Assembly (NCBI RefSeq): GCF_024464185.1
Contig: NZ_JANHAU010000005.1
Coordinates: 186,001 to 250,000 of the forward strand
DNA: 64,000 nucleotides
Reading direction: 5' to 3'
From: Haloarchaeobius salinus
GTDB taxonomy: Archaea; Halobacteriota; Halobacteria; Halobacteriales; Natrialbaceae
The notes below the pieces were generated by a model. It did not search any database and was not told where the DNA came from. It saw only the letters and a program-made list of their open reading frames with translations. The position numbers were made by a program, and so were the translations under genes. Positions 1 through 64,000 of the stretch are shown piece after piece (positions within the stretch are counted from its first letter, which is position 1; each line of letters starts with the position of its first letter).

Positions 1-1450
1 CCTTGCCGACCGCCCCGGCGCGCTCGCGCTGCAGGATGGGCTCGCAGGTCATCAGCGAGCCGTTCGCCTCGCCCATCTCCGAGTGGACCGGGAACCCCCC
101 CTTGAACGTCATCGCGGGCTTGATGCCGAAGAACGCGGGGTCCCAGAGCACCACGTCCGCGAGCTTGCCGGGCTCCAGCGTCCCGACGTACCCGTCGATG
201 CCGGCCGCGATGGCGGGGTTGACGGTGTACTTGGCGACGTACCGTTTGATGCGGTGGTTGTCGGCGTCGGTACCGTCGTCCTCCGGGAGTGGGCCACGCT
301 GGGCCTTCATCTTCGAGGCGGTCTGCCAGGTGCGGGACACCACCTCCGCCATGCGGCCCATCGCCTGGGAGTCGGAGGTCATCATCGAGATCGCCCCCAG
401 GTCGTGCAGCACGTCCTCGGCGGCGATGGTCTCGGCCCGGACCCGGGACTCCGCGAACGCCACGTCCTCCGGGACGTCCGGGTTCAGGTGGTGGCAGACC
501 ATCACCATGTCCAGATGCTCGTCGAACGTGTTGTCCGTGTACGGCATCGAGGGGTTCGTCGACGACGGGAGCATGTTCGGCTCGCCGACCATCTCCATGA
601 TGTCCGGTGCGTGCCCGCCGCCCGCTCCCTCGATGTGGAACAGGTGCATCGTCCGCCCGTCGACGGCGGCGAACGTGTTGTCGACGAACCCCGCCTCGTT
701 CAGCGTGTCGGTGTGCATGCAGACCTGGACGTCCTCGTCCTCGGCGACCGAGAGCGCCGTGTCGATGGCCTCGGGCATCGACCCCCAGTCCTCGTGGAGC
801 TTGAGCGCGCAGGCCCCGGCTTCGACCTGTTCTCGCAGCGGTGCCGGGTCCGAGGCGTTGCCCTTCGCGTAGAAGCCAACGTTCACCGGCCACGCCTCGG
901 CGGCCTGCAGGTGGTACTTGACGTTCTCCGGCCCGGTCGTGCAGGTCGTCGCGCCGCCGCCGTAGCCGCCGCCGAGCATCGTCGTGATACCAGACGAGAG
1001 CGCGTGCTCGTGGAGCTGCGCCGAGTTCCAGTGGACGTGGATGTCGAGTGCGCCGGCGGTCGCGATCTTCCCCTCCGCGGGGTAGACGTCCGTCGACGGG
1101 CCGACCACCATGTCGACGCCGTCCATCGTGTCCGGGTTGCCGGCCTTCCCGATACCTGCGATCTCGCCGTTCCGGATGCCGATGTCGGCAGCGACGATAC
1201 CGAGGACCGGGTCGATGACCGTCGCGTTGGTCAGCACCCAGTCCATCGCGCCCTCGGCCTGCGTCACACCTGGAGCCATGCCGAGCCCGTCGCGGAGGGT
1301 CTTCCCCCCGCCGAAGACGGCCTCGTCGCCGTGTGTGCGCAGGTCGCGTTCGACCTCGGCGAACAGTTCGGTGTCCCCGAGCCTGACCCGGTCGCCGGTG
1401 GTCGGCCCGTAGAGGTCCGCGTACGCCTCGCGGTCCAGTTCCCGGCTCAT
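1..1450 (-). CDS. ureC: urease subunit alpha, partial (C-terminus beyond left edge)
   Basis: Catalytic subunit of urease, which hydrolyses urea to ammonia and carbamate at a di-nickel centre in the cytoplasm. The reading frame is open from the ATG to the left edge, giving about 483 of the usual ~570 residues. The N-terminus reads [20 protein letters not shown], as in UreC. The nickel-ligand motif DIHVHWN has histidines near residues 138 and 140, LKLHEDWG places the carbamylated lysine at 217, and MVCHHLNP places the mobile-flap cysteine at 319. All key residues visible are intact, so an active enzyme is expected. The start overlaps the ureB stop by 4 bp, so the two are co-translated. The remaining structural and accessory genes (ureA, ureG, ureD, ureE, ureF) presumably lie beyond the left edge. 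Confidence 0.97.
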
Positions 1451-1884
1451 TCGGCCGACCCTCCACCGTCGGCGTCGATGCCGTTCGATGTCCCGTCCGA
1501 AGCTGCGTCTGGGTCCGACAGGAAGCCCGCCTCGCGTGCCCGCTCGAGAACCGGCCCCGGGTCCCCATCGACGCTGCCGTTCACGAGTCCGTTCATGCCG
1601 TGCGCCCGCCGCTTTCCACCGAGGGCGACCAGCTCGACGGTCTCGCGGTCGCCGGGTTCGAAACGCACGGCGGTCCCCGCCGGCACGTTCAGGCGCATCC
1701 CCAGTGCCGCCTCGCGGTCGAACGAGAGCGCGGCGTTGGCCTCGAAGAAGTGGAAGTGCGAGCCGACCTGCACCGGCCTGTCACCGGTGTTGGCGACCGT
1801 CACCTCCGCGGTCTCTCTGCCCTCGTTCAGCGTCACCGTACCCTCCCCGGTCCTGACCTCGCCGGGTATCACGCGGTCGGTCAT
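1447..1884 (-). CDS. ureB: urease subunit beta
   Basis: Small structural subunit of urease, 145 residues. It begins [10 protein letters not shown] and contains the family core around [11 protein letters not shown] and the end-of-domain motif [14 protein letters not shown]. The frame stays open 12 codons further upstream, but that stretch does not look like UreB, so the internal ATG is taken as the start. The C-terminal tail after the core (about 30 residues, rich in Gly, Asp and Ser) is a typical haloarchaeal acidic extension. The gene is first in the urease operon and its ATGA junction overlaps ureC. The promoter must lie in the 209-bp gap shared with the divergent nickel permease gene. Confidence 0.95.
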
Positions 1885-2093
1885 CCTTCGTAGTGCCCCC
1901 GGCCGTCGGGAGCCCGACACCGCCGTGTCATTTGTTCACTCACCATACGGACGCGGTTTCGGTGGGTACGCAATAAGTACACGTCCTTTGGTCAAAATTT
2001 GCACAGTCATTAACTTCTTTGCCCCATGTTCGTCTACAGATTTGCCATGGATCGAAACGAAATGGAAACCAGTACCCGGGAGCAGGCGTACGG
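1885..2093. promoter_or_regulatory. divergent promoter region between urease operon and nickel permease
   Basis: This 209-bp gap separates ureB (leftward) from a NicO-type permease (rightward), so it should hold both promoters. Its centre, about 1960-2030, is much richer in A and T than its surroundings and includes AATAAGTACAC and CATTAACTT, which could serve as TATA-like elements. Shared nickel or nitrogen control of both genes is plausible from the arrangement, but no convincing NikR-type palindrome is visible. Confidence 0.45.
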
Positions 2094-2810
2094 ATGACAA
2101 CCAGCCTCGTCGCCGCACTGGTGACGGCCGGCGTTCTCGGGTTCACACACGCCCTCGAACCCGACCACGTGGCCGGTATCTCCTCGCTCACCGGGGAGTA
2201 CGGCGACTCGAAGCTCTCCGCGATCGCTGGTGCCTGCTTCAGCGCCGGGCACGTTGCGCTCGTCGTGCTCTGGGTGATCATCGCCTACGCGCTGGTCGGC
2301 AGGACCTCCTTCCCGGCGACGTTCCACGTGGTCGGGACGGTCGGCGTCGGGGTTCTCCTCGGGCTTCTCGGTGGTGCAATGGCCCTGACCGGGCTCCGTG
2401 CGGTCATGCGAACGGGCGAGCACTCTCACGGTGACAAAACCCACAGCCATCCGCACGTCCAGCCGCCGCTGCCCGGTCTGGACGGCCACGACCACGGAAC
2501 GACCACCCGGGCGTATCTCGAGACCGGACTCGTCGGGGCACTGTTCACGCTATCCCCGCCTGTGTCGATGATCGTCTTCACGTCGACCCTCCTCCCCGAA
2601 CTGGGCGTCGAGACCGTCGGGCTCGCGGTCCTGACCTACGCTGTCGCTATCACCGTCACGATGAGCCTCCTCGGGGCCGGTGCGGGGGTCCTGTTCGCCA
2701 GAACGCGAACACGGGGCGAGCGCGTCCACGCCGCCACTCAGGTCCTGGCCGGTGCGCTCGTCTTCCTGCTCGCAACGTCCATGCTGGTCGATGCTGCGGC
2801 GACCCTCTGA
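2094..2810 (+). CDS. NicO/UreH-type nickel permease
   Basis: Predicted inner-membrane nickel transporter of 238 residues that would supply Ni for the neighbouring urease. The first helix carries HALEPDHVAGISSL, which corresponds to the HAxDxDH metal signature of the NiCoT/NicO superfamily. A second helix has FSAGHVALV. A cytoplasmic His-rich loop (HSHGDKTHSHPH, around residues 108-119) is the metal-binding segment usual in these permeases. About six hydrophobic segments are visible. The ATG giving MTTSLVAAL was chosen because the upstream in-frame extension is not membrane-like and runs through the promoter gap. The gene is divergent from ureB, a common pairing of urease with its nickel supply. 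Confidence 0.88.
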   Translation: MTTSLVAALVTAGVLGFTHALEPDHVAGISSLTGEYGDSKLSAIAGACFSAGHVALVVLWVIIAYALVGRTSFPATFHVVGTVGVGVLLGLLGGAMALTGLRAVMRTGEHSHGDKTHSHPHVQPPLPGLDGHDHGTTTRAYLETGLVGALFTLSPPVSMIVFTSTLLPELGVETVGLAVLTYAVAITVTMSLLGAGAGVLFARTRTRGERVHAATQVLAGALVFLLATSMLVDAAATL

Positions 2811-2821
2811 CCCGTAGCCCT

Positions 2822-3142
2822 TCAGTCCGGCCCGTCGACCGGGGCGTAGTACTTCGATTTCACCCGGTCGCCCTCGCGCCACTGCCAGTAGTAGTACCGG
2901 TTGTCGTTGATGGTCTTCGTGGTGAGGCTTGCTTTCGCCGGCACCTCCGCCGGTCTGCTGTCGGGCACCGGCGGCGACTCCGGACTCTCGCCTTCCCCGA
3001 GCCGGTCCTCGCGCTCCCGGTGGCTCGCCAGCGCGAAGGCGTAGTTCGCCGCCTCTCGCAGCTGGTCCGGTGAGCAGTCCGCGAGGTCCTCGACGAGGTC
3101 GTCAGGGAGTTCCGAAGGTGGGGTGGGTGGTTCGAAAGGCAT
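2822..3142 (-). CDS. conserved haloarchaeal hypothetical protein (DUF6788-like)
   Basis: A 106-residue soluble acidic protein of unknown function. The N-terminal half (PPSELPDDLVEDLADCSPDQ) looks like a short helical pairing region. The C-terminal third (INDNRYYYWQWREGDRVKSK) resembles the aromatic YYYxQWR segment seen in small DUF6788-type haloarchaeal proteins. I recognise the pattern but cannot assign a role. It is convergent with the nickel permease (11 bp apart), with its own start upstream of the next rightward gene. Confidence 0.7.
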   Translation of the reverse strand: MPFEPPTPPSELPDDLVEDLADCSPDQLREAANYAFALASHREREDRLGEGESPESPPVPDSRPAEVPAKASLTTKTINDNRYYYWQWREGDRVKSKYYAPVDGPD

Positions 3143-3273
3143 CTGCTGGCTCCAAGTAATCTAACGGTCGCGGATTCCCTTCGCTCTGGTGGTCCCTCCC
3201 GACGTCGCTGCCACGATCAAGTTTCCGGATGTCGACAACCTAAGACCCCTCGTCCCCTTCCACCGCAGTAACC

Positions 3274-4260
3274 GTGCACAGGATCCAGCTGGACAACAGG
3301 GAGTTCGAAGGGGCGAACGCGGTGTACCTGCTCGGCACCGAGACCGACGGGCCGACGACGCTGGTCGACACCGCGACCGCACAGCCGACCGTACGGGCCG
3401 AACTCGGTGCCGAACTCGACGCAGTCGGGGTTTCGCTCGCGGACGTCGACCAGGTGCTGCTCACGCACTTCCACGGCGACCACGCCGGCGGTGCAGGGGC
3501 GGTGCAGGCGGCCGGCGACGCCGTGGTCCGCGTCCACAATGCGGACGCCGCTCTCGTCGAGCGCGATTCGACCGCGTTGTCCGCCTTCGATGACCGACAT
3601 TCGGCGCTGTTCGACCACTGGGGGATGCCCGAACCGGCGGCCGCGAAGCTCCACGAGAGCCTCGCCGACGACGCCCTCTGGTCGGACGAGGACGCATCGG
3701 TCGAGCCGTTCGACGACGGTGACCGGTTCGCAGTCGGCGACCGAGAGGTCGAGGTCTGGCACCTCCCGGGCCACACAGTCGGGCAGTCCGGGTTCGTGCT
3801 GGACGACGGCGACGAGCGAGCCCTGTTCAGCGGTGACGCACTGCTCCCGAAGTACACCCCGAACGTCGGCGGGGCGGACGTCAGGGACGAGGACGCACTG
3901 CAGCACTACCTCGACGCACTCGTCCGTATCGTCGACGGTGGGTTCGACGTCGCCTATCCCGGGCATCGCCAGCCCCTCGAGGAGCCGGCGGAACGGGCGC
4001 GCCACATCCTTGCCCACCACCGCGAGCGGACCGACCGCGTCGTCGACGTCCTTCGGACCCACGGACCCGCCGACGCGTGGACCGTGAGCGCCCACCTGTT
4101 CGGCGACCTCGAGGGCATCCACATCCTCCACGGCCCCGGCGAGGCGTACGCCCACCTCGAGCACCTTCGGACCGCCGGTCACGTCGCGGTCACGGACGGC
4201 GCGTACGAACTCCTCGACGAGCGGCCGGACGTTGCGGCACTGTTCCCGACGCTCGAGTGA
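3274..4260 (+). CDS. MBL-fold metallo-hydrolase
   Basis: A 328-residue zinc hydrolase of the metallo-beta-lactamase superfamily (glyoxalase II/RNase Z-like branch). The metal motif HFHGDHAG lies at about residues 66-73, the second histidine in LPGHTVGQSG at about 167, the bridging aspartate in FSGDALL at about 187, and the last histidine in YPGHRQPL at about 230. The C-terminal 90 residues are helical (DRVVDVLRTHGPADAWTVSA), like the winged-helix tail of LACTB2-type proteins. The likely start is a GTG, because no ATG precedes the conserved strand MHRIQLDN. The substrate is unknown. It stands alone between two leftward genes. Confidence 0.88.
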   Translation: MHRIQLDNREFEGANAVYLLGTETDGPTTLVDTATAQPTVRAELGAELDAVGVSLADVDQVLLTHFHGDHAGGAGAVQAAGDAVVRVHNADAALVERDSTALSAFDDRHSALFDHWGMPEPAAAKLHESLADDALWSDEDASVEPFDDGDRFAVGDREVEVWHLPGHTVGQSGFVLDDGDERALFSGDALLPKYTPNVGGADVRDEDALQHYLDALVRIVDGGFDVAYPGHRQPLEEPAERARHILAHHRERTDRVVDVLRTHGPADAWTVSAHLFGDLEGIHILHGPGEAYAHLEHLRTAGHVAVTDGAYELLDERPDVAALFPTLE

Positions 4261-4433
4261 CCCCACCGGGACCGAACGACAGTTCAAGTCGTCGGGGCAG
4301 TCGGGCGAGGCAGGAATCATTGCGGGCGATCGACCGAACGGCGACTCGGGATCTATCGCCATGCCGCCGCGGGAGGAGATACGGGCGGTGGCCTCGGTCG
4401 ATGGTCGACGGTTTGGATTCTTCAGATACCGTC

Positions 4434-5237
4434 TCAGAGCGTTCGAATCCCCGCCTCCCCGAGGTCCGTCCGGACCCGCAGGCGGTGCCCACCGGCGTTC
4501 AAGCGCCCCGTGATGTGGTCGTCCTCGCGGATCTCGTCGCCGAGGACGATGTCGCTCCTCACAGAACTCCCGCGTAGGTCGAGGTCCAGATCCAGGTCGC
4601 CAAGGATGCTCACCTCGACTTCACCGATGTCGGCCGTCACGTCGACGTCCCTGCGGAGCCGACGGACCTCGACCCGCACGTCGCCGATGTCGGTGCTCGC
4701 GTGGTCGAGCCCGGCGATGTCCGTCACCTCGATGTCTCCGGTCTGGGTCGAGAGGTCGAGGAACCCGTCGACGCGTCGAGCTTCGATGTTGCCGACACCG
4801 ACGTGGACGACGCTGTCGCCCGTCGTATCACGGAGCGTCACACGACCGACATCCACGTCGACCGCCTCGACGACGAGGTCGCGGGGCATCCTGACGTCGA
4901 GGGTGATGCTCCCGCGGTCCTCGAACACGGACCCGGAGCCGCTGTAGCCGCCGGTCAGTTCCCACAGGTCGTCGGACCGGGCCGCCGTGATGGTGAGTCG
5001 CTCGAAGTCGTTCTCGCCACCGCGCAGGCGCTTCTCCGCGCGGTACTCGATGTGGTCGATGTCCGCCCCGGTGACGCTCACGTCGCCGACCGCGTTGCTG
5101 ATACGGATCCGCTCGATGCCGTCCGCTGGAATCGACTCCATCGTCGCCTCGCTGGTTCGCATTTCGAACGTCGTGCAGCCGGCGACCCCCGTCGCGAACG
5201 CCAGCGCCCCGGCTCCGAGGAAGCTACGTCTGTTCAT
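4434..5237 (-). CDS. DUF4097-family Tat lipoprotein
   Basis: Secreted lipoprotein of 267 residues. The N-terminus MNRRSFLGAG has the twin-arginine motif, followed by a hydrophobic stretch and the lipobox GVAGC, so it is expected to be Tat-exported and lipid-anchored on the outer face of the membrane. The body is a series of short beta-strands with repeated acidic turns (ISNAVGDVSVTG, STDIGDVRVEV, TADIGEVEVSIL, LDLDLDLRG), which is the DUF4097 beta-helix pattern. The frame is open 48 codons further upstream, but the Tat signal fixes the start at the internal ATG. The function is unknown; adhesin-like roles are proposed for the family. Confidence 0.85.
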   Translation of the reverse strand: MNRRSFLGAGALAFATGVAGCTTFEMRTSEATMESIPADGIERIRISNAVGDVSVTGADIDHIEYRAEKRLRGGENDFERLTITAARSDDLWELTGGYSGSGSVFEDRGSITLDVRMPRDLVVEAVDVDVGRVTLRDTTGDSVVHVGVGNIEARRVDGFLDLSTQTGDIEVTDIAGLDHASTDIGDVRVEVRRLRRDVDVTADIGEVEVSILGDLDLDLDLRGSSVRSDIVLGDEIREDDHITGRLNAGGHRLRVRTDLGEAGIRTL

Positions 5238-5396
5238 GGGGTAGATACGCCTCTCACGGTCAAATACTAGAGAGTAAGCATCGAGATAGCGCACAGCACG
5301 CATGTGTCGGTACCACCCAGTCACTCCGGGAGCACGTCGGCTGGAAGTGGCAGGGCAGCATGGTTTCGGTCCGATATCCACTTTCCTCTACTCACC

Positions 5397-5405
5397 TTTA
5401 ATATC
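5397..5405 (+). promoter_or_regulatory. TATA box for HxlR regulator
   Basis: TTTAATATC sits 30 to 22 bp upstream of the ATG, the spacing expected of a leaderless haloarchaeal transcript. It is a canonical AT-rich TATA element, unlike the TAACAA boxes found in the glycan half of the window. Confidence 0.6.
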
Positions 5406-5426
5406 GAGCACGGAGATGGACCGTCA

Positions 5427-5801
5427 ATGACCGACGAGACAGGTGACTCGACCGCCACCGAGGAACTCGAGGTCTGGTGTGCCGGCGAGGACTGGTGTCC
5501 GGTGACCACGACCGCCTCGCTGATCGGACGGAAGTGGCACCCGGTCATCGTCCACCGGCTCCTCGAACACGGGCCGAGCGGGTTCAACGAGCTCCAGGAC
5601 GATGTCGACGGGATCTCCTCGAAGGTGCTCTCCGACAGCCTCGAGAACCTCGAGGAGAAGGGACTGGTGGACCGGGAGATCGTCAGCGAGAAACCGTTCC
5701 GGGTCCAGTACTCGCTGACCGAACACGGCGCGTCGTTGGAGCCGGTGATCGTCTCGATGCGGGACTGGGGACTCGAACACCTGACCGAACCGACGGAGTG
5801 A
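5427..5801 (+). CDS. HxlR-family winged-helix transcription regulator
   Basis: A 124-residue DNA-binding protein. After an acidic N-terminus comes CPVTTTASLIGRKWHPVIVH, the HxlR start in which the cysteine and GxKW are family hallmarks. The recognition helix region is ISSKVLSDSLENLEEKGLVD, then the wing VQYSLTEHGASLEPVI. The ATG giving MTDETG was preferred over an upstream frame extension because a TATA box lies 30 bp before it. HxlR proteins often respond to redox or aldehyde stress. The convergent neighbour is a disulfide-reductase-like flavoprotein, but joint regulation is only a guess. Confidence 0.88.
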   Translation: MTDETGDSTATEELEVWCAGEDWCPVTTTASLIGRKWHPVIVHRLLEHGPSGFNELQDDVDGISSKVLSDSLENLEEKGLVDREIVSEKPFRVQYSLTEHGASLEPVIVSMRDWGLEHLTEPTE

Positions 5802-5858
5802 CGCCCGCCTGGATGGCGTCCGGAGTGCGACGTCTCCGTCCCATCTCGCAACTGCAGG

Positions 5859-7289
5859 TCAGTCCTCGAGTGTTCCGTTCAGTACCTTCGCCGCGACGAG
5901 CACGGGGTCCCAGACGGGGCTGAACGGTGGTGCGTACGCGAGATCAGTCCGCTCCAGCTCGTCGACGGTCATCCCGTTCTCCAGTGCCGTCGCGACGATG
6001 TCGATCCGGATCGCCGCCCGGTCTTTCCCCGCGATGGTCCCGCCGAGGAGCTTGCCGGTCCCCCGGTCGGCCGTCAGGGTGACCGTCGTCTCGGAGCCAC
6101 CGGGGTAGTAGCCGGAGCGCGAACCCGCAGTCACGGTCTCCGAGACGGGGACGAACCCCGCCTCTCGAGCGCGCTCGTGGGTGACAAGGCCGGTTCGGCC
6201 ACACTCCATATCGAAGGCCTTCACGACCGCCGTCCCCGCGATCGCCCCGACCGGGGTCGGGTCGCCTGCGACGGTCTGGCCGACCGCCCGCCCCGCCCGG
6301 TTCGCCGTCAGCCCGAGCGGCACCCACGCCGGACTGCCCGTGACCGTGTGGCGCATCTCCGCACAGTCACCCGCCGCGTACACCCCATCGACGCTGGTCT
6401 CGCCGTACCTGTCGGTCGCGATGGCCCCTGACTCCCCGAGGTCCACCGGCGTGTTGGCTACGAGCTCACTGTTCGGACGGATACCGATGCCGACGACCAC
6501 CAGGTCGGCGTCGACCGTCCCCGCGGACGAACAGACCGTACCGACAGCCCCATCGCCGTCGGATTCGAGCCGGTCGACCTCCTCGCCGAGATGCAGGTTC
6601 ACTCCGTTCTCCCGGAGCGTCCCGGCCACCTCGTCCCCGACGGCTTCCCCGAACGGTTCCAGGAGCCTGTCCGGTCGCTGGAACAGGTGGACGTCGAGTT
6701 CGTGTGCGGCGAACGCCTCCGCCATCTCCACGCCGACGTAGCCGCCACCGACGATTGCGGCCGTCTCCGGGGGCTCCCTCGACAGGAACCGTTCCACGAG
6801 CTCCGTGTCGACGTACGGGACGTCCGGCTCCGCGAACTCGGGGTTCTCGGGGTCGGTGAGGAAGGCCCGGACCGCCGCCGCGCTGTCCATGCCGTGGATG
6901 GTGAACGCACCGTCGAGTCGGGCACCCTCGATGGGGTCGGAGACGGCACGCGCACCGGTCGCGACCAGCAGCTCACCGTATGGTTGTTCGAACCGCCCGT
7001 CTGGACCATCGACGGTGACGGTGCTCGCGTCGGTGTCCACGCCGACGACCTCGTGTTCCCGCCGGAGGTCGATGCCCCGCTCGGCCGCCTTCTCCGGGGT
7101 CAACGACAACATGTCCATCAGCGACTCGACTTCACCCTTCACGTAGTACGGCATGCCGCACTGTGCGTAGGAGACCCAACGCCCCTTCTCGAAGACGATG
7201 ACCTCCCTGCCGGGGTTCTCTCGCCTGTGTTTGCTGGCCGCACTCAGTCCTGCCGCGTCGCCGCCAACGATCACGAACGGGTCGGACAT
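5859..7289 (-). CDS. FAD-dependent pyridine nucleotide-disulfide oxidoreductase (CoA-disulfide reductase-like)
   Basis: A 476-residue flavoprotein. The FAD-binding motif IVGGDAAGLSAAS is at about residues 7-19, followed by SYAQCGMPYY with Cys44 in the position of the single active-site cysteine of CoA-disulfide reductase and NADH oxidase. An NAD(P)H Rossmann motif (AIVGGGYVGVEMAEA) lies mid-protein and the second FAD motif (VYAAGDCAE) follows. The C-terminal dimerisation domain ends FSPVWDPVLVAAKVLNG. The start chosen is the ATG of MSDPFVIVGG; the frame runs 48 codons further without homologous sequence. It would keep small thiols reduced in the cytoplasm. NADH oxidase or sulfur-reductase activity is also possible. 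Confidence 0.88.
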   Translation of the reverse strand: MSDPFVIVGGDAAGLSAASKHRRENPGREVIVFEKGRWVSYAQCGMPYYVKGEVESLMDMLSLTPEKAAERGIDLRREHEVVGVDTDASTVTVDGPDGRFEQPYGELLVATGARAVSDPIEGARLDGAFTIHGMDSAAAVRAFLTDPENPEFAEPDVPYVDTELVERFLSREPPETAAIVGGGYVGVEMAEAFAAHELDVHLFQRPDRLLEPFGEAVGDEVAGTLRENGVNLHLGEEVDRLESDGDGAVGTVCSSAGTVDADLVVVGIGIRPNSELVANTPVDLGESGAIATDRYGETSVDGVYAAGDCAEMRHTVTGSPAWVPLGLTANRAGRAVGQTVAGDPTPVGAIAGTAVVKAFDMECGRTGLVTHERAREAGFVPVSETVTAGSRSGYYPGGSETTVTLTADRGTGKLLGGTIAGKDRAAIRIDIVATALENGMTVDELERTDLAYAPPFSPVWDPVLVAAKVLNGTLED

Positions 7290-7417
7290 ACCCGAACCCT
7301 CGACCCCCTGGCTTGTAACTGTTCGAGTGTCTGGAAGGTAACCACCCCCGGCCGGTCTGGTCGGCTTGTCGCACGATACCCTGGGAACTATGCGACTCTC
7401 CCGCCATGCTACCCTGT

Positions 7418-8107
7418 ATGTCGCTCGAAGCATCCCGTGTAACGACGGTCACGTTCGACTCCTACGGTACTCTCGTCGATGTGACGGCGGCAACCGAGGC
7501 ACTGGCCGACAGAGTTCCGGACCCGGAGCCCGTCTCCCGTCTGTGGCGGTCGCGGTCGCTGGCGTACACGTTCGTCGCGAACCAGATCAACGGCTACGTC
7601 CGGTTCTACGACATCCTCCGGGACGCACTCGAGTACGCACTCCTCGCGAACGATGTGGAGCTCGGGACGGCCGAACGGGACGAGATCCTCGCGGTCTACC
7701 ACGAACTCGACGTGTTCGAGGACGTCCCCGAGAACGTCGAACGGCTGCACGACGCCGGTATCCCGACGTACGTGCTCTCGAACGGCGACCCCGCGATGCT
7801 CCAGTCGATGGTCGAGCACGCGGCCATCGACGACCTGGTCGTCGACAGCATCAGTGCCGACGAGGTGTCGACGTTCAAACCGGACGCCACACTGTACCGA
7901 CACGCCGCCGACCGGACCGGGACACCCGTCGACGAGATCCTGCACGTTACCGCCGGCTGGTTCGACGTCTTCGGGGCCGTTCACGCCGGGATGCAGGCAG
8001 CCTGGGTGGACCGGCAGGGAACACCCTGGGAACCGTTCGGACCGTCCCCGGACCTCCGGGTCGAGTCGCTGTCCGCTGTCGCGGACGAGCTCGTCGGGGC
8101 TGGGTAG
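7418..8107 (+). CDS. HAD-superfamily hydrolase, haloacid dehalogenase type II-like
   Basis: A 229-residue hydrolase. Motif I is FDSYGTLVD (nucleophile aspartate), motif II is LSNGDP, and motif III is the lysine of STFKPD. The fourth region, HVTAGWFDVFGA, aligns with the SSNAWDATGA segment of L-2-haloacid dehalogenases, but the catalytic Asn and Trp are replaced while the Asp is kept, so dehalogenase activity is uncertain and a phosphatase is equally likely. An in-frame ATG 12 bp further upstream could also be the start. It is divergent from the flavoprotein and convergent with the UspA gene. Confidence 0.85.
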   Translation: MSLEASRVTTVTFDSYGTLVDVTAATEALADRVPDPEPVSRLWRSRSLAYTFVANQINGYVRFYDILRDALEYALLANDVELGTAERDEILAVYHELDVFEDVPENVERLHDAGIPTYVLSNGDPAMLQSMVEHAAIDDLVVDSISADEVSTFKPDATLYRHAADRTGTPVDEILHVTAGWFDVFGAVHAGMQAAWVDRQGTPWEPFGPSPDLRVESLSAVADELVGAG

Positions 8108-8173
8108 GGGTTACCGGAGTTGGCGCGGACGGAGGGGAGACTGCAGGGAGCCCAGCAGCGGCCGAACACCGTC

Positions 8174-8201
8174 TTAACCAACATTACGACTCGTTGGTTA
8201 A
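8174..8201. repeat. palindrome TTAACCAAC-N10-GTTGGTTAA
   Basis: A perfect 9-bp inverted repeat with a 10-bp spacer lies in the gap between two convergent genes. A second copy with 10-bp arms and a 7-bp spacer lies at 12214-12240 inside the origin. Being between two 3' ends it is unlikely to be an ordinary promoter operator for its neighbours; it could be a protein-binding site or a two-way terminator stem. Confidence 0.75.
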
Positions 8202-8269
8202 TTGGCGGTGACTGGAACGGGGCGTCGAATGTCGCAGTCATGATCCATTTCGGTCACTCACTCGGGGAC

Positions 8270-9166
8270 TCATTCACTCGGGGACTCATGGCTGTTCACC
8301 GCCACGACCGGGACATCGGCGTGCCGAATGAGCCGTTCTGTCGTGCTTCCGAGGAGGAACCGACCGATTCCCGATCGCCCGGCGGTTCCCATCGCGACGA
8401 GGTCGATGTCGAACTCCGTCGCGTACTCGAGGAGTTCCCTGGCCGGCGAGCCATGGCGCACCGTCGCCGTCGCCTCGAGCCCTGCGTCCCTCGCTCGCTC
8501 CGCGATCGCCTCGGTTTCCGATTCGCCGCCGGACTCCAGGTTCTCCAGCACGCTCGTCGGCATGGTGTACTCCGGACTCGCACCGAGGCCGGCGACGTCG
8601 ACGACGTTCACCACGTGTACTCGAGCGTCGGCCTGCTTCGCGATCGCGAGTCCGTGTTCGACCGCACCGCCGGCCTCCGAGCTGCCGTCGGTCGGAAGCA
8701 ACACCTCGTCGTACGAGCCCTCGACACGGCTCTCCTCGACCGAACGCACAGTGAGTACCGGTGATCGCGCGTGGCGCACGACCGATTCGGTCACGCTGCC
8801 GGTGATGTACCTGTGGACGCCGGTCCGACCGTGCGTCCCCATCGCGAGGAGCTCTATCCCGTGGTCGTCGGCGTACCCGAGGATCGCCTCGGCCGGTGTC
8901 CCCCGAAGCACCTCCCGCTGGATATCGACCGACCCGTCCATCAGTCCTACCACGGTATCGATTGCAGCCTCCGCATTGGTTTCGGGTGGGGTCTCGGCTC
9001 CCTCATCATCTGCGGCCAGGTCGTACGCCCCGGTAACTTCCGTCTCGTCGACGACCGAGACGACGTGAACCGTCGCGTCGAACAGTTCGGCCAGATATCG
9101 GGCGTGCTCCGCTGCGCGCAGAGCGTGGTCGCTACCGTCCGTCGGAACGAGGAGCGTGTCGTACAT
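8270..9166 (-). CDS. tandem universal stress protein (two UspA domains)
   Basis: A 298-residue cytoplasmic stress protein with two UspA domains. Each begins with a short hydrophobic strand and a PTDGS segment (LLVPTDGSDHALRAAEHA and VLLPTDGSSEAGGAVEHG) and each ends with the ATP-binding G-x2-G-x9-GS pattern (GTHGRTGVHRYITGS at about residues 119-133 and GTAGRSGIGRFLLGS at about 268-282). The domains would pair within one chain. A 16-bp tandem duplication at 8258-8289 spans the stop codon, so the last residues and the stop are repeated just downstream. A TATA-like TATTTAA lies 33-39 bp before the ATG. Confidence 0.93.
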   Translation of the reverse strand: MYDTLLVPTDGSDHALRAAEHARYLAELFDATVHVVSVVDETEVTGAYDLAADDEGAETPPETNAEAAIDTVVGLMDGSVDIQREVLRGTPAEAILGYADDHGIELLAMGTHGRTGVHRYITGSVTESVVRHARSPVLTVRSVEESRVEGSYDEVLLPTDGSSEAGGAVEHGLAIAKQADARVHVVNVVDVAGLGASPEYTMPTSVLENLESGGESETEAIAERARDAGLEATATVRHGSPARELLEYATEFDIDLVAMGTAGRSGIGRFLLGSTTERLIRHADVPVVAVNSHESPSE

Positions 9167-9198
9167 CGTTCTCGTCTGTCGGTTCCACGTACACCGGG

Positions 9199-9205
9199 TT
9201 AAATA
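9199..9205 (-). promoter_or_regulatory. TATA box for UspA gene
   Basis: On the minus strand TATTTAA lies 33 to 39 bp upstream of the UspA start codon, a canonical AT-rich element in a GC-rich context. Confidence 0.5.
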
Positions 9206-9324
9206 CCGATGCCGATTCCCCCTCCATGGAAGTGGCGAGCCTGCAAACCGAGAGTCCAGCAGCGAGAACCCCTACCGTTCCTGGAACCGTGTTGGCTCTC
9301 GAATCCGGGGACGCTGGCTCCCCC

Positions 9325-9347
9325 AATTCTCGAAACGGTGGTGTGTC
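9325..9347 (+). repeat. ORB-like origin repeat a
   Basis: AATTCTCGAAACGGTGGTGT matches the core shared by the origin repeats (AATT, GAAACGGTGGTG, then a G/T-rich tail). It lies just downstream of the orc1/cdc6 stop codon, so the gene itself sits between origin boxes. The G/T tail is weaker here (TGTCG rather than GGGTGT). Confidence 0.75.
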
Positions 9348-9388
9348 GCGGCGGACACCTTCGAGTCGACACCAGCTGGGTCGACAGT

Positions 9389-10912
9389 TCAGGGGAGCGA
9401 ACGGTCGTCCCCGATGGTCTTGAAGTTGATGTTCGCCACACGCGTCGTGTCCTTCAGCACCTCGACGGCGATCTCCGTATCCACCTGGAGCTGGTACTGC
9501 CAGGCGGGACCGCCGATCGAACCGGCGGCGACCTTCTCCCCGTCAGCGATACCCTGCATATCCAGCTCGCGAAGGTGGTCCTTGAACCGGCGCTGCCCGA
9601 GCTTGTCGGCGTCGACCTCCGACGCGATGCTCTTGTACACCCCGTAGATGGGTTTCGCACGGACGGGGGCGTCGCCGGAGAGTTCGAGTGCGGTGAGGGC
9701 CGCGAGCGCCAGGTGCGCCTGCGTCGTCATCTCCCGCATCGCCTCGACGACTGCCTCCCGCTCGACGAGCGCCTGGGCCTCCCGAGCGTGCTCGGCGGTC
9801 ACCATCGTCTCGTCGCTCTTGTCGGCCAGCTCGCCCGCCTTCCGGAGGTACTTGATCGCCTGCCGAGCGTCCCCGGTGTCCTGTGCGGACAGCGCGGCGA
9901 TGAGCGGGATGACGTCGTCGGTGAGTATCTCGCTCCGGAAGATGTACTCCTTCCCCGAGTTGTCGACCTGTACCGGTGTTCCATCCACAGGTGTCCCGTC
10001 CACAGGTGTCCCATCCGACGGACCGGTCGGCTGGTCCCCTGCCGGTTCCTCGATCTCCGGACCAACCGGTTCCGTCGTTCCATCGACGGCCGCCTCGTCG
10101 TGAGTCCGCTGTTCCTCTGGTTCACTACCTGCCGTCCCGGTCGGTGACGTTGTCGACGAATTCGTCGACCCGCTGTCTCGGTCGGTGTCTCCCGTGCTCG
10201 TCGCCCCCTCGACGGGAACGAGTTCCGTATCGCGGAACGCTTTGGCAGCCCGTCGACGGAGGATCTGCTGGAGCTGCGTCGCGTCGTACGGCGAGAACAG
10301 CACGGAGTCGTCGTACAGCGAGCTCTTGACCTTCGGACTGAGGTTGTCCCGCCACTGGAGGTCGTTGCTGATACCGATGATGCTCGGGAACACGTGATCG
10401 TCGACGTATCCCTGCGCCCGTGCTCTGGGGAGGCTGTAGAGGATTCTGTCGTCGTCACCGAGCGTGTCGATCTCGTCAAGGACGATGATGATCGTGCCGC
10501 CGATATCGTTCATCGCCTCGAACATCATGTCCATCACGACGTCCGTGGCGTAGCCAGTCGGTCTCGTCTCACCGGTGAGCTCCTGGTAGATCCGGGACGC
10601 GGCCTTGTAGGAGGTCGAGAGGTCGTGCGACTCACACGAGACGTAGGCCGTAGTGAGGTTGAGGTGGTCTGACTCCTCCTCGGCGTGCTGCTGGAGCTCC
10701 GAGAGCTTCGCCTGTGCTGCGGCCGTCTTTCCCTGTCCAGCTTTCCCGTGCAAGAAGACGTTGTTCGCTCCGACACCCCGGGCTGCAGGTGCGAGAGACA
10801 TGTGCAGGTCGTCCATCTCCCCCTTCCGTTCCGGGAGTTCGTCCGGATAGTGCTCCTCTCGGAGGACCTCCTCACGTTTGAAGATCGGCGAGGTCTCGGA
10901 GAACTGGGTCAT
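9389..10912 (-). CDS. Orc1/Cdc6 replication initiator protein
   Basis: A 507-residue origin-recognition AAA+ ATPase that would bind the adjacent ORB repeats and load the MCM helicase. The Walker A motif GKAGQGKT is at about residues 56-63, Walker B IIIVLDEIDT at 141-150 and sensor 1 GISND at 180-184. A C-terminal winged-helix domain (AKPIYGVYKSIASEVDADKL onward) supplies DNA binding. Between the ATPase core and the lid, residues about 235-320 form a low-complexity acidic insert with three tandem DGTPV units. This makes the protein about 90 residues longer than usual Orc1/Cdc6 proteins. The start codon lies 24-33 bp after a CTTTAAGTAA promoter element, which fits a leaderless mRNA. Confidence 0.95.
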   Translation of the reverse strand: MTQFSETSPIFKREEVLREEHYPDELPERKGEMDDLHMSLAPAARGVGANNVFLHGKAGQGKTAAAQAKLSELQQHAEEESDHLNLTTAYVSCESHDLSTSYKAASRIYQELTGETRPTGYATDVVMDMMFEAMNDIGGTIIIVLDEIDTLGDDDRILYSLPRARAQGYVDDHVFPSIIGISNDLQWRDNLSPKVKSSLYDDSVLFSPYDATQLQQILRRRAAKAFRDTELVPVEGATSTGDTDRDSGSTNSSTTSPTGTAGSEPEEQRTHDEAAVDGTTEPVGPEIEEPAGDQPTGPSDGTPVDGTPVDGTPVQVDNSGKEYIFRSEILTDDVIPLIAALSAQDTGDARQAIKYLRKAGELADKSDETMVTAEHAREAQALVEREAVVEAMREMTTQAHLALAALTALELSGDAPVRAKPIYGVYKSIASEVDADKLGQRRFKDHLRELDMQGIADGEKVAAGSIGGPAWQYQLQVDTEIAVEVLKDTTRVANINFKTIGDDRSLP

Positions 10913-10935
10913 TACGCAGTGAACACACGCGCCGG

Positions 10936-10945
10936 TTACTTAAAG
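10936..10945 (-). promoter_or_regulatory. TATA box for orc1/cdc6
   Basis: CTTTAAGTAA on the minus strand, 24-33 bp upstream of the initiator gene ATG, is a canonical haloarchaeal TATA element at leaderless spacing. It lies between the gene and the nearest inverted ORB, so binding of the initiator there could autoregulate the gene. Confidence 0.6.
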
Positions 10946-10998
10946 CCCTGCTTTCAGGAATGTCGAGAACGTCTGGAATTTGGTCGCGGACCCACCAC

Positions 10999-11025
10999 AC
11001 CCACACCACCGTTTCGGGAATTCGC
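10999..11025 (-). repeat. ORB-like origin repeat b (inverted)
   Basis: On the minus strand this reads GAATTCCCGAAACGGTGGTG followed by TGGGTGT. It is the only box in the reverse orientation and lies on the orc1/cdc6 side of the AT-rich block, facing the eight forward boxes. Confidence 0.85.
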
Positions 11026-11135
11026 CGGAGAAGGTGGGGAGGGGGGAGAACCGTCCCTCGAGCCGGGTAGGGCTGGAACTCGGGCGTTTCAATGGGTAAA
11101 GATAGCCGTTCTGTCCACGAACGTCGTCCATCCCC

Positions 11136-11245
11136 TTATATTATTATTTATAACGTTAACGGTTAGTAGTAGTAAGGGTGGAAGTAGAAGCCGTCGAGAA
11201 ACTGTTTAGCGAGGAGAGGACCCGAGATAATTTTTTGTTTATCAC
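11136..11245. other. AT-rich duplex-unwinding element
   Basis: Two strongly AT-rich runs (11136-11176 and 11225-11245) in an otherwise GC-rich genome lie between the inverted ORB and the first forward ORB. That is where an archaeal origin is expected to melt. The intervening bases contain AGTAGTAGTAAGG. Confidence 0.8.
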
Positions 11246-11321
11246 AGTTCCCGTCTCATTCGTGTTGGCTATCCAACTCGACGGTGTCTCTGCAGACCCG
11301 ACCCCCGGTCTCTGTTGCGAC

Positions 11322-11349
11322 GAATTGCTGAAACGGTGGTGTGGGTGTG
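11322..11349 (+). repeat. ORB-like origin repeat c
   Basis: GAATTGCTGAAACGGTGGTG followed by TGGGTGTG. First forward box after the unwinding element. Confidence 0.85.
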
Positions 11350-11553
11350 CGGTACTGATCGACCAGACACCGAGAGTTGTTCGAAACCGTCCTCTCGCCC
11401 GGCGGCCACCGTCTATCCGTCCTTCCACCCGTCCGTTCGTCAGCTTCGCTCCCCGAACTTCCCCATCTGGATCGCGACAGCTGGTCGTTCGACGCCGTGC
11501 CCCATCTCGCGTCTCTCTGTACCGACTCGGTTCCTGGGGAGAGTTTCACCGGT

Positions 11554-11580
11554 GAATTGCCGAAACGGTGGTGTGGGTGT
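11554..11580 (+). repeat. ORB-like origin repeat d
   Basis: GAATTGCCGAAACGGTGGTG followed by TGGGTGT, nearly identical to repeat c and 232 bp from it. Confidence 0.85.
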
Positions 11581-11594
11581 CCCGGGTACGTGGC

Positions 11595-11666
11595 TGTGTT
11601 CGACTACCAGTCTGTGTTCGACCACCAGTCTATGTTCGACCATCAGTCTGTGTTCGACCACCGATC
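11595..11666 (+). repeat. four tandem 18-bp repeats
   Basis: Four consecutive units of the form TGTGTTCGACCACCAGTC with one to three changes each sit between ORB repeats d and e. Being 18 bp they keep one frame open, which creates a spurious ORF. They may bind a protein or simply be a replication-slippage product in the origin. Confidence 0.85.
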
Positions 11667-11678
11667 TCTCGTCTAGCT

Positions 11679-11706
11679 GAATTGCTGAAACAGTGGTGTG
11701 TGTCGG
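11679..11706 (+). repeat. ORB-like origin repeat e
   Basis: GAATTGCTGAAACAGTGGTG followed by TGTGTCGG. It differs from the consensus by GAAACA in place of GAAACG and has a weaker G-tail. Confidence 0.8.
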
Positions 11707-11789
11707 TCGTCGATGGACGTGACCGACGCGAACACCCTTCTCCCCGGACCGAGAAACTGCACAGTGGAATCGACCAGTGTCCCCGTCTC

Positions 11790-11816
11790 GAATTCCTGAA
11801 ACGGTGGTGGGGGCGT
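11790..11816 (+). repeat. ORB-like origin repeat f
   Basis: GAATTCCTGAAACGGTGGTG followed by GGGGCGT, with a strong G-run. Confidence 0.85.
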
Positions 11817-11889
11817 CCCGTCTTACTGGAGGGTCGGTCGATCGATATCGGTATGGGTGGATTACCCGTCCCGACTGCAGGCGCGGCGA

Positions 11890-11915
11890 GAATTCCTGAA
11901 ACAGTGGTGGGGTGT
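11890..11915 (+). repeat. ORB-like origin repeat g
   Basis: GAATTCCTGAAACAGTGGTG followed by GGGTGT, 100 bp after repeat f. Confidence 0.85.
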
Positions 11916-12030
11916 CCCGACTATGGGATCGTCCAACTGACACGGGGGGAGAGTCGCTCGACCCAACTGGCAATCGTATCCGATTACTACTCCGAGGGAT
12001 GGCCGCCCACCGGGACGGGGACTGGCGTGC

Positions 12031-12056
12031 GAATTCTCGAAACGGTGGTGGGTGTC
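12031..12056 (+). repeat. ORB-like origin repeat h
   Basis: GAATTCTCGAAACGGTGGTG followed by GGTGTC. The left half matches repeat a, downstream of orc1/cdc6. Confidence 0.85.
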
Positions 12057-12088
12057 CCCCACCGGCTGGGTAGTCTCCGATTACTAGT

Positions 12089-12117
12089 GAAATTCCTGAA
12101 ACGGTGGTGGGGGTGTG
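12089..12117 (+). repeat. ORB-like origin repeat i
   Basis: GAAATTCCTGAAACGGTGGT followed by GGGGGTGTG, only 58 bp from repeat h. This is the longest G-run in the set. Confidence 0.85.
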
Positions 12118-12213
12118 GTGGGAGGGTAGACGGGATCCGTCGGCCTCTGCCTGTGACGTGATTCATTGCCGGTCGATGGGCGAGCGCGGTGCGACGCCCT
12201 TGAGCAAAGTTCC

Positions 12214-12240
12214 TTAACCAACATCTGCTCTGTTGGTTAA
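12214..12240. repeat. palindrome TTAACCAACA-N7-TGTTGGTTAA
   Basis: A perfect 10-bp inverted repeat with a 7-bp spacer, inside the origin between ORB repeats i and j. It matches the palindrome at 8174-8201 on the other side of orc1/cdc6. The total length (27 versus 28 bp) and the arm sequence are conserved but the spacer is not, as expected of a binding site for a dimeric protein. Confidence 0.8.
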
Positions 12241-12430
12241 CGACACTCCCGTACGTCTTCCAGCCACTGCGCTTCCTCACGAGGTGAACGGCCCACCGAC
12301 TCGCAGGAGTGCTCGAGAAGTATGGACCGCATCGATCCGGACACTGTCCCGGTTCGTGACTGGCCCGACCGGCGTCTGGCACGAACCACTGGTACGGTCG
12401 ACGCCAGGCTGGTCGAACCGATACCACGAC

Positions 12431-12458
12431 GATAATTGCTGAAACGGTGGTGGGTGTC
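12431..12458 (+). repeat. ORB-like origin repeat j
   Basis: GATAATTGCTGAAACGGTGG followed by TGGGTGTC. It is the last forward box, 343 bp from repeat i and just downstream of the HTH gene stop. Confidence 0.82.
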
Positions 12459-12513
12459 CGTCGACGGTCCGTGGCCCGGCGACGGTCCGCGGCTACTGTT
12501 CGGGCTCGCGTGA

Positions 12514-13011
12514 CTACGGTTCGGGAACGTGTTGAGGCTGGTGGACCGGCTGTTCTGCCAGCCGTTCGAGTTCGGACAGCGAGTCCTCGATGGTGTAGGC
12601 CACACCGTCACCGTCGACGGACGGTGAGAGTCGGACCAGTCTGTCGTCCGCGTAGATCGCGATCGAGAGTATCGGGAACTGGATGACTTCGTAGTGCTCT
12701 CCGACGAACTCGTTGGTGATCGACCGCCTCGTGAACGCGGGTTCGAGCGTCCGATCGGACAGCTCTGCCCACCTGGTGAACTCCGCGTATTTCTCGCGAG
12801 CGAACTCACACCAGGTGTCTTCTGCAGCGGGTGACAGTCGACGTGTCCAGGTGTGCCGTTCGAACTCGTCGACGACGCCCCGGTCGGCGAGTCGCTCGAT
12901 CCGCTGGATGACGTCGTTCTGTTTCTCGTACGTTCCGTACATCGATGCACAGACGAACAGCTCGACGGTGAGTGAGCTGTTGTCGAGGTGGGTGTCGAAT
13001 TGGCTTGTCAT
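12514..13011 (-). CDS. haloarchaeal HTH-domain regulator (HTH_63-like)
   Basis: A 165-residue soluble protein. It starts with a beta strand and the conserved ELFVCASMYGTYEKQNDVIQ segment, then a helix-turn-helix-like stretch (RIERLADRGVVDEFERHTW) and a C-terminal alpha/beta part (YEVIQFPILSIAIYADDRLV). This matches a widespread haloarchaeal family annotated as HTH-domain protein. The frame is open about 100 codons further upstream, but that part has no family features, so the ATG of MTSQFDTH is used. The gene transcribes toward the origin; no link to replication is known. Confidence 0.78.
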   Translation of the reverse strand: MTSQFDTHLDNSSLTVELFVCASMYGTYEKQNDVIQRIERLADRGVVDEFERHTWTRRLSPAAEDTWCEFAREKYAEFTRWAELSDRTLEPAFTRRSITNEFVGEHYEVIQFPILSIAIYADDRLVRLSPSVDGDGVAYTIEDSLSELERLAEQPVHQPQHVPEP

Positions 13012-13359
13012 TGGTGGGTTCGGGTTTGCACGGGTTGGCGGCCGTTCGATGGTCGTGGTGCCACACTGGGTCGACGGCTCCTCACGGGGTGAGTCCCGTC
13101 CGGGCGAGAGGCGTCTGTCTCGTCCCCGGCTCCCCGGTGTCGCCGACAGTCGGAGTGACGTGGGGAGCGGGACGGAGAGTCGCGATAGGCCGTCGCTACG
13201 GGGTATGGAACCACGACGAGATGTGGACCCGACACGAGCCGCCCCTTGGACTCGGGTCGCCGAAGTTGCCCGCCGGGGACGGTGATCAGTATCGCCCCGG
13301 AAGCGCGCCAACGATTCGGCCCGCCGATGGTTCGCCTGCCCCCGTTGCGCGGCTCCGAT
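13012..13359. other. intergenic region without recognised gene
   Basis: A 348-bp gap between two leftward genes. It should hold the promoter of the HTH gene, but no clear TATA element, repeat or small gene with good coding character is visible. The open frames that cross it are low-quality extensions. Confidence 0.5.
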
Positions 13360-13542
13360 TCACTCCCGCACTCCCTGTGGGTGGACTATCTCACGACAGT
13401 TCGGACAGTCGGCCCAGTGGCGCTGTTGGTCGCCTTCGGTGTAGCTGATTAGCACATCCCCCCGTCCTAGTCGCGTCCCACAGTGTGGACAGTCGCCTAA
13501 CTCGTGGCGATTCTGACTGTCCGTCCCTGGGCTGCGCGACAT
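13360..13542 (-). CDS. small CPxCG-type zinc-ribbon protein
   Basis: A 60-residue protein with two cysteine knuckles, CPHCGTRLGRG and CPNCREIVHP, 31 residues apart, which can bind one zinc ion. Haloarchaea carry many such mini zinc-finger proteins of unknown partner. The aromatic-acidic middle (LISYTEGDQQRHWADC) matches the group. The ATG giving MSRSPGTD was preferred; an upstream in-frame GTG would add five residues. The stop overlaps no other gene, and the next gene starts divergently about 200 bp away. Confidence 0.75.
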   Translation of the reverse strand: MSRSPGTDSQNRHELGDCPHCGTRLGRGDVLISYTEGDQQRHWADCPNCREIVHPQGVRE

Positions 13543-13740
13543 ACGGTGAGAGTGCACAGTATCAGGGTATTTTGTTACAAACTCGCTACGGAACGGGAAG
13601 GGAGCACATATCCGCCGTCAGCGGGGGAGAGCCGCCTGTGGGAGGGCGAATGGTCGGTCGTGGTGCATTCACGCCCGGTAAGTCGATACTATCAGAACGT
13701 TCCAGCTAACGAAGGGGTCTGCTCCCATCCGGATGGCCGA

Positions 13741-14112
13741 ATGGAAACTGCACCCTCCACGCCCGAGATACGACGACCGACCGCTGGCCTGGGGATCGCA
13801 TCGGTGACGGTCGCGAAGTCACTCGACGCCGGAACGACGTTCGTCGGTCTCTCGTTCTTCGAGCGCATCGAGGAGCTGAACCCGGTCGTACGTGCGGGGT
13901 TCGAGGCCGTCGGGGTCCTCCCCGCGTTGGTCTGGTTCTCGGTCGCCAGTGTACTGCTGGTGACGGTCGCCACGGAGACCGGCGTACTGCTCTGTCGTCG
14001 TCACGATAGGCCAGCCACACTGGTGCGGGTCGTGGGATACGGGTTCCCGACGGTGACAGCGACCGCCGCAGCGACGCACAACGGGCTGCTCATCGTCCGT
14101 TGCTGGAGCTGA
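13741..14112 (+). CDS. small membrane protein (DUF5658-like)
   Basis: A 123-residue protein with about three hydrophobic segments. The first contains SLDAGTTFVGLSFFERIEEL followed by NPVVRAGFE; the D-x2-TT, E and NP pattern is that of DUF5658-type membrane proteins. The second (VLPALVWFSVASVLLVTVA) is the clearest membrane helix. The ATG at MDETAPS-like position (encoded METAPSTPEI) was chosen because the upstream frame is not protein-like. Function unknown. Confidence 0.65.
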   Translation: METAPSTPEIRRPTAGLGIASVTVAKSLDAGTTFVGLSFFERIEELNPVVRAGFEAVGVLPALVWFSVASVLLVTVATETGVLLCRRHDRPATLVRVVGYGFPTVTATAAATHNGLLIVRCWS

Positions 14113-14133
14113 AAAGGCAACTGCGGTGGGTGT

Positions 14134-15138
14134 TTAGGAGATGCGCTTGTACGCTCTGGCCGCCGTACGAGTCGGTAATGTGGACCGTTCGAGTCGGTAG
14201 TAGCGCTCGAGTTCGGGGGCGAACTTCGCCTTGTAGCCGGTGATCCGTTCGTTGTTCGCGCCGACGAAATCGTACCGTTTCAGGCCCCGTTCGGCGGCAT
14301 CCTGGATCGCGTGCCAGTCCATCAGGTCGTTCGGGTCGATGGGTGCATCGCGTTCGCTGGTACCGATCCAGACGAGATGGTCCTCGCCGAGTTCCAGCGC
14401 CAGCTGGCCACCGACGAACGAGCCCTCTAACTCACAGACGTACGGCTGGAGCACACCGTCGGGAAGTTCGTCGTACAAGGACTCGACGGTCGCGGCCTCA
14501 AGGGGATACGTCAGGTCCTGCGCTTCGTGTCGACGACGCATCAGATCGATGATCGGCTCGATGTGCTCCCTGTCGCCCTGCCTGACGACGACGTCGTACT
14601 CCTCGGCCTCACGGACGTTCGACCGTGCGTCGGAACTGAAGTCCATGAACAGGTCGTCGAGATCTCGGGTGAGATCCACGACGTAGGTGTGCCTCGGGAC
14701 GACCTCCCAGTCACGCCAGATGAACGGTCTGGGGTCGTCGAACCGTGCGCCGGTTCTGGCGTGCACGAACCGCGGGTCTATCTCGTCGTCGACCCAGTCG
14801 AGGCTGGTCTCGACGAGCCGTGAGAGTCGTTTCTCGCGACGGCGTGGCTTCAACGCCTGCCGCTCGAGGAGCACCGGGCCCAGGTACTCGACCTTCAGAT
14901 CTGGCGGGGGCGAGAACGCGACCCGGACGGGGCCGACCCGGCGGTCGAAGATGGGGAACAGTCCGATCGGCTCCTGCCCCTTCCGAACCAGCAGTGGGTG
15001 GAGCTCCGTCCCGGATTCGCGCGCGAGCACCTCGAGGCTCTCGAACAGGTGGAAGGGGGTCCCCTGTGGTGCTGTTTCGACGAGTTCGTTCCACTGGTCT
15101 CGGTCGGTCGGATCGAGTTCCTCGCAGTCGTAGCTCAT
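14134..15138 (-). CDS. FemAB/BioF2-like acyltransferase (GNAT fold)
   Basis: A 334-residue protein of the FemAB-like GNAT superfamily (PF13480 type). The N-terminal GNAT half begins with DQWNELVETAPQGTPFHLFE and the phrase RKGQEPIGLFPIF. The second half contains FSSDARSNVREAEEYDVVV, GGQLALELGEDHLVWIGTSE and YDFVGANNERITGYKAKFAP, the last being the family's C-terminal motif. Bacterial relatives add amino acids to lipid II, but archaea have no murein, so the acceptor here is probably a surface glycan or lipid. The start codon overlaps the stop of the upstream phosphatase-superfamily gene by 4 bp, so the two form one operon. Confidence 0.85.
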   Translation of the reverse strand: MSYDCEELDPTDRDQWNELVETAPQGTPFHLFESLEVLARESGTELHPLLVRKGQEPIGLFPIFDRRVGPVRVAFSPPPDLKVEYLGPVLLERQALKPRRREKRLSRLVETSLDWVDDEIDPRFVHARTGARFDDPRPFIWRDWEVVPRHTYVVDLTRDLDDLFMDFSSDARSNVREAEEYDVVVRQGDREHIEPIIDLMRRRHEAQDLTYPLEAATVESLYDELPDGVLQPYVCELEGSFVGGQLALELGEDHLVWIGTSERDAPIDPNDLMDWHAIQDAAERGLKRYDFVGANNERITGYKAKFAPELERYYRLERSTLPTRTAARAYKRIS

Positions 15139-16775
15139 TCTATCTCCCCTATCGGTTCGGGGTCGGTCCCATCGACTGGTAGCCGTCGTCTCGCCTCGCC
15201 GCCGCCACCGTGGGGATACGGCGGGTACTGTTCACGGGCTGGGGTCGGGACGACGGTGAGTGCCTCCCCGTCCATCCGGTTCGGGACGGGGACACCGACG
15301 GACGAACAGATGGTCGGGGCGATGTCGAGCACACCGGCATCCCGAACCGACTGTTCCTGGTCGACGTTCGGACCGGCGATGGCGACCGAGCCGGTCGGTT
15401 TGTGGTTCCAGGACTCGGTCGGCTCGGCGAACGTGTCGCCCCTGAGGGAGGCTGAGAGGAACTGATCGAACCCGGCGGGAACGACGATCAGATCTGGTGC
15501 CTCGTCGACGTAGGGGCCGTGGAAGACCGCTTCGCGTGGAAGTACCCGTTCGAACACCTGGTTCCCGGCTGGCGTCTGTGCCCGCTCCAGTGCATCGACG
15601 AGTTCGGTCCGGACCGAATCGTAGTCGTCGGGTGGAACGACACCGTCGGGTTCTCGGCCGATGACGTTCAGGCGGACCCCGAGTTCGATCCGGTCGCGCA
15701 TGAACGCTATCGATTCGCCGAAGTCGACCCGGCGGGTGCCAGCCCGCACGAACTCCGGATCGAGCCGCTCTGCGACGGGCTCGGCGAGTCCCACCCAGTC
15801 GAGATACCGGTAGACGCGGTCGGCTGTGACGCCTGCACGGGCTGCGGTCGCGATCGCCCGCCGGGCCGCCTGCTCGACGGCGTTGGTCACGCTGCCCACA
15901 TCATCGTCGTCGTGGAACCGCTGACGGGCGATGCTGGACCAGGAGGGCATCCCGGAGCCATCACGCGTCGTCTCGACGTAGCCCCGGTCGGCGAGGTACT
16001 CGTTCACGCGGAACTCGTAGCCGGCGTACTCGCCGATGCCGTGGTCACTCGCGACCAGGACGGTCTCGGGGTCGTGGTCGTCGAGGAGACGCCCGAAGGC
16101 CTCGTCGACCGCCCCGTACACCGATTCGACGGCGTCCCAGTCCCCTGGATACTGGTGGAAGACGGTGTCGCACACCTGGAACTGGACGAAGCCGAAGTCC
16201 GGAGCGAACCGGTCGACGAGGTAGTCGAAGGCCTCGACACGGGACGAGATGCAGTCGCGGTAGTGTCGGAGCTGCTCGTCTCGACTGTCGGCGTCCGGTG
16301 GGTAGACCCGGTAGTCCGGGACCTCGTCGCGAAGGTCGTCGAGCAGCCCGTCCGGATGACAGACCGGGTCTTCAGGGGCCACGTACCCCGGTACGAGCGC
16401 ACCCGGGAACGATCGAGGTGGCCCGGTCACCGGGACGTTGACGACGACGCTCTGTTTCCCCTGTTCTCCGAGCAGTTCCCAGATGGAGAACTCGCGAACG
16501 TCCTCGTAGTCGACGACGTCCCACTCGTATCCCCGGAAGCGAAGGAAGCCGAATACGCCGTGCTTACCGGGGTTCACTCCGGTGTAGATCGACGGCCAGG
16601 CACTGGGAGTCCAGGGTGGAAGCTGCGAGGCGAGCGGCCCACTCGCGCCCGCATCGAAGAACGCTTCCAGGTTCGGCGTCACGTCCGCTTCGAAGAGCTC
16701 GTCGAGGACACGTGGGCAGGCGGCGTCGATGCCGACGAGGAGTGTCTCGACACCAGTATCCGACTCGGGAGCCAT
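15135..16775 (-). CDS. alkaline-phosphatase-superfamily phosphodiesterase/phosphotransferase
   Basis: A 546-residue protein of the type I phosphodiesterase/nucleotide pyrophosphatase branch. It opens LLVGIDAACPRVLDEL (first metal aspartate), followed by PPWTPSAWPSIYTGVNPGKH with the likely nucleophile threonine. ASDHGIGEY is the second metal motif, and PDLIVVPAGF comes near the C-terminus. There is no signal peptide or membrane helix, so it acts in the cytoplasm or at the inner face. Relatives sit in haloarchaeal glycan loci. A very long open frame upstream is antisense to other sequence; the ATG of MAPESDTGVE, 29-34 bp after a TAACAA box, is the credible start. First gene of an operon with the FemAB-like gene. 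Confidence 0.85.
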   Translation of the reverse strand: MAPESDTGVETLLVGIDAACPRVLDELFEADVTPNLEAFFDAGASGPLASQLPPWTPSAWPSIYTGVNPGKHGVFGFLRFRGYEWDVVDYEDVREFSIWELLGEQGKQSVVVNVPVTGPPRSFPGALVPGYVAPEDPVCHPDGLLDDLRDEVPDYRVYPPDADSRDEQLRHYRDCISSRVEAFDYLVDRFAPDFGFVQFQVCDTVFHQYPGDWDAVESVYGAVDEAFGRLLDDHDPETVLVASDHGIGEYAGYEFRVNEYLADRGYVETTRDGSGMPSWSSIARQRFHDDDDVGSVTNAVEQAARRAIATAARAGVTADRVYRYLDWVGLAEPVAERLDPEFVRAGTRRVDFGESIAFMRDRIELGVRLNVIGREPDGVVPPDDYDSVRTELVDALERAQTPAGNQVFERVLPREAVFHGPYVDEAPDLIVVPAGFDQFLSASLRGDTFAEPTESWNHKPTGSVAIAGPNVDQEQSVRDAGVLDIAPTICSSVGVPVPNRMDGEALTVVPTPAREQYPPYPHGGGGEARRRLPVDGTDPEPIGEIE

Positions 16776-16800
16776 GTGAACGCTGAGAGCATACCTCGAC

Positions 16801-16810
16801 CCTTTGTTAT
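16801..16810 (-). promoter_or_regulatory. TAACAA promoter box (ATAACAAAGG)
   Basis: On the minus strand TAACAA lies 29-34 bp upstream of the phosphodiesterase ATG. It is the left-most member of the shared box described in the findings. Confidence 0.65.
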
Positions 16811-17290
16811 ACAGCCACATGTCGGGGACGGCCCCGCGGTAGCCGAAACTGGACTGTCGAGGGCGACCGGCTCTTTTCGGGGACCGCCGGGAGAGGGGTC
16901 GGACTGGCTCGGTCGCCCCCGCCGCGCGGGAGCGAACGCCGCCCTGCAGTCGAAGACAGCGATGTGCGGTGTCCGGGGACAGTACAATCGGGTTCGCGCT
17001 GGCCCGTCCAGAACCTGCTGCGTGGGCGTCACGACGGCTCGGTAGCCAGTACCAAATCGGAGGTAGAAGGCCGCTACACGGCAGTAGGACACCGTTTTTG
17101 GCCCCGAGAGAGCCGCCTCGGTGGCCGTACACTGTGGTTACTCGTAGAAACCCCCAATTTCGCGGACCTCGAAATATCCGTGATCGGCGGTCCGCAAGCA
17201 ACACTGATCCGTCGGTAGCTGGTCGGTAGTTCATCTCCAAACGTCGTATTCCGGTTGCAGTCGGGTACTGTTCGGATGTGAGTTGGTGAA

Positions 17291-17300
17291 AATTACTAAT
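17291..17300 (+). promoter_or_regulatory. TATA-like element for beta-helix surface protein
   Basis: AATTACTAAT lies 25-34 bp upstream of the ATG of the surface protein gene. It is an AT-rich island in the promoter position for a leaderless transcript. Confidence 0.5.
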
Positions 17301-17324
17301 GGGGTAGTCCCGGGCTACTGGTCC

Positions 17325-19652
17325 ATGGCACCTGACAAGGCCAACGATGACGAACAGACTGGTGGAGTAAGCAGGCGTGAAACGCTCCGTTTCCTGGGGA
17401 CGGCTGCCGTTTCTGCCGCCACACTCGGGGCGGTCAGCTCGGCTGCTTCGGCGGCTCCTAACGGCGAGTTCGGGACGGTCGTCGACCTCGGTACGGAGGG
17501 GCTCTCGTCGGGTGACGAGATCGACCCGTACATCGACGAGCACTTCGTGAGCGGTAACGAGGTCCACATCCCGCCGGGCGAGTACGAGTGGAACGGCACG
17601 CTGTCCGGCCCGTCCGATGGTGACGCCGCGCTCGTCGGCGATGGCGAGATCGGCGACGTCGTTTTCAACGTGAACGATACCCTGGGCGGCGAATTCGCAC
17701 ACAGCAGCGGGACGGTCATGTTCCGGAACGTGACCTTCAGCGGCGCGAACCCGGAGCCGAAGGCCGGCATTACCTTCGCCGTCGGCGACGGTGGCACCCT
17801 CAGGTTCGAGCACATCCGCGCTCCCGACGGAGCGAGCCAGGAGGAAGACCGCTTCCTCTACGCCGACAGCGAGCACGCCGGCGTGGCGTTCGTCCGGAAC
17901 TGCTACTGGCAGGGCTTCGGCAACAACGGCGCGTACACCGACAACGGGCGCGTCGTCTACGAGAACTGCGTCTCGCACAACAACAACATCGCCGGCATCC
18001 GCATGGGATTCGGCGACGGCGAGGTGTACAACTCGCTGATCATCGTCGACGGCGAGATCCCGACCGACGGAGCGAACTCCGCGAACGCACGTGGTATCCG
18101 CCTCCGCGAACCCGGCGACCACGTCCTCGAGAACTGTGACTTCGTCTACCGCAACGTCTCCGGTGCGGGCTCGCCGGTCGAGCTCCGCGCCTCCGAGACG
18201 ACGGGTGTGTTGCGGAACTGCCGCGTCCTGAACGAGACGGGCCAGCCGGTCGTCCGGAACAAGAGCGACGACGCGAGCTGGACCGCCGAGAACGTCCACA
18301 TCTCCGGCGGCGGCAACCTCGAGATGGAGGGCGTCGACGAGGCGGACGTGACACGCGGCGACGGCGCGACACCGCCCCGGACCGACTTCGAGGAGTTCCT
18401 CGGCGCACCCATCGACGCAGGCGCGAGCGAACCGTCATCCGGCACGGAGGAGCCGACGAGCACGCCCGACGACTACGAGAACAACGTCGTCCTGCACGCC
18501 TCCCCCGACAACGACGACGACGTGCCCGAGCTCTCGCTGACGGTCTCCGGGGACGCCGACTACGGTTCGGAAGCCGAGGCCGATACCGACCGGATCACCG
18601 CGAACGACGACGGCACGACCACGATGACGAGCGTCGGCCTCGATCCGGACGCGCTCGATTCGTTCCTCTTCGACGGCGACGTCGTCGACTACAGCCTGCC
18701 GGACGGGTACGTGGTCGACGTCTCGCTCAACGGGACGGTCACCACGTTCGCGGAGCTCGTCGGCGAGGAGCCGACGAAGGAGGAGGAGGAGACGGACCAG
18801 TCGAGCGACACCGACGAGGAGCACGAGCTTCGCGTCCACGCGTCGCCCGACAACCCGAACGACGTCCAGGAGCTCTCCGTCACGGTCTCCGGTGACGCCG
18901 AGTACGGGCCCGAGTCCGAGACCGACACGGACCGCATCGTCGAGAACGACGACGGGACGACCACGGTGGTGAGCGTCGGACTCGACCCCGACGCCGTCGA
19001 CTCGTACATCTTCACCGGGGAGGCCGTCGACTACGAGTTCCCGAGCGAGTACGACGTCTCGGTCGCCATCGACGGTGAGTCGACCACGTTCGAGGCGCTC
19101 GTCGGCGGGACCGCCGGCGACGGCGACTCGGACGACTCCTCGTCCGATGGGAGCTCGAACGACGGTAGCACGGACGACGGTTCCAGCGGCGATGGCAGCA
19201 CGGACGACGGTTCCAGCGACGGTGGCAGCACGGACGACGGCTCCAGCGACGATGGCAGCACGGACGACGGTTCCAGCGACGGTGGCACCACGGACGACGG
19301 CTCCAGCGACGATGGCAGCACGGACGACGGTGGGAGCTCGAACGACGATTCGAAGGACGACGGTTCGACCGACGACGGCTCCAGCGACGAGGAGGAACTC
19401 CCCAACGAGCTGGTGATCAACAGCACCGACGCGGACAGCGTGACGGCGTACACGGTCACCGTCTCCGGCGACGTCGTCAAGGACAACGCCGACAGTTCCG
19501 AGGGCGGGCTGTTCGACCGGTTCGAGGACGTCGCACGCGACGGCAAGGTCATCGGACTGGTCCACGACGGCACGGACGTCTACCGCTACTCCGGGTCTGT
19601 CGTCGAGGTGACCATCGACGGCAACGCCGACATCACGCTCCAGGGGGTCTGA
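17325..19652 (+). CDS. Tat-exported right-handed beta-helix surface protein with repeated modules
   Basis: A 775-residue secreted protein. The N-terminus has SRRETLRFLG (twin arginine at residues 17-18) and a cleavable hydrophobic segment ending about residue 43. Residues about 50-370 form a right-handed beta-helix like pectate-lyase or poly-sugar lyases (FVRNCYWQGFGNNGAY, ENCVSHNNNIAGIR, LENCDFVYRNVSG). Two similar modules of about 95 residues follow (from about 387 and 501, each starting HASPDN and ending TTF-x-LVG). Then comes an Asp/Ser/Gly linker of about 90 residues, and a third, divergent module (LVINSTDADSVTAYTVTVSG) to the end. No membrane anchor is visible. It may bind or cut surface polysaccharide. 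Confidence 0.88.
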   Translation: MAPDKANDDEQTGGVSRRETLRFLGTAAVSAATLGAVSSAASAAPNGEFGTVVDLGTEGLSSGDEIDPYIDEHFVSGNEVHIPPGEYEWNGTLSGPSDGDAALVGDGEIGDVVFNVNDTLGGEFAHSSGTVMFRNVTFSGANPEPKAGITFAVGDGGTLRFEHIRAPDGASQEEDRFLYADSEHAGVAFVRNCYWQGFGNNGAYTDNGRVVYENCVSHNNNIAGIRMGFGDGEVYNSLIIVDGEIPTDGANSANARGIRLREPGDHVLENCDFVYRNVSGAGSPVELRASETTGVLRNCRVLNETGQPVVRNKSDDASWTAENVHISGGGNLEMEGVDEADVTRGDGATPPRTDFEEFLGAPIDAGASEPSSGTEEPTSTPDDYENNVVLHASPDNDDDVPELSLTVSGDADYGSEAEADTDRITANDDGTTTMTSVGLDPDALDSFLFDGDVVDYSLPDGYVVDVSLNGTVTTFAELVGEEPTKEEEETDQSSDTDEEHELRVHASPDNPNDVQELSVTVSGDAEYGPESETDTDRIVENDDGTTTVVSVGLDPDAVDSYIFTGEAVDYEFPSEYDVSVAIDGESTTFEALVGGTAGDGDSDDSSSDGSSNDGSTDDGSSGDGSTDDGSSDGGSTDDGSSDDGSTDDGSSDGGTTDDGSSDDGSTDDGGSSNDDSKDDGSTDDGSSDEEELPNELVINSTDADSVTAYTVTVSGDVVKDNADSSEGGLFDRFEDVARDGKVIGLVHDGTDVYRYSGSVVEVTIDGNADITLQGV
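19123..19396 (+). repeat. Asp/Ser/Gly low-complexity repeat inside surface protein
   Basis: The coding sequence repeats blocks such as DDGSTDDGSS and SDGGSTDDGSS about eight times, with nearly identical DNA units (GGCAGCACGGACGACGG). This acidic flexible linker joins the second and third modules and is prone to length change by slippage. Confidence 0.85.
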
Positions 19653-19653
19653 G

Positions 19654-19785
19654 ATGCAGGACCGTAGACCGGAACTGCGACCTCCGAACGGCCCGACGGA
19701 CGAGGGCCAGCACCGGGCGGACCCGGTCACGGAGGATCCGGTCGGGACCCACGTCGACCGCTGCTTCGGGGGTGGGTCGCGATGA
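19654..19785 (+). CDS. small hypothetical ORF coupled to the next gene
   Basis: A 43-residue ORF that begins 1 bp after the stop of the beta-helix gene and ends in an ATGA overlap with the next small gene. The product is polar, with a single cysteine near the end, and matches nothing I recognise. The tight spacing on both sides suggests a three-gene transcript with translational coupling. It could equally be a non-functional link that only carries ribosomes from the large gene to the small one. Confidence 0.4.
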   Translation: MQDRRPELRPPNGPTDEGQHRADPVTEDPVGTHVDRCFGGGSR

Positions 19786-19991
19786 CCGACCTCGAGCAGC
19801 AGTGGGAGGACGCGGCACCGAACCCCAATCCCGAGACCGACCTCGAGTACGAGTACCTCTCCATCAGCGTGGTGAAGGCCGAGCAGTACGAACGGCTGCT
19901 GCTGCTGCCCGAAGACGAGGACATGCTCCACGACGACGCCTTCATGGTCGTCGGCGAGGACGACCTCGTCGACCTCGACGAGATGGCCTGA
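19782..19991 (+). CDS. small acidic haloarchaeal protein
   Basis: A 69-residue, very acidic soluble protein (EYEYLSISVVKAEQYERLLL then PEDEDMLHDDAFMVVGEDD). The regular strand-helix-strand pattern and third-position GC bias indicate a real gene. The start overlaps the preceding 43-codon ORF by 4 bp. I do not recognise the family. Its place behind a secreted beta-helix protein is the only functional hint. Confidence 0.65.
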   Translation: MTDLEQQWEDAAPNPNPETDLEYEYLSISVVKAEQYERLLLLPEDEDMLHDDAFMVVGEDDLVDLDEMA

Positions 19992-20221
19992 CGGCATCGC
20001 GGGCCTCGGGCCTGTGCACAGCAGGCCGTCGGCCTCACCTGTGTTCCTCGGCTCCCTGCTGACGCGACCTCCACCGCTGATACCCTCCAGAGCTGATCCA
20101 CACCCCGATTTGAGTTCCGGGTCCTCACTCGACTCGTACTCGTTCAGGAACCGGCTACCATCGGGGCCGACCGGTACCCGGCACAATACAAAACCGGGCC
20201 GTCCCCTCGAAGCCGGTCAGC

Positions 20222-21058
20222 ATGACCTACGAGGAGTATCTGTCCGGGAAGAAACTCGTCCTCACCGTCGCGACCACCGGAGGGGTCCACGGGAAGGACG
20301 CGAACCCGAACCTCCCGGAGCAACCAGAGGAGATCGCCCGGCAGGTCGCCGAGTGCGAACGACTCGGTGCGGCCATCGTCCACGTCCACGGTCGCGACGA
20401 GCACGGCGAGAACGATGCAAGCCGGCTCCAGGCGGTCAACGACGCCATCCGGGAGCGGTGTGACGACATCGTCATCCAGAACACGACAGGTGGACAGGCG
20501 ACCCTGCCCGAACGAATCCAGGGCATTCGGACCGACCCACACCCGGAGATGGCGTCGCTCGACCTCGGGCCGTTCAAGCGCGACCAGCACATCATCACCG
20601 AGCACACACGCCACAACATCGAGCAGCTCGCCATCGAGATGCAGGACAAGGGCATCAAGCCGGAGCTGGAGTGCTTCAACAGCGGTCAGCTCCAGGAGGC
20701 CAAACGGCTCATCGACGAGGGGTTCCTCGACCCGCCGTACTACATCAACATCATCTTCGGCGGGCAGGTGTTCACGCCGCCACACCCCCGTCACGTGCAG
20801 GCGCTGGTCGACACGCTCCCGGAGGACTCGGAGTTCAACATCCTCGCGACAGGCCGCCACCAGCTCCCGCTCACGCTGTTCGCGACCATCCTCGGTGGCC
20901 ACGTCCGCATCGGGATGGAGGACAACCTCTACTACGAGCGCGGGACGCAGGCCGAGAGCAACCAGCAGCTGGTCCGCCGGACCGTCGACATCGTCGACAA
21001 CATGGGGCGCGACCTCGCGACACCGGACGAGGCACGCGAGATGCTCGGCATGAACTGA
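20222..21058 (+). CDS. beta-keto acid cleavage enzyme (BKACE, DUF849)
   Basis: A 278-residue TIM-barrel enzyme that condenses a beta-keto acid with acetyl-CoA to give a CoA ester and acetoacetate; the founding member is 3-keto-5-aminohexanoate cleavage enzyme. Seen here: LTVATTGGVHGK near the start, the zinc-binding HVHGRD at about residues 56-61, SLDLGPFKRD, LECFNSGQL and the C-terminal GGHVRIGMEDNLYYERG with the metal glutamate. The length is typical. The exact substrate cannot be read from the sequence. An AT-rich ACAATACAAAACC lies about 28-40 bp before the ATG as the likely promoter. Neighbours give no pathway context. Confidence 0.9.
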   Translation: MTYEEYLSGKKLVLTVATTGGVHGKDANPNLPEQPEEIARQVAECERLGAAIVHVHGRDEHGENDASRLQAVNDAIRERCDDIVIQNTTGGQATLPERIQGIRTDPHPEMASLDLGPFKRDQHIITEHTRHNIEQLAIEMQDKGIKPELECFNSGQLQEAKRLIDEGFLDPPYYINIIFGGQVFTPPHPRHVQALVDTLPEDSEFNILATGRHQLPLTLFATILGGHVRIGMEDNLYYERGTQAESNQQLVRRTVDIVDNMGRDLATPDEAREMLGMN

Positions 21059-21154
21059 GGGGATCGAGGAGCTGGTCGGTGGCGATCTCGCCAGCTGTCG
21101 TTCCGGGACCCGCGGAACAGTCAAGTTCCAGTGTCGAGAACAGCTCGTACGGGA

Positions 21155-21862
21155 ATGACAGAGAGTGACTCACATGCCTCGGGGGAATCGGTCGTCGAGG
21201 TCGAGTTCTCGATCGAGGACCCGGCGTATCCGTTCGTCTCCGCGACGGCGGGTCAGGACTGCATCATCGAGCTCGCCGACATGGTCCCACGGGGTGAGGA
21301 TGGGTACGCCGAGTTCTTCAGCATAACCGGGATCGAGTCCGAGCAGGTCCAGGAGATCGCCGGGTCGTACGAGACCCTCGAAGTCCACCTCCTGCGGGAG
21401 TACGAACTCGGCGGCCTGTTCGAGTTCCTCGCGTCAGGAGACTGTCCGGCGTTCACCCTCGCAGAGCTGGGTGCACTCCCCCGTCAAGCGATCTCCTTGA
21501 ACGGGGAGGGTCGCATCGTCGCGGAGATCCCGCCACAGTACGAGGCTTCGTCCGTCATCGATTCGTTCCTCGATGCGAACCCGGACGCGGCGCTCGTTTC
21601 GAAACAGCATCGTGACTCCTTCACGCCGATGTTCACTGGCTCGACGCTCGGCCAGGTTCTCGACACCCATCTCACGGAACGACAGCAGGAGGTCCTCCGA
21701 ACCGCGTACGACGCCGGCTACTACGAGTGGCCCCGCGAGTGCAGCGGAAAGGGGGTTGCCGATGACCTCGAGATCAGTTCCGCGACCTTCTCCGAGCACA
21801 TTCACGCGGCCGAGCGGAATCTACTCACAGCTCTCTTCGACTCCGAAACGGGACTGAACTGA
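21155..21862 (+). CDS. bacterio-opsin activator-like HTH_10 transcription regulator
   Basis: A 235-residue regulator. The C-terminal 60 residues carry the HTH_10 domain: LTERQQEVLRTAYDAGYYEW, then PRECSGKGVADDLEISSATF and SEHIHAAERNLL. The N-terminal two-thirds (DPAYPFVSATAGQDCIIELA onward) is the usual haloarchaeal ligand-sensing part with no known ligand. The ATG giving MTESDSHA follows a short intergenic gap; an upstream in-frame start would add eight residues. Targets are unknown. It is convergent with a HalOD1 gene. Confidence 0.88.
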   Translation: MTESDSHASGESVVEVEFSIEDPAYPFVSATAGQDCIIELADMVPRGEDGYAEFFSITGIESEQVQEIAGSYETLEVHLLREYELGGLFEFLASGDCPAFTLAELGALPRQAISLNGEGRIVAEIPPQYEASSVIDSFLDANPDAALVSKQHRDSFTPMFTGSTLGQVLDTHLTERQQEVLRTAYDAGYYEWPRECSGKGVADDLEISSATFSEHIHAAERNLLTALFDSETGLN

Positions 21863-21878
21863 ATGCCGAGTCGTAGCC

Positions 21879-22199
21879 CTATAGACCGTCCGTCTGGAGC
21901 CTCACGGTTACCTGTCCGTCGGCTCTGACGGTGACGTCACAGCTCTCGTGGGAGAACGAGACGGCGATGTTCGAACGTCGGGCGGGGCTCCCGGACCCTG
22001 CGCCGAGGATGCGGTCCAGTGCGTCCGGATCGATGGTCTCGTGGAGCGGGTCCAGTTCGGTGGCTGGGGTTCCGGTGACCGCGACGATGGCGTCGATCAC
22101 ACCGCCCGTCGCCGTTCCCGCTTCGCGCCAGTCGTGATGAACGAACTCCCGATTCGAGCTAGTCTCTGACGTCCTGGGTTCTTCGTATATGTCTGTCAT
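21879..22199 (-). CDS. HalOD1 output-domain protein
   Basis: A 106-residue protein made almost entirely of the HalOD1 domain. GVIDAIVAVTGTPATELDPL and HETIDPDALDRIL are the helix and turn, and ISVSF-like strands follow (NIAVSFSHESCDVTVRADGQ). HalOD1 is a haloarchaea-specific domain linked to signal transduction. A second stand-alone copy lies at 54685-54972. A 13-codon ORF (MYVAEKYLEEQAE) just upstream at 22222-22263 may be a remnant or leader. Confidence 0.85.
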   Translation of the reverse strand: MTDIYEEPRTSETSSNREFVHHDWREAGTATGGVIDAIVAVTGTPATELDPLHETIDPDALDRILGAGSGSPARRSNIAVSFSHESCDVTVRADGQVTVRLQTDGL

Positions 22200-22467
22200 G
22201 TGTCCAGATGATCGTGGTCGTTACTCCGCCTGCTCCTCCAGATACTTCTCGGCGACGTACATAGTTCGTCTCCCTACAACTCAAGGGAAACCGCCGGGAG
22301 GGACACGGCGTTCGACCCCGCTCGACCGATTCGTGTATGTGGGACGCAGCCCCGCCGGACAGCAGTTATGGCGGGGAAAGTCAGAATAGATCCTGTCGAC
22401 CGGACGGGGCCGCCCTCGTCGCTCGCTCATCACTCACTCGGTCCGACCCAACAGGCCACCCGGGAAC

Positions 22468-23532
22468 TCAGTACGTCGCCTTCTGGTAGACGTTCCGGCC
22501 GAGCTTGAACGCCGGCCAGCCGACCCGCGAGTGGCCCTTCCGCCACTGGAGCGTCGGGACGGCCTCGCCGCCGTAGCGGGACTTGTACCGGAACACTGTC
22601 TCGTCGAAGTGCGCACCGGTCGCGCCGAAGTCGTAGTAGCGGTAGCCGTGGTCGAGAGCCCACCTGATCCCCCGGCGGTGCAGTACCTCGGAGGGGTGGT
22701 GCGAGAAGCAGTCCTCGTCGGGGATTGCGGAGAAGTAGAAGTGGACGGTCTCCTGTTCGTCGTCGAGGATGTCGACGTAGGAGCCGACCGGTTCGCCGTC
22801 GTGGACGGCGGTGAACACCCGGACCCGGTCGGAGAACTCGGTCAGCAGCGCCTCGAAGAAGGGTTGTTCGTAGGGGACGCCACCGACCCGTTCGACGTTC
22901 GCGACGTAATCGTCGTACAGATCCGTCGCGGTCGACCGGTCGAGCGAGCGTTCGACGACCTCGACGCCGTCCTCGTCGGCCTGCCTGAGTGCTCGACGCC
23001 GCCCGCTCTGCATCTCCGCCTTGAGGGTGGGCCAGTCGTCGTCGAGCGGGATACGGAACCGGCAGTTCACCAGGGTGGGCTCGTAGCCTCGTCTCGCGAG
23101 CCACTTGCCGTAGCGAACGTAGCCGAGGTCGTTGGTCCTGATCGCGTGGTAGAGGGTTCCGATGCCGGTCTCGTCGGCGAGGGCGTCGAACAGGAGTTCG
23201 AGACAGTCCCGCTCGTCCGTCGAGACCACCGGCCCACCGAACCCCGGGTCGATGCTGACGAGCTCCCGGAGCGGGAGCCGGTTCCCGAACCGTGTCGCCG
23301 TCGGGAGGTAGATCGGCCCGGCGAAGTTCGGGAGCACACCGACCGGGTTGCCCTTCTTCGAGACGACGACGTGCAGCGGCCGTGACTCGGGGACGTACTC
23401 CTCGACCAGGGCGAGCCACCCGTGTCGGTGGAAGACGGAGCCGAGGTCGGACTGCTCGACGAGGTTGTTCCACTGGTTCTCGTTGACGTCGTGGACGCTG
23501 TCGACGACCCGGACGTCCAGGTCGTCGGTCAC
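22468..23532 (-). CDS. FemAB/BioF2-like acyltransferase (GNAT fold)
   Basis: A 354-residue FemAB-like protein, the second in the window. Family motifs in order are NQWNNLVEQSDLGSVFHRHG, SKKGNPVGVLPNF, FGNRLPLRELVSIDPGFGGP, LKAEMQSGRRRALRQADEDG, EPVGSYVDILDDEQETVHFY and the closing YYDFGATGAHFDETVFRYKS. The F-x-YK near the end is the acceptor-site signature of the group. The start is a GTG, the first possible codon before the conserved strand. Bacterial homologues transfer aminoacyl or acyl groups; here the acceptor is likely a surface glycan, given the adjacent locus. It is a single-gene unit. Confidence 0.85.
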   Translation of the reverse strand: MTDDLDVRVVDSVHDVNENQWNNLVEQSDLGSVFHRHGWLALVEEYVPESRPLHVVVSKKGNPVGVLPNFAGPIYLPTATRFGNRLPLRELVSIDPGFGGPVVSTDERDCLELLFDALADETGIGTLYHAIRTNDLGYVRYGKWLARRGYEPTLVNCRFRIPLDDDWPTLKAEMQSGRRRALRQADEDGVEVVERSLDRSTATDLYDDYVANVERVGGVPYEQPFFEALLTEFSDRVRVFTAVHDGEPVGSYVDILDDEQETVHFYFSAIPDEDCFSHHPSEVLHRRGIRWALDHGYRYYDFGATGAHFDETVFRYKSRYGGEAVPTLQWRKGHSRVGWPAFKLGRNVYQKATY

Positions 23533-23782
23533 GTCCGGGCACCGCCGCGGGTCGCGGCTCCTCGGTCCTGAACGGTCTGTTTCATCACGACCAGCTTACC
23601 GGGAGTACGTTCTCGTTATGTGGTCCGTACGTGGCCCACCACGACCGCATACACCTGCTAACGGGGTCGAACGGCTCGTTTGAGGCCCGAGGGGTCGGTC
23701 GATGACGACGCCGTGGTCGAAGCAAACCCTTAGGACCGATAACGGTGCTATTACATTGGGTTCACCTCCGGATGGGGGGAGT

Positions 23783-24031
23783 ATGCCGTGTCCGTACCTC
23801 GAGTACCGCCGTGCCGACGAAGATGTCGAGTTCGATCACGAGCGGCCGTACTGCGCCATCCAGGGCTCGTTCGTCTCGCCGATGCGGGCGGACATCTGCA
23901 ACGACCGGTTCGAGTTCCACCACCCCGAGGACTGTCCGGTGTTCCAGTCACACGCCGAGGTCGAGGCCGATGCGACGGCCGAGAACGTCGCCGGACGGCT
24001 CGTCGAGTCTGACGGCCCGGCCACGGACTGA
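23783..24031 (+). CDS. small Cys-containing haloarchaeal hypothetical protein
   Basis: An 82-residue soluble protein with four cysteines in the pattern CPYLEYRR, YCAIQG, ADICNDRF and DCPVF, which may bind a metal. The start MPCPYLEYRR is preferred; an in-frame ATG 27 codons earlier lies in a region without protein character, and GGGGGGAG just before the chosen ATG is a good ribosome-binding site. The stop and the next start share one base (TGATG), so it is translationally coupled to the GNAT gene. Function unknown. Confidence 0.72.
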   Translation: MPCPYLEYRRADEDVEFDHERPYCAIQGSFVSPMRADICNDRFEFHHPEDCPVFQSHAEVEADATAENVAGRLVESDGPATD

Positions 24032-25149
24032 TGGGCGACGGTCAGTCCGGGGGCGACGACTACACGATCAGATTCTTCGAGCCGGCGGACAGGGACGGGT
24101 TCCTCGAGCTCTACCGCTCGGTGATGGGCCCGGCGACGGAGGCCTGGTTCCGCTGGAAGTACGAGGAGAACCCGTACGTCGCCCACGTTCCGGTCGTGGT
24201 GGCTGTGGACGAACGTGACGGCGTCGTCGCGGCGCGCCCGCAGGTGCCGTTCCGGATGCAGGCGGGTGAGAGACGGACGCTGGCGCTGCGCTTCGGTGAC
24301 ACCATCGTCCACGAGGACCACCGTCGCCGCGGCCTGTTCACCCGGACGACGGCCTTCGCGATGGACTACTACGGCGGACAGCCGCCACGGTTCGCGTTCA
24401 ACTTCCCGAACTCGCTGTCTGAGCCGGGCTACCGCACCGTCGGCGGCGAGTTCGTCCAGGAGCTGGTGACGCACTACCGCGTCCACGACCCCGAGAGCGT
24501 GCTCGACGCCGGCTCGATCCCGGGTTCGGATAGCATCGCCCAGGCCGGCAGCCGGCTCATCTCGGCAGCGCGTGCGGCCGAGCGGGCGCTCCGGCGTGTC
24601 GACCCCGACGGGTCGGTCGTCCGGTACGAGGAGCCGCCGGCCGAGCGGCTCGCCGAGCTCGCGGCCCGGTCGACCGAGCGCCGGGTCCACGCGGTCCGGG
24701 ACGAGGCCTTCTTCCGCTGGCGGTTCGCCAACCCGCGCTGGTCGTACGACACCTACATCCTCGAACGGGACGGGGAGGCGCTCGCAGCAGTCATCGCGGG
24801 GACCGCCACGACGGAGCGTGGAACAGTGACCAACCTCATGGAGCCAGTCCCGCTGGGCCGGGACGCGAGGCCGACAGACGCCACACGGGCGCTGCTGGCG
24901 GCCGTCGTCGAGGACGTGAGTGATTCCGACCTCGTCGCGGTCGCCGGCGGAACCATCGATCCCTCGTTGCTGCGACGGTTCGGCTTCCTGCCCGACGACG
25001 GCCGTCCGCTCTCACTCGGTGCCTCGCCGTCCCGCCAGATCACATACGACCTTGCGAACGCCGGCGAACAGGCGTGGCGGGTCGGTGGGCTGGACATCCG
25101 CCGACCGGAGAACTGGGCGCTGACGTTCAGCGAACACGACTCACGGTGA
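24031..25149 (+). CDS. GNAT N-acetyltransferase (Eis-like, two GNAT lobes)
   Basis: A 372-residue acetyltransferase. Residues about 10-130 form a GNAT domain with RFGDTIVHEDHRRRGLFTRT, where RRRGLF is the acetyl-CoA P-loop. FNFPNSLSEPGYRTVGG follows, and the C-terminal half holds a second degenerate lobe (FFRWRFANPRWSYDTYILER). This is the architecture of GNATs found in capsule and glycan loci. It probably acylates an amino-sugar or similar group; the substrate is unknown. It is co-translated with the small Cys-containing protein before it. The last 9 bp overlap the convergent deacetylase gene. Confidence 0.83.
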   Translation: MGDGQSGGDDYTIRFFEPADRDGFLELYRSVMGPATEAWFRWKYEENPYVAHVPVVVAVDERDGVVAARPQVPFRMQAGERRTLALRFGDTIVHEDHRRRGLFTRTTAFAMDYYGGQPPRFAFNFPNSLSEPGYRTVGGEFVQELVTHYRVHDPESVLDAGSIPGSDSIAQAGSRLISAARAAERALRRVDPDGSVVRYEEPPAERLAELAARSTERRVHAVRDEAFFRWRFANPRWSYDTYILERDGEALAAVIAGTATTERGTVTNLMEPVPLGRDARPTDATRALLAAVVEDVSDSDLVAVAGGTIDPSLLRRFGFLPDDGRPLSLGASPSRQITYDLANAGEQAWRVGGLDIRRPENWALTFSEHDSR

Positions 25150-26109
25150 CTGTGGGTCGGTCGGTTTCGGGTCGTTGCTGGCGGTGTCGGCTCGGGATGC
25201 GAGCGTCCGGCTGGCGACCGTTCGCATCGTCTCCACATCGACACCTTCCTCGTCCCGGTACCGGGCGACGAGCTCGCAGACCCGCCTGATTCGTTGGTGG
25301 TCGCGTTCGGTGACGAGGTTGTTCGGGTGGAGCCACAGGTGGAGGACGCCGTCGCGTTCGGCCGCCGCCTCGAGTCCGGACCGGACGGCACCCACGACGG
25401 GGTCCTCCCGGAGGAGCGACGCCACCCGACGACCAACGCCCTGGAAGCCGTACAGGTAGAGCGACGCGGGGATGTCGACGAGGCCGTACTCGTCGACGGT
25501 CGGTTCGACGAGGGGCGGGGCCCCCGGGCCGAGCGCCGCCGCTCTCAGCTTCCCGCCACGGCCGGCGAGTCCACCTCCCTCCCCCTCGGGGCGGACCCCA
25601 CGATAGCAGCGTATCGGCGAGTCGGCCAGCTCGTCGCGGTGCCCCACGTCGTTCCGGGGGAACACGAACGAGACGGGGTCGAAGCCGGCCTGTCGGGCGA
25701 CGTCGACCGCGACCTCGATCTCGGTGCGCGCCAGCGAAGCTGTCGTCTCGAGCGCCCCGAACTGCACGTGCGAGAAGGTGTGGATGCCGAGGTCGTGCTC
25801 GGCGTCCGCCCGACCGATATCGCCGACGAGTTCGGGCGCACAGAACAGCTCCCGGTCGGCCAGCTCTCCCTCCCGCTCCGCGAGGAACCAGCCCGACGGT
25901 GCCGGGATGTCCGGGTGGGAACCGTTGCAGCCGCTCAAGAACAGGTGGCCCACCACGGCCCAGGTCGCCGGGAGGTCGTGTTCGTCGAACGCACGTAGCA
26001 GTGCCCGCCAGCCCTCGCGACCCGCCTCAACGCGGTCGATCGGGGGCGATACCTTGTCGTGGAAGCCCCACGCGAGCTCCGCGTCGACCGACAGTACCAC
26101 AGTACCCAT
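25141..26109 (-). CDS. NodB-type polysaccharide deacetylase
   Basis: A 322-residue protein with the carbohydrate esterase 4 fold. Motif 1 is LSVDAELAWGFHD (Asp and Glu as base and metal ligand) and motif 2 is GIHTFSHVQFG, giving the H-x3-H zinc pair. FVFPRNDVGH is motif 3 and LHLWLHPNNL motif 5. No signal peptide is visible at the ATG of MGTVVLSVDA, so it acts inside the cell, probably on lipid-linked or nucleotide-linked sugar. The frame continues 61 codons upstream, but the conserved first strand begins at the chosen start. It is convergent with the GNAT gene. Confidence 0.87.
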   Translation of the reverse strand: MGTVVLSVDAELAWGFHDKVSPPIDRVEAGREGWRALLRAFDEHDLPATWAVVGHLFLSGCNGSHPDIPAPSGWFLAEREGELADRELFCAPELVGDIGRADAEHDLGIHTFSHVQFGALETTASLARTEIEVAVDVARQAGFDPVSFVFPRNDVGHRDELADSPIRCYRGVRPEGEGGGLAGRGGKLRAAALGPGAPPLVEPTVDEYGLVDIPASLYLYGFQGVGRRVASLLREDPVVGAVRSGLEAAAERDGVLHLWLHPNNLVTERDHQRIRRVCELVARYRDEEGVDVETMRTVASRTLASRADTASNDPKPTDPQSP

Positions 26110-26469
26110 GTGCCGGGTGCTGTGCGGACGTACCGTTAGTATGCAGGTACTATCGGACCTTTCCCGCCTCGGTTCGCTACCGACGCCGAGGCGAGGAGTG
26201 CGGTCCGGGTGGATGGGCACCGGTCGGTGTCGGACACGAGCTGCCGAGGCCCCCTGAACAAACCGCCTGACGGAGGTGAGCTCCCTCGGCACACGCCCCG
26301 ATAACTCCGGTTAGACGGCGGGGACGAAGTCGCAACTACACCATAACAAAGGGTAGCCCAACTGACCAGCGAACCAGTTCCGGCAGAGATGCCGGTGATC
26401 GAACACCATGCTACAGAGTATCGTTCACGATGCGGCGGGGAACCGACGACGTGACCGGAGGGGACGGCG
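26110..26469. other. divergent intergenic region with TAACAA box and short upstream ORF
   Basis: A 360-bp gap between the deacetylase (leftward) and the diacetamido-sugar operon (rightward). The left side has TAACGG 22-27 bp before the deacetylase start, a variant promoter element. A TAACAA box at 26344 points right, and a 21-codon ORF from 26408 ends inside the next start codon. The 5' leader of the operon is therefore about 100 bases, unusually long for a haloarchaeal mRNA. Confidence 0.55.
26343..26352 (+). promoter_or_regulatory. TAACAA promoter box (ATAACAAAGG)
   Basis: Identical over ten bases to the box at 16801-16810. It lies 59-64 bp before the short upstream ORF and about 120 bp before the first enzyme gene, so the transcript would carry a long leader. 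Confidence 0.6.
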
Positions 26470-26473
26470 ATGA
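26408..26473 (+). CDS. short upstream ORF (21 codons) overlapping the operon start
   Basis: The peptide begins MLQSIVHDAAG and ends in an arginine-rich tail (NRRRDRRGRR). Its TGA overlaps the ATG of the next gene in an ATGA junction, the arrangement this operon uses between real genes. It may act as a leader peptide that sets translation of the operon. The product itself is unlike a folded protein. Confidence 0.4.
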   Translation: MLQSIVHDAAGNRRRDRRGRR

Positions 26474-27063
26474 GCGACGAGTCGCGAACGCTGTCTGCCG
26501 TCGGCGAGGAGGGGCGGGTGGACCCGTCGGCCGTGCTCGGGACGCCACCGGACGGGGAGCCACCGACGCTCGGCCACGCGCCGCGGGTGCGGGCGGGGAC
26601 GGTCATCTACTCCGACGTGGTCGCAGGCGATGACCTCCAGACCGGTCATCACGCGCTCGTTCGGGAGGGAACGACGCTCGGCGACCACGTGACCGTGGGC
26701 ACCAGAGCGGTCGTCGACGGGCACACGGCGGTCGGCTCGGGTACGAGCCTCCAGACCGGTGCGTACGTCCCGACCAACTCCCGCCTCGGAAAGCGCGTGT
26801 TCCTCGGTCCGAACGCGACGTTGACGAACGACCCGTACCCGACCCGCCGTGATGTGGGACTCGACGGGCCGAAACTCGAGGCCGACGTGAGCATCGGCGC
26901 GAACGCGACGGTGCTCCCGGGGCTGACCGTCGGCGAACGCTCGTTCGTCGCAGCCGGGGCCGTCGTCACGCGCGACGTCCCGCCGCGGACGCTCGCGACC
27001 GGTGTCCCGGCGACGTTCGAACCGCTTCCGGACGAACTCGACACGAGGAACGCGGAGCCATGA
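26470..27063 (+). CDS. left-handed beta-helix N-acetyltransferase (WlbB/WbpD-like)
   Basis: A 197-residue hexapeptide-repeat acyltransferase. Repeats such as VIYSDVVAGDDLQTGHHALV and TTLGDHVTVGTRAVV run from about residue 40 to 170, and NDPYPTRRDVGLDGPKLEAD is the loop found in UDP-2-acetamido-3-amino-glucuronate N-acetyltransferases, followed by VSIGANATVLPGLTVGERSF. It would use acetyl-CoA to acetylate the 3-amino group of a nucleotide sugar. It is the first enzyme gene of a tightly packed operon; its stop overlaps the aminotransferase start by 4 bp. Confidence 0.87.
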   Translation: MSDESRTLSAVGEEGRVDPSAVLGTPPDGEPPTLGHAPRVRAGTVIYSDVVAGDDLQTGHHALVREGTTLGDHVTVGTRAVVDGHTAVGSGTSLQTGAYVPTNSRLGKRVFLGPNATLTNDPYPTRRDVGLDGPKLEADVSIGANATVLPGLTVGERSFVAAGAVVTRDVPPRTLATGVPATFEPLPDELDTRNAEP

Positions 27064-28136
27064 TAGAACTCGTCGAACCGGTCGTCGGGGACGCCGAACA
27101 CGACCGTATCGCGTCGGTGCTGGCGGACGGCCAGCTCGCCGACGGCTCGACGGTTCGCTCGTTCGAGGACCGCTTCGCCGACTACTGCGGCACCGACCAC
27201 GCCGTCGCCACGTCGAACGGCACGACCGCACTCCACGCGGCGCTGGTCGCCTGTGGCGTCGGTGACGGGGACACCGTCGTCACGTCGCCGTTCACGTTCG
27301 TTGCGACGGCGAACGCCATCAGACACGTCGGGGCGGAGCCGGTGTTCGTCGACGTCGACCCGACGACGTTCACCATCGACGTGGACGCGGTCGCCAAGAT
27401 CGTCCGCCGACAGGACGTGGACGCCCTGGTCCCCGTCCACCTGTTCGGCCTGCCCGCAGACATGCCACGCCTCCGAGAGCTCGCGGCCGAGTACGACTTC
27501 GCGCTCGTCGAGGACGCCTGTCAGGCGCACGGGGCGAGCATCGACGGCGAACTCGTCGGCTCACTAGGCGACGCGGGCTGCTTCAGCTTCTACCCGTCGA
27601 AGAACATGACGACCGGCGAGGGCGGGATGGTGACGACGGACGACGACGAGGTCGCCGCCCGCATCCGTCGGTTCGTCGACCACGGCCGCGACGGCACCGG
27701 CCGGTTCGTCGAGACCGGGCACAACTTCCGGATGACGAGCATCGCGGCGGGCATCGGCCTGGAACAGCTCCGGCGACTCCCCGAGTTCAACAACCGGCGG
27801 CGTGCGAACGCGGAGACGCTGACCGAGCGCCTCGCGGGCCTGCCGATACGGACGCCAGGGACGCCGGACGACCGACGCCACGTGTTCAACCAGTACACGG
27901 TGTTGACCGAACGGCGCGAGGCGCTCGCCGACCACCTCGAGTGCCGCGGCGTCGACTCCGGCGTCTACTACCCCACACCGGTCCACCGTGAACCGTCGTT
28001 CAGCGCGGTCGATGCGGACTGCCGCGTCGCCGACCGTCTCGCCGACGAGGTGCTCTCGCTGCCGGTCCACCCCGCGCTCGACGACCGCGAGGTCCGGGCC
28101 GTCGCAGAGGCGGTCAGGGGGTTCTACCGTGAGTGA
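27060..28136 (+). CDS. DegT/DnrJ/EryC1/StrS sugar aminotransferase (WbpE-like)
   Basis: A 358-residue PLP enzyme. It opens with the family phrase FEDRFADYCGTDHAVATSNG, has VEDACQAHGA, and the PLP lysine in CFSFYPSKNMTTGEGG. HGRDGTGRFVETGHNFRMTS and NQYTVLTERR follow. In the WbpE/WlbC role it transfers an amino group to C3 of UDP-2-acetamido-3-keto-glucuronate. It overlaps the upstream acyltransferase by 4 bp and the downstream dehydrogenase by 8 bp. All catalytic motifs are intact. Confidence 0.92.
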   Translation: MIELVEPVVGDAEHDRIASVLADGQLADGSTVRSFEDRFADYCGTDHAVATSNGTTALHAALVACGVGDGDTVVTSPFTFVATANAIRHVGAEPVFVDVDPTTFTIDVDAVAKIVRRQDVDALVPVHLFGLPADMPRLRELAAEYDFALVEDACQAHGASIDGELVGSLGDAGCFSFYPSKNMTTGEGGMVTTDDDEVAARIRRFVDHGRDGTGRFVETGHNFRMTSIAAGIGLEQLRRLPEFNNRRRANAETLTERLAGLPIRTPGTPDDRRHVFNQYTVLTERREALADHLECRGVDSGVYYPTPVHREPSFSAVDADCRVADRLADEVLSLPVHPALDDREVRAVAEAVRGFYRE

Positions 28137-29094
28137 GACGCTCGCGGCGGGCGTGCTCGGCGTCGGTAACATGGGAGCCAACCACGCCCGGGTGTACGAC
28201 GAGCTGCCGGAGACGACACTCATCGGCGTGACCGACGCCGACTCGGGGACGGCCGCGGCCGTGGCGGACCGACACGACGTGCCCGCCCTCCCACAGTCCG
28301 AGTTGCTCGCGCGCGCCGACATCGTCTCCGTCGCCGTCCCAACACAGTACCACGTCGAGACGGCTCGCGCCTGCATCGACGCCGGCGTCGACGTGCTGGT
28401 CGAGAAACCGTTCGTCCACGACGTCGAGGCCGGGCGCGACCTCGCGGCGCGTGCGGCGGCTGCCGGTGTGACCCTGCAGGTCGGACACGTAGAGCGGTTC
28501 AACCCCGCGGTGCGCTCGCTTCAGTCGTTCGTCGACGACCTCGACCTGGTGGCGATGTCGGCCCGTCGGCTCGGGCCGCCACCGAGCGGCGGTGGTCGCG
28601 ACTCGGTGATGCTCGACCTGATGGTCCACGACCTCGACGTCGTGGCCTCCATCGTCGACAGCGAGGTCCGGCAGGTCTCGGCGGTCGGCACGCTCGCCGA
28701 CCAGCACGTCTCCGCACAGCTCCGGTTCGCGGACGGGACCGTCGCGACGGTGGACGCGAGCCGGGCGACACAGCAGAAGGTCAGGGAGCTGACGCTGACG
28801 GCGGGCGAGTGCTACGTCACGCTCGACTACCTGGCGCAGTCGGTCGAGGTGTACCGGCACTCGCTCTCGGAGGTCGTCGCGGGGTCGTCTGGGGTACGGC
28901 ACCGGACGGCGAGCGTCGTCGAGCGGCCCATCGTCGACAACGGCGAGCCGCTGAAACACGAGCTCCGGTCGTTCGCACGGTCCGCCCGCGCGGGAACCGA
29001 GCCGGAGGTGACGGCGGCGGACGGACTCCGTGCAGTGGAACTGGCCCAACGGATCGAGAGCGCCCTCGGGCGGACGGAGGTGGCCGAACCGTGA
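28129..29094 (+). CDS. Gfo/Idh/MocA-family sugar dehydrogenase (WbpB-like)
   Basis: A 321-residue NAD-dependent oxidoreductase. The N-terminal Rossmann motif is LGVGNMGANHARVY and the family's lysine motif is VLVEKPFVHD at about residues 88-97. The C-terminal sheet domain contains VGHVERFNPAVR and DLMVHDLDVVASIV. In the WbpB/WlbA role it oxidises C3 of UDP-GlcNAcA to the 3-keto sugar, the substrate for the aminotransferase upstream. It starts with GTG inside the end of that gene, and its own end overlaps the next gene by 4 bp. Confidence 0.9.
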   Translation: MSETLAAGVLGVGNMGANHARVYDELPETTLIGVTDADSGTAAAVADRHDVPALPQSELLARADIVSVAVPTQYHVETARACIDAGVDVLVEKPFVHDVEAGRDLAARAAAAGVTLQVGHVERFNPAVRSLQSFVDDLDLVAMSARRLGPPPSGGGRDSVMLDLMVHDLDVVASIVDSEVRQVSAVGTLADQHVSAQLRFADGTVATVDASRATQQKVRELTLTAGECYVTLDYLAQSVEVYRHSLSEVVAGSSGVRHRTASVVERPIVDNGEPLKHELRSFARSARAGTEPEVTAADGLRAVELAQRIESALGRTEVAEP

Positions 29095-30443
29095 GCGAGA
29101 CGGTCCCCCAGACACCCTACCCGCCAGACTCCGACGAGAACACGTTCCCCTGGGCGTTCAGCCTCGGCGAGTACCCCGTCGCGATCTACGGGCTCGGGAA
29201 GATGGGGCTCCCGCTGGCGGCTGTCTTCGCCGCGGAGACGGGGAACGTCGTCGGCGTCGACATCGACGAGGGTGTCGTCGCCGCCATCGAGGCGGGCGAG
29301 AGTCACGTCGTCGGCGAACCCGGGCTGGCCGAACTGGTCGGGGAGACCGTCGAGCAAGGTGCGCTCACGGCGACCACCGACGCCGAGCAGGCGGCGGCAA
29401 CAGCCAGCATCCACGTCCTGATGGTCCCGACGCTCGTCACCGACGGCGAGCCCGAACTGGGGGCGCTCGACGCGGTCATCGAGGACGTCGCAGCCGGGCT
29501 CGAACCGGGCGACGCGGTGTTCGTCGAGTGTACGGTGCCGCCTAGAACCTGTGTCGACCGCGTCCAGCCCGCGCTCGCGGCCGGGAGCGGCCTCGCTCCC
29601 GACGAGTTCGGGCTGGCGTTCTGCCCGGAGCGGACGATGAGCGGCCGGGCCATCGAGGACATCCGCGGGAGCTACCCGAAGGTCGTCGGTGGCGTCGACC
29701 CGGCGAGTACGGAGCTCGCCCGCCGCGTCTACCGGGAGATCAACGACGCGGGGGTCCACACGGTCACCGACGCCACGACCGCGGAGGCGGTGAAGGTGTT
29801 CGAGGGGCTCTACCGCGACGTGAACATCGCGCTGGCGAACGAACTCGCGCAGTTCGCGGACGCCTTCGGCATCGACGTGACGGAGGCCATCGAGACGGCG
29901 AACACGCAGCCGTTCTGTGACATCCACACGCCCGGTGCTGGCGTCGGCGGGCACTGCATCCCGTACTACCCGCACTTCGTCATGGGACAGTTCGAGCCCG
30001 AGGCACCGCTGCTGCGGACCGCGCGTGCGGTGAACGACCGGATGCCGGAGTTCGTCGCCGACCGGCTGCTCGACGAACTCCGGGCGGTCGGCACGTCACC
30101 GGCGGACGCGACGGTCGCCGTCCTCGGCCTGACCTACCGGCCGGGCGTGGCGGAGGTGCGCGCGACGCCGGCGAAGCCGCTCGCCGACCGCCTCGGGAGT
30201 GCGGGCGCGACCGTGCTGGGCGTCGACCCGCTCGTCGACCACGTCCCGGGCTTCGACCACGAGGTGCTCGACCCGTACGAGCTGTACGACCGAGACCTCG
30301 ACGGGGCGGTCCTCGTCACCGACCACGACGCGTTCGACGACCTCGACTGGACGGCGTTCGACCGCCTCGCGGTCGTCGACGGTCGGCAGGCGCTCGACCT
30401 CGCCGACACTGACCACAGCGTCTACACCGTGGGGGGTGGCTGA
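29091..30443 (+). CDS. UDP-N-acetylhexosamine 6-dehydrogenase (nucleotide-sugar dehydrogenase, WbpA-like)
   Basis: A 450-residue enzyme of the UDP-glucose/GDP-mannose dehydrogenase family. The Rossmann motif IYGLGKMGLPLAAVFA lies near residue 25. VFVECTVPPRT and FCPERTMSGRAIEDI follow, and the catalytic cysteine is in GVGGHCIPYYPHF at about residue 285. VLGLTYRPGVAEVRATPAKP marks the C-terminal domain. It would oxidise UDP-GlcNAc (or UDP-ManNAc) at C6 to the uronic acid, the first step of the pathway served by this operon. It starts with GTG in a GTGA overlap with the Gfo gene. The N-terminus is extended by about 25 residues compared with bacterial enzymes. Confidence 0.92.
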   Translation: MSETVPQTPYPPDSDENTFPWAFSLGEYPVAIYGLGKMGLPLAAVFAAETGNVVGVDIDEGVVAAIEAGESHVVGEPGLAELVGETVEQGALTATTDAEQAAATASIHVLMVPTLVTDGEPELGALDAVIEDVAAGLEPGDAVFVECTVPPRTCVDRVQPALAAGSGLAPDEFGLAFCPERTMSGRAIEDIRGSYPKVVGGVDPASTELARRVYREINDAGVHTVTDATTAEAVKVFEGLYRDVNIALANELAQFADAFGIDVTEAIETANTQPFCDIHTPGAGVGGHCIPYYPHFVMGQFEPEAPLLRTARAVNDRMPEFVADRLLDELRAVGTSPADATVAVLGLTYRPGVAEVRATPAKPLADRLGSAGATVLGVDPLVDHVPGFDHEVLDPYELYDRDLDGAVLVTDHDAFDDLDWTAFDRLAVVDGRQALDLADTDHSVYTVGGG

Positions 30444-30445
30444 CC

Positions 30446-31228
30446 GTGGTGCACGACCAGCCGTCCGACTTCACGTTCGACGCGTACCGCCTGCTGCTGG
30501 ATACGCTCGACGCCAGCGGCTATGAGAGCCTGACGATGCGGGAGTATCTGAAGTGCGACCGCCTGCCGGACTCCTTCGTCGTCCACCGCCACGACGTCGA
30601 CCGCAAGCCGGCGAACGCGCTCGTCTTCGCGGAGCTGGAGGCGGACCGTGGTATCCAGTCGACGTACTACGTGCGGACCACCGACGAGGTGTTCCGGCCC
30701 GACCTGATACGGCGGTTGGAGGCGCTCGGACACGAGGTCGGCCTGCACTACGAGGCGGTCGACCGTGCCGACGGCGACCCGCGGCTCGCGAGGGACATCT
30801 TCGGCCGGAACCTGTCGATGCTGCGCAGCCTCGTCTCGGTCGACACGGTCTGCATGCACGGCAACCCGCTGACGCCGCACGACAACCGCGACCTCTGGGC
30901 GCACGCCGGCTTCGCCGAGTTCGACCTGCTGGGGGAGGCGTACCTCTCGATGGACTTCGACGACGTGGTCTACTTCTCCGACACCGGCCGGACCTGGCGC
31001 GACGGCGCGCTGAAGATCAAGGACCACACCATGGGCGAGGGCGACAAGCGCGTCTCGGCGGACTCCACCCACGAACTGGCCTCGCTGTTCCGGGACCATC
31101 GCGTCTCCAGAGGCTGCGTCCTGTCACACCCCAACCGGTGGGCGGGCGACGTGGTCGAACTGCTGGTCGAACGCACGAAAGACACCGCGACGAACATCGT
31201 CAAACACGGACTCCATCAACTGCCATGA
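30446..31228 (+). CDS. polysaccharide deacetylase-like protein
   Basis: A 260-residue protein of the NodB-like superfamily. FVVHRHDVDRKPANALVFAE is the first metal motif (HDVD), HEVGLHYEAVDRA the second, and TVCMHGNPLTPHDNRDLW and VLSHPNRW the later strands. There is no signal peptide, so it would act in the cytoplasm on a precursor such as a lipid-linked sugar. It starts with GTG 2 bp after the previous stop, and its end overlaps the next gene by 4 bp, so it belongs to the same operon as the diacetamido-sugar enzymes. Confidence 0.82.
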   Translation: MVHDQPSDFTFDAYRLLLDTLDASGYESLTMREYLKCDRLPDSFVVHRHDVDRKPANALVFAELEADRGIQSTYYVRTTDEVFRPDLIRRLEALGHEVGLHYEAVDRADGDPRLARDIFGRNLSMLRSLVSVDTVCMHGNPLTPHDNRDLWAHAGFAEFDLLGEAYLSMDFDDVVYFSDTGRTWRDGALKIKDHTMGEGDKRVSADSTHELASLFRDHRVSRGCVLSHPNRWAGDVVELLVERTKDTATNIVKHGLHQLP

Positions 31229-32793
31229 CTACCATCGTGATCGGACTCGACGGCGCGAACTGGCCCATGTTGCGGGAGTGGCTCGACGAGGGCCGGCTCC
31301 CCAACCTGCAACGACTCATCGACGACGGCATCGGCGGCACCTCGCGGAGCTGTCTCCCGCCGTTGACCGTTCCGAACTGGAAGTGCTACGCGACCGGGAA
31401 GAACCCCGGCAAGCTGGACGTGTTCCGGTTCGACCGGATCGACACCGAGGAACGCGACCACGTGTTCCACGACGCGACGGACTTCCGGAGCGCGGAGCTC
31501 TGGGACTACGTCGAGGACGAGGGACTGCGCGCGGGTGTCGTCAACGTTCCATCGACGTACCCGCCCAAGGAGCTCGACGGGTTCATGGTCGCCGGCGGAC
31601 CGGACGCCTCGGAGTCGGAGTACCGGTCGCTCCGGAGCGGCTTCGCCACGCCAGCGGACGTGGAGCAGTACCTCGGCGAGGAGCTCGACTACCGGGTCCA
31701 CCCGACGCCGATGATCTCGCCCTCCGACACCGGCGAGGCCGAGATCGACGCCATCCTCGAGCTCATCGACATGCGCTTCGAGGCGGCCGAGCGACTGCTC
31801 GACCGGGAACGCCCCGACTTCCTGCACCTCACGGTGTTCTACTCCATGGCACTCCAGCACTACTTCTGGCGGGACGCTCCGGTCGAACGGGCGTGGCGTC
31901 GCATCGACGAGAACCTGACCCGGTTCACCGAACAGGACCACGACATCCTCTTGATGTCCGACCACGGGACCCAGCGGGTCGACACGGTGTTCTACATCAA
32001 CCGCTGGCTGGCCGAGGCGGGCTACCTCTCGGTCGGGACGACAGTCGACCAGCTGTTCCGGCGGGCGGGGGTGACCCGCGAGCGGGCGCTGACCGTCGCG
32101 AAGAAGCTCGGGATGGTCGGCACCCTGAGCAAGGTCGTCCCGGAGTCGCTCCAGCGGGTCGTCCCCTGGGAGGAGGGCGTCAAGCGCGAGCGTGTCCTCT
32201 CCGCGGTGAACTGGGAGCAGACGAGAGCCGTCGCGAGCAACCAGGGTCCGATCTACCTCACGCTGTCAGCGGACGACCCAGACTACGAGGCGACCCGCGA
32301 CGAGCTCATCGAGCGGCTCTCGGGACTCACGCACCCCGAGACGGGCGAGCGACTGGTCGAGGCGGTCCACAGGGGCGAGGAGCACTACGAGGGCCCCTAC
32401 GCCGAGAACGCGCCGGACCTGATCCTCGACCAGGGGCCGAACGTCCACACCAGCGACGCGGTCGGCGCGGGCCCGTGGTACGCCGACGAGGGCGTCTGGC
32501 GTGGTGGCAACGAGCCCGAGGGACTGTTCCTGTTCTCCGGGCCGTCGTTCCGCACCGAGGGGTTGAACCTGGATGCGCGGATCGTCGACCTCGCGCCGAC
32601 GCTGCTGCACACGATGGGGATGACGGTACCGGAGGACATGGACGGGCGGGTGCTCGACGTGTTCGACCCGGAGTCGGTGCCGGGGAAGACACCTGTCCGG
32701 ACGCGGGAGCCACTCCCCGAGGACCACGTGGGGGGCGGGGGCGACAGCGCCGAAGTCGAGCGGCGGCTGGCCGACCTCGGCTACCTGGAGTGA
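31225..32793 (+). CDS. alkaline-phosphatase-superfamily phosphodiesterase/phosphotransferase
   Basis: A 522-residue paralogue of the gene at 15135-16775. Motifs in order are IVIGLDGANWPMLREWLDEG, PPLTVPNWKCYATGKNPGKL with the likely threonine nucleophile, LMSDHGTQRVD, and the closing APDLILDQG and RIVDLAPTLLHTMGM. No signal peptide or anchor is seen. This family is common in archaeal surface-glycan clusters and may add or remove a phosphate-linked group on a sugar. It sits in the middle of the operon that makes the diacetamido-uronic acid. The last residues are followed 6 bp later by the DUF354 gene. Confidence 0.87.
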   Translation: MTTIVIGLDGANWPMLREWLDEGRLPNLQRLIDDGIGGTSRSCLPPLTVPNWKCYATGKNPGKLDVFRFDRIDTEERDHVFHDATDFRSAELWDYVEDEGLRAGVVNVPSTYPPKELDGFMVAGGPDASESEYRSLRSGFATPADVEQYLGEELDYRVHPTPMISPSDTGEAEIDAILELIDMRFEAAERLLDRERPDFLHLTVFYSMALQHYFWRDAPVERAWRRIDENLTRFTEQDHDILLMSDHGTQRVDTVFYINRWLAEAGYLSVGTTVDQLFRRAGVTRERALTVAKKLGMVGTLSKVVPESLQRVVPWEEGVKRERVLSAVNWEQTRAVASNQGPIYLTLSADDPDYEATRDELIERLSGLTHPETGERLVEAVHRGEEHYEGPYAENAPDLILDQGPNVHTSDAVGAGPWYADEGVWRGGNEPEGLFLFSGPSFRTEGLNLDARIVDLAPTLLHTMGMTVPEDMDGRVLDVFDPESVPGKTPVRTREPLPEDHVGGGGDSAEVERRLADLGYLE

Positions 32794-32799
32794 ACTCCG

Positions 32800-33837
32800 A
32801 TGCGCGCGCTCTTCGACGTGACCCATCCGGCCCACGTGCATCTGTTCAAACACGCCATCGCGGAACTGGACCGCGACGGCCACGACGTCCGCGTCCTCTC
32901 TCGCGAGAAGGAGGTGACCACGGCGCTACTCGACGCGGCGGAAATCGAACACCGTCCGCTCTCCCGGAAGGGCGGGTCGCCGCTGGCACTCGCCCGGGAG
33001 TGGCTCGGTCGGGAACTGCGGGTACTCGGTGAGGTACTGCGCTTCGACCCCGACCTCGTCGTGAGTCGGCTCAACCCGGCCGCGGTCCACGCGGCACGGC
33101 TGACGGACACGCCCAGCATCGTGTTCCACGACACGGAACCTGCAGACAAGCTCGCGAGCTGGACGCTCCCGTTCGCCGACGTCGTCTGTACGCCGGCGGC
33201 GTTCGAGGAACGCTGGTCCGGCCAGCGTCGCTACCAGGGCTACCAGGAGCTCGCGTACCTGCACCCGTCCCGGTTCGACCCGGACCCGGAGGCGCTCCGC
33301 GAGGACGGTGTCGCGGTCGACGACCGGTACTCGGTCATCCGCCTGGTCGCGGGAGACGCCCACCACGACTACGGGAACGACTCCCTGCCCACGGACGTGC
33401 GGGCACGGGTCGTCGACGCGCTCTCCGAGCTCGGCCCGGTCTACGCGTCGGTCGAGGCCGACGGCGAGGCCCCAGCAGGGACCGAGCCCTTGCCGGTCCC
33501 CCCAGAGCGGTTGCACGACCTGCTCGCCTTCGCCGACTGCTACGTCGGTGATTCGAACACGACGGCCGTCGAGGCGGGCCTGCTCGGGACGCCCGCACTG
33601 CGCTACGACACGTTCGGTGCCGGCGCACTGCAGAACTTCGTCGAGCTCGAGTCGGAGTACGGGCTGGTCCGGTCGACCGGCGACGGCCACCGGCTGCTGG
33701 AACTCGTGAACGGCGTGGCCAGACAGCCCGATGCGGCGGCCGCGCGCTGGCGCGAGGCACGGAACCGACTGCTCGCGGACAAGGTCGACGTGACGGGCTA
33801 CATGCTCGACCTGCTCGAACTGGAGGTGCGACGATGA
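32800..33837 (+). CDS. DUF354 glycosyltransferase-like protein
   Basis: A 345-residue protein with the GT-B-like fold of DUF354. The start MRALFDVTHPAHVHLFKHAI is the family signature. LSREKEVTTALLDAAEIEH, DLVVSRLNPAAVHAARL and CYVGDSNTTAVEAGLLGTPA, the last resembling the donor-binding end of GT-B enzymes, follow. Members occur almost only in archaea and some bacteria within glycan loci; they are assumed to transfer or epimerise UDP-HexNAc, but no activity is proven to my knowledge. A 4-bp overlap couples it to the next deacetylase-like gene. Confidence 0.87.
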   Translation: MRALFDVTHPAHVHLFKHAIAELDRDGHDVRVLSREKEVTTALLDAAEIEHRPLSRKGGSPLALAREWLGRELRVLGEVLRFDPDLVVSRLNPAAVHAARLTDTPSIVFHDTEPADKLASWTLPFADVVCTPAAFEERWSGQRRYQGYQELAYLHPSRFDPDPEALREDGVAVDDRYSVIRLVAGDAHHDYGNDSLPTDVRARVVDALSELGPVYASVEADGEAPAGTEPLPVPPERLHDLLAFADCYVGDSNTTAVEAGLLGTPALRYDTFGAGALQNFVELESEYGLVRSTGDGHRLLELVNGVARQPDAAAARWREARNRLLADKVDVTGYMLDLLELEVRR

Positions 33838-34751
33838 GCGCCGTGCCGGACGACCACGAGTTCGCACTGCTGCTCACGCACGACGTCGACCGTCCGTACA
33901 AGACCTACCAGTCGCTGTACTACGGCCTCAGGGACCGGGAACCGGCACAGCTCCTCGAGTTGCTGTACGGGGAGAACCCCTTCTGGACGTTCGACTCGCT
34001 GCGCGACCTCGAGGACGACCTCGGCGTTCGCTCGGCGTTCTACTTCATGCAGGAGCGCCCCCTGACCGACCTGCCCGTCAGGCGGTGGATCGACCCCGAG
34101 AGCTGGCGACTGTTCTGTGGCCGGTACTCCCTCGACGACCCGGATATCGTCGCACTGATCCGCTCTCTGGCGATGGACGAATGGGAGATCGGTCTGCAGG
34201 GTTCGTACCACTCGTACCGGGACAGGGACCGGCTCGAACGGGAGAAGCTGCGGCTCGAGTCGATACTCGACAGACCCGTTCTGGGCGGGCGTCAGCACTA
34301 CCTGAACCTCGACGAGCCGGCGACTTGGCGACACCAGCGGGCGGTCGGGATGCGGTACGACGCGACCCCGGGGTCGTCCGCCACGTTCGGATTCGGCGGC
34401 GAGTACGGCATCCGCCGGCCGTTCGACGACGAGTTCGTGGTGTTCCCGCTGACGGTGATGGAGACCGCGCTCCCCGACCCGGGTGACGAGTTCGACCGCG
34501 CCTGGGGGGTACTCGACGACCTGCTGGACGAGGCAGTCGCGAACGATGCAGTGATGAACGTGCTCTGGCACCCGCGGTTTTTCACCGAGGCGGACTTCCC
34601 GGGGCACACCAGGCTCTACCGGAGACTCGTCGAGGAAGCGCTCGAGAGAGGGGCGTGGGTCGGCCCGCCCGGGAGGCTGTACGAACAGCTCGAGTGGCCC
34701 TCGGGCTCCTCGGACGCACGACCCTCAAGACGGGAGGTAGCCGGACGGTAA
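33834..34751 (+). CDS. polysaccharide deacetylase-like protein
   Basis: A 305-residue protein, third NodB-like member of the locus. FALLLTHDVDRPYKTYQSLY holds the HDVD metal motif, RSAFYFMQERPL the second strand, EIGLQGSYHSYRDRDRLERE the HxxxxH region in a changed form (GSYHSY), and MNVLWHPRFF the last motif. No signal peptide is present. The stop codon TAA is also the first part of the TAACAA box that drives the next gene, so operon and promoter are interleaved here. Confidence 0.8.
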   Translation: MSAVPDDHEFALLLTHDVDRPYKTYQSLYYGLRDREPAQLLELLYGENPFWTFDSLRDLEDDLGVRSAFYFMQERPLTDLPVRRWIDPESWRLFCGRYSLDDPDIVALIRSLAMDEWEIGLQGSYHSYRDRDRLEREKLRLESILDRPVLGGRQHYLNLDEPATWRHQRAVGMRYDATPGSSATFGFGGEYGIRRPFDDEFVVFPLTVMETALPDPGDEFDRAWGVLDDLLDEAVANDAVMNVLWHPRFFTEADFPGHTRLYRRLVEEALERGAWVGPPGRLYEQLEWPSGSSDARPSRREVAGR

Positions 34752-34757
34752 CAATGG
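34748..34757 (+). promoter_or_regulatory. TAACAA promoter box (GTAACAATGG)
   Basis: TAACAA lies 32-37 bp before the FemAB-like ATG and overlaps the stop codon of the preceding gene. It implies a separate promoter for the FemAB-like and glycosyltransferase pair. Confidence 0.6.
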
Positions 34758-34785
34758 ACCGTTCACGCGATTCACCGGCACCAGC

Positions 34786-35790
34786 ATGGACATCGAACGA
34801 GTCGGTCTCTCGGAGTGGGGGGAGGTACTGCCTGATAGCGGCTTCGAGGTGTTCCACCTGCCCGGGGCGCTCCGGGTGCTCGACGACCACGGCGACGGCG
34901 AGCTGCGGCTGTTCGTCGGCTACAACGGTCAGCACCCCGTCGGGTTCTTCCCAGTGATGGTGACCGAACGCCCCGTCGGCCGGGCCGTCACCTCACCGCC
35001 ACCCTCGATGAACGTCCCCAAGCTCGGCCCGCTCGTCACCCCGCTCAGCCCGAAACGACGCAAACAGGAGCGGACGAACAGGGAGTTCGTCCGCGCTGTG
35101 CGCGACGAACTGGCGCTCGACGACTCACGGACCCTCTTCCGGTTCGTCTGCTCGCCAGCCTACGGAGACCCGCGGCCGTACATCTGGGACGACGACGACG
35201 TCTCGATGTCGTTCACGTACCGCCTCGACCTGGCCGACCGGACGCCGGACGACGCGCTGGCCGCGGCCAGCAAGAGCTTCAGGCGCTCGGTCCGTGACGG
35301 CCGCGACCTCGACGTGTCGGTCTCAGTCGAGGGTGTCGAGGCGGCGCGACGCATCTTCGAGCAAACGAAGGAACGGTACGAGGAGCAGGGTCGGTCGTTC
35401 ACCCTGAGCTGGCCGTACGTGAAGGACCTCTTGACCTGGCTCGACGAGCGGGCCCGGGTGTACGTCGTGCGCGGCCCCGATGGGGAGCTCCTCAGCGGGA
35501 TCATCGCGCTCTTCTCGAACGACGACGCGCTGTACTGGCTGGGCGGCACCCGTGCCGACTTCGAGGGGACGAGCGTCAACGCACTCCTGCACTGGCGCAT
35601 CGTCGAGGACGTCGCGGCCGGGACCCCACGGTCTTCGCTGACGGGGTACGACCTGATGGGTGCCGACACGGAGCGCCTCGCGAGGTACAAGAGCAAGTTC
35701 GGGGCCGATCTCGTGCCCTACCACGTCGTCGAGTCCAGCGGGGCACCGACGGCCGTGGCAAAGCGCGTCTACGAGTTCGTGAGACGATGA
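34786..35790 (+). CDS. FemAB/BioF2-like acyltransferase (GNAT fold)
   Basis: A 334-residue FemAB-like protein, the third in the window. Motifs: LSEWGEVLPDSGFEVFHLPG, GQHPVGFFPVMVTERPV, KSFRRSVRDGRDLDVSVSVE, LLSGIIALFSNDDALYWLGG and GYDLMGADTERLARYKSKFG. The final motif is the GNAT-lobe signature of this group. The substrate is unknown; the setting among nucleotide-sugar genes argues for acylation or aminoacylation of a glycan. It overlaps the next glycosyltransferase gene by 4 bp. Confidence 0.85.
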   Translation: MDIERVGLSEWGEVLPDSGFEVFHLPGALRVLDDHGDGELRLFVGYNGQHPVGFFPVMVTERPVGRAVTSPPPSMNVPKLGPLVTPLSPKRRKQERTNREFVRAVRDELALDDSRTLFRFVCSPAYGDPRPYIWDDDDVSMSFTYRLDLADRTPDDALAAASKSFRRSVRDGRDLDVSVSVEGVEAARRIFEQTKERYEEQGRSFTLSWPYVKDLLTWLDERARVYVVRGPDGELLSGIIALFSNDDALYWLGGTRADFEGTSVNALLHWRIVEDVAAGTPRSSLTGYDLMGADTERLARYKSKFGADLVPYHVVESSGAPTAVAKRVYEFVRR

Positions 35791-36719
35791 CTATCGAGGT
35801 CCTCAACCTCGTGACCACCGAGGAGGCGACGTTCTTCCAGAAGCAGTGCAGCGCACTCGCGGAGCGGGGAATCGAGCTGGAGACCCTCGCGGTTCCGGAG
35901 CGACCGGCCGCGGACGAGCATCGCTCGCCGCTCTCGTACGCCAGACTCGTCCCGCGGGCGATCAGCCGGGCACGCGACGGGTTCGACATCGTCCACGCGA
36001 ACAACGGACTGACCGCGCCCGCTGCGCTCGCACAGTCGCGGCTCCCGGTCGTCATCTCGCTGTGGGGCACCGACCTCTTCGGGCGCTTCGGAGCGGTCTC
36101 ACGGGCCGCCGCCTGCGGGGCGGACGCCGTCATCGTCATGAGCGACGGGATGGCCGCTTCGCTCGATGTCGACGCCCACGTCATCCCGCACGGGGTCGAC
36201 CTCGACGTGTTCCGGCCCATGTCCCAGGATGCGGCCCGCGACCGCCTCGGCTGGCGGTCGGACCGCTACTACGTGCTGTTCCCGTACTCGACGGAGCGGG
36301 CCGTCAAGAACTACCCACGTGCTCGTCGGGTCGTGGACGAGGCTGCGACGTCTCTCGACCACCCCGTGGAGCTCACGACCGTCAGTGGCGTCGACCACCA
36401 CGACATGGTCAGGTACTACGCCGCCAGCGACGCGCTCATCCTGACCTCGCGGCACGAGGGGTCGACGAACGCAGTGAAGGAGGCACTCGCCTGCGACACG
36501 CCGGTCGTGTCGGTCGACGTTGGTGACGTGGCAGAACGCCTCGCGGGCACCGACCGCTCCCGGGTCTGTCGGTCCGACGAGGAGCTGGTCGCCGGGCTCG
36601 TCGAAGTACTGCCGAGCGAGGGTGAGCCGGGCGGTGAGCGCCGCGCGGTCACGGAGCTCGGACTGGAACGGATGGCCGAACGCATCGAGTCGGTGTACCG
36701 GTCGGTGCTCGCGGAGTAG
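35787..36719 (+). CDS. GT4-family glycosyltransferase
   Basis: A 310-residue GT-B enzyme. Features are FQKQCSALAERGIELETLAV at the N-terminal domain, VISLWGTDLFGRFGAVSRAA, the hinge IPHGVDLDVFRPMSQDA, and the donor-binding region LTSRHEGSTNAVKEALACDT with the E-x7-E pair. The N-terminal domain is shorter than in many GT4 enzymes. It would transfer a nucleotide-activated sugar to the growing lipid-linked glycan on the cytoplasmic face. It is co-translated with the FemAB-like protein, which may modify the sugar it adds. Confidence 0.9.
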   Translation: MTIEVLNLVTTEEATFFQKQCSALAERGIELETLAVPERPAADEHRSPLSYARLVPRAISRARDGFDIVHANNGLTAPAALAQSRLPVVISLWGTDLFGRFGAVSRAAACGADAVIVMSDGMAASLDVDAHVIPHGVDLDVFRPMSQDAARDRLGWRSDRYYVLFPYSTERAVKNYPRARRVVDEAATSLDHPVELTTVSGVDHHDMVRYYAASDALILTSRHEGSTNAVKEALACDTPVVSVDVGDVAERLAGTDRSRVCRSDEELVAGLVEVLPSEGEPGGERRAVTELGLERMAERIESVYRSVLAE

Positions 36720-36743
36720 TCGCAGGAGTAGATTCCCCAGGGC

Positions 36744-37502
36744 TCAGTCGAAGGACTCCGACGCCCCCGCCCGCTCGCGGGGTATCGGCGAATCGCCGAC
36801 GAGTCTGCGGTTCGCCTCGTTCCTGTCCCGTGGGTAGCCGATGTCGACGCGCCAGCCATCGAGCGGTACCGCCTCGACGTCGTGCTCCGTCGCGTACTCG
36901 TCGATGGCGTCGCTGATCTCGTACTCGCCGCGGTCGGAGGACTCGATTCGGCGACAGGCGTCGAAGATACCGTCGGTGAAGGCGTAGAGCCCGGTCGCGA
37001 CGAGCGTCGAGGGCGGGTCGTCGGGCTTCTCCACGATGGAGTCGATCTGCCCGCGTTCGTCGAGCTGGCAGACTCCGTAGCGGCTCGCCGCGGAGGGGGC
37101 GACCTCCTCGACCAGCACTGCGCCGTCCGTCCCCTCCGTGCGGAGTGCGCCGACCACGGCACCGATGTTCGCCCTGAACACGTTGTCCCCGAGCATCACG
37201 AGGAACTCGTCGTCCGTGACGCACTCCTCGGCGGCGAGGAGCGCCGAGGCGACGCCGTCCCGCTCCGACTGGTGTGCGTAGGTGATGGGTCTCCCGCGGT
37301 GCTCCTCGCCGAAGTGATCGATAATCTGGCCGGCCTCGTAGCCGACGACGAGGACGAACCGGTCGACGCCCACGGAGAGCAGCTGGTCGAGGCAGTCGAC
37401 GAGCAGCGGGCGACCGCCGACCTCAACGAGTCCCTTCGGGCGATCGTCGGTGAGCGGTTCGAGCCGGCTCCCCCGACCCGCCGCGAGCACGATGGCTTCC
37501 AT
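36744..37502 (-). CDS. sugar nucleotidyltransferase (GalU/RmlA-like)
   Basis: A 252-residue nucleotidyltransferase. The N-terminal signature IVLAAGRGSRLEPLTDDRPK, continuing to GLVEVGGRPLL, is diagnostic. VMLGDNVFRANIG carries the magnesium aspartate, and IVEKPDDPPSTLVATGLYAF and DIGYPRDRNEAN follow. It would make a UDP- or dTDP-activated sugar for the locus. There is no C-terminal hexapeptide domain, unlike the long bifunctional archaeal enzymes. The start MEAIVLAAG is used; the upstream GTG extension lacks conservation. It is divergent from the acyltransferase at 37610. Confidence 0.9.
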   Translation of the reverse strand: MEAIVLAAGRGSRLEPLTDDRPKGLVEVGGRPLLVDCLDQLLSVGVDRFVLVVGYEAGQIIDHFGEEHRGRPITYAHQSERDGVASALLAAEECVTDDEFLVMLGDNVFRANIGAVVGALRTEGTDGAVLVEEVAPSAASRYGVCQLDERGQIDSIVEKPDDPPSTLVATGLYAFTDGIFDACRRIESSDRGEYEISDAIDEYATEHDVEAVPLDGWRVDIGYPRDRNEANRRLVGDSPIPRERAGASESFD

Positions 37503-37609
37503 AACAGCTCGAATCGAGACCCGTGCTGGCAAAGTAACCGGGCAGGTACGGTGTGGACCACGCCGGTAGGGCCCGCATTCTTAGCAGTCACCGCTCCCGA
37601 TGTCGGGGC

Positions 37610-38122
37610 ATGTCCCGGCAGGCTTCCCGCGAGCCACGTAGTCACGTGCGAGACAGTCAGATCGGCGACGGTACGAGCGTCGCCCCCTACTCGAGCATCG
37701 TCGACGCTCGCATCGGGCTCGACTGCCGGATCTGGCGGTACGTCAACCTCTACGGCTGCGAGCTCGGTGACGAGACGATGGTCGGCTCGTTCGTCGAGGT
37801 ACAGGACGACGCCGTCGTCGGTGACCGCTGCCGGCTCCAGACGCACGCGTTCGTCTGCTCCAACGTGGAGGTCGGCGACGGCGTGTTCGTGAGTCACGGC
37901 GCGAAGTTCATCAACGACCGCTATCCGCCTAGCGGCGACACGGAGGAGTGGGAGTCGACCATCGTCGGGGACGGCGCGGCCATCGGGACGAACGCGACCC
38001 TCCTCCCCGTCAGCGTCGGCGAGAATGCGCTCGTCGGTGCCGGTGCGGTCGTCGTGAGGGACGTGCCCGCGAACGCCATCGTCGCCGGCAACCCGGCCGA
38101 GATAATCGGCTACCGGGACTGA
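37610..38122 (+). CDS. hexapeptide-repeat acyltransferase (second, WbpD/NeuD-like)
   Basis: A 170-residue left-handed beta-helix protein. Hexapeptide turns run through SQIGDGTSVAPYSSIVDARI, GSFVEVQDDAVVGDRCRLQT, VGDGVFVSHGAKFINDRYPP and IVGDGAAIGTNATLLPVSVG. The FINDRYP loop is the same catalytic-loop type as in the acyltransferase at 26470. It probably acetylates an amino-sugar nucleotide made by the nearby DegT/Gfo pair at 38171-40323. The start ATG of MSRQASRE is preceded by ATTCTTAG about 28-35 bp upstream. It is a single-gene unit. Confidence 0.85.
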   Translation: MSRQASREPRSHVRDSQIGDGTSVAPYSSIVDARIGLDCRIWRYVNLYGCELGDETMVGSFVEVQDDAVVGDRCRLQTHAFVCSNVEVGDGVFVSHGAKFINDRYPPSGDTEEWESTIVGDGAAIGTNATLLPVSVGENALVGAGAVVVRDVPANAIVAGNPAEIIGYRD

Positions 38123-38170
38123 ACCGACCGTCCCGCAGTCGGCGACGTCCCCCACCAGACAGCAGCCGGA

Positions 38171-39214
38171 CTAGTTCCGCGACCGCACCGAGCGCCGGGG
38201 TTCGACCATCGCGTCACCCCGCACGTCGACGACGGCGTTTCGTTCGGCCGACCGTTCGGCGTCGGCGAGGAGCTTCACCGCCCAGGTACCGTCGACACCG
38301 GTCGTCACGGGCTCGCGCCCGTCGCGGACCGCCTCGACGAAGTCGCGGTCCTCCGTCTTGAGGGGCTCGCCGCCGTCGAGCTCGATCACCTCCGCGGGTG
38401 CCTCGCTCTCGACGATGTGACTCTGGCGCGTCCCCGCCGGCTGGCTCGCCGGCGGAACGTCGTAGAGCTCGACGACGGTGTCCTCGAGGTAGTCCACCGC
38501 GGCGACGGCCTCGCTCCCGACGACGACGAGCTCGCGGCGCTTTCCGGCGACCGGGATGGACCACGACTCGCTGACGACGCCCGTCACGTCCTCGAAGTCG
38601 AGCACGAGCGTGACGGTGTCGTGTGTGTCGGCGGCGACGGTCTGGTCGAGCCTGCAGTAGACGGTGTCGGGGTTGCGCTCCAGCAGGTACCGGTAGATGT
38701 CGACCTCGTGGACGGCGAGCGAGTGGAGCGCGCCGACGGGCCGGGCCGGTTGGCACGCGTGCCGGGCCGTCCGGAGGTGCGAGACGGTGCCGAGTGCCCC
38801 CTCGCGGACCAGCTCTCGGACGGCGTCCAGCGCCGGGTGGTGGCGGAACACGTGGCCGACACCGAGGATGCGGTCGTGGTCGTCGGCCGTGCGGACGATG
38901 CGGTTCGCGGCGTCGACCGACAGCGCGAGGGGCTTCTCGACCATCGCGTGGACGCCGTCGGCGAGGAGGTCTGTCACGACGGGCTCGTGGGTCGGCGACG
39001 GCGTGGCGACGATGGCGGCGTCGACGCCCTCGTCGGCCAGCGTCCGGTGGTCGGTGACGTAGTCGAGGCCGTGCTCGGCCGCGACGGTCGCGGCCCGGTC
39101 GGGGTCCGCGTCGCAGACGATGGCGTCGTCGACCACCCCTTCGTCCACGAACTCACCGGCGATGCGTACGTGGTTCGATCCCCAGTAGCCGGTGCCGACG
39201 ACGGCGAGCTTCAC
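38171..39214 (-). CDS. Gfo/Idh/MocA-family sugar dehydrogenase (second)
   Basis: A 347-residue oxidoreductase with the Rossmann motif VVGTGYWGSNHVRIAGEF, VEKPLALSVDAANRI as lysine motif and VGHVFRHHPALDAVRELV. The C-terminal domain has LHSLAVHEVDIYRYLL. This is the WbpB/WlbA type with HDxD-like positions, distinct from the first enzyme at 28129 (low identity by eye). It starts with GTG in a GTGA overlap with the end of the DegT gene, so the two are translated from one message and probably act in sequence on a keto-sugar. Confidence 0.88.
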   Translation of the reverse strand: MKLAVVGTGYWGSNHVRIAGEFVDEGVVDDAIVCDADPDRAATVAAEHGLDYVTDHRTLADEGVDAAIVATPSPTHEPVVTDLLADGVHAMVEKPLALSVDAANRIVRTADDHDRILGVGHVFRHHPALDAVRELVREGALGTVSHLRTARHACQPARPVGALHSLAVHEVDIYRYLLERNPDTVYCRLDQTVAADTHDTVTLVLDFEDVTGVVSESWSIPVAGKRRELVVVGSEAVAAVDYLEDTVVELYDVPPASQPAGTRQSHIVESEAPAEVIELDGGEPLKTEDRDFVEAVRDGREPVTTGVDGTWAVKLLADAERSAERNAVVDVRGDAMVEPRRSVRSRN

Positions 39215-40323
39215 GGCCGCTCACCCCGGTAGAAGTCCTCGATGGCGGTACAGACGTGCTCGACCTCCGACTCGGTGAGCCAGGGATGCATCGGCAGCGA
39301 GACGATGCGGTCGACGAGCCGTTCGACGACCGGGAGCCGGGGCGTCTCTTTCGCGGCGTCGACGATGGCGGGATGCTGGTGGAGGGCGTGCTCGTAGTGG
39401 ATTCCCGTCTCGACGCCGCGGTCCGAGAGGAACGACCGGAGCGCGTCACGCTCGTCGGCCTGTACGACGTAGAGATGGTAAACGTGCTCGCGTTCGTCCG
39501 CCACCGTCGGTGTCTCGATCTCGGGAACCTCGGCGAGCCGGTCGTCGTAGAGCGCGGCGTTCTCGCGGCGCATCCGGCCCCAGTCCTCGACGTGCGTGAG
39601 GTGCTCCCGGCCGAAGGCGGCCTTGAACTCGTCGAGCCGGTAGTTCAGCCCGAGGTCGACGTGGACCCCGGCCGGGTTCCGGCCCTGGTTCCGCAGCCGG
39701 CGTGCGGCGTCCGCCAGCTCGGCGTCGTCCGTGACGATCATGCCACCGTCACCGCCGACGGTCATGTTCTTCGACGGGTAGAAGCTGAAGCAGCCGAGGT
39801 CGCCGATGGTGCCGGCGTACTCACCGTCGTACCGTGCGGCGTGGGCCTGACAGCTGTCCTCGATGACGGTGAGTCCGTACTCGTCGGCGACCCGACGGAC
39901 GCCGTCCATGTCCGCGGGCTGACCGTAGATGTGGACCGGGACGACGGCGGCCGGCCGGGACGCGAACGAGGCCTTCGCCTCCAGGTCGTCGACGTCGATG
40001 GCGTACGTCTCCGGGTCGACGTCGACGAACACGGGCTCGGCGTCGAGGTTCATCGCCGCGCTCGCGGTCGCGAAGAAGGTGTGTGCCGGCAGCAGGACGG
40101 TGTCACCCTCGCCGACACCGGCGGCGCGCAGTGACAGCGACAGCGCGGCCGTGCCGCTGCTGACGCCGACCGCGTGGTCGACGTCGAACGCGTCGGCGAA
40201 CTCGGCCTCGAAGGCGTCCAGCTGTGGTCCGTCGACGTATCTGCCGCTCCGGACGACGGACGCCGTCCGGTCGACGATGTCGTCGGTGACCTCGATCTCG
40301 GTGAACGGGACGTGTTCGACCAT
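39211..40323 (-). CDS. DegT/DnrJ/EryC1/StrS sugar aminotransferase (second)
   Basis: A 370-residue PLP enzyme. FEAEFADAFDVDHAVGVSSG, VIEDSCQAHAARYDGEYAG and CFSFYPSKNMTVGGDGG (PLP lysine) are present, and LGLNYRLDEFKAAFGREHL shows the usual substrate region. Together with the Gfo gene downstream and the acyltransferase at 37610 it forms a second amino-sugar cassette. The ATG of MVEHVPFTEI lies 28-33 bp from a TAACAA box. A GTG five codons upstream would be too close to that box to be leaderless. Confidence 0.9.
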   Translation of the reverse strand: MVEHVPFTEIEVTDDIVDRTASVVRSGRYVDGPQLDAFEAEFADAFDVDHAVGVSSGTAALSLSLRAAGVGEGDTVLLPAHTFFATASAAMNLDAEPVFVDVDPETYAIDVDDLEAKASFASRPAAVVPVHIYGQPADMDGVRRVADEYGLTVIEDSCQAHAARYDGEYAGTIGDLGCFSFYPSKNMTVGGDGGMIVTDDAELADAARRLRNQGRNPAGVHVDLGLNYRLDEFKAAFGREHLTHVEDWGRMRRENAALYDDRLAEVPEIETPTVADEREHVYHLYVVQADERDALRSFLSDRGVETGIHYEHALHQHPAIVDAAKETPRLPVVERLVDRIVSLPMHPWLTESEVEHVCTAIEDFYRGERP

Positions 40324-40347
40324 GTCCGCGAGTTGCACGAGGGGGGA

Positions 40348-40357
40348 TGATTGTTAC
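40348..40357 (-). promoter_or_regulatory. TAACAA promoter box (GTAACAATCA)
   Basis: On the minus strand TAACAA is 28-33 bp before the aminotransferase ATG. It also decides the start codon, because the alternative GTG would lie only 13-18 bp away. Confidence 0.65.
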
Positions 40358-40515
40358 CGACCACCCGACGGGGGGTAGGCGGCTGGTACCATCGTGGGTC
40401 GGGACTCGCCGGACCGTCCCGTCGCCGAACCAGCGGACCGTCGAGAGCCGGTCCGAGGGCGACACCTGCCCCGGTTACCGGTCACGACGCCGCCGGTCTG
40501 TGCCGTATCGGTCGC

Positions 40516-40525
40516 ATAACAAAGT
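40516..40525 (+). promoter_or_regulatory. TAACAA promoter box (ATAACAAAGT)
   Basis: TAACAA lies 30-35 bp before the ATG of the short upstream ORF, the same spacing as other boxes have to annotated starts, and 134-139 bp before the membrane-protein gene. Confidence 0.6.
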
Positions 40526-40551
40526 CCGGACTCACCGACGGGCGGGACAGT

Positions 40552-40659
40552 ATGCTACGCTTCGTCGCGCCGAGTGACACGCGACGGTCTCGGCCGGGGT
40601 GTCTGCGGGAGAAACGCGGATTGAACGGCCGCAGGACCGGGGTTGGAACGGCACGATGA
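40552..40659 (+). CDS. short upstream ORF (35 codons) overlapping the next gene
   Basis: It starts MLRFVAPSDTRRSRPGC and is basic. The TGA overlaps the ATG of the 635-residue membrane protein in an ATGA junction. Promoter spacing suggests it is the first thing translated from the transcript. Like the leader ORF at 26408 it begins with ATGCTA and is arginine-rich. A regulatory leader is more likely than a functional protein. Confidence 0.4.
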   Translation: MLRFVAPSDTRRSRPGCLREKRGLNGRRTGVGTAR

Positions 40660-42563
40660 CGCGCCATCGAGCCATCCGGACCGTCCTCCTCGCGGTCGGC
40701 TACCTGGCACTCGCCATCGGGGCCGCTGTCGCCCACGGCTCGCCCGCCCGCGGCTACGAGCTCTCGATCTACGGGGCGACGCCCGCCGTCTTCTGGCTCG
40801 GCGTCGCGACGGCCCTGCTGACGGCGGCCGCCGCCGGCCTCACTGCCGGTGTCTCACGGAGCCGTCGGCTCGCTGCGACCGGGCTCGTCGTCCTCAGCGG
40901 GGTCTCGCTGGCGGGGATACCGCTGCTCCGTGGGTACTACTTCTACGGCTCCGGCGACTCGCTGAGCCACCTCGGCTGGGCGCGCGAGCTGGCCGACGGC
41001 TCGCTCTCGCCCACCCGGCTCCTCTACCCCGGAGTCCACGAGCTCACGGTGGTCCTCGGAAGCGTCACCGGTGTCACCCTCAGGCTGACGATGCTCTGGG
41101 CGGTTCTCGTCTTCGCGACGCTGTTCCTCCTGTTCGTCTCGCTCTCCGTCCGTCTCCTCTCGGGACGGGACGAGGGACTGCTCGTCGGGGCCTTCCTCGG
41201 ACTCCTGTTCGTCCCCATCAACGTCATCGCCATGCACATGCTCCCGCACACGTCGAGCCAGGCGGTGCTGTACGCCCCCTTCGTTCTGTTCCTGCTGTTC
41301 GTCTACCTCGAACAGGACGGCTGGCGGCCCGTCAGGAACCCGGCGACGGCGGTTGGGGTGTTGCTCGGGCTCGCGTCGCTGTCCGTGATCCTGGTGCATC
41401 CCCAGCAGGCGGCGAACCTGCTCGTCGTGTTCGCGACCGTGGCTGGCATCCAGCTGCTCGCCCGGGTGCTGTTCCCGGAGAGCACCGCCGCGGGGCAGCG
41501 ACCGCTGTACGTCCAGACTGCCATCTTCGTCCTCGCATTCCTCGTCTGGGCACCGCGCTTCCAGCGCGTCGGTGGGAACACCAGCGCCATCGCGTACAAC
41601 ATCGTCTACGGCTCGGGCGGGGGCTCGGAGGTAGTGACACAGAAGTCGACCTCGCTGACTTCGGTCGGCGGCTCCGTCCCGGAGCTGTTCGCGAAACTGT
41701 TCCTGCCCGACGTGGTGCTCTCCATCCTCGCCGCCTCGGTCCTCGTGCTTGCGTTCGTCGGCCGGCTGTCCGCAGCGGAGACGGCCCGTCCCCAGTTCGT
41801 CCGCTACCTCGGGCTGGCGCTCGTGCCGCTCTCGGGGCTGTTCCTGTTGATGTTCCTCGGGGGTCCCGGTGACATGTACTTCCGCTACCAGGGACTGCTG
41901 ATGGTCCCGGTCACCTTCCTCGGCGGTGTCGCGCTCGTCCGCTGGGTGGGCGACGACGGAGCCGGCGGCAGTGTCCCCGTCCCGGCGCGGGTGCTCGTGG
42001 CGTGCCTGTTGCTCGTGCTGGTGCCACTCGGGGTGCCCGCCCTGTTCGGCTCCCCGTACGTCTACCAGTCGAACTCGCAGGTCGCCGAGCTGGAGTACGA
42101 GGGCTACGAACACGCGTTCGACGTGCGGGCGGAGGGGGTCGAGTTCACCGGCATCCGTGGCGGTCCACAGCGCTACGTCGACGCGGTGTACGGGACGGAA
42201 CAGGCCCGGAACCGGCTCGAATTCCCGGGCTACGAGGACGCAGTCGCCGGGCCGACGTTCGAGCGTGGCCTGGGCTACGAGTTCAACAGGGACCGCTACT
42301 TCACCGTCGAGGAGAGCTCCTACGGCCGCGAGGTCGGCCTGTTCGATGGCCTCCGGTACAACGCGACGGGCTACCGTCTGCTGGAGACCGACCCCGGCGT
42401 GAACCGGGTGTCGAGCAACGGCGGCCTCGAACTGTACTACCTCTACGGCGACGGTGCGGCGGACGGCGAGACGGGGACAGCGACGGTCGCGTGCCCGGAG
42501 CCGAACGACCGTGCGGACTGGAACCGGGGTGCGCGAGCGCCGGACGCCGGCGGGTGTGTCTGA
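40656..42563 (+). CDS. polytopic membrane protein, candidate glycan polymerase or GT-C glycosyltransferase
   Basis: A 635-residue protein. About twelve hydrophobic segments occupy residues 10-470 (for example AVFWLGVATALLTAAAAGLT, FATLFLLFVSLSVRLL, FLGGVALVRWV), followed by an extracellular domain of about 155 residues with aromatic- and acid-rich strands (YEGYEHAFDVRAEGVEFTGI). RGYYFYGSGDSLSHLGWARE in the first large loop carries an acidic pair in the place where GT-C enzymes have their catalytic aspartate. No family name is certain. Position directly before the flippase argues for polymerisation or transfer of the glycan. The start chosen is the ATG after the leader ORF. Confidence 0.75.
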   Translation: MTRHRAIRTVLLAVGYLALAIGAAVAHGSPARGYELSIYGATPAVFWLGVATALLTAAAAGLTAGVSRSRRLAATGLVVLSGVSLAGIPLLRGYYFYGSGDSLSHLGWARELADGSLSPTRLLYPGVHELTVVLGSVTGVTLRLTMLWAVLVFATLFLLFVSLSVRLLSGRDEGLLVGAFLGLLFVPINVIAMHMLPHTSSQAVLYAPFVLFLLFVYLEQDGWRPVRNPATAVGVLLGLASLSVILVHPQQAANLLVVFATVAGIQLLARVLFPESTAAGQRPLYVQTAIFVLAFLVWAPRFQRVGGNTSAIAYNIVYGSGGGSEVVTQKSTSLTSVGGSVPELFAKLFLPDVVLSILAASVLVLAFVGRLSAAETARPQFVRYLGLALVPLSGLFLLMFLGGPGDMYFRYQGLLMVPVTFLGGVALVRWVGDDGAGGSVPVPARVLVACLLLVLVPLGVPALFGSPYVYQSNSQVAELEYEGYEHAFDVRAEGVEFTGIRGGPQRYVDAVYGTEQARNRLEFPGYEDAVAGPTFERGLGYEFNRDRYFTVEESSYGREVGLFDGLRYNATGYRLLETDPGVNRVSSNGGLELYYLYGDGAADGETGTATVACPEPNDRADWNRGARAPDAGGCV

Positions 42564-42564
42564 C

Positions 42565-44040
42565 GTGTCGGACGACCCCATCGCGACGATTCGTCGGGGT
42601 GCGAGCGCCTCGCTCGCGGCCAGTGTCCTCGACAAGGTCGCGAACGTCGTGCTGGTCGTCGTGCTCGCGCGTGTCCTGCTCACACCCGCGGAGTACGGCC
42701 TGCTGAACGTCGCGCTCGCCGCCCTGTCGATCGTCTCCATCGTGGCGACGCTGGGACTGCCGAAGTCGACGGCCCGGTACGTGAACGAGTACCTGGACGG
42801 TGAGTCGGGACAGATCCCCCACGTCCTCCGGACCGGTGCGAAGGCCGTCGGTCTGACGACACTCGTCGTGGTCCTCGCGCTCGCCGTCTTCCACCGCCAC
42901 CTCGCCGACCTGATCGGACAACCGAGCGTCGCGCCGTTCTTGCTCGTGGGCACGCTCTACGTCGCCGTCCGGGCCGGCTTCAAGTTCGTCAACGCCGTGT
43001 TCCAGGGGTTGAACCGGGTCGACCTCAGCGCGCTCACCGCCGGGGTCAACGGCGTCGCCCGTGTGACGTTCGCGGTGGGGCTGGTCGTCCTCGGACTGGG
43101 TACCTACGGGGCGTTCCTCGGCTACGTCGCGGGCTACACCCTCGCCGCGGCGGTCGGTGCCGTCCTCCTCGTCGGCCGCGTCTACAACCCGACCGATTCC
43201 GCGAGCGAGATGGAGCCCGGTCTGAGCCGCCGGCTCGTCGAGTACGCCGTCCCGCTGACGGCGACGCGTGGCGCGAACGTCCTCGACAAGAAGGTCGACG
43301 TCGTGCTGGTCGGCTCGCTGGCGAGCCTCGCGGCGGCCGGCTACTACACCGTCGCCAAGCAGCTCTCCGACATCGTGTCGATGCCGGCGGCGTCGTTCGG
43401 CTTCGCGCTCTCGCCGGTCCTGGGTGAACAGTCCGGGGCGGGCGACCGCGAGCGTGCGGCCCGGCTCTACGAGCAGTCGCTCACGTACGTCATGCTCTGC
43501 TACGTGCCGGCGTGTGTGGGGCTGGTGCTCGTCGCCCGGCCGACCGTCGTCTACGTCTTCGGCGCGGCGTACGCGCCGGCGGTGCCGGTCGTCCAGGTGT
43601 TCAGCGGCTTCATCCTCGTCAACGCCGTCAACAAGATCACGAGCGACGCGCTCGACTACATGGGGAGGGCCCGGGCCAGGGCGACCGTCAAGAGCGCGAT
43701 GGCGGTGTCGAACGCCGGCCTGAACGTCCTGCTCATCCCGGTGTACGGTGCGGTCGGCGCGGCCGTCGCGACCGTCTTCACGTACACCATCTACACGGGG
43801 ACGAACGTGTACGTCATCCACACCGAGCTCGGGCTCCACCCGCTGCGACTCGCTCGACGTGCGGCGGTCGTCTGTGTCATCGCGGTCGGGATGGGGGTCG
43901 TCGTCACGCTCGCACTCCCGCTCGTCGGCGGACTCGCGACGCTGCTCGGGGTCGTCGGCGTCGGTGCCGGCGTCTGGGCCGCCCTCGGCGTCGGTTCCGG
44001 CCTGCTCGACGTGGAGCAGCTCCGGTCGTTCGTCCGGTGA
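42565..44040 (+). CDS. oligosaccharide flippase (Wzx/RfbX-like)
   Basis: A 491-residue membrane protein of the MOP superfamily with about 14 helices. IRRGASASLAASVLDKVANV is the typical start, LTPAEYGLLNVALAALSIVS the second region, YAVPLTATRGANVLDKKVDV the start of the second half, and YYTVAKQLSDIVSMPAASFG follows. It would move the lipid-linked oligosaccharide across the membrane. The start is a GTG 1 bp after the stop of the upstream membrane protein; an alternative GTG 9 bp earlier overlaps that gene. Both form one operon behind a TAACAA promoter. Confidence 0.92.
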   Translation: MSDDPIATIRRGASASLAASVLDKVANVVLVVVLARVLLTPAEYGLLNVALAALSIVSIVATLGLPKSTARYVNEYLDGESGQIPHVLRTGAKAVGLTTLVVVLALAVFHRHLADLIGQPSVAPFLLVGTLYVAVRAGFKFVNAVFQGLNRVDLSALTAGVNGVARVTFAVGLVVLGLGTYGAFLGYVAGYTLAAAVGAVLLVGRVYNPTDSASEMEPGLSRRLVEYAVPLTATRGANVLDKKVDVVLVGSLASLAAAGYYTVAKQLSDIVSMPAASFGFALSPVLGEQSGAGDRERAARLYEQSLTYVMLCYVPACVGLVLVARPTVVYVFGAAYAPAVPVVQVFSGFILVNAVNKITSDALDYMGRARARATVKSAMAVSNAGLNVLLIPVYGAVGAAVATVFTYTIYTGTNVYVIHTELGLHPLRLARRAAVVCVIAVGMGVVVTLALPLVGGLATLLGVVGVGAGVWAALGVGSGLLDVEQLRSFVR

Positions 44041-44063
44041 CCGCCGGCGTCGTGCCGGCGACC

Positions 44064-44366
44064 TCAGAAGGAGACGTTGTGTTCGTCGCGGGGTCCGTCC
44101 GTCGAGGCGGCCTGCCCACCCCGGTCGTCGTAGAACTTCCGCCCGACGTGCCGCTCGTCGAGGTTGCAGACGAGGTGCTCGTACAGGGCCGTCGCGCTGT
44201 CGAACGACGCGTCGTCAGCGGGGGCCAGCAGGTCGCCGATGGTCGTCGTCGCGTCGACGCCGGGGGCGGTCACCTCGACCAGTCCCAGCCGTCGGCGGAC
44301 CTCGTCGCCGGCGACGGGGTAGTCGAGTGCGAAGCCGAGGTAGGGTTCCAGTTCGTTCGGGCGCAT
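44064..44366 (-). CDS. DUF5789-like small protein
   Basis: A 100-residue soluble protein. FALDYPVAGDEVRRRLGLVE, TTTIGDLLAPADDASFDSAT and ALYEHLVCNLDE match the pattern of haloarchaeal DUF5789 proteins (strand, helix pair, FDSA-x-ALYE). The C-terminal 25 residues are unstructured and variable. Function unknown. It is convergent with the flippase gene and separates it from the epimerase gene. Confidence 0.7.
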   Translation of the reverse strand: MRPNELEPYLGFALDYPVAGDEVRRRLGLVEVTAPGVDATTTIGDLLAPADDASFDSATALYEHLVCNLDERHVGRKFYDDRGGQAASTDGPRDEHNVSF

Positions 44367-44481
44367 GGTGGGTGGGGGTCTGACCGACTCGGTCGGCCGT
44401 GTAGAGTCCCACGTCGGTGGGGGGTAAAGGCGCAGGACCGTTCACCGGTGAAGGCCGCCCGTTCCGAGCAGCAGACGGTGC

Positions 44482-44491
44482 ATAACAAACC
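44482..44491 (+). promoter_or_regulatory. TAACAA promoter box (ATAACAAACC)
   Basis: TAACAA is 28-33 bp before the ATG of the epimerase gene. The spacing favours that ATG over an upstream in-frame GTG. Confidence 0.65.
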
Positions 44492-44515
44492 CCGTCGGCC
44501 GTGCCAGTGTGGGGG

Positions 44516-45493
44516 ATGCCAGCCAGTCACGACACCGCCACCGGCGTGGGTCGAAGCCCGGATGAATCGTCGCCAGGTGCGACAGCAGCACTCGCGGACG
44601 CCACTGTCCTCGTCACCGGTGGAGCGGGCTTCATCGGCCAGCGGCTCGTCGAGGTGCTCGCGCCAGTCGCCGACACCCGTGTCCTCGACCATCGGGCGAA
44701 CGGCCACGGGACAGTGCTGCCCGACCAGGTCGCGGTGCTGGACGGGGACGTGACGGAGTCGGCGGACCTCGCGGCGGCGATGGCCGGCGTGGACGTCGTG
44801 TTCCACCTCGCGGCGTGCTCGTCGGTACCGGCGACACTCGAGCAGCCGACGCGCTCGCTCGACGTGAACGCCGTCGGGACCGCGGCAGTGCTCGACCGGG
44901 CACGCCGGCAGGACGCACGGGTCGTGGTCGCGTCGAGTGCCGCGGTGTACGGCCGGCCGACGGAGACGCCGATCCCCGAGGATGCGCCGCTCCGCCCCCG
45001 GAGCCCCTACGGCATCGGCAAGCTCGCGGCCGACCGCTACGCGCGGCGGTACGAGGACTGGTACGACGTCCCGGCGGTCGCGCTGCGGTTCTTCAACGTC
45101 TACGGGCCGGGACAACGGAACGGTGTCCTCGCCACGTTCCTCTCTCGTGCCCGGGAGGGCGAACCGCTCGTGATCCACGGTGACGGCACGCAGACGCGGG
45201 ACTTCGTCCACGTCGACGACGTAGTACGGTCGATGCTCGCCGCGGCGACGACCGACGCCACGGGCGAAGCGTTCAACGTCGGTACCGGCGAGACGACGAC
45301 GGTTCGGGAGCTCGCACGGCTCGTCCAGGAGACGGTGCCAGGCGGGGTCGACGTGCTCCACGACGACCCGCGTCCGGCCGACATCGAACACAGCTGTGCT
45401 GACGTCCGGAAGGCACGCGAGGAGCTGGGGTTCGAGGCGGAGGTGGCTCTCGAAGCGGGCCTGCGGCGACTCGCGGCGCGGTCGGACGCCTGA
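44516..45493 (+). CDS. NAD-dependent nucleotide-sugar epimerase/dehydratase (extended SDR)
   Basis: A 325-residue extended short-chain dehydrogenase. The NAD motif VLVTGGAGFIGQRLVEVL is preceded by an extra ~35-residue N-terminal segment. VVFHLAACSSVPATLEQPTR, VASSAAVYG (catalytic serine region) and SPYGIGKLAADRYARRYEDW (Tyr and Lys of YxxxK) are intact. LRFFNVYGPGQ and RDFVHVDDVVRSML are typical of UDP-glucose 4-epimerases and relatives. It would supply UDP-galactose or a related sugar. It is convergent with the ParB-fold protein gene, 12 bp away. Confidence 0.9.
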   Translation: MPASHDTATGVGRSPDESSPGATAALADATVLVTGGAGFIGQRLVEVLAPVADTRVLDHRANGHGTVLPDQVAVLDGDVTESADLAAAMAGVDVVFHLAACSSVPATLEQPTRSLDVNAVGTAAVLDRARRQDARVVVASSAAVYGRPTETPIPEDAPLRPRSPYGIGKLAADRYARRYEDWYDVPAVALRFFNVYGPGQRNGVLATFLSRAREGEPLVIHGDGTQTRDFVHVDDVVRSMLAAATTDATGEAFNVGTGETTTVRELARLVQETVPGGVDVLHDDPRPADIEHSCADVRKAREELGFEAEVALEAGLRRLAARSDA

Positions 45494-45505
45494 ACCTGTC
45501 CGAAC

Positions 45506-46300
45506 TCAGTCGAGCAGCGGTCTGATGTCGGGGTGATCGGCGTGCCGGCCGGGGGCGACACGACCCGCCGCGACGTCGTCGCGGAACGACTGCCAGCCCT
45601 CGTGTCTCACCATGATGCGGACCGGTATCGACTCGACGTCCAGCAGTTTCGCGATGGCGAGTCTGTTCCGGCCGTCGCAGAACAGGAACCCGCCGTCGCG
45701 GCCGACGTGGACGGCGATATCGTCCTCGATACGGCGCGCGAGCCCGTTCGGGCGGTCCTTCCGGGCGGGCTCCATGCCGTCGGCTCCGAGCAGTTCTGCC
45801 TGGGACCTGACACCGTTGCTGGCGATGTTGGCGTACAGCCGGTCGAGGTCGGCACACCGCTGCTCGAGGTCCGCACGACAGGTACAGCCCCACTTTGACG
45901 CACCGCCCCCTATCTCCTCGAGTGTCTCCGCGAAGAACGCGGTCTCCTCCCAGGGTACCCCCTCCTGGAAGTGCGCCCGGAACGACCGGTAGAGCGTTCG
46001 GTCGGTGAACCGCTCGGGATGCCGGTCCCAGTTCCCGCCGACCACCTGTCCCGCCCGCCGGTACTTCGGTTCGTCGTCGAAGAACTCGGCGGTGCGCTCG
46101 ACGGCCGACGGTGGGATGCGGTCGACGCGGAACGGGTCGATGGGTGCGTCGTCCGACAGGTACGACCGCAGCTTGACCGCCGTCAGGTAGGTGCCGGCGT
46201 AGATCGAGCGAGCGTGGCGGAGCGGACGGCTGGTCCACGGGTACGCGGAAACGGTCCGGCGACCGAGTGCCCTGACGGCTCGTTCAATCGAGACGCTCAT
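45506..46300 (-). CDS. ParB/sulfiredoxin-fold protein of the glycan locus
   Basis: A 264-residue protein of uncertain role. The C-terminal third has the ParB/Srx-like phrase GRDGGFLFCDGRNRLAIAKL followed by VESIPVRIMVRHEGW, where DGRNRLAIAKLL resembles the DGxHRxxA nucleotide-binding motif. The N-terminal two-thirds (YLTAVKLRSYLSDDAPIDPF, EFFDDEPKYRRAGQVVGGNW) has no known domain; CTCRADLEQRCADLDRLYA carries three cysteines. No DNA-partitioning partner is nearby. Similar proteins occur in haloarchaeal surface-glycan loci, so a kinase or transferase role on a glycan is possible, but this is a guess. Confidence 0.6.
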   Translation of the reverse strand: MSVSIERAVRALGRRTVSAYPWTSRPLRHARSIYAGTYLTAVKLRSYLSDDAPIDPFRVDRIPPSAVERTAEFFDDEPKYRRAGQVVGGNWDRHPERFTDRTLYRSFRAHFQEGVPWEETAFFAETLEEIGGGASKWGCTCRADLEQRCADLDRLYANIASNGVRSQAELLGADGMEPARKDRPNGLARRIEDDIAVHVGRDGGFLFCDGRNRLAIAKLLDVESIPVRIMVRHEGWQSFRDDVAAGRVAPGRHADHPDIRPLLD

Positions 46301-46614
46301 GGCCCACCAGTAACACCCTGTTTTCTGTCATGTATTCTGGTCCACAGCTGAAAACAGCTCTATAACAATCCGGGTCGGCCTCCAAGGAGTTTCTGGGGTG
46401 GCCGTGAAGCGGCGCTCCGTGGTCGAGAGTCACCAGTCTCTCACCCCCCAGACCCCCTGCGACTGAACGTCGTCACTACCCATCCACCGACTCCGGGGTT
46501 CACGTTCCGCCCACGCCCGACGTGGATTCACCATCCGCTTCGCCACCCCCTTTCCTGAAATCGACACGTACCGAGCTGTGCCTGTGCTCGGTGTGCGAAC
46601 AGCGTGCTCCACGG
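46301..46614. other. intergenic region with an orphan TAACAA box
   Basis: A 314-bp gap between two leftward genes. It should carry the promoter of the ParB-fold gene; AATACATGAC about 30 bp upstream may serve. A TAACAA box on the plus strand at 46363-46368 faces no annotated gene. A 20-codon GTG ORF (46404-46466) is the only ORF at the right distance and is weak. The right end looks like a 3' untranslated region of the Gfo gene. Confidence 0.5.
46362..46371 (+). promoter_or_regulatory. orphan TAACAA promoter box (ATAACAATCC)
   Basis: Matches the shared box over its whole length but drives rightward transcription into a region with no plus-strand gene, antisense to the Gfo gene. The identical decamer is used at 49643-49652. 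Confidence 0.5.
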
Positions 46615-47724
46615 TCACTCGTCGTCGACGAGGGTGTGCTCGGTGCTGCTCTCCTGCGGCCCGGTCGCGGCGTCACGGATGGCCTGCTGGAGCCGGACGG
46701 TCCACTGGCCTTCCGAGAGCGGTACGGGCATCGGCTCGCCCGCCTCGATGGCCCTGGCGGTCTCGTCGTACTGGTAGAAGTGGCCGTTGAGCTGCTTCTC
46801 GGACTCCCAGCTGCCGTCACGTGCGCGACGGGCGACCGCCCCGAGGTTCTCGAGCGTCGAGCGCCCCCGGGCGAGGACCTCGTCGGCGTTCTTCATCGCA
46901 CGGGCCTTCGAGGAGGCCTTGTAGTCGCGTTCCAGCGGCACGAGCGACTGCGAGACGAGGTCGACGACGAGCGAGCCCTCCTCGCCGTGAACGTACAGCG
47001 AGCGGTGCGGGACCGTCCCCGAGAGCATCGTCGCCGAGCAGAGCCGGCCGTCGCCGGTCGGGTACTGGATCGTCGCGCCATCGTAGCCGAACTCCATCTC
47101 GTACTCGCCGCCGAGGGTCGTCGTCGCCTGCACGGCGTCCTCGTCCCGGGGGTAGCCGCCGACGTTCAGCAGGATGTACAGCGGGTGGGGGAGTCCCTCC
47201 TCGAACTCGCCCCCGACCAGCTCGAAGCTCCACTCGCCACGGTTCGGCACGTCGGGCCGGGTCGACCCGGTGTACAGCAGGTCGACTCCCCGGATGGTCC
47301 CCAGCTCGCCGGCTTCGATGCGTTCGCGGGCCTCCCGTATCGCCGGGCCGAACAGGTGGTTGTGGACGACCGACGCCGGCACGTCGTTGGCCTGGGCGGC
47401 GTCCGCGATGTCCTCGACGGCCCGCACGGTCTCCGTCACGGGTTTCTCGATGAGCACCGGGATGCCGCGCTCGATGGCGGTGACGGCGATGTCGCGGTGG
47501 GTCCTGACCGGCGTGCAGACGTGGAGCCAGTCGAGGGACTCGCTGTCGAGCATGTGGTCCAGGTCGGTGTAGGGCGTGATGGCGTGCCGGCGGGCCGCCG
47601 CCCGGGCCGCCTCGCCGTCGAGATCCGCGATGGCAACGAGTTCGGTCCGTGGGCAGGCCGAGAGGCCGGAGAGGTGGGTCTCCGAGACGGTCCCGGCACC
47701 GACGACTGCTGTCGTGAGTGTCAT
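46615..47724 (-). CDS. Gfo/Idh/MocA-family sugar dehydrogenase (third)
   Basis: A 369-residue NAD-dependent oxidoreductase. The Rossmann motif AVVGAGTVSETHLSGLSACP is followed by HVCTPVRTHRDIAVTAIERG and VLIEKPVTETVRAVEDIADA. The C-terminal domain contains VVHNHLFGPAIREARERIEA and a long insert (NRGEWSFELVGGEFEEGLPH). It is more distant from the two WbpB-like enzymes and has no aminotransferase partner, so a plain sugar oxidation or reduction is likely. MTLTTAVVG is taken as the start since GGTAG lies just before it; an ATG 12 bp upstream is possible. A TAACGA variant box lies 30-35 bp upstream. Confidence 0.87.
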   Translation of the reverse strand: MTLTTAVVGAGTVSETHLSGLSACPRTELVAIADLDGEAARAAARRHAITPYTDLDHMLDSESLDWLHVCTPVRTHRDIAVTAIERGIPVLIEKPVTETVRAVEDIADAAQANDVPASVVHNHLFGPAIREARERIEAGELGTIRGVDLLYTGSTRPDVPNRGEWSFELVGGEFEEGLPHPLYILLNVGGYPRDEDAVQATTTLGGEYEMEFGYDGATIQYPTGDGRLCSATMLSGTVPHRSLYVHGEEGSLVVDLVSQSLVPLERDYKASSKARAMKNADEVLARGRSTLENLGAVARRARDGSWESEKQLNGHFYQYDETARAIEAGEPMPVPLSEGQWTVRLQQAIRDAATGPQESSTEHTLVDDE

Positions 47725-47750
47725 GCTACCTGCCATGGACCGTGGCACGG

Positions 47751-47760
47751 GTTTCGTTAT
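47751..47760 (-). promoter_or_regulatory. TAACGA variant promoter box (ATAACGAAAC)
   Basis: A one-base variant of the TAACAA box, 30-35 bp before the Gfo ATG on the minus strand. Confidence 0.5.
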
Positions 47761-47822
47761 GCGGCGGGAGTCCGACGGTAGCACCCGGCTACGATGTCCG
47801 CGGATGGACGGCCGTGCCTCGA

Positions 47823-48413
47823 CTACGACCCGTGGACGAGCCTGCGGAGCCCGCCGGCCCGACGCCGCAGCCAGCCGATCCCCGGGAGCCCGTCGCGCCA
47901 CCAGAGCATCGTCGTGGTGGCCAGCAGGAGCAGTTCGAACGCGAGGTACCGTCGACCGACCGGCCCGGTGAGGAACGCGAGGAACTCGCGGTGCTGCTCG
48001 AGCAGGTGGGCCAGCGCCGGGCTGTCGGGCTGTCCCGTCGCCGTCGGCGTCAGCGGCCAGAGCAGGAAACTGGTGTCGAATCCGCCGCCGAAGACGCCCG
48101 ACGCCACCACGTCGAGCGGCAGGTGGCTGAGGTAGCCGACGCCGAACGCGACGCCCACCGCCCTGGCTCGACGCCCTCGGGCGAACAGGCCGACGACGAG
48201 GACGACGGGGACCGCGACGAGCAGCGAGTGCGCGAGCGAACGGCCGCCGGGCAGCACACCGACTCCCCACGACAGCGGCTTGTCGACGAGATCCGGGAAC
48301 AGGGCACCGACGGCCACTGCAACTGCGGCGGCGTCGGTCGGTCGACCCCCTCCCACCCGGCTTCCGAGACTGTACGCGAGGTACGCGACCGCGACGTGCT
48401 CCCAGGGCCACAC
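47823..48413 (-). CDS. YdjM/LexA-regulated-type membrane-bound metal-dependent hydrolase
   Basis: A 196-residue membrane protein. WPWEHVAVAYLAYSLGSRVG is the signature start, with the metal histidine. AVGALFPDLVDKPLSWGVGV holds the FPDxxDK motif, then GRSLAHSLLV and GYLSHLPLDVV, which supply further His and Asp ligands. Three or four membrane helices are visible. The family is predicted to be a phospholipase-like hydrolase. It starts with GTG 2 bp after the stop of the DUF1616 gene, so the two form an operon. Confidence 0.85.
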   Translation of the reverse strand: MWPWEHVAVAYLAYSLGSRVGGGRPTDAAAVAVAVGALFPDLVDKPLSWGVGVLPGGRSLAHSLLVAVPVVLVVGLFARGRRARAVGVAFGVGYLSHLPLDVVASGVFGGGFDTSFLLWPLTPTATGQPDSPALAHLLEQHREFLAFLTGPVGRRYLAFELLLLATTTMLWWRDGLPGIGWLRRRAGGLRRLVHGS

Positions 48414-48415
48414 GG

Positions 48416-49483
48416 TCAGCGGCCCCCCGGGCTGGACCCGGTCCCGGCGACACTGGGTAGCCGACCGGCGATACGTTCCCCCTCGTCGTCCTCCCCATCG
48501 TCCGCACCGTCACCGGCCTCTTCGACCGACAGCCAGAGGTAGAGCTGGTGGGCTGCGGTATCCGGGCTCGGGTTCGTGGCGACCTCGTCATCGTAGACGT
48601 AGTAGCTCAGCCGCAGGGACTCGCCGAGCAGGTCGGGAGTGACGGAGAGCTCGCGGACCACGCGCTCGCCCGCCGGCACGGTCACGGTCTCGCGTTCGAG
48701 CTGGCTCCGCTGGACGACCTGGTCGGACGGACCGATCCGCTCCACCACCGCGACGACGGTGTACGTGGTGCGAGCCCCCTCGTCGTTCTCGAAGAGCAAC
48801 GAGGCGTCCACGGACTCGTCGACGGTCACCGACCGCGGGTAGTCGGCGGCGACGTACTCGCCCGAGTCGTTCTCGGTGACGAGCGTGACGGTGGTGTGTG
48901 CGGCGTCCGGACCGGGTGCGGCGAGCCCGTGGCCGACCGACGCGACCGCGACCAGCATCGCCAGCAGGAGGACGACGTCGAGGCGGTCGAACCGACCCCC
49001 GGTGACGAGGGTGCGTGGATCGACGATCCCGTCGCGTCGTTCCGGCGGGTAGCTTCGTCGCCGGATGTAGCCAAGACCTGCACCGACCAGCGTCCACGCC
49101 ACGAGCAGCTCGAGGAACGGCACGGTGGCGAGCCCGGCCGGGAACAGAGACGAGAGCACCAGGGTACCGAGGACGACGAGCGCGACGCTCGCACCGACGG
49201 CGACGGCCAGCCGTTCGACGCGGTCGAGACTCCCTGGGTCCGTCGCGTCGGCCGCACGGACCGGCAGCAACGCGGCGACCAGTGCGTAGCCCGGGGCGAA
49301 GGTGACGACCGGGACGCCGACGATGGTCCGCCAGATCACGCTCTCGAGCACGGCGAGCAGCACGGCCGCTGCGAGGACGTAGCCGACGAGCAGCGCGAGG
49401 TCGTACGAGTACCGGGGCGCGGACTCGCCCCGGGCCGTCTCCCTCGCGGTCGGGTTCTCCTCACCGACGTGGGCGTCGCTCAT
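48416..49483 (-). CDS. DUF1616 membrane protein
   Basis: A 355-residue protein. Four membrane helices in residues 20-170 (LALLVGYVLAAAVLLAVLES, FLELLVAWTLVGAGLGYI) and the phrase VVTFAPGYALVAALLP are the DUF1616 hallmark. A further helix (VVLLLAMLVAVASVGHGL) precedes an extracytoplasmic beta domain of about 130 residues (TTVTLVTENDSGEYVAADYP). DUF1616 proteins are frequent in archaeal surface-glycan loci; their role is unknown. The ATG giving MSDAHVGEEN is the first credible start. The acidic tail of about 30 residues is variable. Confidence 0.85.
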   Translation of the reverse strand: MSDAHVGEENPTARETARGESAPRYSYDLALLVGYVLAAAVLLAVLESVIWRTIVGVPVVTFAPGYALVAALLPVRAADATDPGSLDRVERLAVAVGASVALVVLGTLVLSSLFPAGLATVPFLELLVAWTLVGAGLGYIRRRSYPPERRDGIVDPRTLVTGGRFDRLDVVLLLAMLVAVASVGHGLAAPGPDAAHTTVTLVTENDSGEYVAADYPRSVTVDESVDASLLFENDEGARTTYTVVAVVERIGPSDQVVQRSQLERETVTVPAGERVVRELSVTPDLLGESLRLSYYVYDDEVATNPSPDTAAHQLYLWLSVEEAGDGADDGEDDEGERIAGRLPSVAGTGSSPGGR

Positions 49484-49642
49484 CGTCGGGGTCGGTCGCG
49501 GGTCGTCGGGACGCTCGATGGGGGGCTGGCGCTGTCGATTCGGGTCACTATCTCGCTCTCTGGGGCGACCGTCGCATTGTAATGAGACGCCTACTCGCCA
49601 CTGCCGTCGGGGTGAGGCGGAGGAATCGACGAAACGGCGCGA

Positions 49643-49652
49643 ATAACAATCC
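49643..49652 (+). promoter_or_regulatory. TAACAA promoter box (ATAACAATCC)
   Basis: TAACAA lies 26-31 bp before the ATG of the flavin reductase gene. Confidence 0.65.
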
Positions 49653-49674
49653 GTCCAGTGAGTGATGTCGCTGC

Positions 49675-50205
49675 ATGGCAGGGACACCCGTCCAACCGGA
49701 GACGTTCAAAGCCACGCTCTCGAACAGCCCGTCCGCGGTCACGGTCGTCACCGTGTCGGGCGACGAGGGTACCGACCCGCACGGGATCACCGTCAGTTCC
49801 TTCGCCAGCGGCTCGCTCGAACCGCCGCTCGTCGTGGTCGGCATCGACCGCGAGAGCGAGACCCACGAACGACTGACCGGCGACGAGACCGGGTTCTGTG
49901 TCAACCTGCTCGCGGCCGACCAGCGCGATCTCGCCGAGCACTTCGCCGGCATCACCGACGTTGGCGACCCGTTCCGGCGGTCCCACACGGCGAGTCGGTC
50001 GGGCGCACCGGTGTTCGACGACGCCGTCGCCTTCCTCGACTGCGAGCACGTCGAGACCGTCGGGCTCGGCGATCACGTGCTCCACGTGGGACGGGTCGTC
50101 GATGCGGCCGTGCTCGACGCCTCCGCGCCGCCGCTCACCTACTGTCGCGGCGAGTGGGGGACGGTGACCGAGGACCTGCCGACGTGGCGACGGGTCGGCT
50201 CCTGA
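49675..50205 (+). CDS. flavin reductase-like FMN-binding protein
   Basis: A 176-residue split-barrel protein. FKATLSNSPSAVTVVTVSGD, DPHGITVSSFASGSLEPPLV (FMN-binding serine and threonine region), FCVNLLAADQRDLAEHFAG and CEHVETVGLGDHVLHVGRV are the family motifs. It would reduce FMN or FAD with NAD(P)H for a partner oxygenase. It is convergent with the MBL protein gene, 51 bp from its end, and both genes carry TAACAA boxes. No monooxygenase gene of the usual kind is adjacent. Confidence 0.9.
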   Translation: MAGTPVQPETFKATLSNSPSAVTVVTVSGDEGTDPHGITVSSFASGSLEPPLVVVGIDRESETHERLTGDETGFCVNLLAADQRDLAEHFAGITDVGDPFRRSHTASRSGAPVFDDAVAFLDCEHVETVGLGDHVLHVGRVVDAAVLDASAPPLTYCRGEWGTVTEDLPTWRRVGS

Positions 50206-50256
50206 GCTGTCCGCTCCCCCGAAGACGAGGTCGTACGGACCCCCTGCACCCAACGC

Positions 50257-51615
50257 TCAGGCGTGGAAGTAGTTCATGCAGTAGTACACCGGTCGCTCGT
50301 AGACGTCGGGCTCCTTCGCGAAGTGGACGTGGGAGCCGATCTGGGCGTTGTTGTAGTGAGCGTGGGCCGGTCCCTGCAGGATGCGCTGCAGGAGACGGGG
50401 GTCGATACGCATCCGGACGTACTCGTCGACCTCGGCCGCCTCGTCGGACGAGAGGTACTCGATGCCGTCACCATGGAGCGACAGGGCGGCCGTCGTGTCC
50501 TCGACGAGGTCGAGCAGGACGGTCGTGTCGCTCTCGAAGCCGATCCCCCGGCGCTTCTCCTCCATGTGGTCGTACGCCACCGGGAGCAGTTCCTGCATGT
50601 CCTCCAGGGTGGGCATCTCGTCGTCGTGGTAGTCGAACGACCGGTCCGCGAGCTCCTGGTCGACGTACGCCCGCTTCCGCTCGGGGTCGACCGGCGTGTA
50701 CGGTGCCGACTGGGTCCCGGTCTCGAGGTCGAACGCCTCCTCGCTGTTGAGCAAGATGCAGGTGGAATCCTCGGGGACGTTCTCGCTCCCCTCGAAGTAC
50801 TCCTTCGCGTCCGCCCGACGCATCACGCCGACGTACTCGTTCAGGTCCGAGAGCGGCCCGGCGAGCGTGTAGCTGCCCGCAAAGGGCATGTAGTAGTCCG
50901 GTTCGAACACCTGGACGAACGACTCGGCGTCCTGGCACATCTCGACGGCGACCTCCTCGGCGGCCTCGAGGCGTTCCTCGTGGGTGTAGTCGAGCATGCA
51001 CTGCGGGTAGAAGTTCGCCGCACCGTACTGCATCAGCAGCATGTCGACCTCGCCGTAGCGGTCGAGCACGCGCTGTGAGGCGGCGGCGGTCATCGGCCAC
51101 CGGCAGTCGTTGGCGTTCACGAGGACGTGCTCGCCGTCGTCGAACACGCCCATGGAGTCGATCTGGGTCGACCCGTCGGTGCCGCCGGTCACGTCGTCCA
51201 TGAACCAGCCGCAGCCGAAGTACTTCCCACAGACCTCCGGGTCGCAGTCGTCCGAGGCCAGCACGTTCAGGTGGAGGTCGTCGCCGAGGTGCATCCGCTC
51301 GTCGTGGGGCAGTTCGATGACGTCGAACCCCCATCGACGCAGGTTGTCGGCGAGGAAGTCCCACTGGTAGTCGTGGACGATGACCGGCGTGTCGGTGTCG
51401 AGGCGCTGGAGCGTCTCCGGATGGCAGTGGTCCGGGTGGATGTGCGAGACGTAGATGTAGTCCACGTCCGCGTAGTCCTCCGGTTCGAACGACAGCGGCG
51501 GGTAGTGGGCCCACGAGCCGTAGAACGCCCCGTCGACGAGCCAGGGGTCACAGAGGACGCGGGTGTCGCCCTCCTCGACGACGACGCTCGACGACTTCAG
51601 GTGTCTGAGTCGCAT
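50257..51615 (-). CDS. MBL-fold metalloenzyme related to CMP-Neu5Ac hydroxylase
   Basis: A 452-residue protein. The N-terminal MBL part has MRLRHLKSSSVVVEEGDTRV and the metal motif YVSHIHPDHCHPETLQRL. LVNANDCRWPMTAAASQRVL provides the later aspartate. The C-terminal part includes GPAHAHYNNAQIGSHVHFAK, ending YYCMNYFHA, with several histidines. The length and C-terminal half resemble the catalytic part of CMP-N-acetylneuraminate hydroxylase, but the Rieske iron-sulfur domain is absent. A diiron hydroxylase or hydrolase acting on a nucleotide sugar is a reasonable reading of the context. The ATG chosen is 27-32 bp from a TAACAA box. Confidence 0.75.
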   Translation of the reverse strand: MRLRHLKSSSVVVEEGDTRVLCDPWLVDGAFYGSWAHYPPLSFEPEDYADVDYIYVSHIHPDHCHPETLQRLDTDTPVIVHDYQWDFLADNLRRWGFDVIELPHDERMHLGDDLHLNVLASDDCDPEVCGKYFGCGWFMDDVTGGTDGSTQIDSMGVFDDGEHVLVNANDCRWPMTAAASQRVLDRYGEVDMLLMQYGAANFYPQCMLDYTHEERLEAAEEVAVEMCQDAESFVQVFEPDYYMPFAGSYTLAGPLSDLNEYVGVMRRADAKEYFEGSENVPEDSTCILLNSEEAFDLETGTQSAPYTPVDPERKRAYVDQELADRSFDYHDDEMPTLEDMQELLPVAYDHMEEKRRGIGFESDTTVLLDLVEDTTAALSLHGDGIEYLSSDEAAEVDEYVRMRIDPRLLQRILQGPAHAHYNNAQIGSHVHFAKEPDVYERPVYYCMNYFHA

Positions 51616-51638
51616 ACGCAGGCGTACCGATGCTCCTC

Positions 51639-51648
51639 GCATTGTTAC
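51639..51648 (-). promoter_or_regulatory. TAACAA promoter box (GTAACAATGC)
   Basis: On the minus strand TAACAA lies 27-32 bp upstream of the MBL protein ATG. Confidence 0.65.
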
Positions 51649-51714
51649 AGAGTAGCTGACCGGGGTAACAGCCTGCTATCCGGTATCGCAGGGGGGTCTT
51701 TCTCGCTTCGGGGC

Positions 51715-53436
51715 TCATCCGCTCGCCCGATGGAGCAGGTGGACCAGCACGGCAGCGAGGGCGAAGATGCCTGCCAGGAGACCGTATCCCGGCGTCGAGC
51801 CGGTTCCGGCCCCGCCGGGTGTCGTGGTCGGCGACGCCGTGGCTTCACCACTGTCGCGCACGTCGAACTCGGCAGTGCGGTCGCCGACGCGCGCGGTGTA
51901 GGACCCCGGTGCGCTGACCGTCACGTCGAACTCGACAGCGCGGCGCTCACCGTCGTCCAGGGCGACCTCCCGGCTCTCGACGACCTCCCCGAACAGCTGG
52001 AGGCGCACGTCGAACTCAGCCGCCGCGTTGCCGACGTTCTCGACGCTCGCCGTGATGGTGAACGGCTCGTCCACGGGAACCGGGTCGTCGACCGCAACGT
52101 CCGAAACCGCGAGCTCCGGCTGGGCCTCCGCAACCGAAACCTCGGTTCGAGCACTGCCGACCTCGACGGTGTACTCGCCTTCCTCGGGGAACGTCGCGTT
52201 CACCGTCACGCTCTCGTTCGAGAGCGCGGAGACGGACACCTCCCGGGAGCCGACGCGGTCGTCGTCCGCGACGACGTCGACCTGGATGCTGCCCTCGCCA
52301 CCGCCGTCGTTGACGAGGTCGACCCGGACCGGCGTCGGCTCGCCGGCGACGGCAGACTCTACCGACACGTCGCGGACGCCGATGGCCGGCTCGTCGGACT
52401 GGCCGACACGGACGGTCACCGACGCGGGATCGCTCGTGCCGACGGCGCTGGCCGCGACGACACTCGCCGTGTACGTTCCGGCGCTCGCGTAGCTGACCTC
52501 GGTGGTGGCAGTCTCCGTGACCCTGTCGACGGTGCCGTCGCCGTCGAGGTCCCAGCGATAGCTGGTGGCGGGAACAACGCCGTCGGCGGTCGCGCTCAGT
52601 GTCACCGGCCGGTTACGGGGCACATCGTCGGGTGTCGCCCCGACCGACGGTGCCGGCAGCGAGAAATCCGCACAGCTCCCCGGGGCGACGAGTATCGGCT
52701 CGGTCATGTCGAGGGTCACGGTCTGCCCACCGTCGTCGACCAGCCGCCACCGCTGGACGCGGTGGTCGGCTGTCCCCGAGTGCTCCCACTCTCCCCAGGC
52801 GGTCGCTCGCTCGTTGAACGCGGGACGCACGACGATGGGCTCGGTGGCCGACGCGATGCCGCGGAACGCGCCGCCGTCGGTCCGCTCCGGTCCCCACATC
52901 CAGTCGACGGTCGTCTCCGTCGTCCCGACCGTCCAGTCGTCGTCGCGGTCGGGGTAGTCGTCGTCCTGGACCGCCCAGGAGCCGCTCTGCGGGAGGTTCT
53001 GGAACTCGAAGGTTGCAGTGCTACCGCCCTCATCGGCGTTGTCGAGTTCGCCGTTGAGCGTGACCAGGCTGTCGCCCTGCGGGCCGCTGTAGAACAGCAT
53101 GGTCGTGGTCCGGCTGGCCTGGTACTGCCGGAAGCCGTGTGCGCTGTAGTCGCTCGCCGATGGGTTCCCGGTCTGGTTGGGGAACGGTGTCCGGTAGTCG
53201 TACGCCGACTCGACGGACTGGCCGCCCGTGACGGGCGCGACGGCGACACACCGGTCCCCCTGGACGACGGCGTAGGTGTCCGGTGGCGGGGTGGTCGCGC
53301 CGCCGACCACCGCCGCAGCGAGGAGGACCATCAGGGCGATCGCGAGACAGGCGAGGACGGACCTGGTCAGGTGGGGGGTCACAACGTGACCGGTCCCGCT
53401 GTCCCCGTCTGGCTCGCTCGTGTCCGGTTGATACAT
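51715..53436 (-). CDS. secreted surface protein with PKD-like and CARDB-like domains
   Basis: A 573-residue surface protein. A membrane signal segment (LACLAIALMVLLAAAVVGGA) is at about residues 29-48. The N-terminal 200-residue globular part has no known domain (TTTMLFYSGPQGDSLVTLNG, DWMWGPERTDGG). A PKD domain follows (YRWDLDGDGTVDRVTETATT), and two CARDB-like repeats (IGVRDVSVESAVAGEPTPVR and LAVSDVAVDDPVPVDEPFTI). A Ser/Thr/Gly-rich stretch and a C-terminal helix (GYGLLAGIFALAAVLVHLLH) anchor it. It probably stands in the S-layer and may be glycosylated by the locus (several N-x-S/T sites). The start lies 28-33 bp after a TAACAA box. Confidence 0.82.
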   Translation of the reverse strand: MYQPDTSEPDGDSGTGHVVTPHLTRSVLACLAIALMVLLAAAVVGGATTPPPDTYAVVQGDRCVAVAPVTGGQSVESAYDYRTPFPNQTGNPSASDYSAHGFRQYQASRTTTMLFYSGPQGDSLVTLNGELDNADEGGSTATFEFQNLPQSGSWAVQDDDYPDRDDDWTVGTTETTVDWMWGPERTDGGAFRGIASATEPIVVRPAFNERATAWGEWEHSGTADHRVQRWRLVDDGGQTVTLDMTEPILVAPGSCADFSLPAPSVGATPDDVPRNRPVTLSATADGVVPATSYRWDLDGDGTVDRVTETATTEVSYASAGTYTASVVAASAVGTSDPASVTVRVGQSDEPAIGVRDVSVESAVAGEPTPVRVDLVNDGGGEGSIQVDVVADDDRVGSREVSVSALSNESVTVNATFPEEGEYTVEVGSARTEVSVAEAQPELAVSDVAVDDPVPVDEPFTITASVENVGNAAAEFDVRLQLFGEVVESREVALDDGERRAVEFDVTVSAPGSYTARVGDRTAEFDVRDSGEATASPTTTPGGAGTGSTPGYGLLAGIFALAAVLVHLLHRASG

Positions 53437-53460
53437 CGCAGTGGTCTGCGGGCAGTCGGC

Positions 53461-53470
53461 CCATTGTTAT
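53461..53470 (-). promoter_or_regulatory. TAACAA promoter box (ATAACAATGG)
   Basis: On the minus strand TAACAA lies 28-33 bp before the surface-protein ATG. Confidence 0.65.
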
Positions 53471-53550
53471 GCTCCGTGTGTGCCATCAACGGATGCCCCT
53501 ACTGCCCATCTGCCCACCGTCTCGATGCGACCCGGTTCGACAACCGCCGG

Positions 53551-53560
53551 CTAACAATGC
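53551..53560 (+). promoter_or_regulatory. TAACAA promoter box (CTAACAATGC)
   Basis: TAACAA lies 46-51 bp before the ATG of the GT2 gene, about 15-20 bp further than most boxes, so that transcript would have a short leader. It forms a divergent pair with the box at 53461-53470. Confidence 0.55.
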
Positions 53561-53602
53561 CCGCGGACTGACTCCAGTTCCACGCGCCCCCGGACAACCA
53601 CT

Positions 53603-54562
53603 ATGTACGAAGGCCAAACAATCGGTGTCGTCGTCCCCGCGTACGACGAGGAGGGATTCGTCGGCGACGTGATCGAATCGGTTCCGCCCTGTGTCGACAG
53701 GGTGTACGCCATCGACGACTGTTCCACCGACGGGACGTTCCGTGAGATGCAGGCGGCGGCAGCGACCTGGAACGAACGACCGGACGGCCCGACCGTGGAC
53801 ACGATACGGCACGAGCGGAACCGTGGTGTCGGCGGAGCGATCAGGACGGGCTACCTGCGAGCACGACAGGACCGCACCGACGTCACGGTCGTGATGGCGG
53901 GGGACGGGCAGATGGAGGTGGAGATATTCGACAGTCTGCTGGACCCCGTTGTCGCGGGGGACGCGGCGTACGTGAAGGCGAACCGGTTCGTCTCGGGTGA
54001 CGATATCCGCCGGATGCCACGACTCAGGCGGTTCGGGAACCGCGTACTCGAGTTTCTCACCCGGATCGCGAGCGGCTACTGGTCGACGGGCGACCCCCAG
54101 AGCGGCTACACGGCGATCTCGCTCGAGGCACTCGACACAGTCGACATCGAGGAGCTCTACGAGTACTACGGCTACTGCAACGAACTGCTCGTCCGCCTGA
54201 ACGCTCACGAGTTCAGGGTCGTCGACGTGCCGCGGCCGGTCACCTACGGGGAGGAACAGAGCGGCATCTCACTCGGCTCGTACGTGCCCCGGGTGTCGGG
54301 GATGCTGTTCAGGAGCTTCCTCTGGCGGCTCAGGGTCCGGTATCTCGACCAGCGCGTGCGGGACGTTCCCGGCCTCTACGCCCTGGGTTGCTTCGGCGTC
54401 CTTCTCGCCGCCCTCGCCGGCGTTCTGGGCCGGTCCGAGCGGACGGGCAGACTGGCCGGCCTGTCGGTCGCCGCGCTGTTCGTCGCCATGCTCCTCGACC
54501 GCGCTCATAACAGTCATCTCGACGATATAAACTCTGAACCTGCAGAGAGAGATTCCGGGTGA
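53603..54562 (+). CDS. GT2-family glycosyltransferase (dolichol-phosphate-sugar synthase-like)
   Basis: A 319-residue enzyme. IGVVVPAYDEEGFVGDVIES starts the GT-A domain, AIDDCSTDGTFREMQ holds the first aspartates, and HERNRGVGGAIRTGYLRARQ and VMAGDGQMEVEIF carry the catalytic metal aspartate. YWSTGDPQSGYTAISLEAL is the acceptor region. Two C-terminal membrane helices (LYALGCFGVLLAALAGVLG at about 257-275, LSVAALFVAMLLD after it) place it at the membrane. It resembles archaeal Agl-type enzymes that charge dolichol phosphate or add the first sugar. It is divergent from the surface-protein gene. Confidence 0.9.
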   Translation: MYEGQTIGVVVPAYDEEGFVGDVIESVPPCVDRVYAIDDCSTDGTFREMQAAAATWNERPDGPTVDTIRHERNRGVGGAIRTGYLRARQDRTDVTVVMAGDGQMEVEIFDSLLDPVVAGDAAYVKANRFVSGDDIRRMPRLRRFGNRVLEFLTRIASGYWSTGDPQSGYTAISLEALDTVDIEELYEYYGYCNELLVRLNAHEFRVVDVPRPVTYGEEQSGISLGSYVPRVSGMLFRSFLWRLRVRYLDQRVRDVPGLYALGCFGVLLAALAGVLGRSERTGRLAGLSVAALFVAMLLDRAHNSHLDDINSEPAERDSG

Positions 54563-54684
54563 TTTATTTAGAATGCCCTTTCTATAGCAGGTATCCGAGG
54601 ATTCGCCACCGGGCATAACACAGTAGAGATTGTTGACAGTAAGAGCGAACGGTAGTTGGTATCGGCGACACTCGGGCACCAGCT

Positions 54685-54972
54685 ATGAACCAGGGAAGCA
54701 CCACAAACGGTGACGCGGGCACCATCGATGAGTACGACACGGAGTTCGAACAGCACGGCGACGAGTCGGTCGCGACGACGATCGCGGTCGCTGTCGCAGA
54801 AGCGACGGGACAGGACGTAACGGAGCTGGACCCACTCGGTTCGACGATCGATTGCGAATCGCTGGACTCGCTCGTCAGATCTGCGGGGTCCCCACTCTCG
54901 GTCTCCTTCCTCTACGAGGGGTGCCGTATCTTCGTCTCCGGCGACGGAACCATCGAGATAACCCTACTCTGA
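54685..54972 (+). CDS. HalOD1 output-domain protein
   Basis: A 95-residue stand-alone HalOD1 domain. SVATTIAVAVAEATGQDVTE and LDPLGSTIDCESLDSLVRS are the helix-turn region, and PLSVSFLYEGCRIFVSGDGT the strands. It resembles the protein at 21879-22199 in layout but not closely in sequence. A TAACAC variant of the shared box occurs 64-69 bp upstream. A signalling or DNA-binding output role is assumed for the family; no partner is visible. Confidence 0.83.
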   Translation: MNQGSTTNGDAGTIDEYDTEFEQHGDESVATTIAVAVAEATGQDVTELDPLGSTIDCESLDSLVRSAGSPLSVSFLYEGCRIFVSGDGTIEITLL

Positions 54973-55278
54973 CACGACCACCGCAAATAGTGGATTATTG
55001 CCAACACGATTACAACGGTGATTGAAGGCGGGCGTCGTAACGGGACCGGACCGCTCTCTCCTCTATTAATCCGCAACTGACAGTCCCAGTTGGCCTGGGT
55101 TATGGTAAGATTCGTGGAATTAATTTTATAATCGGGCTTGTCATTAGTACTCATGGTTGGGACGTTGGCGAACGGCGGCAGAATCGCCTCGTACCCTTTG
55201 CAGTAGGCGACCGTCTGGTGCTGATTTGGTGCTGATTGACAGGGAGTTCGAACGATACGCGACCAGGATACAACGGAA
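54973..55278. other. AT-rich intergenic region upstream of DUF7344 gene
   Basis: A 306-bp gap with unusual AT-rich stretches, notably GGAATTAATTTTATAATC at about 55116-55133, which contains a strong TATA-like core. An ATG at 55153 begins a 17-codon ORF of no known relevance. The 11-bp sequence TGGTGCTGATT is repeated in tandem at 55216-55237. The DUF7344 mRNA would therefore have a leader of roughly 120 bases. Confidence 0.55.
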
Positions 55279-55884
55279 ATGAGTGCCCAGAACGATGCGG
55301 TTCCGACAGACAGTGGAGAACCGACCGGAGAGACCAAAACGGGGGGAGAGACGAGTGTGGACGACCAGGAGTCGTCGACAGCCACGGGCCGCGAGCTACC
55401 GCTCGACATCGTCTTCGAGATTATACGAAACGAACGTCGACGGCTGGTGTTGCAGTACCTCGACGAGACCGAGGAGGAGACGGTCGCGCTGGGCGATCTC
55501 GCGGAGCACATCGCGGCCATCGAGAACGACACGACGAAACAGGCCCTGTCGGCGCAACAGCGCAAACGCGTCTACGTCGGCCTCTACCAGTGCCACCTGC
55601 CGAAGATGGCGGACTCCGGTATCGTCGCGTTCGACAAGAACCGGGGGACCATCTCGCAGGGACCGAACGTCGACCAGCTCGAGCCGTATCTCAACGTGGA
55701 CACGGACCGCGACGACGGCTCGCGGCAGGCGGTCATGCTCGGAAGCGTGGCCGTCATCGGGTACGCTCTCGCGGCGTTCGGCGGCTTCCCGGGGGTCGTC
55801 GCGGGTGGTCTCGTCGTCTTCACCTCCCTGCTGGTGCTGGCGCTGAGCGGCGACGGCCAGTTCCCGACGGGATGGAGCGAGTGA
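55279..55884 (+). CDS. DUF7344-domain membrane-anchored regulator
   Basis: A 201-residue protein. After an acidic, disordered N-terminus (about 38 residues) comes the winged-helix-like DUF7344 domain: LPLDIVFEIIRNERRRLVLQ, VALGDLAEHIAAIENDTTKQ and RKRVYVGLYQCHLPKMADSG. Two C-terminal membrane helices (VMLGSVAVIGYALAAFGGFP and VAGGLVVFTSLLVLAL) follow. The family is predicted to regulate transcription, here from the membrane. A paralogue lies at 58147, on the far side of glmS. Confidence 0.85.
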   Translation: MSAQNDAVPTDSGEPTGETKTGGETSVDDQESSTATGRELPLDIVFEIIRNERRRLVLQYLDETEEETVALGDLAEHIAAIENDTTKQALSAQQRKRVYVGLYQCHLPKMADSGIVAFDKNRGTISQGPNVDQLEPYLNVDTDRDDGSRQAVMLGSVAVIGYALAAFGGFPGVVAGGLVVFTSLLVLALSGDGQFPTGWSE

Positions 55885-56184
55885 CCGAGGTCTGTTACGT
55901 GTCTTCGAGGGTGCGGCCGACCGGGCGACGGCCCACGCTCTCTGCCCCCTGCGCTTCGTGACCACCGATCAGCTGGTCGGCTAGCCAGCCGGCCGCCTGT
56001 AGGAACGTGCTACCGGACATCGCTAGTTTCCGGGCCGGCCCAACTGACGTATAACTATACGGATACTGACGGACGCTTCGGTATCGTATTCCCCGCGAGA
56101 CCGCGGGGGAGAACTCACAATGTACACACTCACATTCCTACAGCACGGACCGACCGACCGTCACACAGGCAGCGAGGGCGACTG
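55885..56184. promoter_or_regulatory. glmS leader region with hairpin and upstream ORF
   Basis: The 300 bp before glmS hold a candidate promoter (CGTATAACTATACGG near 56050-56064, itself an inverted repeat), a GC-rich hairpin at 56091-56108 (CCCCGCG, loop AGAC, CGCGGGG) and a 21-codon ORF that overlaps the glmS start. The leader of about 100 bases is long for haloarchaea and looks regulatory. No glmS ribozyme or known riboswitch pattern was recognised. Confidence 0.5.
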
Positions 56185-56185
56185 A
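56120..56185 (+). CDS. short upstream ORF (21 codons) coupled to glmS
   Basis: The peptide begins MYTLTFLQHGPTDRH. Its stop shares one base with the glmS ATG (TGATG), so a ribosome ending here can restart directly on glmS. It follows the leader hairpin. A regulatory leader is the likely reading; whether it is translated is untested. Confidence 0.4.
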   Translation: MYTLTFLQHGPTDRHTGSEGD

Positions 56186-57999
56186 TGTGTGGCATCATCG
56201 GGTACGTCGGAACGGACGGTGCCGTCGACACGTTGCTCGACGGTCTCGCCAATCTGGAGTATCGGGGATACGACTCCGCTGGTGTCGCCGTCCGCGACAG
56301 CGACATCACCGTCTGCAAACGTGAGGGTGAGCTCTCGGCGCTGGAGACTGCGCTGGACGGTCGCTCGATCGCGGGCTCAGTCGGCATCGGCCACACACGG
56401 TGGAGCACCCACGGCGAGCCGAGCGACCGCAACGCACACCCCCACACCGACTGCCGCGGGCGGGTGGCGGTCGTCCACAACGGCATCGTCGAGAACCACG
56501 ACGAGCTCCGCAGCGAACTCGAGGCCGCGGGACACGAGTTCGAGAGCGACACCGACACCGAGGTGATCCCCCACCTCATCGAGTCGGCGAGGCGCGAGGG
56601 ACTCGACCCCGAGGCCGCGTTCAGGCGGGCCGTCGACCGGCTGGAGGGGAGCTTCGCCGTCGTCGTCGTGTTCGCGGACGACGACCGGCTGTTCGCAACC
56701 CGCGAGGGCTCGCCGCTCGTCCTCGGGCTTGACGGGAACGAGTTCTACCTCGCGAGCGACGTGCCGGCGTTCCTCGAACACACCAACGACGTGGTGTACA
56801 TCGAGGACGGTGACGTGGTCGTACTGTCCCGCGACGGTCCGACGGTCAGCAGTCCGTTCGGCGAGGACGTGTCGCCGGACCGCGAGACCGTCGACTGGAG
56901 CCCGGAGGACGCGACCAAGCGCGGCTACGACCACTTCATGCTGAAGGAGATCCACGAGCAACCCCACGCGGTCAGACAGAGCATCCAGGGCCGCATTCCC
57001 GACGGTCGGGAGTACCTCGCGCTCGACGAGTTCGAGCCGGGGGAGTTCGCGGACGTCCGCGACGTGCAGTTCGTCGCCTGCGGGACCTCGTACCACGCCG
57101 CCCTCTACGCGCGGCAGTTCCTCCTCGACCGCGGCATCCCGTCGAACGTCCACAGTGCTGGCGAGTACGCGACGAACCCGCCACCACTGGAGGAAGACAC
57201 CCTCGTGGTGGGTGTCACACAGAGCGGCGAGACCGCCGACACGCTCGCGTCGCTCCGGCACGCGCAGGACGCCGGGGCACGCACGCTCGCGGTGACGAAC
57301 GTGGTCGGGTCGACCGCGGCCCGTGAGTTCGACGACGCCCTGTTCATCCGGGCCGGCCCGGAGATCGGTGTCGCCGCGACCAAGACGTTCTCGTCGCAGG
57401 TGGTGACGCTCGCGCTGCTCGCTGAGGTGCTCACCCGGGACCGCACCGGCTCCTACAGCGACTCGCTCGACACGCTGCTCTCGGGGCTCGAGTCGCTCCC
57501 GGACCAGCTCGAGTCGCTCCTCGGGACCAACGAGGTCTCGCACCTGATCGAGAGCTACCGCGGACAGGACGCGTACTTCTTCATCGGGCGCGCGGAGGGC
57601 TACCCCGTCGCGCTGGAGGGTGCACTGAAGTTCAAGGAGATCACCTACGAGCACGCGGAGGGGTTCGCAGCGGGCGAGCTGAAACACGGCCCGCTCGCGC
57701 TCGTCGGGCCTAAGACACCGGTGTTCGCCGTCTTCACCGGTCGCAACGTCGAGAAGACCCTCGGCAACGTCCAGGAGGTCAAAGCCCGGGGGGCACCGGT
57801 CATCGGGATCACCCACCAGGATCACGACAAGGTGACGGCCGTCGTCGACGACGTACTCACGATTCCGGAGACCGTCCCGTGTCTGCGCGGGCTCCTCGCG
57901 AACGTACAGCTCCAGCTCGTCTCGTATCACGTCGCCGACGCCCTCGGGCGCGACATCGACAAACCACGGAATCTCGCCAAGAGCGTCACGGTGGAGTGA
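56185..57999 (+). CDS. glmS: glutamine-fructose-6-phosphate aminotransferase (isomerizing)
   Basis: A 604-residue enzyme that makes glucosamine-6-phosphate from fructose-6-phosphate and glutamine, the entry to UDP-GlcNAc. The N-terminal glutaminase has the catalytic Cys2 in MCGIIGYVG, LEYRGYDSAGVAV and TRWSTHGEPSDRNAHPH. Two SIS domains follow: CGTSYHAALYARQFLLD and THQSGETADT-like VGVTQSGETADTLASLRHA in the first, FFIGRAEGYPVALEGALKFK and EGFAAGELKHGPLAL in the second. It ends DKPRNLAKSVTVE, the usual C-terminus. It lies at the edge of the glycan locus, which depends on its product for HexNAc sugars. Confidence 0.97.
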   Translation: MCGIIGYVGTDGAVDTLLDGLANLEYRGYDSAGVAVRDSDITVCKREGELSALETALDGRSIAGSVGIGHTRWSTHGEPSDRNAHPHTDCRGRVAVVHNGIVENHDELRSELEAAGHEFESDTDTEVIPHLIESARREGLDPEAAFRRAVDRLEGSFAVVVVFADDDRLFATREGSPLVLGLDGNEFYLASDVPAFLEHTNDVVYIEDGDVVVLSRDGPTVSSPFGEDVSPDRETVDWSPEDATKRGYDHFMLKEIHEQPHAVRQSIQGRIPDGREYLALDEFEPGEFADVRDVQFVACGTSYHAALYARQFLLDRGIPSNVHSAGEYATNPPPLEEDTLVVGVTQSGETADTLASLRHAQDAGARTLAVTNVVGSTAAREFDDALFIRAGPEIGVAATKTFSSQVVTLALLAEVLTRDRTGSYSDSLDTLLSGLESLPDQLESLLGTNEVSHLIESYRGQDAYFFIGRAEGYPVALEGALKFKEITYEHAEGFAAGELKHGPLALVGPKTPVFAVFTGRNVEKTLGNVQEVKARGAPVIGITHQDHDKVTAVVDDVLTIPETVPCLRGLLANVQLQLVSYHVADALGRDIDKPRNLAKSVTVE

Positions 58000-58146
58000 A
58001 CAGATGAGTAACGAACCGTTTTCGGTCCCGGCGCTCGGAGATGAGTATCATCGTCATACGGTCGCTAACTGCTCGATAACTAAGCGGTCATCGAACGTAC
58101 ACCGTTCTATCCGGCCACATTGCACGTGGCGGCGCAATCCCCAGTA

Positions 58147-58704
58147 ATGTCAGAAACAGAGGGAGAGGGGCTGACCCAGGACGTCGTGTTCGACATCCTC
58201 AGCAACTCGCGTCGCCGGTTCATCCTCTCACGACTGCAGAAGCGGGACGAACCGATAGAGCTGATGGACCTCGCCAACCAGATCGCCGCGTGGGAGAACG
58301 ATACGACCGTGGATGAACTCACCGACAAACAGAGTAAGCGGGTGTACGTCTCGGTCTACCAGACACACGTCCCGAAGCTGGAGTCGGTCGGGCTCATCAC
58401 CTACGACCCCGACACCGGTCTCATCGAACTCGCCGACCAGGCCCGCGAGATCGACCGCTACATGCCGGACCAGGAGGAGGAGGAGGTACCGTGGCACCGA
58501 TACTACGTCGCGCTCGCGGGGCTGTCGGCCGCCTTCTTCCTGCTCGTCATCGCCAACGTCCCAGTTCTGGGCGCGTTGAGCACTCCGGTGGCGGGTGTCG
58601 TCATCGTCGTCGCGTTCGCCATGTTGTCCACAGTACACTTCATCACGAACCGCCGCCGTAACAGCGAGATGGACAGCATCCCGGTCCAGCGGGGTGGGCG
58701 CTGA
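58147..58704 (+). CDS. DUF7344-domain membrane-anchored regulator
   Basis: A 185-residue protein. The DUF7344 domain comprises LTQDVVFDILSNSRRRFILS, MDLANQIAAWENDTTVDELT and RKRVYVS-like KRVYVSVYQTHVPKLESVGL. Two C-terminal membrane helices (YYVALAGLSAAFFLLVIANV and VAGVVIVVAFAMLSTVHFI) follow. The ATG of MSETEGEG was chosen; an upstream in-frame start adds nine residues of no character. Together with the gene at 55279 it brackets glmS, which hints at shared control of amino-sugar supply. Confidence 0.85.
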   Translation: MSETEGEGLTQDVVFDILSNSRRRFILSRLQKRDEPIELMDLANQIAAWENDTTVDELTDKQSKRVYVSVYQTHVPKLESVGLITYDPDTGLIELADQAREIDRYMPDQEEEEVPWHRYYVALAGLSAAFFLLVIANVPVLGALSTPVAGVVIVVAFAMLSTVHFITNRRRNSEMDSIPVQRGGR

Positions 58705-58737
58705 TGTCGCGACCCACCCACCGGTACCGGTCGGGCG

Positions 58738-58917
58738 TCACTGTCGGGGACCGCTCCCCAGCCCGTCCATCAGCTCGCTCACCGTGGTACACTCCGAGCA
58801 GCGGTGGAGCGTCCCCTCGTTGTCTCCGAAGACCCGGACGAAGCTGGCGGAGACGTGCGTCCCGCAGTTCTCGCAGGTCGTCTGGTCGGTGCCTTCGTCG
58901 GGATGGACGTGTTCCAT
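58738..58917 (-). CDS. DUF7563-type zinc-ribbon protein
   Basis: A 59-residue protein. Two cysteine pairs (CENCGTHVS and CSECTT), 22 residues apart, form a zinc ribbon, and the phrase VSASFVRVFGDNEGTLHRCS matches the haloarchaeal DUF7563 group. Its start is head-to-head with the winged-helix gene. A TAACAA box 32-37 bp upstream on the minus strand supports transcription from this ATG. The partner or target is unknown. Confidence 0.78.
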   Translation of the reverse strand: MEHVHPDEGTDQTTCENCGTHVSASFVRVFGDNEGTLHRCSECTTVSELMDGLGSGPRQ

Positions 58918-58945
58918 GGCTCGAGTACTCCGAGACGGGCTCCGC

Positions 58946-58955
58946 GCTTTGTTAT
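58946..58955 (-). promoter_or_regulatory. TAACAA promoter box (ATAACAAAGC)
   Basis: On the minus strand TAACAA lies 32-37 bp before the DUF7563 ATG, within the 61-bp gap shared with the divergent winged-helix gene. Confidence 0.6.
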
Positions 58956-58978
58956 CCGAGCACTACGAGGTGGTCGGC

Positions 58979-59257
58979 GTGAGCGACGAGTGGAACGACA
59001 TCGGTTTCGTCATCAGCTCGAACTACCGCGTGACGGTGCTTCGACGGCTCGACGAGGGGCCCGCGACGCCCTCGCAGATCGCGGGAGAGTGGGACGTCGC
59101 CATCACGCACGTCTCGCGGGCGTTGAACGAGCTGCGTGACCGCGACCTCGTGGAGCTGCTGGTGCCGGAGAACCGGCGCAAGGGCCGGGTCTACGGTATC
59201 ACCGAGAAAGGGGAGCGTATCTGGGAGCAGATCGAGGCACAGAACCTCGTCGAGTGA
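58979..59257 (+). CDS. winged-helix transcription regulator (PhiH1 repressor-like)
   Basis: A 92-residue DNA-binding protein. SDEWNDIGFVISSNYRVTVL is the conserved start, ATPSQIAGEWDVAITHVSRA the helix-turn-helix, and RRKGRVYGITEKGERIWEQI the wing. The likely start is GTG (VSDEWNDIG), since family members begin here and GAGGTGG lies a few bases before it; an ATG 21 codons upstream would overlap the divergent DUF7563 gene. It may control that gene and itself through the shared 61-bp gap. It is convergent with a 40-residue protein 1 bp away. Confidence 0.83.
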   Translation: MSDEWNDIGFVISSNYRVTVLRRLDEGPATPSQIAGEWDVAITHVSRALNELRDRDLVELLVPENRRKGRVYGITEKGERIWEQIEAQNLVE

Positions 59258-59258
59258 C

Positions 59259-59381
59259 TCAGTCGGCCTCGACTTCCTCGTCGGCCTCTGGCAGTAACTG
59301 TTCGGGTTGGCGCTCGTATGCCGGGGTTTTCGCGAAGCGTTCGATCCGCCGCCAGTCGTCCTCGGACAGTTGTCCGGACAT
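59259..59381 (-). CDS. small conserved haloarchaeal protein (40 residues)
   Basis: The product starts MSGQLSEDDWRRIERFAKTP and continues AYERQPEQLLPEADEE. This D/E-W-x-R-I-x-x-FA-x-x-P-x-(Y/H)-x-R-x-PEQL pattern is one I recall from short haloarchaeal proteins near winged-helix genes. It ends 1 bp from the convergent regulator. A TTACTATT element about 30-40 bp upstream is a plausible promoter. Function unknown. Confidence 0.6.
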   Translation of the reverse strand: MSGQLSEDDWRRIERFAKTPAYERQPEQLLPEADEEVEAD

Positions 59382-59627
59382 ACTCGATGGGACCGCGGAC
59401 CGGGGAATAGTAATGGTGCACGTACGAGACCGTGTGATACGACAGCACTGCACTACCCGGCCGAAGGCACTGAACTACTGTTACACAGAGAGTGCCGACT
59501 CGACTGGAAGCAGTTGCTTAGGATACCGGCAGCACGGTCGCTGCGGGGGCAGAGACCGCTTACACGGACTATGCGCCGTATAGTTATCAGTGCCACATCC
59601 GAGTAGCCAGACGAGTCACGCACCAGC

Positions 59628-60506
59628 ATGGAGCGAGGGAACGCACTGAGCGTCGGGCTCGCCGTCTGTCTGCTGTTCGCACTCGGCGCGAGTTCGAACG
59701 CGCTCGGCGACGCCGTGACGACGGAACCGGACGAGGTGATCGACGTCGACTACTCCTCGCTGCCGTTCAGCGAGGACGACGCGGGCGAGCTGCGCGACGC
59801 GGTGACTGGCGAGAACGAGGGCGGCCCGAGCACCGATGAGGGGACCACCGGACAGCGGGTCGTCCCCGACGACGAAGGCGAGCAGGGCTCGGTCGACCCG
59901 GAGAGCGGGGAGACGGGCGACGCCCAGCAGCTGGTTGACGGCGATGGCGACGAGCGTCGCGACGTCCCCCGTGATATGGGCGGTGACCCGCAGGACGAAG
60001 CCGGTGCCGACCCGGACGTCGACGGCGAGCAGGAGGCACCCGGTGAACAACAGGGACAGGGGTCGACACCGAGCGCGCCGGAGCAGTCGCTGCTCGACCG
60101 GCTCCTCGCGCTGCTCGGCCGGCTGTTGCCGCTCGTGTTGCTCCTCGGCGCGCTCGCGCTCCTGTACCTGGTCCGTCACCGGCTCATCGGCCTGTTCGAC
60201 GGTCGGGACACCGAACGCACCGCACAGTCCGAGTCGGTCACCTACGTGGCCGATCCGGAGGACGAGGTGAGCGCGGCCTGGTACGAGATGATCCGCACGC
60301 TCGGTCTCGACCAGAACGTCTCGAAGACGCCCCGCGAGTGCGAGCAGGCCGCGCGAGCCGCCGGGGCGGACCCGTCGCTCGCCCGGACGCTCACGGACCT
60401 CTACGAGCAGGTCCGGTACGCGGGCCAGCCCGTCACGCCGGAGCGGTCCCGCCGGGCCCGTGAGACTGTCGATGAGTTCAAGCGCCAGTACGGGGGTGCC
60501 ACGTGA
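59628..60506 (+). CDS. DUF4129-domain membrane protein
   Basis: A 292-residue protein. An N-terminal hydrophobic segment (ALSVGLAVCLLFALGASSNA) may be a signal or helix. A long acidic extracytoplasmic segment of about 120 residues follows, then a membrane helix (LLPLVLLLGALALLYLVRHR). The cytoplasmic DUF4129 domain ends the protein (VSAAWYEMIRTLGLDQNVSK, TPRECEQAARAAGAD, ETVDEFKRQYGG). DUF4129 proteins often accompany MoxR ATPases and DUF58 proteins and are fused to transglutaminase-like enzymes elsewhere. It is the first gene of a four-gene operon, overlapping the next gene by 4 bp. Confidence 0.88.
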   Translation: MERGNALSVGLAVCLLFALGASSNALGDAVTTEPDEVIDVDYSSLPFSEDDAGELRDAVTGENEGGPSTDEGTTGQRVVPDDEGEQGSVDPESGETGDAQQLVDGDGDERRDVPRDMGGDPQDEAGADPDVDGEQEAPGEQQGQGSTPSAPEQSLLDRLLALLGRLLPLVLLLGALALLYLVRHRLIGLFDGRDTERTAQSESVTYVADPEDEVSAAWYEMIRTLGLDQNVSKTPRECEQAARAAGADPSLARTLTDLYEQVRYAGQPVTPERSRRARETVDEFKRQYGGAT

Positions 60507-61162
60507 AGCTCCGACGGGCGGGCCTCGGACTGGTCGGCATCGCCGCAATCGCGGGCTTCCTGCTGACGCAGGGCGACATCGCGAACCTGCTCCCGGTCGA
60601 TGTGGCCGTCGACATGCTCGGCAACGACTACCTCGTCGTCGCCGTGGTCGCGGCCACGGGCTTCGGGCTCGCGCTCCTGCTCGTCGCCTCCGGCCGTCCC
60701 GGGAACGTCGACGAGGTGACCACGCCCGACCCGGAGCGGGCCATCTCGCTGCCGGTCCCCGGGGACGACTTCGACGCCGCGATGGGGAGCCGCCTCGCCC
60801 TGCTCCCCCTCGTCGGTGGAACGGACCGGGCAGCGATACGCGAGCGGCTCCACAGCGACCTCGTGCACTGGCTGATGCGGTCGGAGAACTGCAGCCGGTC
60901 CGAGGCGGAGCTGCGCGTCGCGACCGGGGACTGGACGGACGACCACTACGCGGCGCTGTTCCTGGCGGACGGCACGCGACGGCGGGACAGGGTGAGCGCG
61001 GTACTCCGGTCGTGGCTCAGGCTCCGGCCGTGGGTACAGGTCGGTGCCCACCGGACCGCCCGCGCGCTGGTCGACGCCAGCGAGGCGGTCGGGTCGACCG
61101 CCGAGCAGCGGGCTGGTTCCGACACCGCTGGCCGCCAGCAGTCCGGGGTGGGTCGTTCGTGA
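60503..61162 (+). CDS. DUF7269-type membrane protein
   Basis: A 219-residue protein with two N-terminal membrane helices (LGLVGIAAIAGFLLTQ and YLVVAVVAATGFGLALLLVA) and a soluble C-terminal part (ERLHSDLVHWLMRSENCSRS, EAELRVATGDWTDD). It always appears between the DUF4129 and DUF58 genes in haloarchaea, as far as I recall. It starts with GTG inside the end of the DUF4129 gene, and overlaps the DUF58 gene by 4 bp. The role is unknown but probably structural in the MoxR-linked complex. Confidence 0.83.
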   Translation: MKLRRAGLGLVGIAAIAGFLLTQGDIANLLPVDVAVDMLGNDYLVVAVVAATGFGLALLLVASGRPGNVDEVTTPDPERAISLPVPGDDFDAAMGSRLALLPLVGGTDRAAIRERLHSDLVHWLMRSENCSRSEAELRVATGDWTDDHYAALFLADGTRRRDRVSAVLRSWLRLRPWVQVGAHRTARALVDASEAVGSTAEQRAGSDTAGRQQSGVGRS

Positions 61163-62418
61163 GCCAGTTCGAGGATACGAACCGCTGGCGTGGCGTGCTC
61201 GTGTTCTCCGCGCTGGCGCTCGTCGTCGGTCTGGCGGCACAGCGGGCGTCCCTCCTCGTCCTCGCGGCGGTCGGCGTCGTCTACGCGGTCTACCCGGCGG
61301 TGAGTCCCGCGTGGGAGCCCGTGCTGTCCGTCGAACGCCGGCTGAGCGAGACCACACCGAAGAACGGCGAGTACGTCGAGGTGGAGACGACGGTCCGGAA
61401 CGACGGCGACCGGCCGCTGTTCGACCTCCGGTTCGTCGACGGCGTCCCGCCGGCGCTCTCCGTCGTCGCGGACTCGCCCCGGCGCGGTGCGGTGTTACGT
61501 CCCGGGGCCGAGGCGACGTTCTCCTACACCGTCGAGGCCAAGCGGGGCAAGCACCGGTTCCAGCCGGCGACGGCCGTCGTCAGGGACCTCAGCGGCGAGC
61601 ACGAGCTGGAGACGACGGTGGTCGGCGAGACCGAGATCGACTGCACCGCGGACCTCGAATCGTCGCCGCTGCGCCCCCAGACACTCGACTACGTCGGGCG
61701 CGTGCTCTCGGCACAGGTCGGACAGGGGATCGAGTTCGACCGGACCCGCGAGTACAAACACGGCGACGCGAAGAACCGGGTGGACTGGAAGCGCTACGCG
61801 CGGACGAACGAGCTGGCCACCATCGAGTTCAGGACCGAGCGCTCGGTGAACGTCGTCGTGCTCGTCGACGCCCGTTCGAGTGCGTACCACGCCACGAACG
61901 ACGACATCCACGCCGTCGGGCTCTGTGTCTCCGCCGCCGAGCAGCTGCTCGTCCAGCTGCTCGGCGACCGCAACCAGGCCGGCGTCGCGGCGTTCGGCAG
62001 GGAGTTCTGCTGGGTCCCGACCGGCAACGGCCGGGAGCACCTCGTCCGGACCCAGCAGGCGCTCGCGACGCACCCGGCGTTCCACCCGGTGCCGCCGTCG
62101 AACGACGACGACCAGGACCGACAGTTCCAGACGCTGCGCGAGCGGTTGCCCGACGGCGCACAGCTCATCCTGCTCTCGCCGCTCTGTGACGACTGGATCG
62201 TCACGACCGTACGCCGGCTGGACGCCTACGGCTATCCGGTGAGCGTCGTCAGCCCGGACGTGGTGCAGACCGACTCGCTCGGCCGGCAGCTCGCGGCCAT
62301 CGAGCGGTCGAACCGCGTCACGATGCTGCGAGCCGGCGACATACCGGTCGTCGAGTGGGACCCCGAGGTGCCCCTCGGTCGCTCGGTGGCCGCGACCCAG
62401 ACGAGGTGGCTGTCGTGA
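61159..62418 (+). CDS. DUF58 protein with von Willebrand A-like domain
   Basis: A 419-residue protein. Two membrane helices near the N-terminus (VLVFSALALVVGLAAQRASL and LVLAAVGVVYAVYP) precede a beta-sandwich (VEVETTVRNDGDRPLFDLRF). The DUF58 core is FDRTREYKHGDAKNRVDWKR, followed by a VWA-type part with VVLVDARSSAYHA, which retains D-x-S-x-S poorly (DARSS) and so may bind metal differently. DUF58 proteins act with MoxR ATPases in envelope-stress or complex assembly. It starts with GTG in a GTGA overlap, and overlaps the next gene by 4 bp. Confidence 0.88.
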   Translation: MSQFEDTNRWRGVLVFSALALVVGLAAQRASLLVLAAVGVVYAVYPAVSPAWEPVLSVERRLSETTPKNGEYVEVETTVRNDGDRPLFDLRFVDGVPPALSVVADSPRRGAVLRPGAEATFSYTVEAKRGKHRFQPATAVVRDLSGEHELETTVVGETEIDCTADLESSPLRPQTLDYVGRVLSAQVGQGIEFDRTREYKHGDAKNRVDWKRYARTNELATIEFRTERSVNVVVLVDARSSAYHATNDDIHAVGLCVSAAEQLLVQLLGDRNQAGVAAFGREFCWVPTGNGREHLVRTQQALATHPAFHPVPPSNDDDQDRQFQTLRERLPDGAQLILLSPLCDDWIVTTVRRLDAYGYPVSVVSPDVVQTDSLGRQLAAIERSNRVTMLRAGDIPVVEWDPEVPLGRSVAATQTRWLS

Positions 62419-63110
62419 ACAACGCCGTGACCGTCTCGAAGCGCCCCGCGTGGGTGAGCAGTCTGCTCGCCGTGCTGGTCGTGGCCTACGCGGTGTCGCT
62501 GGTCGGCCACGAATCCGTCGTCGGTACCGGGCTCGCCGTCGAGATAGCCGGGCTCGTCGTCGTGGCGCTCGGGGCGTCGCTCGCGCGACGTGGCTGGCGG
62601 GTCTTCGGGTTCGTCGTCGCTGCCGCCGGGCTCGTCGTGGCCGTCGGGGGCATCGGCTACGCGCTCGCCTCGCTCGGACGTCCGCCGGCCTTCCTCGACG
62701 TCCTCCCCGGTCTCGTCGGCGTCGTCCTGGTCGGACTGGCGCTCGCACCCATCCGTGGGACGGGCTCGCGGTGGTCGCTCCGCATCGGGGTCGGGCTGGC
62801 GTTCGTCGCCGTGCTCGCGAGCTCGGTCCTCCAGGAGACGACCGGGACGGAGCAGGTGCTCGCTGGCACGCTCTGCATCGTCGCGTGGGACCTCGGCGAG
62901 AACGCGATCTCGGTCGGGACGCAGCTCGGCCGTCGGGCGCGGACCTGGAGCATCGAGGCGATGCACGGGGTCGCGACGCTCGTGGTCGCGTGGGTCGCCA
63001 TCCGACTCAGCAGGGAGGTCGCCGGGATCCAGGCTCCCGAGGCCACGCTCCCGTCGCTCGTCCTGCTGGTCCTCGCCGTCCTCGTGCTGACGGCTGCGCT
63101 CCACGACTGA
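62415..63110 (+). CDS. DUF7519-type membrane protein
   Basis: A 231-residue protein with about six membrane helices (LLAVLVVAYAVSLVG, VEIAGLVVVALGASLA, FGFVVAAAGLVVAVGGIGYA, VGVVLVGLALAPI, and two at the C-terminus). AWDLGENAISVGTQLGRRAR in the centre is the most conserved cytoplasmic part. It starts with GTG in a GTGA overlap with the DUF58 gene. It is the last gene of the operon; 14 bp separate it from the end of the convergent MoxR gene. Confidence 0.82.
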   Translation: MNNAVTVSKRPAWVSSLLAVLVVAYAVSLVGHESVVGTGLAVEIAGLVVVALGASLARRGWRVFGFVVAAAGLVVAVGGIGYALASLGRPPAFLDVLPGLVGVVLVGLALAPIRGTGSRWSLRIGVGLAFVAVLASSVLQETTGTEQVLAGTLCIVAWDLGENAISVGTQLGRRARTWSIEAMHGVATLVVAWVAIRLSREVAGIQAPEATLPSLVLLVLAVLVLTAALHD

Positions 63111-63124
63111 AACAGAACGGGGCG

Positions 63125-64000
63125 CTACTGCTGCTGTGTCTTCACGGTCCGGTTGACGGTCGGGACGCCGACCTCCTCGAACACGTCCTCGACCACGTCG
63201 TACTTCTTCACGTTGTCGACCATGGCGTCGGGGGTGAGCATGATCCGGTGGGCGAGCACCGCCTGCCCGAGGGTCTTCACGTCGTCGGGAACGACGTACC
63301 CCCGTCCGTCGAGGACCGCGTACGCCCTGACCGCCTCGAAGAGCCGTTGGCAGCCACGCGGCGACACGCCGACCTCGACCCGCCTGTCGTCCCGCGTCGC
63401 GTGCACGATGTCGACGATGTACTCCTTGAGGTCGGGGTCGATGCGGACCGTCTCGGGCACCTCCCGGAGCGCCGGCACGTCTGCGGCGTCGACCACGCAG
63501 TCGACCTCCGGGAGGGGCGTCGACCGTGCTTCGCGGCGGTTCAGCAGCTCCAGTTCGCCCTCCCTGCCGGGGTAGCCGAGGCTCTGCTTGACGAGGAAGC
63601 GGTCCTTCTGGGCCTCCGGCAGCGAGAACGTCCCCTGGCCCTGTTCGACGGGGTTCTGCGTCGCGATGACGAAGAAGGGCGTCGGCAGCTCGTGGGTCTC
63701 GCCGTCGACGGTGACCTGCTTCTCGTCCATCGCCTCCAGCAGCGCGGCCTGGGTCTTCGGCGAGGCACGGTTGATCTCGTCGGCGAGCACGACGTTGGCG
63801 AAGATGGGTCCCTCGCTGAACTCGAAGTCACGCGCCTGCTCGTTGAAGATGGAGGTCCCCGTCACGTCGGAGGGGAGCAGGTCGGGGGTGAACTGGATGC
63901 GGTTGAACGAGAGCCCCAGCGCGTTCGCGAAGCTGCGCGCGGTGAGGGTCTTCCCCGTCCCCGGCACGTCCTCCAGCAGCACGTGTCCCCGCGCGAACAG
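63125..64000 (-). CDS. MoxR-family AAA+ ATPase, partial (N-terminus beyond right edge)
   Basis: The visible 291 residues start within LFARGHVLLEDVPGTGKTLT (Walker A) and include FSEGPIFANVVLADEINRAS (Walker B), AALLEAMDEKQVTVDGETHE, PFFVIATQNPVEQGQGTFSL (sensor 1) and VGVSPRGCQRLFEAVRAYAV (lid). Only about 30-40 N-terminal residues should be missing. MoxR ATPases work as chaperones for the DUF58/VWA proteins. In most haloarchaea I know of, moxR is the first gene of the same operon, but here it is convergent with the DUF58 operon. Confidence 0.95.
   Translation of the reverse strand: MFARGHVLLEDVPGTGKTLTARSFANALGLSFNRIQFTPDLLPSDVTGTSIFNEQARDFEFSEGPIFANVVLADEINRASPKTQAALLEAMDEKQVTVDGETHELPTPFFVIATQNPVEQGQGTFSLPEAQKDRFLVKQSLGYPGREGELELLNRREARSTPLPEVDCVVDAADVPALREVPETVRIDPDLKEYIVDIVHATRDDRRVEVGVSPRGCQRLFEAVRAYAVLDGRGYVVPDDVKTLGQAVLAHRIMLTPDAMVDNVKKYDVVEDVFEEVGVPTVNRTVKTQQQ

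Follow-up and report, generated by a model that had tools for sequence, protein, structure and literature searches.

Does the set of AATT-type boxes around the orc1/cdc6 gene in this stretch of DNA belong to a replication origin and, if so, which replicon does it serve and to which origin family is it related? The window, i.e. the whole 64,000-nucleotide stretch that was analysed, was found to carry an Orc-box module which, on comparative grounds, very likely represents a replication origin linked to orc1/cdc6, in the form of a mobile Orc-box cassette; the replicon it serves is most likely a secondary one of ~0.6 Mb. The module adds a new member to a known origin type. Box identity, layout, conservation, co-inheritance and replicon context were established. 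The features are listed below, the boxes on the + strand starting at their AATT.

9325..9351, + strand: ORB 1, directly past the orc stop (33.5 bits)
9389..10912, - strand: orc1/cdc6 initiator gene, 507 aa, with AAA+, Cdc6 lid and C-terminal winged helix
9983..10201, - strand: low-complexity acidic insert of ~73 aa, between the AAA+ core and the lid
10940..10976, - strand: conserved orc-proximal block, with an A/T-rich TATA-like stretch and a GAATGTC motif (15-locus alignment)
about 10996..11022, - strand: ORB 2, inverted, between orc and the AT-rich block (43.3 bits; conserved)
11120..11250, no strand: AT-rich block, candidate unwinding element (AT content)
11164..11190, + strand: TAG-repeat element TAGTAGTAGTAAGGGTGGAAGTAGAAG, at the midpoint of the inverted pair (conserved at 20 loci)
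11323..11349, + strand: ORB 3, forming the inverted pair with ORB 2 (44.3 bits; conserved)
11555..11581, + strand: ORB 4, direct array (matrix score and genus comparison)
11680..11706, + strand: ORB 5, direct array, GAAACA variant (matrix score and genus comparison)
11791..11817, + strand: ORB 6, direct array (matrix score and genus comparison)
11891..11917, + strand: ORB 7, direct array, GAAACA variant (matrix score and genus comparison)
12032..12058, + strand: ORB 8, direct array (matrix score and genus comparison)
12091..12117, + strand: ORB 9, direct array (matrix score and genus comparison)
12434..12460, + strand: ORB 10, isolated, next to the HTH_63 gene on its 3' side (matrix score)

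The boxes flanking orc1/cdc6 share the consensus (G)AATTNYYGAAACRGTGGTGKG (n = 10). The original prediction had described ten near-identical AATT boxes, with one after the initiator stop, one inverted ahead of an AT-rich block and eight in direct orientation past it, and both their number and this layout were recovered. A 28-position matrix trained on the ten boxes scored them at 33.5-44.3 bits, whereas the best non-box site in the 64-kb window reached 10.6 bits and the top score in 15 simulated 64-kb sequences was 14.7 bits. The bare box 12-mer, with at most two mismatches, matched 17 times in the window compared with 5.8 matches expected, a count reached by none of 100 shuffles. The string GAAACRGTGGTG occurs 13 times in the 3.85 Mb genome, 10 of them at the orc1/cdc6 locus; GAAACAGTGGTG is the reading of two of the ten boxes, and the tail GGTGGTGKGGGT was found in most of them. 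The members of the inverted pair, ORB 2 and ORB 3, lie ~320 bp apart, and the direct boxes are spaced at 59-343 bp, in line with the 58 to 343 bp that had been proposed. The last box had been placed near an HTH gene, and ORB 10 indeed lies close to the HTH_63 gene (12514-13011, - strand), 54 bp beyond its stop; a last box standing apart from the others is present in all four module-carrying species of the genus.

The adjoining orc1/cdc6 gene encodes a protein of more than 300 aa with AAA+ and winged-helix domains, and beside it the inverted ORBs stand on either side of an AT-rich region. The protein scored 341.6 bits against TIGR02928 (cut-off 181.3), the Cdc6_lid and Cdc6_C domains were detected, and it aligned with the ORB-bound crystal structures 2v1u and 2qby; because of this homology to ORB-bound structures its fold can be regarded as settled. 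The acidic insert is present within the genus and absent from the plasmid homologues, which are 441 aa long and whose alignment breaks at about aa 237-246 and restarts at about aa 298-311. The AT-rich block of the original prediction proved real, as no other 100-bp segment of the window is as AT-rich as 11137-11236 (63% AT versus an average of 32%). The conserved block at 10940..10976 is probably the orc promoter.

Midway between the inverted boxes lies the TAG-repeat element, TAGTAGTAGTAAG, a so far undescribed conserved element. Its distance to the inverted ORB was 119-146 bp across 20 loci and 138-146 bp at 18 of these. Within its own genome the element was found at the window locus only, apart from a copy at the sister orc locus that differs by one mismatch. 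That it might be an origin feature of haloarchaea in general was considered and rejected, since further Orc loci of the same and of other genomes lack it. In the sister Orc family, whose box reads AATTGCGGACAACCCCGGGGG and has a different 3' half, the element takes a weaker form. This weaker form, together with the near-constant distance kept through unconserved DNA, hints at a function other than binding of the initiator to the ORB.

The Orcs adjoining AATT boxes were grouped into one clade with support of 100/100. A recurring layout (one or more boxes after the orc stop, an inverted box upstream, an AT-rich gap, direct boxes) was kept in all 20 family loci with an intact Orc-box pair, which come from many genera, and it was found wherever the Orc is intact and at least about 73% identical. 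The loci L115-L120 had been retrieved with the protein alone, and those Orcs retrieved by the protein that are at most 61% identical were without AATT boxes. Across four species of the genus, identity is 81-88% in the boxes and 35-56% in the DNA between them, so the comparison indicates clear constraint on the module. A search of the own genome for other orc genes and ORBs, which the original prediction had proposed, revealed that its other Orc loci have different boxes or none recognisable. Scattered AATT-type boxes occur in some genomes that lack a close Orc. Boxes of this type next to unrelated Orcs (L033, L039, L041 and L059) were considered as counter-evidence to specificity: the Halopenitus locus L033 is explained as a relic of the module, its orc being reduced to promoter and C-terminal end, and L039, L041 and L059 are not so explained. 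The ten boxes are very probably landing sites of the Orc encoded beside them, and the Orc-box module recurs as one unit on plasmids and in genomes of distant relatives.

The window contig carries none of the 57 tRNA matches of the genome. In a sister species, a 580 kb replicon free of tRNAs is collinear with this contig and has just two Orcs, a window-type Orc and a sister; the locus is therefore probably on a megaplasmid and not on the main chromosome. The module is the only orc locus on two closed plasmids, one from Halomontanus rarus (92 kb), the other from Salinigranum rubrum (119 kb). GC skew gave no clear switch at the locus on the window contig or at its counterpart on the 580 kb replicon, and no clear origin signal on the two closed plasmids. 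Clade support, the constant layout and these two plasmids favour the distinct initiator-origin pair that had been suggested, and comparison across loci upheld the classical archaeal design of orc, inverted ORBs and AT-rich block.

Inverted ORBs at a predicted haloarchaeal origin do not guarantee firing, and an intact but normally silent back-up origin was considered, in which the replicon is fired from the sister orc locus (at 162 kb of contig C7). Dormant orc-linked origins are documented in haloarchaea: H. mediterranei has them (PMC4595724), and two of seven predicted inverted-ORB origins of H. hispanica are without ARS activity (PMC3528665). The second orc locus on the 580 kb counterpart also has its own intact inverted boxes. 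We nevertheless consider dormancy unlikely, as the sister locus in the own genome is broken by a TnpB-type ORF between the sister orc and the origin core, and the window module is under clear constraint and, in other genera, is the sole orc locus of two closed plasmids. Alternatively, the boxes could be operators through which Orc, or the HTH_63 protein encoded next to them, autoregulates transcription, and not origin elements; this would fit the position of ORB 2 near the orc start, of ORB 1 between orc and a Usp gene, and of ORB 10 next to the HTH_63 gene. This explanation is very improbable: the boxes accompany the Orc clade across many genera, the plasmid records inspected have neighbouring genes other than the Usp and HTH_63 genes of the window, the inverted geometry about the AT-rich block is constant, and a box array across that block makes no sense as part of a promoter.

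The Haloarcula oriC2-cdc6E type, a chromosomal family that has been characterised before, likewise has ORBs on both sides of orc and a large ORB cluster (PMC3936714). However, cdc6E is conserved across Haloarcula (PMC4441112), whereas a close relative of the window Orc was found in only one of 32 Haloarcula genomes, and identity was rejected on this distribution. H. lacusprofundi is reported to have an oriC2 homologue (PMC3936714), yet its apparent genome (G163) yielded no better match than 61%, within the AAA+ domain; furthermore, the ORB cluster of the window lies on the other side, and a single box is found downstream instead of an ORB-rich region. Membership in this family, which would call for an Orc conserved across Haloarcula and at least 80% identical to Cdc6E, is scarcely credible.

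For an active origin of the secondary replicon, we infer Orc binding, unwinding, MCM loading, titration and firing. The window Orc would bind the ten AATT-type ORBs, and on ORB 2 and ORB 3 it would face the AT-rich block from both sides, where Orc at the inverted pair may load MCM. The central TAG-repeat element may serve in melting or as a site for an accessory factor. The remaining eight boxes, seven farther upstream and one behind the gene, would be extra Orc sites that tune initiation; titration of Orc, the mechanism proposed for oriC2D of H. hispanica, is the most likely way. Initiator and boxes would move together as a cassette among haloarchaeal plasmids and chromosomes.

One Orc clade, one box and a fixed geometry in many hosts constitute a natural series for origin specificity, including two closed plasmids that have no orc outside the module, and a sister clade in which one half of the box differs. 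With this series, initiator-ORB recognition, extra ORBs as an initiator sink and a central non-ORB element become testable in tractable haloarchaea. The results support the view that haloarchaeal secondary replicons use a shared pool of mobile origin cassettes.

With regard to known systems, the module shares with haloarchaeal oriC1 and archaeal Orc1-1 origins inverted ORBs having a GAAAC core and a G-string. Identity with oriC1, defined by a PRK00411.1-3 equivalog Orc that every haloarchaeon conserves, was rejected: the window Orc scored 275.9 bits against a cut-off of 501, while the true oriC1-type Orc of the same genome (at 142 kb of contig C1; NF001625, 654.7 bits) has different boxes, GTTCCANNCGAAACRARGGGGTG, with another 5' half and spacer. 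The box had been called unusual, which holds against oriC1 but not more widely, as the same box is common to many genera and its GAAAC and G-string half is ordinary for haloarchaeal ORBs. Family-specific ORB-Orc pairs have a precedent in the non-oriC1 haloarchaeal families of Wu et al. 2012 (PMC3528665), which pair one Orc family with one G-string ORB family, have inverted ORBs about an AT-rich region and sometimes ORBs on both sides of the gene, and are spread patchily over chromosomes and plasmids. Compared with the text of that paper, the window ORB differs in its fixed AATT 5' half, and the box string gave no haloarchaeal match in the text of the papers in which it was sought.

Negative control of initiation by ORB-rich regions has its precedent in oriC2D of H. 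hispanica (PMC3936714), where 11 extra ORBs compare with one behind the gene and seven beyond the inverted pair here; such numbers of extra ORBs imply initiator titration in both. The role is assigned here by analogy only, because the titrating cluster of H. hispanica lies downstream of cdc6E while most boxes of the window lie upstream, across the AT-rich block, with one box downstream. The two initiators belong to different Orc families, as judged by distribution.

For the TAG element, the bacterial DnaA-trio (PMC8287927) offers a parallel in the consecutive 5'-TAG-3' triplets (3'-GAT-5') of its unwinding region, and TAG TAG TAG TAA here provides at least three consecutive triplets with a central A. 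The initiator there is DnaA as against Orc1/Cdc6 here, and the trio search of that paper allows at most 16 bp between triplets and initiator box (PMC8287927), whereas the TAG element lies ~140 bp from its nearest box (usually 138-146 bp from the inverted ORB). The Sulfolobus ucm, associated with UBP, is likewise a conserved motif midway between inverted ORBs inside an AT-rich region, but its sequence is unrelated to the TAG repeat (PMC12141716). We tentatively raise the possibility that the element is an undescribed functional origin part, either an archaeal DnaA-trio counterpart whose single strand Orc might engage in melting, or a haloarchaeal ucm equivalent where an accessory factor might meet MCM hexamers. 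The ucm is present at all Sulfolobus origins (PMC12141716), whereas the TAG element is limited to the window Orc family and, more weakly, its sister.

The original prediction of ten near-identical repeats around the orc1/cdc6 gene was borne out, each of these boxes (consensus (G)AATTNYYGAAACRGTGGTGKG) scoring 33.5-44.3 bits while the next best site in the 64 kb scored 10.6 and the top score in simulated sequences was 14.7. The matrix was derived from those same ten boxes and their scores are therefore inflated, the informative quantity being the gap to all other sites. Across the 3.85 Mb of the genome the bare 12-mer has 13 occurrences, of which the window locus accounts for ten. Box mapping also recovered the predicted arrangement, with one box after the orc stop, one inverted box upstream of the gene (ORB 2) and eight direct boxes past the AT-rich block (ORB 3 to ORB 10). 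The features considered here were as follows.

Features of the window and of related loci on contig C7 of the same genome
9389-10912, minus strand: orc1/cdc6 (TIGR02928, 341.6 bits; Cdc6 lid and winged-helix domains)
11137-11236: 100-bp stretch with the highest AT content in the window
11164-11190, plus strand: TAG-repeat (TAG element) between ORB 2 and ORB 3
11594-11665: an 18-bp unit (CTGTGTTCGACCACCAGT-like) in four tandem copies between ORB 4 and ORB 5, unseen in other species of the genus
about 8174-8201 and 12214-12240: inverted-repeat pair bracketing the orc module
C7, 20156 and 23154: inverted-repeat pair bracketing another orc
L106 (sister orc locus), 14966, minus strand, and 15225 and 15467, plus strand: boxes of the sister origin core

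The window Orc can be aligned to the ORB-bound structures 2v1u and 2qby; in Orcs of the genus the AAA+ core and the lid are separated by some 73 residues of low-complexity sequence, an insert missing from the 441-aa relatives. Eight further Orc-like loci are encoded in the genome, among which the oriC1-type Orc on C1 (654.7 bits, cut-off 501) has boxes of the form GTTCCANNCGAAACRARGGGGTG, in agreement with the claim that the window core differs from oriC1 ORBs. On C7 (about 21-23 kb; L105, about 3900-6100), a single orc is accompanied by two ORB-like repeat types, GACACTGGACATGGTGGTGTG and GCACTGGAACCAGTGGGGTGG, resembling the double-ORB cases in PMC3528665. Boxes of the form TTCACTTGCAACRGTGGTG lie upstream of the C4 orc (about 25.2-25.7 kb; L104, about 4200-4640), and a primer for one J7 ARS in PMC5350488 holds a stretch matching them, GACACACACCACTGTTGCAAGTGAAG.

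That this Orc and its boxes form a distinct initiator-origin pair was upheld by their joint conservation. Of six genomes in the genus, four encode the window-type Orc, each with 10-11 boxes in the same order and the same adjoining Usp gene; across these four the boxes are 81-88% identical to those of the window and the intervening DNA 35-56%. A protein search of 195 genomes of the order yielded six more close relatives outside the genus, from several families, all six with boxes and five with the complete layout; boxes were looked for at Orcs of at most 61% identity to the window Orc and none was found. Phylogenetic analysis of 36 Orcs placed those with boxes in one clade (support 100/100); within this set, the loci retrieved by protein search are an unbiased sample, the others having been retrieved via the box. 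The sixth relative (L120:6032-9000) has a broken layout: its orc lacks the N-terminal part and lies beside TnpB-like genes, and two boxes persist downstream. A module relic in Halopenitus persicus (L033:2577-2872) retains a box, the orc promoter motif, the last orc codons and the downstream box, the rest of the gene being lost. Some genomes that lack a close Orc also carry AATT-type boxes, either next to a distant Orc or with no Orc nearby (L039:3188-3280, L041:2647-3620 and L059:4694-5360); these are possibly relics or a box shared with another Orc.

In an alignment of 15 loci the core, followed away from orc, shows an A/T-rich TATA-like block and GAATGTC, then the inverted ORB and a stretch rich in A and T, and then the TAG element (TAGTAGTAGTAAG), TTTATA and the first direct ORB. 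Unconserved DNA fills the 138-146 bp that separate the TAG element from the inverted ORB, and the distance to the direct ORB is 124-126 or 146-147 bp (18 of 20 loci in each case); the step of about 21 bp between the latter distances is suggestive, at most, of two helical turns. In its own genome the element was found only at the window locus and at the sister orc locus, where the copy has one mismatch, and was absent from the other Orc loci examined. Boxes of the sister orc have AATTGC in common with those of the window and a different 3' half, AATTGCGGACAACCCCGGGGG.

We interpret the window locus as a megaplasmid origin. Of the 57 tRNA matches in the genome, none falls on the window's contig, C5 (273 kb), against about four expected from its size. 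C5 is collinear with a likewise tRNA-free 580 kb contig from a sister species and joins the two ends of the latter, suggestive of a circle. The only two Orcs of the 580 kb replicon are the window type and its sister (about 60% identity in the AAA+ domain). The module was also found on plasmids of Halomontanus rarus, Salinigranum rubrum and Halalkalicoccus and in two Halorubrum plasmid records, and is the sole orc locus of the closed 92 kb (H. rarus) and 119 kb (S. rubrum) plasmids. The latter also encodes a primase-like protein and a second initiator is therefore possible there, whereas no second initiator appears among the genes listed for the 92 kb plasmid in an incomplete gene table.

The bracketing inverted repeat, TAACCAAC-N9..12-GTTGGTTA, has only five sites in the genome (spacers of up to 16 bp), the fifth lying elsewhere on C7. 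When the halves are allowed to lie up to 30 bp apart, 41 of 79 genomes from the order have the repeat. All 68 sites sampled in other genera have spacers of 22-25 bp, and 19 of the 68 (a raw count) lie within 3 kb of an orc. The repeat is a candidate site for partition or regulation in secondary replicons.

In the established archaeal scheme, Orc bound to an inverted pair loads MCM over the AT-rich block, and by this scheme the window Orc would do so from ORB 2 and ORB 3. In this genome the sister orc and its origin core have a TnpB-type ORF (L106:13441-14811; C7, about 163.4-164.8 kb) between them, while in the sister species a box adjoins the sister orc. As the sister orc is thus parted from its core, the replicon may rely mainly on the window origin. 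Dormancy of the window origin is a less likely possibility. GC skew was uninformative on origin activity at the window locus.

Surplus Orc would most likely be taken up by the downstream box and by the seven additional boxes upstream, in analogy to Haloarcula hispanica oriC2D, where 11 ORBs restrain oriC2 (PMC3936714). The oriC2D cluster lies downstream of its gene whereas the window boxes are mostly upstream, so that the analogy is one of function and not of membership. The TAG element is similar in position to the Sulfolobus ucm (PMC12141716), to which it is unrelated in sequence.

Follow-up and report, generated by a model that had tools for sequence, protein, structure and literature searches.

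The window, i.e. the whole 64,000-nt stretch of Haloarchaeobius salinus DNA analysed here (G000:C5:186001-250000), encodes on its minus strand (50257..51615) a 452-residue MBL-fold protein that is CMAH-like but has no Rieske domain and carries a three-cysteine insert, and what is new is this triad of cysteines that it has instead of a Rieske domain. Judged from its sequence, the protein is likeliest a dinuclear oxygenase, and we see about an even chance that it is, in full, an oxygen-dependent N-acyl-sugar hydroxylase of the CMAH/CmlA kind, in which the cysteine insert would replace the Rieske domain and the neighbouring flavin reductase would not be the electron donor. The sequence-only reading of this locus had proposed a CMAH-related, Rieske-free protein working together with that reductase as a two-component oxygenase; the kinship of the MBL domain, the missing Rieske domain and a CmlA-like metal site stood up to the analysis, while the two-component system did not.

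The gene is single-copy in the window's genome, and its open reading frame could start as early as 51642, the 452 residues being counted from a conserved Met. Its product matched Lactamase_B_3 (E 1.3e-7) and Lactamase_B_2 (E 2.6e-7) in Pfam, where no Rieske match was found at E ≤ 1, and yielded a full-length model of moderate quality (pLDDT 68). The previously noticed HIHPDHCHPE stretch is present and contains the HxHxDH metal motif (residues 58-63, 51427..51444, minus strand). At E ≤ 1e-3, matches were found in 58 of 292 haloarchaeal genomes, 32 of which had strong ones (34 places, E ~1e-111 or better) and the remaining 26 only weak or partial ones. Profile A1 comprised 34 haloarchaeal copies and omitted a split gene (L043), a fragment (L056) and a locus at the same place as L005 (L067); L078 was excluded because its ORF resembles a UPF0173-type protein. 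Split and fragmentary copies, one with an internal stop, were observed at G217:C12:3239-4605, G010:C1:42150-42536 and G096:C64:26014-26154, which suggests repeated loss of the gene.

CMAH, the CMP-Neu5Ac hydroxylase, combines a Rieske and an MBL domain, and strict CMAH uses cytochrome b5. When A1 was compared by hhalign with a haloarchaeal Rieske+MBL protein (L037, Rieske domain at Pfam E 4.4e-11), the two aligned over nearly the full length (427 columns, the C-terminus included; 99.6%, E 1.2e-24) with the triad segment falling in a gap, and so the CMAH likeness claimed earlier for the C-terminal half as well was borne out. Animal CMAH was matched in the MBL part only (97.85%, E 6.6e-13), a lead and not a clean test, because the CMAH sequence used was not taken from a database; in that domain this CMAH sequence and the window protein share HxHxDH, D170-C171 and a PFAG segment. 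Measured by the strict definition of CMAH, the window protein shows the HxHxDH-bearing MBL domain and a C-terminal region like that of CMAH, but lacks the Rieske [2Fe-2S] domain and has the three-cysteine insert instead. Three actinobacterial plasmid proteins (L087-L089) have the MBL domain in common with it (26-32% identity, tblastn) but, unlike it, have a C-terminal Rieske motif and no triad. Their order, with the MBL domain first and the Rieske motif last (L087:8013-9566, L088:7944-9533 and L089:7944-9494), is the reverse of that in L037 (L037:7484-9364), which also gave a weak C-terminal DUF1858 match below the Pfam cut-off. In the literature searched, no relevant report on Rieske-less CMAH relatives was found.

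An alignment and profile of 29 diverse relatives (A4) defined the metal site, its invariant residues including H58, H60, D62, H63, D153, N169, D170 and A246. Among them, D153 (51157..51159, minus strand) is an acidic residue lost in both decayed paralogues described below and a candidate for the fourth ligand; in the N169-D170 pair (51106..51111, minus strand), D170 was aligned by hhalign to an Asp of CmlA-type proteins that we take as the probable bridging ligand; and A246 (50878..50880, minus strand) takes the position that in zinc hydrolases is filled by the last metal His. A4 aligned with a set of five plasmid-encoded CmlA-type proteins (A6) from residue 2 to A246, where the alignment ends (98.7%, E 4.7e-16), and it scored 97.4% (E 1.1e-11) with one CmlA-type protein versus 9.0% (E 0.0037) with one UlaG; by this profile comparison the MBL domain is judged much closer to the CmlA-type diiron hydroxylases than to UlaG. 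In PMC7846560, the last His is described as replaced by Ala482 in CmlA, and as a residue count along the 4jo0 alignment led us to assign this position to A246, the Ala is a feature common to CmlA and the window protein. That article gives, for iron-binding members without the fourth His, Glu377 in CmlA and Asp184 in 3BV6, UlaG having Asp184 as well; hhalign placed the CmlA Glu377 segment on a variable loop, where no counterpart was found. Thus HxHxDH, the putative bridging Asp and the Ala replacing the last His all recur from CmlA/FrsH in the similar MBL domain of the window protein, which differs from them in its triad and SCP2-like C-terminus and in the absence of the N-terminal region of ~240 residues of CmlA, its residue 2 aligning with position 246-250 of the CmlA-type proteins.

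A metal hydrolase of the UlaG/SaxA type, e.g. a surface-sugar deacylase in which the cysteines would bind a structural zinc, has to be weighed here, as the UlaG/UPF0173/SaxA hydrolases have the MBL fold and HxHxDH in common with the window protein, which also has the Lactamase_B_2/B_3 matches. Among profile matches in the PDB, SaxA (E 1e-8) ranked between FrsH (E 3.4e-11) and CmlA (E 3.9e-8), and in the fold comparison with VIA a putative hydrolase came out best (3rpc, Z 19.0, 238 aligned, 3.8 Å), followed by CmlA (Z 17.7, 242 aligned, 4.3 Å) and FrsH (Z 16.5, 242 aligned, 4.4 Å). These best VIA rows amount to a tie, and the fold search was dropped as a discriminator between hydrolase and hydroxylase. 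The hydrolase is opposed by the negligible score of UlaG itself, by the invariant Ala where UlaG/UPF0173-type proteins have the last metal His, by the absence of the fourth His and by the close homology to Rieske-bearing proteins, which implies redox chemistry, and we consider it rather improbable, albeit the most serious rival. Zinc-hydrolase ligands, which had been named beforehand as evidence against an oxygenase, were not seen; of the diiron site fed by reduced flavin that had been envisaged, the site is retained as closer to CmlA than to zinc hydrolases, and the feed is not.

The triad insert (residues 122-135, D-x-C-D-P-x-x-C-x5-C; 51211..51252, minus strand) has its cysteines at C124, C129 and C135 following D122, sits between a core strand and D153, and was present in 32 of 34 haloarchaeal rows. 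A wide comparison of 56 proteins, from which near-identical and repeated viral contigs and the truncated L106 were omitted, found it in 44 (32 haloarchaeal and 12 viral) and not in 12, namely four Rieske-bearing proteins, six viral ones with neither feature and two decayed haloarchaeal copies; none of the 56 had the Rieske domain and the triad together. The viral triads included D/N variants, D122 being kept in 10 of 12 and D125 replaced by Asn in eight. The three cysteines of the triad are the only ones present in all 44 triad-type proteins, as compared with 40 for C171 and 36 for C22. C171 was considered as a further part of the cysteine site and its candidacy was weakened, as it is Val in four triad proteins and the CMAH sequence used above also has Asp-Cys there. 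In the AlphaFold model the triad region is poorly defined, largely with pLDDT < 50.

Taking these residues together, we propose that HxHxDH and D170 would hold the two metals of a dinuclear, probably diiron, site, with the place of the last His left empty by Ala246, as in CmlA; that the three-cysteine insert, which lies near the metal motifs in sequence, may bind a metal or an Fe-S centre; and that electrons would be relayed via this centre from a general carrier such as ferredoxin. An oxygenase of the same CMAH-like kind might alternatively use the triad only structurally (zinc or disulfide) and have its dinuclear site fed directly by a soluble ferredoxin, and the six viral relatives that keep the metal motif with neither Rieske domain nor triad favour such an arrangement, since they indicate that the triad is not needed in all members. 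The surroundings of the viral members were searched for a distinct Rieske gene, and the one motif match obtained looks spurious. Near the start of one of the neither-type viral MBL genes, and overlapping it, lies a small ORF with two Cys-x2-Cys pairs and no Pfam match (L085:5699-6004). The mutual exclusion of triad and Rieske domain, and the joint loss of triad and metal ligands in the decayed pair, count against a purely structural triad, which we hold to be unlikely.

The decayed pair consists of second MBL copies in genomes G074 and G210, each beside a normal copy in the same genome, which have kept a full reading frame and lost the metal ligands and all three cysteines (L039:9693-11138 and L040:8781-10151), possibly for new non-enzymatic roles. 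The 32 normal copies have 82 invariant residues, of which 13 are altered in both decayed ones (H63, D122, C124, C129, F133, C135, G148, S149, Q151, D153, N169, I426 and R441), and each decayed copy is also without further parts of the metal motif. The two are sisters in the tree (100/98) and therefore represent one natural knock-out, not two; at the level of sequence the pair links the triad to the metal site, without proving the triad's role. With CmlA-type proteins on the far side of the tree, the Rieske-bearing proteins fell outside the clade of triad and neither-type proteins (94/92), and the neither-type viral proteins formed one nested group (99/95), the triad label costing three changes. 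Long branches lead to L037 and to the actinobacterial proteins, with poor support between them (86/14), so a switch from Rieske domain to triad is plausible and not shown.

The gene convergent with the MBL gene (49675..50205, plus strand) does encode a flavin reductase, as had been stated (PF01613, Flavin_Reduct, E 3.7e-34), and a two-component oxygenase in which the diiron site of the MBL protein receives reduced flavin from this genuine reductase would fit the adjacency and convergence of the two genes and the same box class upstream of both. The adjacency survey that had been suggested came out against it, as a reductase was near the MBL gene in one of 38 loci by tblastn and phmmer, or one of 39 when L090 was added. 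Close reductase homologues (E ≤ 1e-30), found in 14 of 292 haloarchaeal genomes, are absent from most MBL-bearing genomes, and only three of the 14 gave an MBL-family match, namely G000 of the window, G245 with the two genes ~30 kb apart, and G010 with a C-terminal MBL fragment on another contig. The shared promoter-like box, TAACAAT, does lie upstream of both genes, at 51641..51647 on the minus strand for the MBL gene and 49644..49650 on the plus strand for the reductase gene, but is not specific to the pair: the window holds seven copies versus 0.22 expected (34749, 40350, 46363, 49644, 51641, 53463 and 53552), starting at -31 before the reductase, -32 before the MBL gene, -33 before a PKD-protein gene and at differing distances upstream of three further genes. 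In many other loci, TAACAAA- or TAACGAA-like boxes are found at a similar distance upstream of the MBL gene, and the Natrinema loci have a TATA-like sequence instead. The box belongs to the locus and not to the MBL/reductase pair in particular, and haloarchaea may use it as an unusual type of promoter element for genes of surface glycans. We regard flavin supply by this reductase as very improbable, and the reductase looks like a chance neighbour and not a dedicated donor.

Flavodiiron proteins have an HxExDH motif and a flavodoxin domain, and some combine MBL diiron and flavin reductase domains, a precedent for reading the MBL protein and the reductase as a flavodiiron-like O2 or NO reductase; the window motif, however, is HxHxDH, Pfam gave no flavodoxin match and the reductase is no conserved neighbour, leaving this reading hardly any credence. 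The recurrent neighbours of the MBL gene are others: a DUF1616 gene (48416..49687, minus strand) in eight of 39 loci, a YdjM family gene (47823..48413, minus strand) also in eight, a Gfo/Idh/MocA oxidoreductase gene (46615..47748, minus strand) in nine at ≥52% identity, the window included, and a GT2 glycosyltransferase gene in 10. The DUF1616 ORF overlaps the start of the reductase gene, and its true start probably lies inside this ORF. In six comparable loci (L002, L039, L040, L044, L045 and L090), the MBL gene is followed directly by DUF1616 and YdjM, while in the window the reductase lies between the MBL gene and DUF1616. As all other protein clusters were confined to seven or fewer of 38 MBL loci, no universal redox partner is encoded near the MBL gene.

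The C-terminal domain (residues 300-452, 50260..50718, minus strand), when modelled alone with 24 sequences, reached pLDDT 92 and gave a modest match to an SCP2-like fold. Its best Foldseek matches were SCP2-like (top E 5.4e-3), and VIA-align returned SCP2 (3bdq, Z 8.9, 103 aligned, 3.2 Å), parts of the methyltransferases SpnK (Z 8.7) and MycE (Z 7.4), and C-terminal parts of alkylsulfatases (Z ~7), all being middling structural scores.

For the substrate, the window itself offers a sugar locus, with two DegT aminotransferases, a UDP-glucose dehydrogenase type protein, a nucleotidyl transferase, a flippase, a FemAB-like protein, glycosyltransferases and a GlmS-like protein at 56185. NeuB is the nonulosonic-acid synthase. 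Two scans of viral contigs gave seven and 24 MBL loci, seven of the 24 being contigs from the first scan. On these viral-classed contigs (L080-L086 and L099-L122), the MBL family lies near NeuB and other sugar genes, and some have adjoining portal- or terminase-like genes, recognised by eye; two viral MBL queries found no match in a phage genome collection. NeuB-like genes occurred in 18 of the 24 loci and NeuB family genes in all 14 whole viral records chosen from them, lying no more than 4.2 kb from the MBL gene in 13, with the exception of G616 (a weak match ~35 kb away), and the NeuB and MBL frames overlap in L103, L104 and L118. In the seven viral records of at least 80 kb, random placement would put a gene equally near in 3.5 to 9% of cases per record; given the relatedness of the records and the clustering of such genes, these figures should not simply be multiplied. 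The basal haloarchaeal member (L055:432-10213) belongs to a pseudaminic-acid-type cluster comprising the MBL gene, PseG (196.9 bits, cut-off 153.55), a PseC-like transaminase below its cut-off, NeuB and a cytidylyltransferase. Among haloarchaea, NeuB was found in six of 32 MBL genomes versus 5.9 expected (54 of 292 genomes) and was not found in the window's genome, and a sialic-acid pathway was therefore rejected for this genome, where a nonulosonic acid as substrate is not established. The N-acyl sugar proposed earlier thus gains indirect support from the NeuB/Pse clusters of viral and basal haloarchaeal relatives and none from a NeuB of this genome; given those clusters and the local sugar genes, an N-acyl sugar of surface-glycan biosynthesis, or the activated form of it, would be a reasonable guess.

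Carried to the family as a whole, it is conceivable, though we would not call it probable, that haloarchaea and phages harbour a lineage of CMAH-type monooxygenases, descended from Rieske-bearing ancestors, in which a centre bound by cysteines, possibly Fe-S, inserted next to the dinuclear site has replaced the Rieske domain and serves to hydroxylate the N-acyl groups on nonulosonic acids or on surface sugars related to them. A 2016 review (PMC4819959) records no CMAH structure to that date and treats the hydroxylation of an unactivated methyl group by CMAH as being of mechanistic interest. With a Rieske-free, single-chain relative, the catalytic MBL domain could be examined in isolation, and it would become clear whether a small cysteine site can replace a Rieske domain. 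According to PMC6137143, nonulosonic acids are not routinely detected in archaeal protein glycans, and an archaeal or phage hydroxylase acting on them would therefore open a testable corner of surface-glycan chemistry. If the proposal is true, it would mean a new route of electron delivery in MBL-fold oxygenases and a new archaeal glycan modification.
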